From: Cytophagales bacterium
GTDB lineage: Bacteria > Bacteroidota > Bacteroidia > Cytophagales > Cytophagaceae
Direction: 5' to 3'
Assembly: GCA_013297765.1 (NCBI GenBank)
Contig: JAAFID010000015.1
Coordinates: 1-37,901 of the forward strand
DNA: 37,901 bases
Shown here: piece by piece, positions 1 to 37,901 of the stretch
Position numbering within the stretch: position 1 is the stretch's first letter
Layout: each line of letters starts with the position of its first letter
The notes under the pieces: model-generated
Told to the model about the DNA's origin: nothing
What the model saw: only the letters and a program-made list of their open reading frames with translations
The model's database searches: none
Translations under genes and position numbers: made by a program

Positions 1-2
1 AC

Positions 3-37
3 AACGCACAACGCACAACGCACAACGCACAACGCAC
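3..37. repeat. five tandem copies of a 7-bp unit (AACGCAC)
   Basis: Five exact head-to-tail copies of AACGCAC lie at the window edge, so the array may continue to the left. The reading frame of the following secreted-protein gene stays open through the array. Because 7 is not a multiple of 3, a change in copy number would shift any frame that crosses it. Confidence 0.9.
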
Positions 38-89
38 ACTTAGCACCAGCTATGCTTACAAACATTCAATAAGCCAGTTCGTTTTTATT

Positions 90-2480
90 TTGGCAGCTAT
101 GATAGCTTTTCTTTCCCACTTTACAGCTTCGGCACAGAAAAAAGAGTTTTCCAAAGAGCAATTGAAAAGTATTTCACCGAAAGGTGAAAGTATTCAAGCA
201 TCATCTTGTTTTGCCGATTTTGAAATGTCATGGTCATCTTTGACATGTTATGGCGAAGAGCGGGTTTATATTGGTTGGATTGCATTATCCACACCATCTT
301 GGGATCCTAAGCTGCGCGTTTCAGTTGCAGCAGGGCAAATTACTAGAATAACAGAAATAAGAGATGTATGGAACAACAAAACCCATAATTATGATTACAT
401 TGGTATGTATGCTACAGATGAAGAAATAAGTTTAACCGAGGGAAACCAATTTCATAAATTCGAGATTAGAGTGAAATGGTGGGGCATTACTAACGGGCAA
501 CTTACCCTAAAAGGGACAGGACTAGGTGCCTTGAGTTGTGAAAAAACTAAAACATTTGACCTTAGTGTTATTAGACCAACCTCCCCTGGAGATATTCAGC
601 CTCTAAGCGGTTCAACATTCGCAACCGATTGCAATGCCAATAGTGTATATAATTATTCGGTAAGCAATCAAGCCTATCATTCTTACAATTGGCAAGTGCC
701 TACAGGTTGGAGTATCGTTTCTGGACAAGGCTCTAATGCAGTAAGCGTTAAATCTAATGGCCAAAATCCAGGTGGTACACTTAGTGTAAATGCAACCAAT
801 CAATGTGGGGGCAACAGTACCAAAACGGCTACTATAGCTATAAGCCCTACTGCACTGCAAGCACCTGCTGCTCCATTGCTTAAAAGCGGTGAGTTACTTT
901 CTTGTGCAAACGGTGAGAATAATTATGTTATCAACCCTGATATTTCTTCCCGAAATAGTTTTGTAAACTATAACTGGTTTACCAGTAGTACTCCCAATGG
1001 GGATAGTCCTCTGTCAGTTCCAAAATTTCCTGACAATGCTAACCAATCTATGTTTCTCACTAAAAACGCACAGGTTCGATTGGCTTATAAAGATCAACGT
1101 GAACTATATGTATGTGCAGAAGCCATATATGGCTGTGGTACTAGCCCTAAAAATTGCTCGCCATTGGTGACACCAAAAAGCATACTGCCTATCACGAATA
1201 TATCTAGGGTGTCTACTGTACCCTATGACAACTTAGGTGGCGTACATGAATTTAAAATTTCTGGATCTCCCTACGCCGACAACCAAGCAGGCATTACCTA
1301 CATCTACAGTGTAAAAGGCACATTGACAGGTGGTGTGCAACCTACCATAGTGCTAGCCAATGGCAGCAATGTTACGACCTTAGAAACTGCTAGCAAAAGC
1401 ATTAATGTAAGGGCAAACAACGCCAATGGAGTACAGGTTACTGTCATATCTAAAAGTAGCCAATGTGGGCAGAGCCCTAATACTTTTGTGAAAGATTTTC
1501 CATTCAACAACAGTTTAGAATTTGACGGTACAGACGACTATGCCCAAGTACCGCATAATAACTTAATGAACATATCGGGTACTGATGGGTTTTCGCTAGA
1601 GTCATGGATCAATACCACTGCCGTACCTGCAAGCAATACAAGCCCTACTATATTGTCCAAAATAACCGACACGCCAGGGCAAGGCACTCAAGGTTTTTTA
1701 TTTGGGTTAAATAGTGTTGGTAAAATATTTTTAGAGTTGAATGGCTATAGATACACCTCTACTGATTCACGTAATCTAAGAGATGGAAGCTGCCATCACA
1801 TTGCAGCAGTAAGAAACTATACCACTAGAAATATAGAATTTTATATTGATGGTCAACCAGCAGGTAATGTATTGGGACAAATAAGGGTAGATTTAACCAA
1901 TACCAATGGATTAAAAATAGGCAACTGGACATACAATGCTACTATATACCCTTTCAAAAGTGTAATAGATGAGGTGCGTCTATGGAAAGCATACCGCACT
2001 GCTCAACAAATTAATGATTATTGGAGAACGTCTCTTATAGGCAACGAAACGGGACTTGTTGCTTACTGGAAACTAAACGATGGTGCAGGGCAAGTAATCA
2101 AAGATTTCTCGCCAAATGGCTTGAATGGAACATTAGGTTCTAATGGCAGTGCTGCCGATGGCAATGACCCAATTTGGAAAACCCAATATGCGGTATGCAG
2201 CAATATTGCCAGACAAGGCGATGCAGGAAATGAGGAAGAAATTGCAAACGCCAGTGCAGTATCTATATTCCCTAACCCTGCTACCAATATCGTAAACATT
2301 GAGGTTATTAATAATGCTGCTATAGCCCAATTACGCCTTATGGACATGCATGGCAAAGAAATAGCCAACCTAGGTACGGTAAATACCATAGATGTAAGCA
2401 CCCTGGCCAATGGTCTATACTATGTAGAGCTACAAATAGGTGGCAAGACAGAAAGAAAAAAGCTACAGGTTATTAAATAA
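90..2480 (+). CDS. secreted LamG-like protein with T9SS type A C-terminal sorting domain
   Basis: A cell-surface or secreted protein exported by the type IX system, probably binding glycans or surfaces. Order of parts: hydrophobic export signal ending TASAQ (about residue 16 from position 90), an unrecognised N-domain with PKD/Ig-like beta repeats (about 20-460), a LamG/concanavalin-like jelly roll (about 475-690, LEFDGTDDYAQVP to VAYWKLNDG), and a C-terminal T9SS type A sorting domain (about 725-796, with IFPNPATN and NGLYYVEL). The start is uncertain. Position 90 is TTG and gives a signal peptide with no basic N-region. No ATG, GTG or TTG lies in frame upstream within the window, although the frame is open to base 1. 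An ATG at 52 in another frame would give an ideal signal peptide (beginning MLTKHSISQF) if one base were added near 58-62, so this 5' end may be frameshifted. The family call is firm; the ligand is unknown. Confidence 0.85.
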   Translation: MAAMIAFLSHFTASAQKKEFSKEQLKSISPKGESIQASSCFADFEMSWSSLTCYGEERVYIGWIALSTPSWDPKLRVSVAAGQITRITEIRDVWNNKTHNYDYIGMYATDEEISLTEGNQFHKFEIRVKWWGITNGQLTLKGTGLGALSCEKTKTFDLSVIRPTSPGDIQPLSGSTFATDCNANSVYNYSVSNQAYHSYNWQVPTGWSIVSGQGSNAVSVKSNGQNPGGTLSVNATNQCGGNSTKTATIAISPTALQAPAAPLLKSGELLSCANGENNYVINPDISSRNSFVNYNWFTSSTPNGDSPLSVPKFPDNANQSMFLTKNAQVRLAYKDQRELYVCAEAIYGCGTSPKNCSPLVTPKSILPITNISRVSTVPYDNLGGVHEFKISGSPYADNQAGITYIYSVKGTLTGGVQPTIVLANGSNVTTLETASKSINVRANNANGVQVTVISKSSQCGQSPNTFVKDFPFNNSLEFDGTDDYAQVPHNNLMNISGTDGFSLESWINTTAVPASNTSPTILSKITDTPGQGTQGFLFGLNSVGKIFLELNGYRYTSTDSRNLRDGSCHHIAAVRNYTTRNIEFYIDGQPAGNVLGQIRVDLTNTNGLKIGNWTYNATIYPFKSVIDEVRLWKAYRTAQQINDYWRTSLIGNETGLVAYWKLNDGAGQVIKDFSPNGLNGTLGSNGSAADGNDPIWKTQYAVCSNIARQGDAGNEEEIANASAVSIFPNPATNIVNIEVINNAAIAQLRLMDMHGKEIANLGTVNTIDVSTLANGLYYVELQIGGKTERKKLQVIK

Positions 2481-2498
2481 TTTAACAATTTAAAATTC

Positions 2499-2534
2499 AG
2501 CCAATCATATACCTAGGTATATGATTGGCTTTTT
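2499..2534 (+). terminator. intrinsic terminator made of a perfect 32-bp palindrome plus T-run
   Basis: Bases 2499-2530 are a perfect self-complementary palindrome (arm AGCCAATCATATACC) followed by Ts. It lies 18 bp after the stop of the first T9SS cargo gene and only 10 bp before the next start codon. It should end transcription of the upstream gene. The next gene would then need a promoter inside this stretch or read-through. Confidence 0.8.
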
Positions 2535-2540
2535 GCATAT

Positions 2541-4646
2541 ATGAGGTATTTATTGTGTGCCATTAGTTTTCTTGTGCTTTCTTTTGCTACAGCCCAAAAG
2601 CAAAACAACCATTGGTTGCTACAAAACTCGGCAATGGTCGATTTTAATGTAACCCCACCCAATGCAAGCTATGGCGGTTATGCCGACATTGTTTTTACAT
2701 TTGCCTTTGAAAACTCTACCATTAGCGATGCCAATGGCAACTTATTGTTTTATACTAATGGGAAAAATGTATGGGGCAAGGATAGGAAATTTCTAAAAGG
2801 TAGTCCATTGCTTGATACCAATGTTTATAATTCTTTAATCGGATGCGTAATAGTACCAAGACCTATGCATCCGAATATGTATTATATTTTTTACACCTAT
2901 GGTCTCAATGGTCATAGTCTATATTATGCCATAGTAGATATGAAGGCTAACAATGGAAAGGGAGAAGTGGTAGAGAAAAACGTACCTTTATGGGGAGCAG
3001 TATTTTTTGGTATCAAGGCTACTGGGGTCGATGGTTGCAATGGAATATGGGTAATAGCCCAAGATGCTTCAGAAAATCAGTTTGTTTCTTTTCGTGTAGG
3101 TGCCAACAAAATTGATACAGTGATTTCTACACATGCCCGCATAAACATGAGTGGATATGGAACCTACTGGAATCAGAGCATGAGACTGAGTTCAGATGCA
3201 CGACTACTCGCTATTCCCAATACAAATATCAATAGCAGCGATTTTGAGAAATGCTATATATATCCGTTCGATAATAAAACAGGATTAATTGATAGGGAAA
3301 AAATTATTATTGATAAGTCTGGGCAATCCTTAAGATTCGAATTTTCTCACAATGGAAAGAGATTATATTTCAATACTGCAGAAGAAGACACAAAAGATAA
3401 TAGCAAAATATGGAACATTATGTATGAATACGATGTGTCCATTTTTGATAGTAAGCGCGTGAATGGTTCTATACAAAAACATTATTTCAACAAATCCACG
3501 AGTCGTCCAGCGGGTTATTCCCTTATGGTAGCACCAAATGGCAAATTCTATACTGCAAGAGGCAACCAAGACGATAGAGAATTTCCTAACATCAAGACTT
3601 ACTTAGGAGAGTACTTGAATGCCAATGAAGGAGGTATGCCTAAAATAAATCAGGAAGCTATTTACATCACTACTAAGTACAATAATGTTGGTAAAAACGA
3701 TGGTAGTTTTTTTCTTAATGCCAACTACCTACAAAACTACTACGAACACCTGCCCAAGCTAGTACTGCCAACTAAGTTTTGTACAGGCGATAGCATTACC
3801 CTAAAAGCAGATACCTCCTACGCCAGTACTCGATACAAATGGTTTGTAAACGACAGCCTAGTAAGCACCTCAGCCCAGCCCAAAATAAAACTAGACAAAG
3901 TAGGCAAGCAAAACATAACCCTCCACATCAACGAATGTCTGGTAGAGCAAGACATACAGGTAAGCCCCAGTTTAGTGCCTATACTCAAAGATACCTCGCT
4001 ATGCGAGGCACAGCCAATCAGCCTTGCGGCAGCAAACAATGGCAACAAGTACCTGTGGAATACCAAAGACACTACCCAAAGTATAGTGGTAGCTAAAGAG
4101 GGCAAATACAAAGTAACCGTAACCAATACCTGCAACCAACTACTGGACAGTGCCAGCGTAAAGCTGTACCCCAAATTTTATGATTTTCTAAACCCCACCA
4201 CCGAGGTATGCGAGCAAGACCAAGTAACCCTTACTGCACCTACAGGTGCTACACAATACAACTGGAGTACTGGGGAAACTACACCAAGCATTACCATCAC
4301 CCAAGCAGGCAAGTATCAAGTAAAACTCACCAACCGTTGCTACGCCCTAAGCGACAGTACCCAGGTAGTATTCTTTAATGAAATATACAAGACCAGTGCC
4401 CAAAACCTAGTCACCGCCAATGGCGATGATAAAAATGAAGCCTTAGAACTTTTTACCCACGACCTACAAGATTATACCCTTAGTATCTACAACCGTTGGG
4501 GGGCTAGGGTGTTCATCAGTCACAATTCGCTTGAGCCATGGAAGCCGAGCGAGGTCGAAGCAGGCGTTTACTACTACAGCGTTACCGCCGCCTACTGCAA
4601 TGGCAAACCCTACGAGCAAAAAGGCTGGGTACAGGTGGTGAAATAA
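2541..4646 (+). CDS. secreted protein with Ig-like repeats and T9SS type B (gliding-associated) C-terminal domain
   Basis: A large surface or secreted protein of the gliding motility-associated C-terminal domain class (TIGR04131/CHU_C family). It has a signal peptide at residues 1-18 (ends FATAQ), a roughly 380-residue beta-rich N-domain that resembles a propeller (phrases such as DANGNLLFYTNGKNVW are typical of this class), three consecutive Ig/PKD-like repeats (about 405-610, each opening with a C-x(5)-L/I-like strand and containing YKW, YLW or YNW), and the type B sorting domain (about 620-701, with TANGDDKNE, IYNRWGARVF and GVYYYSV). ATG 2541 is chosen because it starts directly at the signal peptide. 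The neighbouring gene is also T9SS cargo, but of type A, so the two rely on different sorting routes. Ligand unknown. Confidence 0.88.
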   Translation: MRYLLCAISFLVLSFATAQKQNNHWLLQNSAMVDFNVTPPNASYGGYADIVFTFAFENSTISDANGNLLFYTNGKNVWGKDRKFLKGSPLLDTNVYNSLIGCVIVPRPMHPNMYYIFYTYGLNGHSLYYAIVDMKANNGKGEVVEKNVPLWGAVFFGIKATGVDGCNGIWVIAQDASENQFVSFRVGANKIDTVISTHARINMSGYGTYWNQSMRLSSDARLLAIPNTNINSSDFEKCYIYPFDNKTGLIDREKIIIDKSGQSLRFEFSHNGKRLYFNTAEEDTKDNSKIWNIMYEYDVSIFDSKRVNGSIQKHYFNKSTSRPAGYSLMVAPNGKFYTARGNQDDREFPNIKTYLGEYLNANEGGMPKINQEAIYITTKYNNVGKNDGSFFLNANYLQNYYEHLPKLVLPTKFCTGDSITLKADTSYASTRYKWFVNDSLVSTSAQPKIKLDKVGKQNITLHINECLVEQDIQVSPSLVPILKDTSLCEAQPISLAAANNGNKYLWNTKDTTQSIVVAKEGKYKVTVTNTCNQLLDSASVKLYPKFYDFLNPTTEVCEQDQVTLTAPTGATQYNWSTGETTPSITITQAGKYQVKLTNRCYALSDSTQVVFFNEIYKTSAQNLVTANGDDKNEALELFTHDLQDYTLSIYNRWGARVFISHNSLEPWKPSEVEAGVYYYSVTAAYCNGKPYEQKGWVQVVK

Positions 4647-4648
4647 AC

Positions 4649-4757
4649 GTTCTACGTGGTAGGTTTTTATGTTTTACGTTTTAGGTTGTACGTTATAAGT
4701 AATTATGTTGTACGTAAAACGTATAACGTAAATACGTAATACATTTTTTACGTTGAA
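4649..4757. repeat. intergenic block of TACGTT/AACGTA words
   Basis: This gap is dominated by repeated TACGT, ACGTTTTA and TACGTAAAACGTA words that can pair with each other into hairpins. Similar words (ACGTGGTA followed by a GTTTTTA-like stretch) recur at 31933-31953 and 33779-33820, so this looks like a dispersed short intergenic repeat family. No gene is seen in it. Confidence 0.6.
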
Positions 4758-4814
4758 GATTAAATCCTAGCTACCGTATGGCATTCCCCTAGGTATTGTT
4801 TATTTTTATAGTTT

Positions 4815-6347
4815 ATGAAGAACATATTTTTACATATTGTTGGGGTTTGTGGTTTACTAATGTCATTGGCACTAGGTATAGCAACGGCTCAAGACAAGCT
4901 AGAGATGCTCAATACCGACATTCTAGAACTGGGCAAGGTGAATGGACAAAGTGTGCACCGCCTGATTGGCCATGTGGTTTTTAAGCAACAGGGAATGCTT
5001 ATCTATTGCGATTCGGCCATAAAACCTGTGAAGAAAAGTGAACCTATCAATGCCTACGGACACGTACGCATGAATCAAGGAGACACTACTACGCTTACTA
5101 GCCAATCGATGACCTACGACCCCAATACCAAAGTGGCTATATTTCGGGGCAATGTGGTATTCAAAGACAAAAAGACTACGCTGACTACAGAAGTGCTAGA
5201 GTACAACACCAGCACCAAAAATGCGACCTATAATACCTTTGCAAAAATAGTGGATCAAAGCTCCATACTTACCAGCTTGCAAGGCTCGTACGATAGCCAA
5301 AGTAAAATATTTTATTTCCGTAGAAAAGTAAAGGCAGTAGGGCCTCAAGGTACACTTATTACTGACACGCTTGACTACAACACCACAACCAAAATGGCCA
5401 TTTTTAGAGGACCATCGGAATTGGTGAAGATAGATGGGGTAGTGCATGCCGACTATGGCGAGTACAAAACAGACGAATCTGTCTCTAGGGTAAAGGGTAG
5501 AGCCAAGGTAGAGTCGGGCAACTACATCATCACTGGCGACGATATGTACAATGATGAGAAGAACAAAATGACCATCATTAAAAACAATGTGACCATCATT
5601 TCTATCAAAGATAAAATCATTATAGAAGGCGATGTGGTGCATTATTTTGGCAAAAAAGGTTATTCCAAAGTATTTGGTAACCCAGTAATGAAGAGCTATG
5701 CCGAGCCAGATACTTTGTTTATCATTGCCGATACATTGATTTCTATCGATAATAATATTGCCGCAGAAAAAAGACTATACGCCTACCGCCATTCCAAAAT
5801 ATTTAGAACAGATATTCAAGGCAAGTGCGATTCACTGGTGTACAATTTTGGCGATTCTACCATTCATTTCTTCCGTGAGCCAGTGCTGTGGAGCGATGGC
5901 AACCAAATTCTTGCCGACAGTATCCATATCCAAATGGCCAACAAAGCCATTGACAAACTGCACATGAATACCAATTCTTTCATCATCAGTACCGATAGTT
6001 TGAAAAATTTTAATCAAGTAAAAGGCCGAAAAATGGTGGCACATTTTCAAAAAAATACCATTCAAAAAGTAGATGTGTTTGGCAATGGTGAAAGCCTGTA
6101 CTTCGCACTTGAAGGCGATACCGCAGTAATGGGGATGAACAAAGTAATATGTAGCGATATGGTGATACATTTTGACAGCAGTAAAGTAAGCACCATTTCA
6201 TTTCTCACTAGCCCAGAGGGTTTATTTATTCCGCCCCACGAAATAGAAGAACCCGCCCGTAGATTGAAAGGTTTCAAATGGAGAATTGCAGAACGCCCAC
6301 TATTGGCCGATGTAAAACGCAGAAGAATACTTACCAAAAAAAGTTAG
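4815..6347 (+). CDS. OstA-like (LptA/LptD-N type) periplasmic envelope protein
   Basis: Resembles the OstA-like proteins of Bacteroidota, which share the LptA/OstA beta-jellyroll fold used in lipopolysaccharide transport. A signal peptide (1-25, ends ATAQ) is followed by about 12 short beta repeats with recurring phrases such as GHVVFKQQGMLIYCD, GNVVFKDKKTTLTTEVLEY and GDVVHYFGKKGYSKV. No outer-membrane barrel like that of full LptD is evident at 510 residues, so it is more LptA-like in role than a complete LptD. The start at ATG 4815 opens directly on the signal peptide. It is followed after 13 bp by a sensor kinase, probably in the same operon. An LPS-transport role is inferred from the family, not shown by the sequence itself. 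Confidence 0.75.
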   Translation: MKNIFLHIVGVCGLLMSLALGIATAQDKLEMLNTDILELGKVNGQSVHRLIGHVVFKQQGMLIYCDSAIKPVKKSEPINAYGHVRMNQGDTTTLTSQSMTYDPNTKVAIFRGNVVFKDKKTTLTTEVLEYNTSTKNATYNTFAKIVDQSSILTSLQGSYDSQSKIFYFRRKVKAVGPQGTLITDTLDYNTTTKMAIFRGPSELVKIDGVVHADYGEYKTDESVSRVKGRAKVESGNYIITGDDMYNDEKNKMTIIKNNVTIISIKDKIIIEGDVVHYFGKKGYSKVFGNPVMKSYAEPDTLFIIADTLISIDNNIAAEKRLYAYRHSKIFRTDIQGKCDSLVYNFGDSTIHFFREPVLWSDGNQILADSIHIQMANKAIDKLHMNTNSFIISTDSLKNFNQVKGRKMVAHFQKNTIQKVDVFGNGESLYFALEGDTAVMGMNKVICSDMVIHFDSSKVSTISFLTSPEGLFIPPHEIEEPARRLKGFKWRIAERPLLADVKRRRILTKKS

Positions 6348-6360
6348 TAACGCCAGCACT

Positions 6361-7611
6361 ATGAAGTTAATTGAGAAGACAAATTTTTATTATCTCATTT
6401 ATACTTTTTTCATATTTGCTCTTGGCACTTTGTTATTTTATTTTTTGGTAAAGAAGGTACTGATAGATGGAGTAGATGAAACGCTACATTTGGAAAAAAT
6501 TCAGTTGATAGAAAATTTGGGCTACGAGAAAGACATTCACGCCTTAGTGCCATCAGAGAATATAGAAATTCATGTACGCTCGGTGGGTAAGCCTATGCCA
6601 GATGCTTTTGCTACCATTCAGATACAAAATCGTGAAGGGGAACTAGCAGATTACCGACAACTTACCAGTGTTTTCAAGCATGACAATGAGTTTTATGAAA
6701 TTAAATTGCGTCAATCTTTGGAAGAGGTAGAGGCACTTATAGCAAGCATACTACCACTAGAGGTGGTTCTTTTTTTAATGCTACTGGCAGGCGTACTTAT
6801 CATTAGTCGCCAAGTATCGGGTACTGTATGGAGGCCTTTTTATGAGCTACTAGACCAGCTACGCAATTACGATCTGGGGCAGGTGGGCATTATTCGCTAT
6901 CAACCCACCAATATCAACGAATTTGATGCTTTAGGCGAGGGCCTAGAAAAGATGACCGTAAAAATAGACCGAGATTTTAGAAGCCAAAAAGAGTTCAATG
7001 AAAATTCGTCTCACGAATTGCAAACGCCTATTGCCATTATCAAAAACAAATTAGAGTTGCTGATACAGTCGCAAAATATGGGTGAGAAAGAAATGCAACT
7101 TGCCCAATCTATGTTTCAGGCACTACGTCGCCTTGGTACGCTAAACAAAGGCTTGATACTGCTGTCTAAAATTGATAATGCCCAATACAACGATACTCAA
7201 GAGATACTTCCTAGCCAACTGATAGCTCAGATATTAGAAAATTTTGAAGAAAGTATTGCAGAAAAAAACATCCGTCACGAGATAAAAATAATAGACGAAG
7301 TAACGATAGAAACCAATTTGGCTTTGTTTGAAATACTGATAGTCAATTTGATTTCAAATGCCATAAAACACAACATAGAGAGTGGTTCTCTTTCGATTGT
7401 GCTAAACGAAAACAAATTGACCATTTCCAACACGGGGGTTGCCATGAGTATAGACCCAAATACCCTTTTTGAACGTTTTAAGAAAAATTCAGAATTAGAA
7501 AATGCAGTAGGCCTAGGGCTATCTATTGTAAGGAAAATTTGCGATTATCTTCATTTTGAAATCAACTACCAATGCATCGCCACTACCCATGAGATTACTG
7601 TAGTGTTTTAA
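6361..7611 (+). CDS. orphan membrane sensor histidine kinase
   Basis: A two-component sensor kinase. Membrane helices at about 8-34 and 122-148 frame a small periplasmic sensor domain of roughly 90 residues. The HisKA phospho-acceptor is H218 in SSHELQTP, and the HATPase domain shows the N-box (NLISNAIKHN), a G1-like NTG and a G2 motif (GLGLSIVRKI). FNENSSHELQTP is typical of Bacteroidota kinases that pair with an OmpR-type regulator. No response regulator is adjacent: the gene stands alone, 13 bp after the OstA-like gene. It may sense envelope or LPS state, which is inference from that pairing. The partner regulator must lie elsewhere. Confidence 0.9.
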   Translation: MKLIEKTNFYYLIYTFFIFALGTLLFYFLVKKVLIDGVDETLHLEKIQLIENLGYEKDIHALVPSENIEIHVRSVGKPMPDAFATIQIQNREGELADYRQLTSVFKHDNEFYEIKLRQSLEEVEALIASILPLEVVLFLMLLAGVLIISRQVSGTVWRPFYELLDQLRNYDLGQVGIIRYQPTNINEFDALGEGLEKMTVKIDRDFRSQKEFNENSSHELQTPIAIIKNKLELLIQSQNMGEKEMQLAQSMFQALRRLGTLNKGLILLSKIDNAQYNDTQEILPSQLIAQILENFEESIAEKNIRHEIKIIDEVTIETNLALFEILIVNLISNAIKHNIESGSLSIVLNENKLTISNTGVAMSIDPNTLFERFKKNSELENAVGLGLSIVRKICDYLHFEINYQCIATTHEITVVF

Positions 7612-7816
7612 AATTTGTCATCGCATTAAAGTTGGTGCAAGTATAGGAAAAGATAGTACACTATTTTGATTGTTTTTTTATGCTCCAAACTTGAGAAGGA
7701 GTGTTATATTTGAAGCCAATATTTATTCAAAATTAGCATGAAAGTACATTCGATTTATACGATTTTTTAAAGTACTCCTGATAAATTAAAAAAACGCCCA
7801 ACCAACAGAATGTGTG

Positions 7817-8725
7817 CTACTGTGTCAAGCGAGAAAAAATATCTTCTAGCGAAGTTTCTTTTTGAGTCATGCCCAGCAGTACCCAACCATGGGTTTGGCA
7901 GGCGGCAAAGATTAGGCTGCGTACATCGGTTTCACCATAAAATATTTCGTATTTATTTCCCTCTACTACGGTAACGTCACTTACCCCTTCTATGGCTTTT
8001 AACAATACGGTGTCAATGGCATGTTCAAATTCTGCCATCAATATTCTGGTGGCATGGGTGTATTGCTTTAGTTGGTCTATGGCATTGTTGGCGACTATTT
8101 TGCCAGCATTGATGATCACTACTTTGTCGCATATCGCTTGCACTTCTTGCATGATATGGGTAGAGAGAATCACCGTTTTTTCCCTGCCAATATTTTTGAT
8201 GAGGTTTCTAATCTCTACTATTTGGTTGGGGTCTAGTCCTGTAGTAGGCTCATCGAGAATCAATACGGCTGGCTCGTGTATCATGGCTTGGGCTAGACCT
8301 ACTCGCTGCCTATAGCCTTTAGAGAGTACGCCTATTTTTTTGTTTTGCTCTATGCCTAGTCCCGTCATATCAATCATTTGTCGGGTGCGGCTATGCAGTA
8401 CATTGCCTCGCATACCGTGCAGCGAACCTATGAAATGCAGGTATTCATGTACATACATATCGAGGTATAGTGGGTTGTGCTCGGGCAGGTAGCCTACATT
8501 TTGCCTTACCAGCATGGGTTGCGTAGCCACATCATAGCCAGCTAGCGTTACACTACCAGAAGTTGGCGGCACGTAGCAAGTAGCTATCTTCATGGTGGTA
8601 GATTTGCCAGCACCATTGGGGCCTAGCAAACCTAATATTTCGCCTTGCTTTACTTCAAAAGAAATGTTGTCTATAGCACGCTGTGTGCCATATATTTTTG
8701 TGAGATTGGATACGATTACCGACAT
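7817..8725 (-). CDS. gldA: GldA-like ABC transporter ATP-binding protein
   Basis: ATPase subunit of an ABC-2 type exporter, closely resembling GldA of the gliding motility transporter GldA-GldF-GldG. Walker A is GPNGAGKS (35-42), the signature is LSKGYRQR followed by VGLAQAM, Walker B is VLILDEPTTGLDP, and the H-loop lies in LSTHIMQEV. The length of 302 residues fits GldA. The permease genes gldF and gldG are not adjacent, which is common when gldA is separate. It could equally be another ABC-2 exporter ATPase of the same subfamily. It is transcribed alone, converging with the histidine kinase gene; the 205 bp between them hold nothing I can name. Confidence 0.8.
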   Translation of the reverse strand: MSVIVSNLTKIYGTQRAIDNISFEVKQGEILGLLGPNGAGKSTTMKIATCYVPPTSGSVTLAGYDVATQPMLVRQNVGYLPEHNPLYLDMYVHEYLHFIGSLHGMRGNVLHSRTRQMIDMTGLGIEQNKKIGVLSKGYRQRVGLAQAMIHEPAVLILDEPTTGLDPNQIVEIRNLIKNIGREKTVILSTHIMQEVQAICDKVVIINAGKIVANNAIDQLKQYTHATRILMAEFEHAIDTVLLKAIEGVSDVTVVEGNKYEIFYGETDVRSLIFAACQTHGWVLLGMTQKETSLEDIFSRLTQ

Positions 8726-8869
8726 GATGGTTAAAATTACAAATTAGATTAGTAAATTCATTGCTTACTTGTGGGAATATTGAAATGGCAAGAGGTATTA
8801 AAAATTGGGGAACATTATTGAAACGTCTTAATTATACTTTATTTAAATTGGAATTTGAACGAGAAATCT

Positions 8870-9109
8870 ATGCTGACAATTAATACCATACTAAAAGAGA
8901 TGAAAGACGTTCCAGTTAATCGACTTGAAGAACTTTATCAATTTGTTAATTCTCTAACACCAAAATCTAAACATTCGCAAACATTACGCAAAAAAATTCT
9001 TTCGTTTGGAGGCGTGTTCAGTGACATGAATAACAAAGATTACGAAGAATATCTTAACCACCTGAAAAGCTCTAGAGAAAAAATATTTAATCGAAACATT
9101 GATTTATGA
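8870..9109 (+). CDS. antitoxin of a VapBC-like pair (DUF2281-like)
   Basis: A small protein of 79 residues immediately upstream of a PIN-domain toxin and overlapping it by 4 bp (ATGA), the usual antitoxin-toxin arrangement. The N-terminal part (LTINTILKEMKDVPVNRLEE) is helical and resembles DUF2281-type antitoxins; the C-terminal part is charged and probably wraps the toxin. A TTG at 8855 would add five residues, but ATG 8870 is preferred. The stretch 8850-9510 is visibly more AT-rich than its neighbours, which fits an acquired module. Function is inferred mostly from position. Confidence 0.7.
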   Translation: MLTINTILKEMKDVPVNRLEELYQFVNSLTPKSKHSQTLRKKILSFGGVFSDMNNKDYEEYLNHLKSSREKIFNRNIDL

Positions 9110-9510
9110 AGCCTTCAATGTTAGATACAGACATTCTCTCTGAATTTTTAAGAGGCAATTCAAAAGTTATTGCTAAAGTAGATGAACACTTGAAAGAATA
9201 TGGATTCATCACTTTAAGTATAATCACTTATTATGAAATACTTAACGGTCTTTTATATAAAGACGCAAGAAAACAATTGGAAAAATTTGAAGATTTTGTA
9301 TCGTTAAATAAAGTTATTCCTTTAACATTGCGAATGGCAAAAAATGCAGCTATGATTCAAGCAGACTTAAGAAAAAAAGGAACGGAAATAGGACATACAG
9401 ATACTTTGATTGCTGGTATTTGTATAACAAGAGAACTTCAATTAATAACTAATAACACCAACCATTTTAAAAGAATAAAAGGTTTAGAAATTGCAAATTG
9501 GACAAAGTAA
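9106..9510 (+). CDS. vapC: VapC-like PIN-domain ribonuclease toxin
   Basis: A 134-residue PIN-domain protein, a predicted metal-dependent endoribonuclease toxin. The acidic active-site residues are visible as D7 (MLDTDILSEF), E44 (YYEIL) and D99 (GHTDTLIAG), and the last conserved strand is present as LITNNTNHF. The reading frame is intact, unlike the toxins near 23-24.6 kb. The start overlaps the antitoxin stop by 4 bp, so translation is probably coupled. RNA target unknown. Confidence 0.85.
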   Translation: MKPSMLDTDILSEFLRGNSKVIAKVDEHLKEYGFITLSIITYYEILNGLLYKDARKQLEKFEDFVSLNKVIPLTLRMAKNAAMIQADLRKKGTEIGHTDTLIAGICITRELQLITNNTNHFKRIKGLEIANWTK

Positions 9511-9530
9511 AATAACTAAAACAAACAATC

Positions 9531-9737
9531 ATGACCTGGGAAGAATACTGCATTTCTAAAAAATTAGACTCTGAAAAATTTAAAACCGCCCAACCCCAGC
9601 AATGGCAAGACCTAAAAGCTATTTTTGAACAAGTGCATCCCAATAGCTTTACCGAACAAAAAAAATTTATCATCAACGATTTGAGAAGGCGATTTTTGTA
9701 TGTAGCCCCTACCATTATTGATACAGACAAGCAGTAG
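9531..9737 (+). CDS. small conserved protein of unknown function
   Basis: A 68-residue soluble, charged protein (starts MTWEEYCISKKLDSEKF). It has no signal peptide, membrane helix or recognised domain. Its codon use resembles the housekeeping genes of the window rather than the AT-rich toxin-antitoxin pair before it. It ends next to, or 20 bp inside, the start of the TIGR02757 gene depending on that start, so the two are probably translated from one transcript. Confidence 0.65.
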   Translation: MTWEEYCISKKLDSEKFKTAQPQQWQDLKAIFEQVHPNSFTEQKKFIINDLRRRFLYVAPTIIDTDKQ

Positions 9738-10518
9738 CCCATTGAAAAATAAAACTGAACTACAAGATTTTTTGGATGCAAAATACCATCAGTACAATTG
9801 CACTACTTTCATTGCCAACGATCCTGTATGTATTCCTCATTTGTTCACTAAAAAGCAAGACATAGAATTGATGGGCTTTTGGGCAGCAGTGCTGGCTTGG
9901 GGGCAACGCATTACCATCATCAACAAATCGAAAGAATTAATAGCCCGAATGGATGGCAGCCCCTATGATTTTGTACTGAACCACCAGGCTAGCGACGCAA
10001 AGCGATTGCTAGGATTCAAACACCGCACCTTCAACGATACCGATGCGTTGTATTTTTTAACATTTTTCCAAAATTATTACCAACAGCACGATTCGCTAGA
10101 AGATGCTTTTTTGCTAGGCATGACCCAAAAAAACGAAACTATAGAAAGTGGATTGATCAATTTTAGAACCCTATTTTTTGACCATGAATTTGCCCCAACC
10201 CGAACCCAAAAGCACATAGCCACACCAGCCAACAATTCGGCATGTAAACGCATCAATATGTTTTTAAGATGGATGGTACGTAACGATAGTTGTGGCGTGG
10301 ACTTTGGTATTTGGAAAAGAATTAAAACGGCCCAATTGATTTGCCCTTGCGATGTGCATGTAGATCGTGTGGCCAGAAAACTAGGGCTGATAGAGCGAAA
10401 ACAGACCGATTGGCAAACAGCACTAGAGCTTACCCAAAACCTAAAAAAGTTTGATGCCTACGACCCCGTAAAATACGATTTTGCTCTGTTTGGCTTGGGT
10501 ATAGAAGATAAATTTTAA
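9718..10518 (+). CDS. TIGR02757/DUF2400 family protein
   Basis: A 250-266 residue protein matching the TIGR02757 (DUF2400) family, which is widespread in Bacteroidota and of unknown biochemical function. Typical stretches are the N-terminal ELMGFWAAVLAWGQRITIIN, the central KRINMFLRWMVR and the C-terminal ALFGLGI. The WMVR and P-CDVHVDRVARKLG segment resembles a helix-hairpin-helix DNA-glycosylase-like fold, so a DNA-related role is possible but unproven. There is no ATG start. Candidates are TTG 9718, overlapping the previous gene by 20 bp, and TTG 9742, just after it; an in-frame stop at 9703 excludes anything further upstream. Confidence 0.75.
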   Translation: MIQTSSSPLKNKTELQDFLDAKYHQYNCTTFIANDPVCIPHLFTKKQDIELMGFWAAVLAWGQRITIINKSKELIARMDGSPYDFVLNHQASDAKRLLGFKHRTFNDTDALYFLTFFQNYYQQHDSLEDAFLLGMTQKNETIESGLINFRTLFFDHEFAPTRTQKHIATPANNSACKRINMFLRWMVRNDSCGVDFGIWKRIKTAQLICPCDVHVDRVARKLGLIERKQTDWQTALELTQNLKKFDAYDPVKYDFALFGLGIEDKF

Positions 10519-10622
10519 CACTGCATTTTAGCAGACGTAGCCCTGCCCATCTATCATTTATGCCCATTGGTAGAGGCAGAAAAAACTTTACGTTTTAGCA
10601 TATATTTTTGCAAAAATATTTT

Positions 10623-10654
10623 TTTGAATAATTTTCATACAATATGTTGGTTTG
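10623..10654 (+). promoter_or_regulatory. candidate Bacteroidota promoter for the TonB-dependent receptor
   Basis: TTTG at 10623-10626, a 20-base spacer, then TTGGTTTG at 10647-10654, which differs from the -7 consensus TAnnTTTG at one position. It lies 28 bp before the receptor start. Just upstream, 10602-10619 is a perfect 18-bp palindrome of ATATTTTTG arms that could be an operator. Confidence 0.45.
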
Positions 10655-10681
10655 TGAAATTATTTTAAGCTGTTTTGAATT

Positions 10682-13135
10682 ATGATGTTGCAATATTCAT
10701 TTTTAAAAAATCTAATTATCACCTGTTTGATATTTTTTAGTGGCGTTTTGGTACAGGCACAGCAGGTTTTAGATAGCACTATTAACCATAACTCGAGCCG
10801 ATATACTCAAAACTTAAAAGGCAAGGTAATAGACCAGCAAACCAAGTATCCATTGGTGGGTGTGACCGTAGTGGTGTTATCCACCTCTCCATTAAAAGGG
10901 AGTACTACAGATGCAGATGGTGATTTTAAAATACCTCAAGTGCCCACGGGTAGGCACACCATCAAAATTTCTTATTTGGGATATGCTGAATTGACCTTGC
11001 CCAACATACTGGTTACTGCGGGCAAAGAATATGTACTAAATGTAGAGTTAGAAGAACAAGTAAACCAAGAGAAGGAAGTAATAGTAGTTGCCGAAAAAGA
11101 CAAAACAAGACCTAATAATGAAATGGCAACCATTAGTGCTAGGTCGTTTACCATTGAAGAAACCAACAGATACAGCGGCAGCCGCAATGACCCTGCACGA
11201 ATGGCCATGAACTTTGCAGGTGTCAATGGCACTAGCGATGCTAGAAACGACATCATCATTCGAGGCAATTCGCCCTTGGGACTACTGTGGCGACTAGAAG
11301 GGGTAGATATTCCTAGCCCTAATCACTTCGGTGCTTACGGCACTACTGGCGGCCCTGTGGGAATGCTAAATAATAATGTACTTGCCAATTCTGATTTTAT
11401 GACCAGTGCATTTCCTGCCAACTATGGCAACGCTATTTCTGGAGTATTTGATTTGAAAATGAGAAAAGGCAATAGCGACAAGCGAGAATACCTAGCTCAG
11501 ATAGGCTTCAACGGGCTAGAACTGGGCGTAGAAGGGCCATTCTCCAAAAAATCAAAAGCATCGTACTTGGCAAACTATAGGTATTCTACTTTGGGCTTGT
11601 TCAAAAAAGTAGGCATCAGCTTTGGCACCAGTGCCTTGCCGCAGTATCAAGATATAAATTTTAAAATAGATTTGCCCATCAATGCCAAACACAAGCTAAT
11701 GTTGATAGGTCTTGGGGGCTACAGTACCGTAAAGATTGATGGTAACCTTACCGATACCACCGACCTATATTCTGACCGTGGGTACAATCAAGTTTTCAAT
11801 ACAGGTATGGTGGTCTTGGCTGTAGGGCATCAATATTATTTTAATCCCAACACTTCGCTAAAAACCACGACTGCACTATCGTACAGCACTGCCATAGCCC
11901 AGCAAGATTCTATTCCTAGAGGGCCAGGTGGCAAATTTATACCTAGCGATGCACAAGGCAACTTTACTGGCACAGCCGTTATTGAGTATAGAAGCACTTT
12001 TCAGCAGTTCAAATATTCGTTGAATCAAAATTTCAACAAAAAATTCTCTCCTAAAAATTTCATCAGCATCGGTTACTTTGCCGATGTGTACCAATTTTCA
12101 TTGGCCGATAGCATACTACGCAATGGGAAAAATTTTGTAACACTCCGAAATTTTGATGGTGCAAGTATGTTGGTTCGTTCGTATGCCCAGTGGCAGCATA
12201 GGTTTACAGAACTCCTCACTTTAAATACAGGATTGCAATACCAATATTTTGCGTTCAACAACGCCCAATCTATAGAGCCTAGGGTGGGTATCAAATATAA
12301 ATTGATGGCAAACCAAACCATAAGTGCGGGCTATGGGCTACATAGCCAATTACAGCCATTTCAGGTGTATTTCAAAGAAACTTTTGACACCCTAAAAGGC
12401 AGCTATGTAAAGAGTAATCAAAACTTGAATTTTGTAAAAAGCCATCAAATGGTATTGGGGTACGATTATTTATTCAGCAAGCAAATGCGAGTAAAACTAG
12501 AGGCGTATTACCAATACATTTACAATGCGGGAGTGGAACGAAAATCGTCGTCGTTTTCAATGCTCAATGCTGGTGCAGACTTTGGCATATATAGTCCAGA
12601 TAACTTAACCAACAATGGTAAGGGTCGAAACTATGGAATTGAGTTTACCCTTGAGCGATTTTATCATAAACAATATTATTTCTTAATTACAAATTCACTT
12701 TTCAACTCGCTATACACTGGTAGCGATGGGGTGGAGCGGAATACAGGTTTCAACAATAAATATGTATTGAATGTGCTGGCAGGAAAAGAATTTAAGTTGA
12801 GCAAACGATTAACCATGTCTTTAGATTTTAAAATAACTTGGGCAGGTGGTCGCCGATATACACCTATAGACCTAGAAAAATCGAAATTATTAGGAAAGGA
12901 AGTGCGCACCAATCAAATTTATGAAGCACAATTTCAAGATTACTTTCGACCCGATGTTAAGTTAAGTTTTCGCCTAAACGGGAACAAAATAACCCAAGAA
13001 CTTTACTTCGATGTGCAAAATGTAATTAATAGAAACAATCCATTTACAGAAAAGTACAGCATAGAAAAAAGAAGTGTGGTGGTGGTAAATCAGTTGGGAT
13101 TATTCCCTGTATTGCAATATCGATTGACATTTTAA
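10682..13135 (+). CDS. TonB-dependent outer-membrane receptor with carboxypeptidase-like N-domain
   Basis: An 817-residue outer-membrane active-transport receptor. It has a signal peptide (1-26, ends LVQAQQ), a carboxypeptidase-regulatory-like beta sandwich (about 44-125, LKGKVIDQQTKYPLVGVTV), a plug domain (about 150-260, with IIIRGNSPLGLLWRLEGVDI) and a 22-strand type barrel ending in an aromatic C-terminus (QYRLTF). It lacks the long SusC-type signature and has no SusD next to it, so it is more likely a siderophore, metal or small-ligand receptor or a protein-display barrel than a polysaccharide porin. A LytTR regulator follows after 50 bp and may control it or share its transcript. Substrate unknown. 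Confidence 0.87.
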   Translation: MMLQYSFLKNLIITCLIFFSGVLVQAQQVLDSTINHNSSRYTQNLKGKVIDQQTKYPLVGVTVVVLSTSPLKGSTTDADGDFKIPQVPTGRHTIKISYLGYAELTLPNILVTAGKEYVLNVELEEQVNQEKEVIVVAEKDKTRPNNEMATISARSFTIEETNRYSGSRNDPARMAMNFAGVNGTSDARNDIIIRGNSPLGLLWRLEGVDIPSPNHFGAYGTTGGPVGMLNNNVLANSDFMTSAFPANYGNAISGVFDLKMRKGNSDKREYLAQIGFNGLELGVEGPFSKKSKASYLANYRYSTLGLFKKVGISFGTSALPQYQDINFKIDLPINAKHKLMLIGLGGYSTVKIDGNLTDTTDLYSDRGYNQVFNTGMVVLAVGHQYYFNPNTSLKTTTALSYSTAIAQQDSIPRGPGGKFIPSDAQGNFTGTAVIEYRSTFQQFKYSLNQNFNKKFSPKNFISIGYFADVYQFSLADSILRNGKNFVTLRNFDGASMLVRSYAQWQHRFTELLTLNTGLQYQYFAFNNAQSIEPRVGIKYKLMANQTISAGYGLHSQLQPFQVYFKETFDTLKGSYVKSNQNLNFVKSHQMVLGYDYLFSKQMRVKLEAYYQYIYNAGVERKSSSFSMLNAGADFGIYSPDNLTNNGKGRNYGIEFTLERFYHKQYYFLITNSLFNSLYTGSDGVERNTGFNNKYVLNVLAGKEFKLSKRLTMSLDFKITWAGGRRYTPIDLEKSKLLGKEVRTNQIYEAQFQDYFRPDVKLSFRLNGNKITQELYFDVQNVINRNNPFTEKYSIEKRSVVVVNQLGLFPVLQYRLTF

Positions 13136-13185
13136 ATAAAAATTTGACTAAACTCAATACTATAGTTTTTTAAGATTAATAACCG

Positions 13186-13971
13186 ATGAAAGTATTAATT
13201 GTAGAAGATGAAGCCCCTGCTGCTAGAAGGTTAAAGCAACTGATAAAAACAGCACATGAAGAAATAGAAATTGTGGCTACGCTAGAAAGTGTGGCCCAAA
13301 CCGTGCATTGGATGAGCAAAAACCAACTGCCTGATTTGATATTTATGGATATTCAATTGGCCGATGGGTTAAGTTTTGAAATATTTACCCATGTACGCAT
13401 TGGTTGTCCTGTAATATTTACTACTGCTTATGATGAATATGCGCTGCGAGCCTTTAAAGTAAATAGTATTGATTATTTGCTAAAACCTGTTTCGCAAGAA
13501 GACTTGAATCAAAGCGTAGAAAAATTTATGATTTTGAAAGAGCAGTTTCGTGAGCCACAGATCAATAAAATAGACTCGACCAATATGGCCAACTTTGAAG
13601 CAATGCTAGAAACGCTTCAAATAAGTAAAAACTATAAATCAAGACTATTGATAAAAATTGGTGAAAAAATGATTTCGTTGTTGATGGAAAACATCGCCTA
13701 CTTTTCTTCAGAAGACAAGTTGGTGTATGCCATCACCAGTGATGCCAAGCGATATCCGCTAGATTACTCGCTAGACGAATTAGAAACCATGATAGACCCT
13801 AAAACTTTTTTTAGGCTAAATAGGCAATACATAGCCAAAATAAATTCGATTCAATCAATACACAATTATTTCAATGGCAAGTTGAAACTATTTTTAACCC
13901 CACCTACACCCAAGGAAGTAGTGGTAAGTAGAGAAAAAGCCTCACATTTCAAGCAATGGTTAGAAGTATAA
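13186..13971 (+). CDS. orphan LytTR-family response regulator
   Basis: A DNA-binding response regulator of 261 residues. The receiver domain (1-120) has the acidic pocket EDE (7-9), phospho-acceptor D55 (IFMDIQ), the T in FTTAYDEYAL and the K in LLKPV. The LytTR DNA-binding domain (about 155-258) shows KIGEKMISLLMENIAYF and FFRLNRQYIAKINSI. Such regulators normally sit beside a LytS-type histidine kinase; none is present here, and the upstream neighbour is a TonB-dependent receptor 50 bp away. Regulation of that receptor is a reasonable inference. The histidine kinase at 6361 is not an obvious partner, since its type usually pairs with OmpR-like regulators. Confidence 0.9.
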   Translation: MKVLIVEDEAPAARRLKQLIKTAHEEIEIVATLESVAQTVHWMSKNQLPDLIFMDIQLADGLSFEIFTHVRIGCPVIFTTAYDEYALRAFKVNSIDYLLKPVSQEDLNQSVEKFMILKEQFREPQINKIDSTNMANFEAMLETLQISKNYKSRLLIKIGEKMISLLMENIAYFSSEDKLVYAITSDAKRYPLDYSLDELETMIDPKTFFRLNRQYIAKINSIQSIHNYFNGKLKLFLTPPTPKEVVVSREKASHFKQWLEV

Positions 13972-14038
13972 AAGTGAAATAGAAATCTGTTGTAATGTGC
14001 TATCGTCAATTAGCCAATTGAAAAATAATACTTTGATT

Positions 14039-14296
14039 CTAATCTTTAAAAGTAAATTTAAAATAGAGCAAAATACCCGAAAGTATTAGCGTAAGCATAT
14101 TTGTAGCAACAATTGGCCAATCTTGTTTTATAATACCATATACTAGCCATAGCGACACGCCGCTACAAAAAATGGAAAACATTGCCAAAGACAAATCTTT
14201 GGCGGTTTTGGTTTTGTATGTTTTGATTACCTGAGGCACAAAGGCAATGGTGGTAAGCATACCCGCTATACTTCCTATGATTGATGCTGCATCCAT
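14039..14296 (-). CDS. SemiSWEET-type small sugar transporter
   Basis: An 85-residue membrane protein with three helices, the size of bacterial SemiSWEETs, which dimerise to form a sugar uniporter. The PQ-loop motif FVPQVIKTYKTK (19-30) is present in helix 1, with SLWLVYG in helix 2. It lies 32 bp downstream of the phosphatidylserine synthase gene on the same strand, so it may be the last gene of that operon. It converges with the LytTR regulator gene across 67 bp. Sugar specificity cannot be read from the sequence. Confidence 0.85.
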   Translation of the reverse strand: MDAASIIGSIAGMLTTIAFVPQVIKTYKTKTAKDLSLAMFSIFCSGVSLWLVYGIIKQDWPIVATNMLTLILSGILLYFKFTFKD

Positions 14297-14328
14297 TGAT
14301 TATATTACATTACACATATTCCATATTA

Positions 14329-15039
14329 TTAACCATTCTTTACCGCTAACGATAGAGCTACGTAGCCTATTATTACTATTGGTAGCGCCATCAATTGAAA
14401 AAACAACAATAGCAATAAAGAACCCACAATGAGGCTATATCTGGCTTCGTTGCCCTTCCAACCAAACGATTTGAATTTAAGTGCTATTAAAGGAATTTCA
14501 GCAACCAGCAATAGAGAACTACCAATAGCAATAAATACCAATACCCCCTGCACTAAGGCGGCATTGGTTATCAATAATTCTAGTACCAATGAATGCTGAA
14601 ATACAAAAAAAAGTGAGCCTATAAATATTGCATTGGCTGGGGTGGGTACACCTATAAATTGGTCGCTTTGGCGGGTGTCTATATTGAATTTTGCAAGCCT
14701 TAATGCCGAAAATACAGGAACAAACAAGGCTACATAACACCAATTGTTTTGTATAAAAATTTGTTGGGCAAAGTCAAAACCTATCCAATGATACAGCATA
14801 AAACCAGGCAACACGCCAAAGGTTACTACATCGGCAAGAGAATCTAACTCTTTGCCTATAGGCGATTGCACGTGTAGCAATCTAGCTACAAAGCCATCAA
14901 AAAAATCGAGTACACAAGCAAGCAAAATCAGTAGCGAGGCCGTCAATACATTGTTCTTAAATACCTCCATAATACCTACACAACCGCATAGTAAGTTGCC
15001 GCAGGTAATGGCGTTGGGAATGTGTTTTTTGATTTGCAT
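14329..15039 (-). CDS. pssA: CDP-diacylglycerol-serine O-phosphatidyltransferase
   Basis: Makes phosphatidylserine from CDP-diacylglycerol and serine, the first committed step to phosphatidylethanolamine, in the inner membrane. The CDP-alcohol phosphotransferase motif D-x2-DG-x2-AR-x8-G-x3-D-x3-D is complete, with D45, D48, D66 and D70 in DFFDGFVARL and GKELDSLAD. About eight hydrophobic helices and 236 residues fit the bacterial type II enzyme. The motif alone would also allow another CDP-alcohol transferase, but the N-terminal PNAITCGNLLCG and the VPTPANA segment are typical of PssA. The gene follows the metallo-hydrolase gene by 5 bp, so they form an operon. The phosphatidylserine decarboxylase gene is not in the window. 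Confidence 0.92.
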   Translation of the reverse strand: MQIKKHIPNAITCGNLLCGCVGIMEVFKNNVLTASLLILLACVLDFFDGFVARLLHVQSPIGKELDSLADVVTFGVLPGFMLYHWIGFDFAQQIFIQNNWCYVALFVPVFSALRLAKFNIDTRQSDQFIGVPTPANAIFIGSLFFVFQHSLVLELLITNAALVQGVLVFIAIGSSLLLVAEIPLIALKFKSFGWKGNEARYSLIVGSLLLLLFFQLMALPIVIIGYVALSLAVKNG

Positions 15040-15044
15040 AGCTA

Positions 15045-15683
15045 TTATTTTCTCAAATAAGGGTTCGACATTTTCTCTCTACCTATGGTGGTTGCGGGGC
15101 CATGCCCAGCATATACTTTGCAGGTATCGCCTAGCGGATACAATTGTGTTTTGATGCTATGAATAAGCACCTCAAAATTGCCCCCAGGCAAATCGGCACG
15201 ACCTACGCTGCCTGCAAACAATACATCGCCAGCAATACAGGCATTGCTATCTACATCATAAAATGCCACATGACCTGGGGCATGGCCTGGCACAAAAAAA
15301 ATATCGAGGACAGTATTGCCAAACTGTATTTGCTCGCCCTCGGCAATATACCCATCGGGCAATTGCTCTTGATATTGTGGAAAGCCATACATTGCTGCAT
15401 AGGTTTTTACCGCCAGCAAAGTAGATTCATCTTTACGGTGAATTTTAAGTGGTATTTGATACTTTTTTTTCACCCAAAAATTTCCCAATACATGGTCTAT
15501 ATGGCTGTGTGTATTCAGCATTAACACAGGCTTTAGTTCATGTTGTGCTATAAAATCAAACAATTCATTTTGCTCTAAAGCATCGTAGCAACCAGCATCT
15601 ACAATTACACATTCTCTACTATCATCCCACAGTAAATAGGTGTTTTCTTGAATGGCATTGAAAGTGAAAAAATGAATATTCAT
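15045..15683 (-). CDS. metallo-beta-lactamase fold hydrolase (glyoxalase II-like)
   Basis: A 212-residue cytoplasmic MBL-fold hydrolase. The zinc motif THSHIDH gives H59, H61, D63 and H64. Further ligands are in VPGHAPGHV, the AGDVLF aspartate and the final AGHGP histidine. The GRADLPGG segment is common in the YcbL/glyoxalase II-like subgroup. The shorter C-terminus compared with true glyoxalase II argues for the smaller YcbL-like type. It is the first gene of a probable three-gene minus-strand operon with pssA and the SemiSWEET gene. Physiological substrate unknown. Confidence 0.85.
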   Translation of the reverse strand: MNIHFFTFNAIQENTYLLWDDSRECVIVDAGCYDALEQNELFDFIAQHELKPVLMLNTHSHIDHVLGNFWVKKKYQIPLKIHRKDESTLLAVKTYAAMYGFPQYQEQLPDGYIAEGEQIQFGNTVLDIFFVPGHAPGHVAFYDVDSNACIAGDVLFAGSVGRADLPGGNFEVLIHSIKTQLYPLGDTCKVYAGHGPATTIGREKMSNPYLRK

Positions 15684-15766
15684 TTATAATAATTTTTTAT
15701 TGTAAAACCATTGTATCATCTGTACCGCTAACCTATTTGAAGCAATTGCGAGACAAGATGTATCGC

Positions 15767-15774
15767 CAAAGATA
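15767..15774 (-). promoter_or_regulatory. possible -7 element for the MBL-pssA-SemiSWEET operon
   Basis: On the minus strand this reads TATCTTTG, an exact match to the Bacteroidota -7 consensus TAnnTTTG, about 84 bp before the hydrolase start codon. No convincing -33 TTG lies at the right distance, so support is weak. Confidence 0.3.
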
Positions 15775-15843
15775 ATTATTATTTGCATGATGGTTGAGGA
15801 AATAGGATATTTCGGAATGTTAAGAAATGATGATGCAGCAAAG

Positions 15844-16917
15844 ATGGAAATTAGAGAAATGGACTATTTAGTGGTGGGTGCAGGTCTTGCAGGCACAGTG
15901 CTGGCACATCAATTATTGAAACGAGGGCATAAAACCATCATAGTCAATAATGGTACAATGCAAGCAGCATCGATGGTGGCAGCAGGATTATACAACCCCA
16001 TTACTGGGAAAAAATTTTTAAAAACATGGAAAAGCGAAATGCTATTTCCATTTATGGCAGATTTTTATAGGGAAATAGAGCAATTGACCCAAACTAATTT
16101 TTTTTACCCTATGCCTATTGAAGTGCCCATCGACAGTGCTGAAGAGCATAATATTATTCACGGCCGCTCGGCATACAACGATGAAGAGGAAATTAAAATA
16201 TTTATAAAACCGGCAGATGAAAAATTGCCTATAAAAAATGCTTTGGGTGTGTTTTATACCAATCATTCGGGGTTTGTAGATGTGGCTGCGTTTTTAAAAG
16301 TTTCTTGGCAGTATTTTGCCAGCAAGGGCTGCATGGTAGATACATTGTTTGACCCTACCGAAGTAAAATTTAAAAACAACGAAGTATTGTGGGGAAATAT
16401 TAAAGCAAAAAAAATCATTTTTTGCGAGGGATATAGGTTTGCTCAAAATCCATTTTTTAACTGGTTGCCCATCATTCCTACTAAAGGAGAAGTGCTGAAG
16501 GTACAGATAGCTAAAGGAGATGAAGATAAAATTTATAGAAAAAAAGTATTTTTAATTCCCAATGGAAATGAGCAGTACAAGTGTGGCAGCACCTATCGGT
16601 GGGATTTTGATGATGATTTGCCTACCTCATCGGGTTTAAATGAACTAACCCAATATTTAGAAGATTTGATAAAAAGCGAGTATCTTGTAGTAGAACATTT
16701 GGCTGGAATACGCCCTGCATCGAAAGATAGAAAGCCTATTTTGGGGCTGCACCCGATTTATAGTGCATTGGCTATGTTCAATGGCTTGGGTTCAAAGGGG
16801 GTCTCTATGGCACCGTATTTTGCACACCAATTGGTTCTTTTCTTAGAAGGGCAAATAACACTTGAAAGAGAAATAAACATTGAAAGGCACTACAAGTATT
16901 TTACAAATCATGCTTAA
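15844..16917 (+). CDS. FAD-dependent amino-acid oxidase-like oxidoreductase
   Basis: A DAO-family flavoprotein. The dinucleotide-binding motif is at the N-terminus (VVGAGLAGTVLAHQLLKRGH, GxGxxG at residues 12-17 from this start), a second FAD-contacting segment is AAGLYNPITGKKF, and the C-terminal flavin motif is AGIRPASKDRKPILG with GLGSKGVSMAPYFA. It probably oxidises an amino acid or amine, but no specificity residues are clear. ATG 15844 is chosen because homologous proteins begin just before the nucleotide-binding strand. Earlier in-frame ATGs at 15787, 15790 and 15817 would add an unusual acidic tail. The stop overlaps the start of the next gene by 8 bp if that gene begins at 16910, suggesting coupled translation. 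Confidence 0.85.
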   Translation: MEIREMDYLVVGAGLAGTVLAHQLLKRGHKTIIVNNGTMQAASMVAAGLYNPITGKKFLKTWKSEMLFPFMADFYREIEQLTQTNFFYPMPIEVPIDSAEEHNIIHGRSAYNDEEEIKIFIKPADEKLPIKNALGVFYTNHSGFVDVAAFLKVSWQYFASKGCMVDTLFDPTEVKFKNNEVLWGNIKAKKIIFCEGYRFAQNPFFNWLPIIPTKGEVLKVQIAKGDEDKIYRKKVFLIPNGNEQYKCGSTYRWDFDDDLPTSSGLNELTQYLEDLIKSEYLVVEHLAGIRPASKDRKPILGLHPIYSALAMFNGLGSKGVSMAPYFAHQLVLFLEGQITLEREINIERHYKYFTNHA

Positions 16918-19900
16918 AAGTATGCGTTATATTTTTTTTATATTGATTGCTATACTGCTACTAAATAGCCAAGTAGAGGCACAATTTCAACAAGATAATT
17001 TTGGCAAAAATAGGGTACAAACCAAAATATTCAAATGGCAGTTTATCTCTACCCAAAATTTTGATATTTATTTTTATGATGGCGGCAGAGACCTAGCCAA
17101 CTATGCCGCACGCTATGCCGAGCAAAATTTTGACAGAGTGTGCAATGTAGTAGGCTTTAGCCCCTACAGCAAAGTAAAATTGATGGTGTACACCTCTGTT
17201 GCCGATGCACAGCAAAGCAACATAGGCCTAGAAGACCCAGACATGCAGGTAGGTGGCAATACCAATTTTGTAAAATCGAAAGTAGAATTGCCATTCAGGG
17301 GCACTAGGGCACAGTTCAACAAAGATATAGACAAGGGAATATCAGAAGTAATCATCAACGTGATGATGTATGGTGGCAACCTGAAAGATGTGGTACAAAG
17401 TTCCTTTTTATTGGCATTGCCCGAATGGTTTCTAGAAGGTGCAGCACGATACATATCAGAAGGCTGGAGCATAGAGATGGACGACTATATGCGAGACCTT
17501 ATGCGTCGCAAACACATCAAAAGACCCAGCACTATGGAAGGCCGACAAGCCCAGTTGGTAGGGCAATCGATATGGAACTATATCGCTAAAAAATATGGAG
17601 AAGACAATATTGCCAACATTCTGAACCTAACCCGCATCATAAGGGATGAAAAAGAGAGCATAGAAAACACCTTGGGTATTCCCTACAATATATTTTTAAG
17701 CGAGTGGCAAGAGTATTATCGCAGTATGCAAACCAAGATAGACGAGGCATACACCGCTGCTCCCGATGATAATAGAATAAAGAAAAACAAGAAAAAACAT
17801 TTTGATTTTAGAAATTTATCCATCAGCCCCGATGGCACTTTATTGGCCTATTCGCAAAGTTATAGAGGAAAATATAAAATCAACATCGCCGATTCTAATG
17901 GGCGACACAGCCATGCTATCATGCGTGGTGGCTACCACCTAATCAACCAACCAGAAAATAAAAATATACCCATAGTAGCGTGGCAAAGTCAAAAAAGGGT
18001 AGCATTCATCACTTCCAAAGGCAACAAATCTTACTTAAATATTTACACCTTTCTCAATCGTAAATTTTACGAAGTGTATAAAAAAAGAAAAGTAAAAATA
18101 CTACTCGACGATGTGAAGGAGGTGCTAAGCATGGATTTCTCTACAGATGGCAAGTTTATAGCCATGAGTGCAGTACGCAAAAGCCAAAGCGATATATTTA
18201 TTTATGATGTGTACAGCGACAAACTAGCCCAAGTAACCAACGATGTGTACGACGACCTAACACCACAATTTGTTGATAATACTAAGTCTATTGTTTTTAG
18301 TAGCAACCGCTATACAGATTCTACTACCAAAGCCCGAGACAGAATATTTAGCCAAAATACCAAGTTCAATATTTTACGATTTACCCCTAGCGATACCGTA
18401 CGAAAATTTGAAAAATATACTGGCGATGGCAACAACTACCTGCCCACAAAAGTAAACGATGGCATACTGTTTCTAAGCGACCGCACGGGAATACTGAATT
18501 TATTTAAAGTAACTGATGATGGAGCTATTATCAAACAAGTAACAGATTTTGCCAACAATGTAAAATATTATAGCCTAAACAAAGACACCAAAAACATTGC
18601 ATTTATTATGCTGGACGAGGGTCGAGAAAATATTTACCATCAAAATGATTTCAACTACAACAAGAGCCTACCCCCAACACCGCTAACGGATAGAGAACTT
18701 TTTTTTACCAAAGGCAGCAGAAAAAAACTATCTGAAGTATCCAAAACCGACGATGCCCCAATAGTAGATTCTGATATTGACATCAATGTATTTCATTTCG
18801 AATCTGACAAAAAGAAGAAGAGAAAAAGCAAAACTGAAGAAAAGAAAAAAGAGCCAGATAAAATCGAATTTAAAAGTCTAGGTCCTTATATGGCAAAACC
18901 ATTGTTCTCTTTCGACCGATTAATTTCTACCATAAGAATAGAGCCACTAAGAGGATTGGGATTTTACCTAAACCCCAGCATGAGCGACATGTTTGGCAAC
19001 CACAAACTGAATACTGGCGTGGTGTTTTTTGGTGATTTTAAAAGCAATACTGTGTTTGCCGAATACCAATACTTAAAACATCGTATAGATTTTAGCACAC
19101 GATATGACCGCAGCACTTTCAACTATACCACTGAAAATGCACAGCAACAATACGCCATTAATAATTTTCATATCACGGCCTCGTTACCATTGACAGTTTT
19201 TGATCGCATTAGTTTTTCACCAATCATTGCCCAAACGAGGTACAACGAACTTCCCTATACATTGGGCACTTCGTCTGCAGTGGCCGCCAAAGATTCGGTA
19301 CGCTTATACACTGGATACAAGTTTGAGTATGTACACGACCAAACAGAAGTAACTGGTATGAATATGCTGGTGGGTAGTCGCTGGAAGATATGCTATGAAG
19401 AATATGTAAACCCTAGAAACAAAAGCAATAATTTTGGCAAGATTTATTTTGACTTTAGGCATTACCAAAGAGTGCATAAAGAAATTATATTTGCTACACG
19501 ACTGGGTGGGGGCTATTTTGTAGGCAATGCACAGAAAAATTATTTTATTGGCGGAGTAGATAATTGGCTTTTCAATGCAAAAAAAGATTACCCTAAAAAT
19601 GATCCAATTTCTATAACTCCATTTCAAGACAATAGCAATCTGATGTTTTCGCCATTTGTGACTAACGTAAGGGGGTTTGACTACAACGCCGCCTATGGAC
19701 CCAAATATTTGCTACTTAATGCTGAGTTGCGTGTGCCCTTGATTCGATATTTGTACAATGGCCCTATTAGCAATAATTTTTTTCGCAATTTGCAACTAAC
19801 CGCCTTTACCGATATAGGCTCGGCATGGTCGGGCGTAAGCCCATTTACCCAAAACAATAAAATCAATAGAGAAACCAAAGGCAACCAGTTGTACACTGCC

Positions 19901-20059
19901 GAGGTAACAAACTATATTAGCCCTTGGCTAATAGGCTATGGAGGTGGCTTGCGTACCCTGTTTCTTGGTTACTATGCCAAGCTAGATGTAGGCTGGGGAA
20001 TATTGAACTATCAAATCCAAACGCCTAAAATATACCTTTCGGTAGGATATGATTTTTAG
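16910..20059 (+). CDS. large envelope protein: degenerate peptidase-MA-like domain, TolB-like propeller, BamA/D15-like barrel
   Basis: About 1,049 residues with a signal peptide (ends SQVEAQ). Residues about 30-260 resemble the gluzincin peptidase MA-like fold, with PEWFLEGAARY near residue 172, where such enzymes have the glutamate zinc ligand. At the place of HExxH, however, the sequence is SEVII (residues 145-149), so both histidine ligands are missing. Residues about 290-620 are TolB/PD40-like propeller repeats (SISPDGTLLAYSQS, FSTDGKFIAMSAV, ILFLSDRTGILNLF). A lysine-rich linker (about 640-660) leads into an outer-membrane barrel like surface antigen D15/BamA (about 680-1049, with FDYNAAYGPKYLLLNAELR and the final YLSVGYDF). 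It probably works at the outer membrane in assembly, binding or proteolysis scaffolding; the exact role is unknown. TTG 16880 is possible but unlikely, and ATG 16922 is an equally good start. Confidence 0.75.
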   Translation: MLKSMRYIFFILIAILLLNSQVEAQFQQDNFGKNRVQTKIFKWQFISTQNFDIYFYDGGRDLANYAARYAEQNFDRVCNVVGFSPYSKVKLMVYTSVADAQQSNIGLEDPDMQVGGNTNFVKSKVELPFRGTRAQFNKDIDKGISEVIINVMMYGGNLKDVVQSSFLLALPEWFLEGAARYISEGWSIEMDDYMRDLMRRKHIKRPSTMEGRQAQLVGQSIWNYIAKKYGEDNIANILNLTRIIRDEKESIENTLGIPYNIFLSEWQEYYRSMQTKIDEAYTAAPDDNRIKKNKKKHFDFRNLSISPDGTLLAYSQSYRGKYKINIADSNGRHSHAIMRGGYHLINQPENKNIPIVAWQSQKRVAFITSKGNKSYLNIYTFLNRKFYEVYKKRKVKILLDDVKEVLSMDFSTDGKFIAMSAVRKSQSDIFIYDVYSDKLAQVTNDVYDDLTPQFVDNTKSIVFSSNRYTDSTTKARDRIFSQNTKFNILRFTPSDTVRKFEKYTGDGNNYLPTKVNDGILFLSDRTGILNLFKVTDDGAIIKQVTDFANNVKYYSLNKDTKNIAFIMLDEGRENIYHQNDFNYNKSLPPTPLTDRELFFTKGSRKKLSEVSKTDDAPIVDSDIDINVFHFESDKKKKRKSKTEEKKKEPDKIEFKSLGPYMAKPLFSFDRLISTIRIEPLRGLGFYLNPSMSDMFGNHKLNTGVVFFGDFKSNTVFAEYQYLKHRIDFSTRYDRSTFNYTTENAQQQYAINNFHITASLPLTVFDRISFSPIIAQTRYNELPYTLGTSSAVAAKDSVRLYTGYKFEYVHDQTEVTGMNMLVGSRWKICYEEYVNPRNKSNNFGKIYFDFRHYQRVHKEIIFATRLGGGYFVGNAQKNYFIGGVDNWLFNAKKDYPKNDPISITPFQDNSNLMFSPFVTNVRGFDYNAAYGPKYLLLNAELRVPLIRYLYNGPISNNFFRNLQLTAFTDIGSAWSGVSPFTQNNKINRETKGNQLYTAEVTNYISPWLIGYGGGLRTLFLGYYAKLDVGWGILNYQIQTPKIYLSVGYDF

Positions 20060-20110
20060 TCGCAAATAAAAAATAGAATACCCTATAAAGTAGTATCAAA
20101 TAGACCTCGA

Positions 20111-21250
20111 ATGAAAAAGACCATCAAATTTATATTTGTTATGCTCGCCTTTGTCATAGTCGGTTTCAACGGCTACATCATGGCAACTGGCCAATGGGTG
20201 GTCTATCGTATTTTTTATTACAACCTAGCAAATTTAGACGATTATAAAATCTTTGCCAACCGCACACTAGCAGCCAGTAGTAAGCCGTTTCAGTGGCATA
20301 CCACATCGCTACAAATCCATCATTTGCCCGACAGCCTAGCCCAAGAACTGCAAGCCATAGAAACTACTGCTTTGATAGCGATAAGAAACGATACCGTACT
20401 ACTAGAGCAATACTGGGAGGGGTACAACGCAAATACTATTTCCAATTCATTTTCCATGGCAAAAAGCTATGTGAGTACCTTGATAGGTATAGCTATAAAA
20501 GAACGAATGATAAGTTCGCTAGACCAGCCCATAAGCGTTTTTTTACCAGAATTTAAAGAAGGTGAAAAATCGAAAATTACCCTTCGCCATTGTTTGATGA
20601 TGAGTTCGGGTTTAGATTGGAAAGAGGAATACCTAAATCCATTGAGTAGCGTAACCCAAGCGTATTATGGTAACGACATTCGGCAGTTGATGTCGAAATT
20701 AAAAAGTATAAAAAAACCAGGTCAAGCATTTGAATACAAAGGCGGCGATACGCAACTATTGGCTTTTGTATTGGAAAAAATATATCAAAAAAACCTAAGC
20801 GAGATAGCAGCACAAAAACTATGGCAACCCATGGGTGCAAGCAATAATGCTTTGTGGAGCCTAGACCGTGAAGGTGGCGACGAAAAGGCGTCGTGTTGTT
20901 TGTTTGCAACCGCTAGAGATTTTGCCTTACTAGGCAGATTGTTCCTAAAACAAGGAAACTGGGAAGAAAACCAACTGCTCGATTCTAGTTTTGTAAACCT
21001 TGCAACTAGCCCTAATTTACTGCCCGATAAAGACGGCAAATCTACAAATTATTACGGCTATCAGTGGTGGCTACTTCCCGAATATTTGGATACAAAAATT
21101 TACTATGCTAGAGGTGTAGCAGGGCAATACATCATCGTTTTGCCCGAAAAAAACATAGTTATCGTGAGGCTTGGCAAGCAGCGTGGCAGTAAGCAGGGCA
21201 ATAGCTTTAAAGAGGTTTTTGACCTAGTGAATATGGCAAAATCTTGGTAA
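20111..21250 (+). CDS. serine hydrolase of the class C beta-lactamase/penicillin-binding family
   Basis: A membrane-anchored, extracytoplasmic serine hydrolase. An N-terminal helix (about 7-28) anchors or exports the protein. The nucleophile motif SxxK is SMAK (S115-K118), and the family phrases LRHCLMMSSGLDW and YKGGDTQLLAFVLEK follow, the latter at the YxN position with K-G in place of S-N. The third motif, usually HxG or KTG, appears as ARGVAGQY. It lies 51 bp after the barrel gene on the same strand. Members of this family include beta-lactamases, esterases and peptidoglycan amidases, and the sequence does not distinguish them. True antibiotic beta-lactamase activity is unlikely given the altered motifs. 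Confidence 0.82.
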   Translation: MKKTIKFIFVMLAFVIVGFNGYIMATGQWVVYRIFYYNLANLDDYKIFANRTLAASSKPFQWHTTSLQIHHLPDSLAQELQAIETTALIAIRNDTVLLEQYWEGYNANTISNSFSMAKSYVSTLIGIAIKERMISSLDQPISVFLPEFKEGEKSKITLRHCLMMSSGLDWKEEYLNPLSSVTQAYYGNDIRQLMSKLKSIKKPGQAFEYKGGDTQLLAFVLEKIYQKNLSEIAAQKLWQPMGASNNALWSLDREGGDEKASCCLFATARDFALLGRLFLKQGNWEENQLLDSSFVNLATSPNLLPDKDGKSTNYYGYQWWLLPEYLDTKIYYARGVAGQYIIVLPEKNIVIVRLGKQRGSKQGNSFKEVFDLVNMAKSW

Positions 21251-21319
21251 CTTAACTTGCATACAATAAATCAATGGTGGAAAAAATATTTATCAAAAAA
21301 ATACTAAACAATATCAAAT

Positions 21320-22195
21320 ATGGCTATTAAAAAAATAGAATTAATTGCAGCACCGCCCTCACCACACATGGTTGGCGATGGGTTTAGGGTACACAATTTT
21401 ATACCTAGTGCCTACCATTTAGACATGCAGCGCATGACGCCTTTTATCATGCTCGATTATAATTCAAAATTTTATTTCACGCCTACCGACAAGCCACGTG
21501 GTGTAAGCGTACACCCACATCGAGGCTTTGAAACGGTTACTATTGCCTATCATGGCAAAGTTGCCCATCACGATAGTGCTGGCAATAGTGGGGTTATTGG
21601 CGAGGGCGATGTACAGTGGATGACTGCCGCATCGGGTGTGTTGCACAAGGAATATCACGAAAAAGAATTTAGCAAAGCAGGGGGATATTTTCAAATGGTG
21701 CAGCTATGGGTAAACCTGCCCGCCAAAGACAAAATGTCGAAACCCAAATACCAAGGCATAACCAATGCTGAAATAGGCAAATATATATTGCACAATGACA
21801 GTGGAATAGTGGAAGTGATTGCAGGAGCATACAAAGAAGTGAAAGGTGCTGCATCGACCTTTACACCAGTTCACATGCAAAATGCTAAGCTGAAAAAAGG
21901 AGGCGAGGCAGTATTTAATTTCCCTGCAAATTACAACACTTTCTTAGTAGTTATTGAGGGAAATGTTTCGATAAATGATGAAGAAGTGCTAGAAAATCAT
22001 TTGGTACTGTTTGAAAACGAAGGCGAAGAATTTACTATTGCAGCACTTGAAAACTCGATTGTATTGGTACTAAGCGGTGAGCCAATTAATGAACCCATTG
22101 CTGCCCATGGTCCATTTGTGATGAATACCCGCCAGGAAATACTACAAGCATTTGACGATGTAAAATTAGGAAAATTCGGATTTTTGGAAGAATAG
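21320..22195 (+). CDS. pirin family protein
   Basis: A bicupin of 291 residues. The N-terminal cupin carries the pirin metal-site residues H65 and H67 (HPHRGFETVT), H109 and E111 (GVLHKEY), as in iron-binding pirins and quercetinase-like YhhW. The C-terminal cupin (about 165-280) lacks an obvious metal site, as is normal. Bacterial pirins have been tied to redox sensing, quercetin dioxygenase activity and enzyme control, and no specific role follows here. The gene is followed after 19 bp by the DUF1802 gene, so the two probably share a transcript. Confidence 0.92.
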   Translation: MAIKKIELIAAPPSPHMVGDGFRVHNFIPSAYHLDMQRMTPFIMLDYNSKFYFTPTDKPRGVSVHPHRGFETVTIAYHGKVAHHDSAGNSGVIGEGDVQWMTAASGVLHKEYHEKEFSKAGGYFQMVQLWVNLPAKDKMSKPKYQGITNAEIGKYILHNDSGIVEVIAGAYKEVKGAASTFTPVHMQNAKLKKGGEAVFNFPANYNTFLVVIEGNVSINDEEVLENHLVLFENEGEEFTIAALENSIVLVLSGEPINEPIAAHGPFVMNTRQEILQAFDDVKLGKFGFLEE

Positions 22196-22214
22196 AATAC
22201 AACCAATATATCAT

Positions 22215-22739
22215 ATGACATTAGTTTTCAAAGAGTGGTCTTACATCGTCGATGCATTGGGTAAAGGTATGCAGTGTATTCTGTTGCGCAAGGGCGGCAT
22301 AGCCGAAGACGAGGGAAAATTTACCCTCAAAGGCAATAAGTTTTTACTCATGCCTACGCTATTTCATCAAGCAGCACAAATGCTAAAGCCAAGTTGGCTA
22401 CCAAAGTTGAATGCAGGTCGATTTTACAAAAATGCCAATGAAGTAACCATAGAATACTATGCAGAAGTGGCCTTGCAAAGAAAACTTACCGATTGGGAAA
22501 CGGTAAGCAAACTAGATGACCAATACGCTTGGAAGGAAGAAGTAATTGCCGAACGATTTCACAGAGGCGAGCAAAATGTTTTGCTGATAGTAGTGCAAGT
22601 TTATCAATTGCAAACACCTATTGCCATACCACTTTTGGCCGAGTACGGTGGGTGCAAATCGTGGATAGAACTACCCCAAACGATAGACTTGGTAGGCAAG
22701 CCAGTAGTATATGAAAGAATTAAGGGAACATATTTTTGA
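22215..22739 (+). CDS. DUF1802 family protein
   Basis: A 174-residue soluble protein matching DUF1802, a family of unknown function found in bacteria and archaea. Diagnostic segments are FKEWSYIVDALGKGMQCILL, LRKGGIAEDEGKF, FLLMPTLFHQ and the C-terminal CKSWIELP. No catalytic residues can be assigned. It follows the pirin gene by 19 bp. No terminator is seen after it; the following 563 bp contain only gene remnants, listed separately. Confidence 0.85.
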   Translation: MTLVFKEWSYIVDALGKGMQCILLRKGGIAEDEGKFTLKGNKFLLMPTLFHQAAQMLKPSWLPKLNAGRFYKNANEVTIEYYAEVALQRKLTDWETVSKLDDQYAWKEEVIAERFHRGEQNVLLIVVQVYQLQTPIAIPLLAEYGGCKSWIELPQTIDLVGKPVVYERIKGTYF

Positions 22740-22819
22740 GGTGTACAAAAAATCTAAATTGTATGCTGCTGCAAAGGCAAAATAAAGCAATCAATTGCAT
22801 TTTGCTAGTATTAGCTAAT

Positions 22820-22912
22820 TCATAACCCACTACGTGCTTCCAATATATTATAGATGATTTTTGCTCTTGACTTTTCATCCAAACTATCTAAATATACCTT
22901 TGCATCTGCCAA
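22820..22912 (-). pseudogene. remnant of a HigB/Gp49-like RelE-family toxin
   Basis: Bases 22831-22913 match 24511-24593 with 3 mismatches and no gaps, a constant offset of 1,680 bp. Translated on the minus strand the remnant gives LADAKVYLDSLDEKSRAKI and IYNI, the N-terminal third of the toxin at 24281-24619, and then runs into a stop. Only the middle of the gene is present. Its left end is fused directly to a different toxin remnant. Confidence 0.8.
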
Positions 22913-23087
22913 ATTTCGGGATTTCTACTCGTGTGGTAAACAGCAAACACTTCAACAACCAGTCGTTTTTCATCAATTGTAAAATGTACTAAAAATGAAA
23001 TTTTTTATTCATCACACAACGTACGTCTTTATAGCGAGTAGCGAAAGTAAAGAAGTTAATTTGCGTTTTGACTTGTTTTTGAAATTC
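22909..23087 (-). pseudogene. frameshifted ParE/RelE-family toxin remnant
   Basis: Minus-strand translation gives EFQKQVKTQINFFTFATRYK, DVRCVMNKKFHF, then, after a one-base frameshift in a T-run near 22998, LVHFTIDEKRLVVEVFAVYH and TSRNPEIW. The phrases RYKDVRCVM and VYHTSRNPEIW are typical of the C-terminal two thirds of ParE/RelE-type toxins. No N-terminus and no own antitoxin are present. The end abuts the HigB-like remnant at 22912 with a few shared bases. Confidence 0.65.
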
Positions 23088-23093
23088 TCACAG

Positions 23094-23165
23094 GTCATTT
23101 GGAGTTAAATTTCTACACAATCAAACTTTTTTATCGTTTCCCAATCGCCCCCACTCTTACCCAAA
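23094..23165 (-). pseudogene. remnant of an XRE-type (HigA-like) antitoxin
   Basis: The minus strand encodes, in shifted frames, DWETIKKF and RNLTPNDL, corresponding to TIKQVRLQRNLTQQEL in the intact HigA-like antitoxin at 23968-24276. A second, closer copy of the same fragment lies at 24915-25010. Too short and shifted to be functional. Confidence 0.5.
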
Positions 23166-23184
23166 AAATATGATTTCATATTAA

Positions 23185-23225
23185 TGAGCTAACTCATCAT
23201 TCATAACTCATCATCCATAACAACT
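23185..23225. repeat. AT-rich microrepeat (ACTCATCATTCATA words)
   Basis: Repeated ACTCATCATTCATA and ACTCATCATCCATA words. The same words occur in the same order after the related HTH remnant, at 25022-25073, so remnant plus microrepeat form one duplicated unit. Confidence 0.6.
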
Positions 23226-23302
23226 CAGTATTTTCGGCAACTTTCAACTCTTTGGTATTTTTTTGAATATGAATGTTTATATTTATGCTAAACAATTGAC
23301 CT

Positions 23303-23533
23303 ATGCCAAGAATTGCAGGAATAAAACTACATAAAACCTCTAGTGGTAAAATAAAGGCCGCCACTATAGACATGAAAAAACATGGCGAGATACTACAGCC
23401 TCTTTTACATAAACTAGGAGTAATAGAATCGTATGAGGATGATTTTGAAAGGAAATGGGCTACTGGTATACCAGCTGCTGAGGCTAAAGAAAGATTACTA
23501 AATCATGTGAGATCGTTTCCATGGAAAAAATAA
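23303..23533 (+). CDS. putative antitoxin of a RelE/ParE-type pair
   Basis: A 76-residue protein (begins MPRIAGIKLHKTSSGKIK) with the pattern VTIDMKK-like (here ATIDMKKHG) and a C-terminal DFERKW...AKERLLNHV. I recognise this as a type of small Bacteroidota antitoxin that sits upstream of a RelE/ParE-like toxin. The downstream gene overlaps by 13 bp in another frame, supporting coupled translation. The antitoxin is intact while its toxin is frameshifted, so it may now be an orphan. The call depends on context and moderate family memory. Confidence 0.6.
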   Translation: MPRIAGIKLHKTSSGKIKAATIDMKKHGEILQPLLHKLGVIESYEDDFERKWATGIPAAEAKERLLNHVRSFPWKK

Positions 23534-23851
23534 ACTACGGTCCCATAATATTAGCAAAGTTGGAACGAATGACCAGTATTTTATTTGATAAAGAATACTT
23601 TGGCTTTATTAGTTCTGCTGAAAATTATGTACAAGGGATAACGGATTTTATAAACACCATACCTTCAATCGCACCACGTAAGACTAAAAATAAAAAGTAC
23701 GGCAGGTACTACGCACGCTATGTGGTAAAAAAACAAACGTACACAATATTATATCACCTTTGATACGAACGGGGATGGAAGGTATTTTATAGAAAACATA
23801 TTTACAAGCCATGAAAGCGGCTACGAAACTTACATAAAAGGGATGAAGTAA
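23521..23851 (+). pseudogene. frameshifted RelE/ParE-like toxin
   Basis: The first frame (23521-23763) gives 80 residues ending KKQTYTILYHL-stop. The frame one base over continues with YITFDTNGDGRYFIENIF and TSHESGYETYIKGMK before a stop at 23849-23851. Removing one base near 23745 joins them into a coherent protein of about 109 residues (TYTIYITFDTNGDG across the join), with the toxin-typical order: helices, basic YGRYYARYVVKKQTY strand, C-terminal strand. The gene as sequenced is broken. A sequencing error in this AT-rich spot cannot be excluded. Confidence 0.65.
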
Positions 23852-23967
23852 TCTTTAAGACCTGAAAAGAATTCTCACTAGCTATTTTTGTGGCAAATTG
23901 ATACTTGCCAGATGCATTTTTTTATTTAGGAAGACAAACTAAACCAAGGTATCTTTATCTAATCTTA

Positions 23968-24276
23968 TTAATATGCGAATTTCACTTTATTAAATTCTAC
24001 GTTAAAATTAATTTTTGCGTCTAATGCTTTGAACACTTTTAATATCGTGGCAAATCTTGCATCGGTAGTACTATTTTCTATTTTTGAAATTTGAGCTTTC
24101 TTTACTCCCACCAATTCGCCCAATTCTTGTTGGGTTAAATTTCTTTGCAACCGAACTTGTTTTATCGTTTGACCAAGTAAATCAAGACGTAATTCATGCT
24201 CAAATTCACTACGTTCAATAGTTCCTTCTTTCCCAATATAAGTATCGGTTAATTCTTCTAAAGAGTATGTTTTCAT
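23968..24276 (-). CDS. HigA-like XRE antitoxin
   Basis: A 102-residue helix-turn-helix protein. The N-terminal part (ERSEFEHELRLDLLGQTIKQ) precedes the XRE domain (about 38-92), whose HTH is LTQQELGELVGVKKAQISKI. It starts 4 bp after the full-length end of the HigB-like toxin, the toxin-first order of HigBA systems. It should bind the toxin and repress the operon. The toxin gene in front of it carries a premature stop, so this antitoxin may protect against related toxins elsewhere or be relict. The reading frame shows no damage. Confidence 0.85.
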   Translation of the reverse strand: MKTYSLEELTDTYIGKEGTIERSEFEHELRLDLLGQTIKQVRLQRNLTQQELGELVGVKKAQISKIENSTTDARFATILKVFKALDAKINFNVEFNKVKFAY

Positions 24277-24280
24277 TTCT

Positions 24281-24619
24281 TTATTTTTTTTTGTGAAAAT
24301 AATTTATTCTTAACCTTTCTGCTTTTTCAATTTCACTCATCGGAATTTTATCCGTTTTTTTGATCAACCCATGGGTGGCAATAACCACGGTATCTTCCTT
24401 TTACTGTTTGTCCCAAAAAGCGAATAGTCTATAATAAGTTGCATTGTATTTAGTTCTAAACTCGCAAATTTCACCTTGAAGTTTCTTAAAAAGTTCCTTG
24501 TCATTCTTAGTACGTGCTTTCCATATATTATAGATGATTTTTGCTCTTGACTTTTCATCCAAACTATCTAAATATACCTTTGCATCTCCCAAAAATGATA
24601 CTCTAAATTTATAGTCCAT
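24281..24619 (-). pseudogene. HigB/Gp49-like toxin interrupted by an in-frame stop
   Basis: The frame opens at 24619 (MDYKFRVSFLGDAKVYLDSL) and reads 72 residues to FAFWDKQ, then a TAA at 24401-24403. The same frame then continues without shift as KEDTVVIATHGLIKKTDKIP and MSEIEKAERLRINYF to a second TAA at 24281-24283. The total of 112 codons is the usual length of Gp49-like HigB toxins, and the C-terminal half is well conserved, so a single nonsense change is the simplest explanation. The lost part carries the THG(L/I)IKKT segment that is strongly conserved in the family. The antitoxin follows after 4 bp. Confidence 0.8.
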
Positions 24620-24632
24620 TCATATTTTTTTG

Positions 24633-24663
24633 AAAAGATAGTAGTTTCTTAAATAGGAAACAA
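24633..24663 (-). promoter_or_regulatory. candidate promoter of the HigBA-like operon
   Basis: On the minus strand TTG (24661-24663), a 20-base spacer and TATCTTTT (24633-24640) match the Bacteroidota promoter with only the last -7 base different. The toxin start codon lies 14 bp further on. Confidence 0.45.
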
Positions 24664-24834
24664 TTTCTTGTAAAAAATCCCAAATCTAAAATCAAACCCT
24701 AACGCTTCCATTTTCCCCATTAGCCTTCCTTGTAAATTTCTAGTTTCACTTAACAAGTTAACTATGGCATCATTTGCCCACGTAAATTGTGGCCAATGGA
24801 TTTGTTGATGAATAAAAGTTGCCATTCGCAGCAT
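24649..24834 (-). pseudogene. truncated duplicate of the fic 5' end
   Basis: From ATG 24834 the first 50 residues are identical to those of the intact Fic protein at 25048-26169; it then reads 11 unrelated residues to a stop. It lacks the inhibitory motif and the whole catalytic domain, so it has no Fic activity. It lies between the higBA-like operon and the intact fic gene. Confidence 0.85.
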
Positions 24835-24873
24835 ATTTTGCAACGAATACAGGCATTATTCGTTGCATGGGAA
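24685..24873. repeat. 189-bp direct repeat, copy 1 (5' end of fic)
   Basis: Matches 26020-26208 at a constant offset of 1,335 bp with only two differences. It carries the start region and about 50 codons of the Fic gene on the minus strand, then breaks off into unrelated sequence (frame ends at 24649). It contains a perfect 10-bp inverted repeat, TGCAACGAAT at 24839-24848 with ATTCGTTGCA at 24858-24867. Confidence 0.92.
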
Positions 24874-24914
24874 GGAAACTGTATTAAAGTTTTTTGAAAT
24901 AAAATCAGATTATC

Positions 24915-25010
24915 CCAAATCAATTTGGGTTAAATTTCTATACAATCAACCTTTTTTATCGTTTCCCAATCGCAACCGCCCGCTTCTACCCAAGAAATAT
25001 GGTTTTCTAG
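24915..25010 (-). pseudogene. second remnant of an XRE (HigA-like) antitoxin
   Basis: The minus strand gives HISWVEAGGCDWETIKKV and, one frame over, RNLTQIDLG, aligning with TIKQVRLQRNLTQQELG of the intact antitoxin. The nucleotide match to 24120-24175 is visible across the GGGTTAAATTTCT and TTTTATCGTTT blocks. From 24929 onward it is a diverged duplicate of 23104-23222, including the following microrepeat. Confidence 0.5.
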
Positions 25011-25021
25011 TAATTAACTAA

Positions 25022-25073
25022 CTCCATCATTCATAACTCATAACTCATCATTCATAACTCATAACTATTTCGT
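25022..25073. repeat. AT-rich microrepeat at the fic 3' end
   Basis: Imperfect tandem words ATCATTCATAACTCATAACTC. The last codons and the stop of fic lie inside the array, so the Fic C-terminus (IVMSYE) is encoded by repeat sequence. Related to 23185-23225. Confidence 0.65.
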
Positions 25074-26169
25074 AACTCGTACTCCTCCCACCAGCCGCTT
25101 CTTTTTGTAGCATATTTTTGTCAATCAAATCATTTATATCTCTTATGGCGGTATCTTTTGAGCATTTGGCAATCTTTGCCCATTTTGAGGAAGTGAGTTT
25201 TCCATCAAATCTATCCAGCAACATATTTAATATTTTTTTTTGTCTTTCATTTATTGGTGTGGTCGAATGCCGAGTCCAAAAGTCTGCTTTATGTAAAACT
25301 TTGACTAACAAATGATCGGTAGATTTTAAAGCACTGATGACGCAATTTAAAAACCATTGAATCCATGCTGTGATGTCCAAATTTCCTTTTTGTGTTTTTT
25401 CCAATATTTCGTAGTATTCTTTTCTTTCTATTCTTATTTGTGCCGACATACTATAAAAACGTTGATTGCTTTTATCTGATTGAGCCAATAACATGTCTGT
25501 CAATGCTCTGGTGATGCGACCATTACCATCTTCAAAAGGATGTATAGTAACAAACCATAGATGGGCTATGGCGGCTTTTATCACAAAATCTATTTTTTGA
25601 TTATCGTTAAACCAAATTAAAAACTGTTGCATTTCATTCTCTACCAAAATTGAATCTGGAGCTTGAAAATGCACCTTTTCTTTTCCCATAGCACCTGACA
25701 CTACCTGCATAGGGCCTGTGGTATCCTTTCGCCAATCTGCTACGGTAATCTTGTGCATTCCACTTCTACCATTGGGGAATAGTGCAGCATGCCAATCAAA
25801 TAGTCTTTGTGCACTTAATGGCTTAAAACAATGTTGTGTAGCATCTAGCATCATTTCTACTACACCGTCTATATTTCGATCTGATGGTACTAAACCTGCT
25901 ATTTCCATACCTAGTCTACGGGCTATGGAGGAGCGGACTTGCTCAGGATTATAATATTCTCCTTCAATCTCTGAGGATTTCAATACATCTAGTGTCAAGG
26001 TATCCAGCAAAGCATTGTTTCTAAAATCAAACCCTAACGCTTCCATTTTCCCCATTAGCCTTCCTTGTAAATTTCTAGTTTCACTTAACAAGTTAACTAT
26101 GGCATCATTTGCCCACGTAAATTGTGGCCAATGGATTTGTTGATGAATAAAAGTTGCCATTCGCAGCAT
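25048..26169 (-). CDS. Fic family AMP-transferase with N-terminal DUF4172 and C-terminal winged helix
   Basis: A 373-residue Fic protein that would transfer AMP (or another nucleotide moiety) to target proteins. Order: DUF4172-like N-domain (about 5-90) carrying a class II inhibitory motif S-x3-E-G (S65 to G70 within SSEIEGEYY), the Fic core with HPFEDGNGR (catalytic H210), and a C-terminal winged helix (about 305-365, SSKWAKIAKCSKDTAIRDI). All core residues are present, so it should be active and self-inhibited. TTG 26178 would add three residues inside a hairpin; ATG 26169 is preferred. A divergent XRE gene begins 112 bp away. Target unknown. Confidence 0.92.
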   Translation of the reverse strand: MLRMATFIHQQIHWPQFTWANDAIVNLLSETRNLQGRLMGKMEALGFDFRNNALLDTLTLDVLKSSEIEGEYYNPEQVRSSIARRLGMEIAGLVPSDRNIDGVVEMMLDATQHCFKPLSAQRLFDWHAALFPNGRSGMHKITVADWRKDTTGPMQVVSGAMGKEKVHFQAPDSILVENEMQQFLIWFNDNQKIDFVIKAAIAHLWFVTIHPFEDGNGRITRALTDMLLAQSDKSNQRFYSMSAQIRIERKEYYEILEKTQKGNLDITAWIQWFLNCVISALKSTDHLLVKVLHKADFWTRHSTTPINERQKKILNMLLDRFDGKLTSSKWAKIAKCSKDTAIRDINDLIDKNMLQKEAAGGRSTSYEIVMSYE

Positions 26170-26208
26170 ATTTTGCAATGAATATAGGCATTATTCGTTG
26201 CATGGGAA
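26020..26208. repeat. 189-bp direct repeat, copy 2 (within and upstream of intact fic)
   Basis: The intact-gene copy of the repeat at 24685-24873. The hairpin here (26174-26202) has one mismatch compared with copy 1. Recombination between the copies would delete 1,335 bp, including most of fic. Confidence 0.92.
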
Positions 26209-26217
26209 AAATAATGG

Positions 26218-26247
26218 TTGTCTATTTTGCCTATTCTTATAGCATTG
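26218..26247 (+). promoter_or_regulatory. candidate promoter of the small XRE gene
   Basis: TTG at 26218-26220, a 19-base spacer, and TAGCATTG at 26240-26247, one base from TAnnTTTG, 34 bp before the XRE start codon. Confidence 0.4.
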
Positions 26248-26281
26248 CTTGTTGTCAGATGGAAATCACCTCTAACACATT

Positions 26282-26521
26282 ATGAAAATTATTGAAAAAG
26301 TAAAATTCTTACGAGAACTAAACAACTACACCCAAGAATACCTTGCCGAACTGCTCAACATCTCTGCCAATGGCTATGGCAGAATAGAACGAGGCGAGGT
26401 ACGGGTCGATATTGAACGGCTAGGCATTATTTCAAAAGCATTCGACCTCAAGCCCTCCGAATTGATAGACCTAGAACTGCATGAAATAGTAAAAAAGCTA
26501 AAAGGTTGTAAAGAAAATTAA
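26282..26521 (+). CDS. small XRE-type helix-turn-helix regulator
   Basis: A 79-residue DNA-binding protein consisting almost only of an XRE HTH (about 6-62; YTQEYLAELLNISANGYGRI), followed by a short charged tail (HEIVKKLKGCKEN). It is divergent from fic and convergent with susD, sharing a bidirectional terminator with the latter. It may regulate fic, the SusCD pair or itself. A diverged duplicate of its last 18 codons lies 198 bp downstream. No partner toxin is next to it. Confidence 0.87.
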   Translation: MKIIEKVKFLRELNNYTQEYLAELLNISANGYGRIERGEVRVDIERLGIISKAFDLKPSELIDLELHEIVKKLKGCKEN

Positions 26522-26562
26522 CCTCATAAAAAAAGCCCCAAATTGGGGCTTTTTTTATGAGG
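26522..26562. terminator. bidirectional intrinsic terminator after the XRE gene
   Basis: A 20-bp perfect stem (arm ending AAAAAAAGCCCCAA) around one base, with A- and T-runs on both sides, so it works on both strands. It begins at the base after the XRE stop. Confidence 0.93.
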
Positions 26563-26574
26563 AATGAATTATTG

Positions 26575-26659
26575 TTAATATCCAGGGTTTTGAACTAGAG
26601 ATCCATTACTTTTATCAATTTCAAATTGGGGCTTTGGCAATATAGAATGCACATTTAAA
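26575..26659 (-). pseudogene. diverged duplicate of a susD 3' end
   Basis: The minus strand encodes NVHSILPKPQFEIDKSNGS and LVQNPGY-stop, the same last 26 residues as the intact SusD apart from one L-to-I change, although ten codons differ. Nine of those ten changes are silent. This looks like a piece of a paralogous susD rather than decayed junk. Confidence 0.85.
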
Positions 26660-26719
26660 ATGATAGACCTAGAACTGCACGAAATAGTAAAAAAGCTAAA
26701 GGGTTGCAAAGAAAATTAA
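26660..26719 (+). pseudogene. diverged duplicate of the XRE 3' end
   Basis: Encodes IDLELHEIVKKLKGCKEN-stop, identical in protein to the end of the XRE gene at 26282-26521 with three silent differences. The N-terminal HTH is missing. Confidence 0.85.
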
Positions 26720-26723
26720 CCAT

Positions 26724-26756
26724 ATAAAAAAAGCCCCAATTTGGGGCTTTTTTTAT
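26724..26756. terminator. bidirectional intrinsic terminator before susD (duplicate)
   Basis: A 16-bp perfect stem (ATAAAAAAAGCCCCAA arm) around one T, with A- and T-runs on both sides. A duplicate of the terminator at 26522-26562. On the minus strand it would end the susCD transcript 20 bp after the susD stop. Confidence 0.92.
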
Positions 26757-26776
26757 TAAGGTTATATTTGTCTAAT

Positions 26777-28546
26777 TTAATATCCAGGATTTTGTACCAA
26801 GGACCCATTGCTTTTATCTATTTCAAATTGAGGCTTTGGTAATAGAGAATGCACATTTAACATAAAACTAGATTTCTTGTCTTCCAAATTTGCCCTAGGT
26901 GCAGATTTGGATGTAAAGATTGTTGCTGCATTTCCTGGGTGATTAGGAATTTTGCTCCATCTAATCATATCCAAATATCTAGTACCTTCAAAAGCTAATT
27001 CAACCCTTCTTTCATGAACTAAAGCTTTTCTAAACGAATTCAAATCAGAACTATAGATTACAGTATCACCAGCATAATAAGGTGCAGCCTGTGAAAAAGT
27101 TGTTACTTGGGTAGTTTTATTATAATTAATAGCCAATAAATTCCCACCATATCTGGTATTAGATGGAAAATCTGGAAGCACATTAGTATTTATAGATGAC
27201 GTTCTTGCTCTTCTTCTTATATCATTTAATTGACTTATGGCTTGACCAGTAGCAGCTTGTGCCGCTTCGGCTAGTGCCTCAGCATACATTAACTTGACAT
27301 CTGCTAGTCGCATTAAAATAATTCCATCTGGAGAATCGTCGTCATTACTTCCTAGCAACGGATTAGTACCAACTTGGCCAGGAGTCATTTTCTTGATATT
27401 ATAAAATTCACCAACCCTCTTAGGGATTTTTCTGCCCAAGGTTGTGGCTAAAGACATTCTAGACGAATATGCGCTGCCGTAACCAGATTCTAAAACTGGA
27501 TTTGTTAAATACAAAGCAGTATCTCCAACTGTCCATAAAGTTTCTTTTAACCTAGGGTCATTTGGCTCAAATTCATTATATAAATCTTTGGTGCCAATTA
27601 TAGATCCTCCTAGTGGATTAAGTTCTCTTATACCATAATATACATTTTTCGTATTCCCTTCCCCAGAAACACCACCATCAGTAAAGAAATTTCCAAAAGC
27701 TACTTTTGCAAACCCGCTTCTGAACTGTATTTCAAATAAACTCTCCTGAGTATTGATGTTACTATTATAACCTTTAGCAAATACATCTTTAAATTTAGGA
27801 ACTAATGCTCTATCGCTTTCGGTAATTACTTTCTCAAAAGCATTTTTGGCATTTTCCCATTGTTGGTTATATAAATGATTTTTACCTAAAAAAGCATAAG
27901 CAGAATATTTGGTAGCTCGACCTCTTTCTTGTATTGACCAAGCATTAGGCAAGTTTCCAATAGCAAAATTAAAATCATCATTAATCTGTTGATTAATTTC
28001 CTCTAGCGATGCTTCTGATTTAAATAAATCTTCATAGCTTTTTGGTGAAATAGGGTATAATGGTACTTTCCCAAACAATGTTTTTAAATAAAAATAATAT
28101 AGTCCTCTTAAAAACCTTGCTTGTGCAATTATTTGATTTTTACGAGTCTGATCCATAGAAATATTAGGAACATTTTCTATTACTTTATTTGATCGTTGAA
28201 TTCCTTCGTAAGATTTACCCCACATTTCTGTAAGACTAGTGCCAAGCAATGAAGGATTCCAACCAAAATTGTCGTATAATGCTAGCTCTCTTCCGTGGTC
28301 AGTAAATGTAGAATCTCTAAAAGTTGCATCGTCAGAAGCTAAATCAGACATAAAAGGGAAATTTTGCTTAAACATGTGACCTGATTGCAAGCATGCATAA
28401 GCTGCAACAATGGCTTTCTGAGCATCATCTTCGGTTTTATAAAAATTATCTTCGACTATATCACTTAGAGGTGGCTTGTTCAAATAATCCTTTTTGCATC
28501 CCAAAATGGATAAACTAATTAAAGTTAATAGTAAGAACTTTTTCAT
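26777..28546 (-). CDS. SusD/RagB family nutrient-binding lipoprotein
   Basis: A surface lipoprotein that captures oligosaccharides or other ligands and forms a lid on its SusC partner. Lipobox LSILGC with C17, then the SusD helical TPR fold (NFYKTEDDAQKAIVAAYACL, ARFLRGLYYFYLKTLFGKVP, LMRLADVKLMYAEALAEA) and the C-terminal RagB/SusD part (RRVELAFEGTRYLDMIRW). At 589 residues it is full length. It lies 21 bp downstream of susC in one operon. No glycoside hydrolase, protease or sulfatase is linked, so the ligand cannot be inferred. Its last 85 bp have a diverged duplicate just downstream. Confidence 0.95.
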   Translation of the reverse strand: MKKFLLLTLISLSILGCKKDYLNKPPLSDIVEDNFYKTEDDAQKAIVAAYACLQSGHMFKQNFPFMSDLASDDATFRDSTFTDHGRELALYDNFGWNPSLLGTSLTEMWGKSYEGIQRSNKVIENVPNISMDQTRKNQIIAQARFLRGLYYFYLKTLFGKVPLYPISPKSYEDLFKSEASLEEINQQINDDFNFAIGNLPNAWSIQERGRATKYSAYAFLGKNHLYNQQWENAKNAFEKVITESDRALVPKFKDVFAKGYNSNINTQESLFEIQFRSGFAKVAFGNFFTDGGVSGEGNTKNVYYGIRELNPLGGSIIGTKDLYNEFEPNDPRLKETLWTVGDTALYLTNPVLESGYGSAYSSRMSLATTLGRKIPKRVGEFYNIKKMTPGQVGTNPLLGSNDDDSPDGIILMRLADVKLMYAEALAEAAQAATGQAISQLNDIRRRARTSSINTNVLPDFPSNTRYGGNLLAINYNKTTQVTTFSQAAPYYAGDTVIYSSDLNSFRKALVHERRVELAFEGTRYLDMIRWSKIPNHPGNAATIFTSKSAPRANLEDKKSSFMLNVHSLLPKPQFEIDKSNGSLVQNPGY

Positions 28547-28567
28547 ATATATATGTAATTATTATAA

Positions 28568-31500
28568 TTAAAAACTAATTTGTAAACCAGCTAAATATGT
28601 TCTTGCCTGTGGGTAGGTGCCGCCATCAATACCCGTTTGCAAAGGGTCTTTTCCATTAGCTAACGGGTCATTTAATTTTATGGGTGATCCTACCTCTGGA
28701 TCATAACCTTTATATTTTGTAATTGTCAATGCATTCATCACGCTTCCATAAATTCTCAATGTAAACTCATCAGACTTTGACACTAGATTTGTGATAGATT
28801 TTGGTAACGTGTAACCTAACTGAATATTTTTAATACGCATAAATGCACCACTCTCCACCCATCTATCAGATATTCGCATGTTATTGTTAGGGTCACCTAA
28901 AGCAGCTCTAGGCATAGTTGAAGAAGTTCCTTCACCATTCCATCTATCTCTAGTCGTTTCTAATTGGTTTGCTCTTGGTGGAGAGCCACCACCCATAGAT
29001 TCTAGAGCCTGTCTTTGTGTATTCAAAAGATCATTACCTGCCACACCTTGCAAAAACAATTTAAAATCAATTCCTTTATATTCTGCTGAAAAGTTGGCTC
29101 CAAAGGAGATTTTGGGAATAGAATTTCCAATCACGACTCTATCTTTAGCATCTATTATTCCATCTCCATTAGTGTCTTTAAATAAAATATCCCCTGGCTT
29201 TGTTAAATCTCTCGTTCCTTTATTTTGAGCAGCTGCAGCGTCAATGTCTGCTTGATTTTGAGCAATTTTATCAACTTTATACCCGTAGAATGCTCCAACT
29301 GTTCCATTTACTTGCGTAATTGTATTAGATGTGGTAGCATCTCCACTAAAAATAGGGGAATCTTTGTCACCTAATTTTGTAACTCTATTTGTTATTTGTG
29401 ATAAATTACCACCAACAGAATATTTTAAGGCATGATCTTCATTTCTATATGTAAGGCTTAGTTCATAACCTTTGTTTGTCATGTCACCAGCATTAATCCA
29501 TTGTTTAAAACTATTGTTTTCACCTTCTAAGTAAAAGCCAGAAGTTGCAGGAATAGGCAATTCAATCAACATGCCTTTGTTTTGTTTTATAAAATAATCG
29601 AAAGTAAATGATATTTTATTTTTAAATAAACCTAAATCAACTCCAAAATTGGTCTGAGTAACTTCTTCCCATTTCAAAAATCTATTCGCTAAATTTTGCG
29701 GAGCGATTCCTGGTTTAACACTATCACCAACAGGATACTTTATTTTATCGTTCATTATTGTAAAGATTCTATTAGACAGCAATGCGTCTTGACTACCAGT
29801 CACTCCCCATGAAGCCCTAAATTTTAAATCACTAAAATATGCTTTCACAAAAGGTATTGTTGAAATAAATTTTTCCTCCAATGGTCTCCAACCTATAGAA
29901 GCGGAAGGGAATAATCCATATCTATTTTCACTGCCAAATTTTGAAGAACCGTCATACCGAGTATTGATAGTTAACAAATATTTATTAGCATAAGAGTAAT
30001 TAATCCTACCTAAATAACCCTTCAAGGCAGCTTGACCAGCCGTAGAACCTGTAAGAATACCATTACCTCCATATCCTACCGTATTAATTGAGGTGGGAAC
30101 AGTAGAATTATTGCCACTTATGTTTTGATCACTAAAATCTTGCATGGAAATACCTCCTAAGATAAGAAAGTCATGCTTTTCTCCAAAAGTTTTTTGATAC
30201 GATAATATATTATCAAATAATTTCACAAGAGAATATTTAGCCTCGTAAGAAACATTTCTTTTAAAAACGTCTGCTTGGTATGGCTTTGCATCTCCTGAAT
30301 TAAACAACTCATTTAATCCAGTAGTAGTTGTATTGATTAAATCTAGCCCAAAATTAAATCTGTATTTTAATCCTTGCAAAGGTTCTAGTTCTGCATAAAT
30401 ATTACCTAAGGTTCTAAAGTTTACTGTTGAGTTATTCTTAGATGCATTCAATGCTACTGGATTTGGCCAATTGAAACCACCCAATTTCGTAGAATCAATT
30501 AAAGCGAAATTACCTGTATTATCTCTAACAGGTAACAGCGGTGTCATTAATGAGGAATTGTATATTAAAGCATTAGGACTAAAACCTGTTTTATCGTTGG
30601 TTCTTGATATAGATACGGACTCACCTACTCGCAACCACTTTTTGATGTTTAAATCTGAGTTTACTCTAAATGAATATCTGTCAAAAGCAGATGATATAAC
30701 TGTACCATCATTTTTAAAGTAACCCCCACTTATACTATATGTGCCATTACCATTACCTCCGCTTATGCTTAAATTGTAATTTTGCTGATAACCAGTTTTA
30801 AAAATTTGGTCTTGCCAATTGGTATTGTTATTAAGATAAGAATTATTAGCATCAGAGAATGCGGCAGGAAGTGTTTGTCCAACATTTTTAAACTGTTCAT
30901 TAATGAGTGATAAATATTGTGCATTATCTAAAACTTTTAGTTTCTTCCACACTTGTTGCATACCGATAGAACTTTCAAAATTTACTCTTGCTGAACCTTC
31001 TTTCCCACGTTTGGTGGTAATTATCACAACACCATTTGCTCCTCTAGCCCCATAAATGGCCGTCGCCGAAGCATCCTTTAAAACATCAATTGTTTGTATA
31101 TCACTTGGATTTATTAAATTAATTGCAGAGCCATCAGTTGGCAGTCCATCTATAACATATAAAGGTTCACTATTTGACAAACTACCAAGACCTCTCACTT
31201 TAACTGAAGATGTAGAGCCAGGAGCACCTGAAGTTTGGGTAACAGTAACACCCGCCATTCTTCCTTGCATTGCATTTTCTAAACTAGGATTTACAGTTAA
31301 CTTCATGTCCTTTTCATTAACGGAAGTAATTGCTTCAGTAATTTTTGGCTTTACTTTTGTTCCATAACCAATGGCAACTACTTCATCCAACACTTCAGAA
31401 TCTTCAGCTAACTTAGCATCTATAACAGCTTGTCCCTTTACTTGGACTGTTTGGGTTTTATTGCCTAAAAAACTAAATTTTAACGAAGATAGGTTCATGT

Positions 31501-31753
31501 CTTTTACTTCTATAGAATAGTTGCCATCCATATCGGTTACGGTACCGCCTATGTTTTTCTTAAAGGCATCTATCACCTCTATGGTAGCCCCTATGATGGG
31601 TTCGCCTTTGTCGTCCAGCACTTTCCCTGTTACCGTGCCGCTTTGTGCTAGGGCTTGAAAGCTAGTGATAGAAAGCAATAATAATACTAACAATTTGTTC
31701 AGAAATTGTGGTGGCTTAAAACTCCACATTTCCACAGTAACCTGTTTTTTCAT
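28568..31753 (-). CDS. SusC/RagA family TonB-linked outer-membrane transporter
   Basis: The channel half of a SusCD pair, taking up ligands captured by SusD with energy from TonB. Signal peptide (1-36, ends FQALAQ), a carboxypeptidase-like domain (about 38-115, VTGKVLDDKGEPIIGATIEV), a TonB-box-like stretch with VVAIGYG, a SusC-type plug (about 130-250, MQGRMAGVTVTQTSGAPGS, YVIDGLPTDG, DATAIYGARG-like motif as DASATAIYGARGANGV) and a roughly 800-residue barrel ending LAGLQISF. At 1,061 residues it is a full-length, intact frame. The first roughly 250 bp are richer in GC (about 45% by hand count over 31501-31680) than the next 240 bp (about 34%), a possible mosaic join. Confidence 0.95.
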   Translation of the reverse strand: MKKQVTVEMWSFKPPQFLNKLLVLLLLSITSFQALAQSGTVTGKVLDDKGEPIIGATIEVIDAFKKNIGGTVTDMDGNYSIEVKDMNLSSLKFSFLGNKTQTVQVKGQAVIDAKLAEDSEVLDEVVAIGYGTKVKPKITEAITSVNEKDMKLTVNPSLENAMQGRMAGVTVTQTSGAPGSTSSVKVRGLGSLSNSEPLYVIDGLPTDGSAINLINPSDIQTIDVLKDASATAIYGARGANGVVIITTKRGKEGSARVNFESSIGMQQVWKKLKVLDNAQYLSLINEQFKNVGQTLPAAFSDANNSYLNNNTNWQDQIFKTGYQQNYNLSISGGNGNGTYSISGGYFKNDGTVISSAFDRYSFRVNSDLNIKKWLRVGESVSISRTNDKTGFSPNALIYNSSLMTPLLPVRDNTGNFALIDSTKLGGFNWPNPVALNASKNNSTVNFRTLGNIYAELEPLQGLKYRFNFGLDLINTTTTGLNELFNSGDAKPYQADVFKRNVSYEAKYSLVKLFDNILSYQKTFGEKHDFLILGGISMQDFSDQNISGNNSTVPTSINTVGYGGNGILTGSTAGQAALKGYLGRINYSYANKYLLTINTRYDGSSKFGSENRYGLFPSASIGWRPLEEKFISTIPFVKAYFSDLKFRASWGVTGSQDALLSNRIFTIMNDKIKYPVGDSVKPGIAPQNLANRFLKWEEVTQTNFGVDLGLFKNKISFTFDYFIKQNKGMLIELPIPATSGFYLEGENNSFKQWINAGDMTNKGYELSLTYRNEDHALKYSVGGNLSQITNRVTKLGDKDSPIFSGDATTSNTITQVNGTVGAFYGYKVDKIAQNQADIDAAAAQNKGTRDLTKPGDILFKDTNGDGIIDAKDRVVIGNSIPKISFGANFSAEYKGIDFKLFLQGVAGNDLLNTQRQALESMGGGSPPRANQLETTRDRWNGEGTSSTMPRAALGDPNNNMRISDRWVESGAFMRIKNIQLGYTLPKSITNLVSKSDEFTLRIYGSVMNALTITKYKGYDPEVGSPIKLNDPLANGKDPLQTGIDGGTYPQARTYLAGLQISF

Positions 31754-31849
31754 AAGTTTTTGTTTTACAAGAATGGTTTTTGAAATAAAAATTTCAGAGG
31801 TTAATTGTTATAGCCGATGGTTACCAAAAAGGTAGCTTCAGATTTGCTT

Positions 31850-31881
31850 CAAAGTTTGTTTTTTTTTTTTTGCTATGCAAA
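31850..31881 (-). promoter_or_regulatory. candidate susCD promoter with 13-A tract in the spacer
   Basis: On the minus strand TTTG (31878-31881), a 20-base spacer and AAACTTTG (31850-31857, one base from TAnnTTTG) form a Bacteroidota promoter about 100 bp before susC. The spacer contains 13 consecutive A (31859-31871). Slippage in this run would change the spacing between the elements. Arms AGATTTGC (31877-31884) and GCAAATCT (31840-31847) form an 8-bp inverted repeat around the promoter. Confidence 0.5.
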
Positions 31882-31932
31882 TCTTTTCATTAAAATATTG
31901 CAAGTATTTTCTACAAATAATTCTAGTTTGGG

Positions 31933-32095
31933 TTACGTGGTACGTTTTTAGGTTGCACTATTGCCTTACATTTTCTAGTTCTAGCAGGATAGGGGTTAAA
32001 AAAACTTTGCGACTTGACGGCTTTGCGTGATAAATAAAAATAATATTGCTTGCAAAGACGCAAGGAAGCAATGAAAAATTTAGCGGTATAAATGT
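31933..32095. repeat. dispersed intergenic repeats in the susC-upstream gap
   Basis: The 408-bp gap between susC and the Rpn-like gene holds no gene. It contains the ACGTGGTACGTTTTTAGG word of the intergenic repeat family (31934-31952) and, at 32005-32076, the words CTTTGCGACTTGACGGCTTT and TGCAAAGACGCAAGG, which partly pair. The first recurs at 33178-33197 with one mismatch. I recognise the CTTTGCG/CGCAAAG type as a common intergenic repeat of Bacteroidota. Confidence 0.6.
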
Positions 32096-32161
32096 TATCA
32101 GTATAAAAATTTGATTGCGAGCGTTTTCTTATCAAGTTGCAACTTGACAACAAAACATAAA

Positions 32162-33025
32162 TTATTTATTTTTCTTTGTTAAATTTTCAATTAGTTTCCT
32201 CATTTCTAATAACTCTTTATCCTTTTTATTTATTGTATCAACTAAATCTCCTATTTGTCTTTCTTTGTGTTCGAGTTCAGCTAATATTTCATCTTCGATA
32301 TTCATTGTGTTTTGTATATCCTCATCTAATACTGCTTTTTGTAGCTTTCGTATTATTTCTCTATACTCGTCTGGAAAATCATTCTCGTTTATATTTAATA
32401 TATGGTCGCTTTCCTTTTGACTTTGATCGAATATACTTAATAATTTTTCTAAATCATTTCGACGTTTTCCTTTTAATTCAGGAATCTGTATGATAAAACT
32501 ATCGTGTGTTAAACTTTCTATAAATTCTTCTTTGTGTTTTAAAATCTCGCCTGTAGCTATGTCTATATAATTACGACTGACTTTTATTATTGGTGCAGTT
32601 TCATAATCTAGGGTGTGTCCTAAAAAATATATGGAAACTATTGGAAATGCAGTTCTGCGTTCTTTATCTTTAATCTTGGTTACTGTCGAATTTTTGTCTG
32701 AAAAATATTGTTGACCTAAATATCTACGAAAACGCATGATATCTGTAGGAAACTTAGCTTTTTGAATTTCAATCAATACTTTTTGATAGCCTCCTGTTGA
32801 TAATTTAATTTTTGCTGCAAAATCAAGTCTATATACTGTAAACGAAGCCTTTGACTTTTCTTTTCCTGATGCAGGACGTTCTATTTCAACTATATTTTCT
32901 TTTGGTTGAAATTCTATCTCTTCAATATCCTGCCCAATAATTTTAGAAATAACAAGTTTTGCAATCTTATTATCATCTAATAAATATTTGAAAACAACAT
33001 CATATATCGGATTAGCAATTTTCAT
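32162..33025 (-). CDS. Rpn/PD-(D/E)XK nuclease family protein (transposase_31-like)
   Basis: A 287-residue protein of the PD-(D/E)XK nuclease family transposase/Rpn group, DNA endonucleases that promote RecA-independent recombination. N-terminal typical start (NPIYDVVFKYLLDDNKIAKL), catalytic core with D68 (VYRLDFAAKI) and E86-x-Q88 (LIEIQKA), then MRFRRYLGQQYF, all expected for an active nuclease. The C-terminal about 60 residues (LAELEHKERQIGDLVDTINK onward) are a coiled coil. There is no inverted repeat or target duplication around it, so it is not an insertion sequence by itself. It lies among dispersed repeats and close to a truncated gene, which may or may not be related. Confidence 0.85.
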   Translation of the reverse strand: MKIANPIYDVVFKYLLDDNKIAKLVISKIIGQDIEEIEFQPKENIVEIERPASGKEKSKASFTVYRLDFAAKIKLSTGGYQKVLIEIQKAKFPTDIMRFRRYLGQQYFSDKNSTVTKIKDKERRTAFPIVSIYFLGHTLDYETAPIIKVSRNYIDIATGEILKHKEEFIESLTHDSFIIQIPELKGKRRNDLEKLLSIFDQSQKESDHILNINENDFPDEYREIIRKLQKAVLDEDIQNTMNIEDEILAELEHKERQIGDLVDTINKKDKELLEMRKLIENLTKKNK

Positions 33026-33170
33026 TTATTATCGTTTTTGTCCATAAATATATCCCTAATTTCATGAAATTGCATGATTGTGAGTGTTTTTTTATGTTTG
33101 CTAATTGAATTGTTTATGAAAAAATGACAAACTAATTATTATTAAATCTTTAAGAAAAATGTTACATATT

Positions 33171-33455
33171 TTAAAATTTTGCGACTTGGCGGCTTTGATT
33201 TAGTTCTTCTTTAATTGCGTGGTCTTCTAATTGCATGCGATGATTTGATTGCTTTTCTGCCATTAGAATAATTCTTTCGGCTCCATCTTTAATAATTTCA
33301 TTGTAACCTTTCAATACTTGAGGTGGTGGAATAGGCCCACTGAAAGTAGATGCTTGACTTACTGCCGTGATGCTAATAAAGGCTTTAATTATTTTGTCTT
33401 TCTTATCTTGAGATATTTCAGTGTCTTCAATAATTGTTTTAATTTCTTCTGGCAT
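33171..33455 (-). CDS. DUF2335-like protein, 3' end replaced by a repeat
   Basis: The 94-residue product contains the DUF2335 signature SGPIPPPQVLKGYNEIIKDG followed by AERIILMAEKQSNHRMQLE. DUF2335 proteins normally go on into two membrane helices after this point. Here the frame ends with NQSRQVAKF, and the last seven codons are encoded by the dispersed repeat TTTGCGACTTGGCGGCTTTG (33178-33197). The membrane part is therefore missing, and the gene is probably a truncated relic. It is 47 bp downstream of the small gene at 33503-33736. Function of DUF2335 is unknown to me. Confidence 0.65.
   Translation of the reverse strand: MPEEIKTIIEDTEISQDKKDKIIKAFISITAVSQASTFSGPIPPPQVLKGYNEIIKDGAERIILMAEKQSNHRMQLEDHAIKEELNQSRQVAKF
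33178..33197. repeat. dispersed repeat word at the end of the DUF2335-like gene
   Basis: Twenty bases that match 32006-32025 with one mismatch. They form the 3' end of the DUF2335-like frame, so an insertion or a recombination with the repeat has trimmed the gene. Confidence 0.65.
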
Positions 33456-33502
33456 GGCAACTCCTTCGGAAATAATATTCGATTATTGTGTTTCCTTATT
33501 CA

Positions 33503-33736
33503 TTATCTAAAAGGGGTATGGTTTGAGGATTTTAATATCTCATCTGATGCGTTTTCAATATCATTACCTATTACACCCCAATCAGATTGTATGGCTTTCG
33601 TATCAGCTTCGGCACCACTTGCAGCATGATTGAATGAAAAATAATTGCCCGCAATATTCAAAACACTACCATATAAAATTATAAATGAATGTTTTACAAA
33701 CAAGAAATCGGAGTAATAAGATGTATTTTTTCTCAT
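33503..33736 (-). CDS. small hypothetical protein upstream of the DUF2335-like gene
   Basis: A 77-residue protein from ATG 33736 (MRKNTSYYSDFLFVKHSFII). It has a moderately hydrophobic middle (SFIILYGSVLNIAGNYFSF) and a polar C-terminus with AIQSDWGVIGNDIENASDEI, which looks like a real conserved helix rather than random sequence. No known domain. It is 47 bp before the DUF2335-like gene, so the two probably form an operon. A TTG at 33757 is a less likely start. Confidence 0.5.
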   Translation of the reverse strand: MRKNTSYYSDFLFVKHSFIILYGSVLNIAGNYFSFNHAASGAEADTKAIQSDWGVIGNDIENASDEILKSSNHTPFR

Positions 33737-33778
33737 GGTTTTTATTTTTTTACACAATAAATATAAGTAATTTTTATT

Positions 33779-33820
33779 TCGTAATACGTTTTACATGGTA
33801 ATTGGTACGTTTTTGCGTTG
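33779..33820. repeat. intergenic TACGTTTT-type repeat
   Basis: Words AATACGTTTTACATGG and TTGGTACGTTTTTGCG, related to 4649-4757 and 31933-31953. The remaining part of this 280-bp gap before ribD holds only a 27-codon open frame (33894-33977) that I do not call a gene. No FMN riboswitch motif is seen. Confidence 0.5.
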
Positions 33821-34015
33821 GTGGTAATGCTAGCAAGTAACTTTGATAAATTTAATGCTCGTATTTCAGACAGAAATTGGATAACTTCAACGAATGAAAA
33901 AAGTATCGAAAAGAGAACTTGATTTTATCGTTGATAAACTGAAGCGATTTAGGAAGAAGTGGAATTTTATATTTTAATTTGGGGCTTGTAAGCAGATTCT
34001 TTAAACTGGTGATAA

Positions 34016-35056
34016 GTGTTGGAAAACGATAAATTGTTTATGCAACGAGCCTTGGAACTAGCAGCTTTAGGGCAAGGAAGGGTAAGCCCCAACCCTATGG
34101 TAGGCTGCGTAATAGTGCTAAATGGGCAAATAATAGGGGAAGGCTGGCATCAGCAATATGGAGGCCCACATGCCGAGGTGCATGCTATTGCTGCTGTAGC
34201 TGATAAAAGCCTATTGACTGGTGCTACCATGTACGTAACGCTAGAGCCATGCAGCCACCACGGCAAAACACCGCCATGTGCCGACCTCATTGTTCAATAT
34301 TCATTTAAAAAAATACATGTTGCCCACCTAGACAGCAACCCACTGGTAGCAGGAAAGGGAATAGAAAAAATAAGAGCAAGTGGTATAGAAGTTTCTATAG
34401 GGTTGCTAGAAGCCGAGGCTAGCATGTTGAACAAAAGGTTTTTTACCTTTATAGCAAAAAATAGACCCTACATTATGCTCAAGTGGGCAGCTACTGCCGA
34501 TGGGTTTATAGCACGCAAAGACTTTACCTCGCAATGGATAACGAATGCAATTTCTAGAAAACTAGTACACCAGTGGCGTACGCAAGAAGATGCTATTGTG
34601 GTAGGTACCCGTACTGCCATGCACGACAATCCATCATTGACTGCCCGAGATTGGCAGGGCAAGCAACCTGTACGTGTAGTGATAGATAAATGGTTGCGGC
34701 TACCACCTACCTTGAATTTGTTCGATGGGAGTGTGCCTACGCTGGTTTACAATTTTGAAAAAAAAGAGGAGAAAGGAAATACGACTTGGGTACAAATGAC
34801 TAGCGAGCATTTTTCGATTCACGAATTGGTAGCAGATTTGAAAAATAGAGATATACAATCGTTGATAGTAGAGGGCGGTAGCCAATTGCTGCAAAGTTTT
34901 ATAGACCAAAATTTGTGGGATGAAGCTAGAATATTTGCTGGCAACCACACCTTTGAAGAAGGCATAAAAGCACCCCGTATTATGGGTATGGAAATGAGCC
35001 GAACAGCCCTAGAGGGCGATGTGCTACAAATATTAAAAAATCCTTTTGCCCAATAA
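34016..35056 (+). CDS. ribD: bifunctional riboflavin deaminase/reductase
   Basis: Catalyses the second and third steps of riboflavin synthesis: deamination of the pyrimidine and NADPH reduction of the ribosyl chain. The N-terminal deaminase has the zinc site H52-A-E54, C79 (LEPCSHHGKTPPC) and C88. The C-terminal reductase (about 150-346) has MLKWAATADGFIA, GTRTAMHDNPSLTAR and VEGGSQLLQSFI. At 347 residues it is the usual length. The start is GTG 34016 or TTG 34019; ATG 34040 would cut into the conserved first helix. It stands apart from other rib genes, and glycosyltransferase genes follow after 13 bp. Confidence 0.95.
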   Translation: MLENDKLFMQRALELAALGQGRVSPNPMVGCVIVLNGQIIGEGWHQQYGGPHAEVHAIAAVADKSLLTGATMYVTLEPCSHHGKTPPCADLIVQYSFKKIHVAHLDSNPLVAGKGIEKIRASGIEVSIGLLEAEASMLNKRFFTFIAKNRPYIMLKWAATADGFIARKDFTSQWITNAISRKLVHQWRTQEDAIVVGTRTAMHDNPSLTARDWQGKQPVRVVIDKWLRLPPTLNLFDGSVPTLVYNFEKKEEKGNTTWVQMTSEHFSIHELVADLKNRDIQSLIVEGGSQLLQSFIDQNLWDEARIFAGNHTFEEGIKAPRIMGMEMSRTALEGDVLQILKNPFAQ

Positions 35057-35069
35057 ATTACCTTAGATT

Positions 35070-36191
35070 TTGAAAATACTGATATACTCTTATGCCTTTT
35101 TACCCTCGCTGGGCGGCATAGAAATAGTTTCTGCTACGCTTGCCGAGCAACTGGTAACCCTGGGGCACTCGGTAACGGTGGTAACAGAAAGTGCCCATAC
35201 TCAAAAAGACAATTTTACGTATCGAGTAGTTCGCCAACCTACGGCTATGCAGCGCATAGCACTTGTTCGCTCGCATGATGTAGTACATGCCAACGGTGCA
35301 AGTATGGCTTTGTTTTTCTATGCCAAATTGCTGGGAAAACCATTTCTATGGACACATGGCGGTTACCAACTGTGCTGTGTAGATGGGCTAGGCTGGGTCG
35401 ATGGTCATGCAGCACCGCTTACACCTTGGGCATCGGTGGTATTTCACTACAAGCAATCAGGGTTAAAATTTGCCGTGGTTCAAGCATTTAAACTATTTCT
35501 TAGACGCTTTGCTGGCCAACTTGCAAATGCCAATGTGGCTATTACTGAATGGGTAGCCATGAGACAGCCGTTGCCTAATCAAGTGGTCATATACAATCCA
35601 TTTCCTTTAGCACAGTTTTTTAATATCTCGAGAACGGAACAAAAAAGCTACGACTTTATTTACGTAGGGCGGCTGGTAAGTGAAAAAGGTGTTCCCGATG
35701 TAATTGAAGCATTTGCGGCTATAAAAAAACTGCCCTCTCATGCCCACTGCAAACTGGCACTGGTGGGCGATGGCAACTGGAGGTTGCGTTTAGAAACACT
35801 TGCACTAGAACTAAAAGTTGAAAATGATATTACTTTTTTTGGTAAAAAATCAGGCAAAGACTTACACCACATTATTGCCCAAGCAAGTATAGCGGTAGTG
35901 CCATCTGTTTGGGAAGAGCCTATGGGTGGTGTAGCACTAGAACTAATGGCGGCAGGCAAAAATATAATTGTGACCCGCAACGGTGGGCTGTATGAATGTG
36001 CAGGCAAGGCAGCACTGGTGTACGACAATGGAAACAGCAATCAATTGGCTAGCTGTATGCTGCAATTGCTTGAAGATCCAAACCTAAGGCAAAAACAATT
36101 GCAAGCCTTGGCAATACAGCTTCAGCAATTTGACCCTACCCTACTTACCGCTCAGTATGTAACTTTGTACCAAAAAATACTTGGAAAATAG
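35070..36191 (+). CDS. GT-B glycosyltransferase, family 4 type
   Basis: A retaining glycosyltransferase of 373 residues, cytoplasmic or membrane-associated. The N-domain begins MKILIYSYAFLPSLGGIE, typical of family 4, and the C-domain carries FIYVGRLVSEKGVPDVIEAF, the nucleotide-sugar loop and the E-x7-E region VWEEPMGGVALELMAAGKNI. The start is TTG 35070, since no ATG is near and the N-terminal strand begins exactly there. It lies 13 bp after ribD. With the next two genes it likely builds a surface polysaccharide, lipopolysaccharide or glycolipid. Donor and acceptor unknown. Confidence 0.9.
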   Translation: MKILIYSYAFLPSLGGIEIVSATLAEQLVTLGHSVTVVTESAHTQKDNFTYRVVRQPTAMQRIALVRSHDVVHANGASMALFFYAKLLGKPFLWTHGGYQLCCVDGLGWVDGHAAPLTPWASVVFHYKQSGLKFAVVQAFKLFLRRFAGQLANANVAITEWVAMRQPLPNQVVIYNPFPLAQFFNISRTEQKSYDFIYVGRLVSEKGVPDVIEAFAAIKKLPSHAHCKLALVGDGNWRLRLETLALELKVENDITFFGKKSGKDLHHIIAQASIAVVPSVWEEPMGGVALELMAAGKNIIVTRNGGLYECAGKAALVYDNGNSNQLASCMLQLLEDPNLRQKQLQALAIQLQQFDPTLLTAQYVTLYQKILGK

Positions 36192-36283
36192 TTGATTTTA
36201 GTGGGCAATCTTGCATACTAGACATGAGGCACACTCCATATTTATTGATGAAGCCAATTGAAATTGCTATTTTGCGAAATACG

Positions 36284-37519
36284 ATGAATAAGAAAAAGAT
36301 TTTTGTAAGCCATTCGGGTAGGCAGCACGTACATCAGTTGTTGTATGGGTTGCAGCAACATCAAGTGGCCTATCATTTTTTTACTTCGTTTTGGTACAAG
36401 GCTTCACAATTTCCATTTAGGTTGCTTTCATATTTGCCAAAAAAAATAAGCCAAAAAATCATTGCTCAGTTTAAAAAAAGAAGCTACGACCTGCTAAACG
36501 ATGCCAACATCAGCATTTTTCCTTGGTTTGAATTTGTAAGAGAAGTTGCCGATAAAATAGTGCCGTACAGTACCGCAGAATATTTTCTATTTTGGCGAGA
36601 CCGCCTACACGACCGTTGGGCAGCAAGCAAGTTGAATAACAATTACAGCGTAGTAGTGGGTTATGAAGAATGTTGCCTACACACCTTTCGTAAAGCAAAA
36701 AAGTTAGGGTTGAAAACGGTACTAGATTTGGCACAAATTCATTACAAGGAAATAGAGGTTATCAGTAAACAGTTTCCTGTATTTTCAGAAATATATGCCA
36801 ATCAAAAATTGCGTAGCCGAATCAACACCATAAAGGAAGAAGAACTGGCCTTGGCCGATCATATTATTTGTTTATCTAGTTTTGCCAAAGATTCTTTGTT
36901 AAAACATGGCATACCAGCCTCTAAAATAGAGGTAATGAACCTAGGTTTTGATCCTCAAAAATTTATTCCCAAAAGCAATTACGCTGTAGATAGCCAAAAA
37001 AAAATAAAACTCGTATTTGCTGGTACATTAACGAAACGCAAAGGGCTAGACCAGTTGTTTCGTTTGCTAGACGATTTCCCAAATGAAATAGAGCTATGCA
37101 TCGTGGGTGCCGTGGCCGATGCAGGCGACCTTTTTAATAAATACAAATCACGCATTACTTGGCACCAGTATCTAGAGCAAGAGGATATGAATAAAGTTTT
37201 TAACGACAGCGATGTGTTTGTATTTCCATCCTATTTAGATAGCTGGGCCATGGTGGTGGTAGAGGCTATGGCTTGCGGGCTACCAGTAATCGTAAGCGAC
37301 AATACTGGCTCTAAAGATACGGTAACAGCGGCTTGTGGCGAAATAATACCTGCTGGTAATTATGAAAAATTAAAAGAAAAAATACATTATATTTGCCTTA
37401 ATAAAAACGATATAGCCACCAAAGGCGAGGCCGCTAAGACACAGGTTATGCAGTACACTTGGCAGAAATATTATCATCAAATAGCCTCTTTTTTTGACAA
37501 AATTCAATCGAGTAAATAA
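36284..37519 (+). CDS. GT-B glycosyltransferase, family 4 type
   Basis: A second glycosyltransferase (411 residues from ATG 36284, MNKKKIFVSHSGRQHVHQ). The C-domain shows LVFAGTLTKRKGLDQLF and FPSYLDSWAMVVVEAMACGL with the E-x7-E-like acidic pair and PVIVSDNTGSKD. The N-domain is divergent from that of the neighbour, so the acceptor differs. An earlier ATG at 36224 would add 20 residues without conserved character. The gene is 92 bp from the previous one and 12 bp before the next. Donor and acceptor unknown. Confidence 0.9.
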   Translation: MNKKKIFVSHSGRQHVHQLLYGLQQHQVAYHFFTSFWYKASQFPFRLLSYLPKKISQKIIAQFKKRSYDLLNDANISIFPWFEFVREVADKIVPYSTAEYFLFWRDRLHDRWAASKLNNNYSVVVGYEECCLHTFRKAKKLGLKTVLDLAQIHYKEIEVISKQFPVFSEIYANQKLRSRINTIKEEELALADHIICLSSFAKDSLLKHGIPASKIEVMNLGFDPQKFIPKSNYAVDSQKKIKLVFAGTLTKRKGLDQLFRLLDDFPNEIELCIVGAVADAGDLFNKYKSRITWHQYLEQEDMNKVFNDSDVFVFPSYLDSWAMVVVEAMACGLPVIVSDNTGSKDTVTAACGEIIPAGNYEKLKEKIHYICLNKNDIATKGEAAKTQVMQYTWQKYYHQIASFFDKIQSSK

Positions 37520-37531
37520 TTAATGTTCGCA

Positions 37532-37901
37532 ATGAAAATCAACTTGGTCAGTCCTCAGTTTTACCCAGCCGTAAGCTATGGAGGCCCTGTGTTTTCTACC
37601 CTCAATACTGCTAGGGAACTGGTAAAGCAAGGCAACGAAATTCATGTATCCACTACCAATGCCAATTGGGATACTCGGTTGCATACCGATACGGCCAAGT
37701 CTATAGAATTGGAAAAAAATATTTTTGTACACTACTACCACGATACTTTTCTCAATCGATTGTCTATTCCGCTATTGATAGGGCTTTATCATGATATTGA
37801 ACAGTGTGATATTGTTTTTTTGCAATACATTTTCTCTATCAGTACACCTATTAGTTTAATATTAGCCAAATGGCACGGCAAGCCTGTACTGTTATCGCCT
37901 A
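37532..37901 (+). CDS. glycosyltransferase N-domain, cut by the window end
   Basis: An open frame from ATG 37532 (or ATG 37523) runs to the end of the window without a stop, 123 codons. The start MKINLVSPQFYPAVSYGGPV followed by FSTLNTARELVKQGNEIHV is the N-terminal Rossmann half of a GT-B family 4 glycosyltransferase. The GGP loop is where the acceptor or phosphate usually binds. The catalytic C-domain lies outside. Third glycosyltransferase in a row on this strand. Confidence 0.82.
   Translation, partial: MKINLVSPQFYPAVSYGGPVFSTLNTARELVKQGNEIHVSTTNANWDTRLHTDTAKSIELEKNIFVHYYHDTFLNRLSIPLLIGLYHDIEQCDIVFLQYIFSISTPISLILAKWHGKPVLLSP

What the first reader, a model, noticed from the sequence alone, without database searches (positions are those of the whole stretch)
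31850..31881. Homopolymer of 13 A inside the spacer of the candidate susCD promoter
The minus strand has TTTG, exactly 20 bases, then AAACTTTG (seen). This fits the Bacteroidota promoter form TTTG-N19-21-TAnnTTTG with one mismatch (established consensus). Thirteen of the 20 spacer bases are an uninterrupted A-run, which polymerase can slip on. Adding or losing an A would shift spacing and so switch or tune expression of the SusCD pair. Slippage-controlled promoter spacing is known in Proteobacteria; Bacteroidota SusCD loci are better known for invertible promoters. The switch is inference.
Basis: partly seen in the sequence, partly recalled or inferred. Interest (0 to 1): 0.65.

Follow-up and report, generated by a model that had tools for sequence, protein, structure and literature searches.

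The report
Conserved susC promoter with A-tract spacer
The run of 13 A's sits inside what is probably the genuine promoter of a nutrient-uptake gene pair, but the nearest relative keeps the same total spacing, so the run looks like a structural part of the promoter rather than a slippage switch.

Summary
The letters are as described: TTTG, 20 bases with 13 A's, AAACTTTG, about 100 bp before susC. The run is the longest A/T homopolymer in the 3.56-Mb draft genome. By sequence alone the promoter call is no better than chance: a fit with at most one mismatch occurs in 429 of 2000 shuffles, and AAnnTTTG is not enriched upstream of genes here. Comparison rescues it. The only other same-genus genome held ends a contig in a matching block (46 of 58 positions; at most 37 elsewhere) with TTTG, exactly 20 bases and AAACTTTG, though its SusC is only 49% identical. 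The runs are A13 and A11, but total spacing is unchanged. Across 292 genomes of the order, A10 tracts inside consensus promoters occur 60 times against 6 for the reversed control. Of 72 such sites examined, 49 have spacers of 18-20, many before tRNA, ribosomal-protein or metabolic genes; one block keeps A10 in five species. Best reading: a conserved promoter of the Bacteroidota primary-sigma type with an unusual -7 element and an A-tract spacer. A slippage switch is possible but unsupported here; a lipoprotein-like gene array in another genome (G457) is a better candidate.

The parts
31882..31907 (-). A/T-rich block just upstream of the -33-like TTTG, partly conserved in the genus mate (19 of 26 positions); possible UP-like region
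   Evidence: the UP-like role is inference
31878..31881 (-). TTTG, -33-like element
   Evidence: identical at the same distance in G001:C48
31858..31877 (-). 20-base spacer (CATAGC, A13, C)
   Evidence: also 20 bases in G001 (TATAAAT, A11, CC)
31859..31871 (-). A13 tract, longest A/T run in the genome; positions -14 to -26 if the -7 element ends at -5
   Evidence: numbering by analogy with PMC6847099
31850..31857 (-). AAACTTTG, -7-like element with A in place of the usual first T
   Evidence: identical in G001; AAnnTTTG not enriched in the own genome
31754..31845 (-). inferred 92-nt leader of the susC transcript, start near 31845
   Evidence: inference from the usual -7-to-start distance; start site not mapped
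28568..31753 (-). susC-like TonB-dependent receptor, 1061 aa (Plug, CarboxypepD_reg-like)
26777..28546 (-). susD-like lipoprotein, 589 aa (SusD_RagB, SusD-like_3)

Best explanation
The stretch 31850-31881 on the minus strand is the core of a conserved promoter that drives the susC-susD pair. RNA polymerase with the Bacteroidota primary sigma factor (or a relative of it) would contact TTTG and AAACTTTG. The A tract between them gives the spacer its shape and helps to hold the two contacts at a fixed distance of 20 bases. The A in place of the first T of the -7 element should make the promoter weak on its own, which would fit an activator or a second sigma factor. Shown: the letters, the rarity of the run, the conserved block in the genus mate with unchanged spacing, and the excess of A-tract spacers at 18-20 bases in promoters of the order. 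Inferred: the transcription start, which sigma factor acts, the mechanical role of the tract, the need for an activator, and that the block in the genus mate belongs to its susC.
For:: in 292 genomes of the order the pattern TTTG..A10..BAAnnTTTG gives 9 places; two are this site and G001:C48:44-75, the only other genome of the genus held, both with spacer 20 and CAAACTTTG; anchored at the -7 element, without gaps, 46 of 58 positions agree over -50..+8; the next best 58-base window is 36 in 872,007 own bases and 37 in 295,009 bases of other order and phylum loci. The flanks agree at 21 of 69 (upstream) and 16 of 42 (downstream); blastn E 9.5e-8; the 25 specified bases common to both blocks match without mismatch only in these two of 292 genomes (partly by construction); the other 12 places all have 3 mismatches, against 7 in the reversed control. 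SusC identity 49%. TAnnTTTG is enriched on the sense strand here (177/113), with TTTG at 19 (10/4) and 20 (6/2). A10 inside TTTG..TAnnTTTG, 60 places against 6 controls; 49 of 72 sites examined have spacers of 18-20, where a flat spread would give about 21%.
Against: Only one relative is available, and its contig ends 43 bases past the block; its susC begins on another contig at codon 58, so the link is inferred. The -7 form AAnnTTTG is not enriched in this genome (91 sense, 98 antisense), and the A10 plus AAnnTTTG pattern is not enriched over the order (9 against 8 controls). The motif alone is at chance level. Of 58 susC homologue upstream regions none has an A/T run above 9. The upstream 26 bases alone (19 of 26) are not remarkable.
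Confidence: 0.68

Rival explanations
1. Slippage switch: the A13 tract gains or loses bases in replication, changing the TTTG to AAACTTTG distance and so turning susCD expression up, down or off in part of the population.
For: The run is long, unique in the genome and lies inside a conserved promoter block. In G457 four near-identical promoters have A11, A10, A10 and A12 with spacers 19, 18, 18 and 20, so the length of such tracts does change between copies. G488 has A14 with spacer 23 before a lipoprotein-like gene. Surface receptors are typical phase-variable genes (established knowledge).
Against: The genus mate has A11 but the same total of 20. MAFFT and the anchored comparison need no gap; blastn sets one compensating pair of single-base gaps at the edges of the run, none inside it. 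In one family A10 is kept in five species with proteins 46-71% identical. A10-spacer promoters often precede housekeeping genes; 0 of 39 scanned downstream proteins matched a TonB-receptor or SusD family. No read-level variation could be tested.
Confidence: 0.14
2. Chance: an A/T-rich gap that happens to hold a long A run and a one-mismatch promoter look-alike; the real promoter is elsewhere.
For: 429 of 2000 shuffles and 51 of 210 antisense upstream regions hold as good a match; AAnnTTTG is not enriched.
Against: The 58-base block with TTTG, 20 bases and AAACTTTG recurs in the genus mate far above background, and no TAnnTTTG without mismatch lies in the 408-bp gap.
Confidence: 0.1
3. The conserved block is mainly a regulator-binding site or a promoter of a different (for example ECF) sigma factor. 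CAAACTTTG is a near-perfect inverted repeat (CAAA, C, TTTG), and the A tract is a spacer within it.
For: The non-consensus A is kept in both genomes and conservation reaches upstream of TTTG. B. thetaiotaomicron has a second promoter class (PMC7366714, passages).
Against: TTTG at 20 bases from nAnnTTTG fits the primary-sigma layout; no regulator gene was identified beside the pair, and the neighbouring 287-aa product has no Pfam match.
Confidence: 0.08

Closest known systems
Bacteroidota primary-sigma (sigma-ABfr) promoters, TTTG / TAnnTTTG, with an AT-rich spacer (PMC7366714 and PMC6847099, passages seen)
   Same: TTTG, distance of 20, second A, TTTG of the -7 element, A/T-rich spacer; F. johnsoniae shows AT-rich motifs at -18 and -28, the stretch the A tract covers or adjoins
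   Different: first base of the -7 element is A instead of the nearly invariant T; 13 A's without interruption
Mycoplasma hyorhinis vlp promoters (poly-A between -35 and -10; recalled; the paper looked up is not held)
   Same: a long A run in the promoter spacer before a surface-protein gene
   Different: there, length change is an experimentally shown ON/OFF switch (recalled); here total spacing is kept in the one relative and no variation is shown
Helicobacter pylori sabA T-tract (PMC4081817, passages seen)
   Same: A/T homopolymer of similar length before an outer-membrane protein gene
   Different: the sabA tract lies upstream of the core promoter and acts on UP-like contacts; lengths range from T5 to T22 among strains
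Bacteroides invertible promoters (recalled; mentioned in PMC11868660 passages)
   Same: surface and polysaccharide-use genes under variable promoters
   Different: DNA inversion by recombinases; I did not search this window for an invertase or for inverted repeats around the promoter

Membership tests
Bacteroidota primary-sigma promoter | TTTG about 19-21 bases upstream of the -7 element | tested here: met
   TTTG and exactly 20 bases; same in G001
Bacteroidota primary-sigma promoter | -7 element TAnnTTTG | tested here: not met
   AAACTTTG; the AAnnTTTG class shows no sense-strand enrichment here (91/98) while TAnnTTTG does (177/113). It may work like such a promoter but is not a consensus member
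Bacteroidota primary-sigma promoter | conservation of the site in relatives | tested here: met
   46 of 58 positions in the one genus mate; not found outside the genus
Bacteroidota primary-sigma promoter | transcription start 4-5 nt after the -7 element | not testable with these tools
   no transcript data
Slippage-controlled (phase-variable) promoter | long simple repeat within the promoter | tested here: met
   A13
Slippage-controlled (phase-variable) promoter | repeat length changes spacing between related genomes | tested here: not met
   A13 and A11, yet spacer 20 in both; two genomes only
Slippage-controlled (phase-variable) promoter | length variants within one population | not testable with these tools
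   no reads; viral contigs pattern search found no other copy
Slippage-controlled (phase-variable) promoter | expression differs with length | not testable with these tools
   needs a reporter assay
SusC/SusD pair | TonB-dependent receptor with Plug and CarboxypepD-like domain next to a SusD_RagB lipoprotein | tested here: met
   the pair is also adjacent in G001:C66

The most novel reading that the evidence does not exclude
Homopolymeric A tracts inside primary-sigma promoter spacers are an overlooked source of tunable expression in Bacteroidota. In most genes they are kept at a fixed spacing as a structural element, but in some surface genes (the G457 array, possibly this susC) the same element is free to slip and sets expression levels.
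Probability: 0.13. Interest if true: 0.7.

Novelty: new variant of a known kind. Interest (0 to 1): 0.36.

Why it matters
If the reading holds, long A tracts in promoters of this order are a normal spacer architecture, also found before tRNA and ribosomal-protein genes, so a homopolymer in a spacer is not by itself a mark of phase variation. It also gives a susC promoter with a conserved non-consensus -7 base, which could show how SusCD genes are held low until activated, and it points to one array (G457) where spacer tracts do differ between near-identical copies.

Tried and rejected
Motif match as evidence for the promoter: rejected, it is at chance level. Intrinsic terminator on the plus strand made by the T13 run: rejected, the scan finds none there. 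Structured leader RNA: no Rfam match in 31400-32400. Sigma-70-type promoters: 7 found against 2.9 expected in shuffles (sd 1.9); not pursued, since this consensus is not the one used in Bacteroidota. A conserved A run before susC homologues in general: not found, 58 upstream regions have no run above 9 (start codons chosen mechanically, some wrong). More copies of the site: none in viral contigs, no match of the 701-bp region in the genus mate (the block was found later by pattern). Plasmid records: only homologues under 60% identity, not used. A wider test with the same A10 pattern gave 12 places against 4 controls in 392 genomes of the phylum and 1 against 0 in 19 of the family, so the excess is clear only in the order. 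T10 in place of A10 is also over control but less so: 26 against 9, 14 of the 26 with spacers 19-21; the effect is therefore not strictly specific to A. Pfam was run on 39 of 44 downstream proteins of the 18-20 class; five were not scanned, four of them of one homologous set whose member L244 was scanned without a match. Paper searches for A-tract spacers in Bacteroidetes promoters and phase variation in Saprospiraceae listed nothing; one search listed one Bacteroides fragilis paper, of which I saw passages only. Searches gave listings in which I saw no report of a slippage-controlled promoter in Bacteroidota; from them I opened passages of PMC11868660, PMC3090145, PMC6847099 and PMC7366714.

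Full report
Observation. The ATG of a 1061-aa SusC-like receptor follows at 31753, and a 589-aa SusD-like protein comes after it. In the whole genome (3,558,024 bases, 290 contigs) no other A/T run reaches 12; 21 distinct runs reach 10 (25 placements). Runs above 8 become scarce in this genome: in 60 stretches not chosen for runs there were 169 of length 8, 27 of 9, 3 of 10 and none longer. The run is therefore an outlier here, although 12 of 19 family genomes hold runs of 12 or more.

The motif alone proves nothing. In 79 own stretches (909,908 bp, 379 upstream regions) TAnnTTTG is enriched on the sense strand (177 against 113 antisense), only with two bases between TA and TTTG, and TTTG stands before it more often at 19 (10 against 4) and 20 bases (6 against 2). 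The form found here, AAnnTTTG, is not enriched (91 against 98). Allowing one mismatch, 429 of 2000 shuffles of the same gap hold a match, and 59 of 210 sense against 51 of 210 antisense regions do; with the first T wrong and the rest right it is 6 against 5 of 379. In F. johnsoniae the first T is nearly invariant (PMC6847099, passages).

A relative makes the promoter credible. Only one other genome of the genus is held, G001. Its SusC is 49% identical but begins at codon 58 at a contig start, so its upstream region seemed lost. A pattern search with A10 and BAAnnTTTG over 292 genomes of the order gave 9 places against 8 for the reversed control, so no general excess; but two of the nine are this site and the end of contig C48 of G001. 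There the contig reads TTTG, TATAAAT, eleven A's, CC, AAACTTTG, and ends 43 bases later. blastn aligns it with window 31842-31903 at E 9.5e-8. Anchored at the -7 element without gaps, 46 of 58 positions agree, while the flanks agree at 21 of 69 and 16 of 42; the best other 58-base windows reach 36 in 872,007 own bases and 37 in 295,009 bases of other loci. The gene upstream differs: in G001 it is a 319-aa protein that I take for a MoxR-type ATPase from its sequence (recalled, not searched), here a 287-aa protein without a Pfam match. I read this as a footprint of the susC promoter; that C48 and C66 of G001 adjoin is inference.

What the run did between the two genomes. The totals are 6+13+1 and 7+11+2, both 20. 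MAFFT and the anchored comparison need no gap, so the run differs by substitutions at its edges. blastn prefers one compensating pair of single-base gaps at the edges, none inside the run. Either way the distance was kept. Two genomes cannot exclude switching, but they give no support for it.

A tracts in spacers are a pattern of the order. TTTG..A10..TAnnTTTG was found 60 times in 30 of 292 genomes against 6 for the reversed control, 12 against 4 in 392 genomes of the phylum and 1 against 0 in 19 of the family. T10 in place of A10 gave 26 against 9, so T tracts occur too, less often. I examined 72 A10 sites from order and phylum (one duplicate promoter merged, one overlapping second spacing added): 49 have spacers of 18-20 (8, 26, 15), 16 have 11-16 and 7 have 23-29; a flat spread would put about 21% at 18-20. 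Of the 49, five stand before a tRNA (two Phe, Lys, Tyr, Gly). Of 44 downstream proteins 39 were scanned: 30 matched a family and 9 none (one search also held one own-genome protein, below). They include ribosomal proteins L21, L13 and S12, EF-Tu, acyl carrier protein, pyruvate kinase, GAPDH, succinyl-CoA ligase and peroxiredoxin; others are lipoprotein-like or unknown; none matched a TonB receptor or SusD family. I made no baseline of which genes follow consensus promoters without a tract, so 'housekeeping' is a description, not a tested enrichment. In the own genome an A10 tract lies in a promoter-like site with one mismatch before topoisomerase I.

Are such tracts stable? In one family (f74) the block with A10 and spacer 19 is nearly unchanged in five species whose downstream proteins are 46-71% identical. 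In G457, by contrast, four near-identical promoters on one contig have A11, A10, A10 and A12 with spacers 19, 18, 18 and 20; three of the four proteins match DUF4221. So both fixed and varying tracts exist, and the window's site behaves like the fixed kind in the one comparison available.

Mechanism. I think the primary-sigma polymerase, or a close relative of it, uses TTTG and AAACTTTG at 20 bases, with the A tract as a spacer of special shape. If G of the -7 element is -5, as in F. johnsoniae, the start is near 31845, the leader is 92 nt and the tract spans -14 to -26, within the stretch where that species shows AT-rich motifs at -18 and -28. The conserved A in place of T should make the promoter weak, which would fit an activator. 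Start site, sigma factor, shape and activator are inference.

Comparison with known systems. It resembles Mycoplasma vlp promoters (recalled) and the Helicobacter sabA tract (passages) in having a long A/T run near a promoter of a surface gene, but the property that defines those systems, length change that alters expression, is not shown here. Searches for A-tract spacers in Bacteroidetes promoters and for phase variation in Saprospiraceae listed nothing in the library held; that the window belongs to that family is my guess from genome sizes and no call names it.

Verdict.

Noticed in passing
L271 (G457:C4:30000-48000) and L249 (G488): Four near-identical promoters with A11, A10, A10 and A12 in the spacer stand before lipoprotein-like paralogues, three matching DUF4221; G488 has A14 with spacer 23 before a protein with a weak, below-cut-off TolB_like match. 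Better slippage candidates than the window's site.
   Followed up: partly
L244, L245, L246, L273, L247: An A10-tract promoter block of about 80 bases is almost unchanged in five species although the proteins behind it, without a Pfam match where scanned (L244), are 46-71% identical.
   Followed up: partly
window 31993-32065: A stretch with repeated CTTTGCG-like words and an inverted repeat; one copy is called terminator-like (32064-32049). It resembles dispersed repeats of Bacteroidota (recalled).
   Followed up: no
window 32123-32156: A GTTGCAACTTGA palindrome just after the upstream gene that matches itself on the other strand and a contig start, C119:35-77.
   Followed up: no
L147:11764-11773 (G000:C257): A10 in a promoter-like spacer of 21 bases with one mismatch (CATCTTTG), 142 bp before topoisomerase I.
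   Followed up: no
window 25048-26178: A Fic-domain protein (DUF4172 + Fic) lies about 600 bp after susD on the same strand; no CAZyme matched among the 8 window proteins scanned.
   Followed up: no
L225 (G018:C1:676552): A run of 85 A's interrupting a coding region, perhaps an assembly artefact.
   Followed up: no
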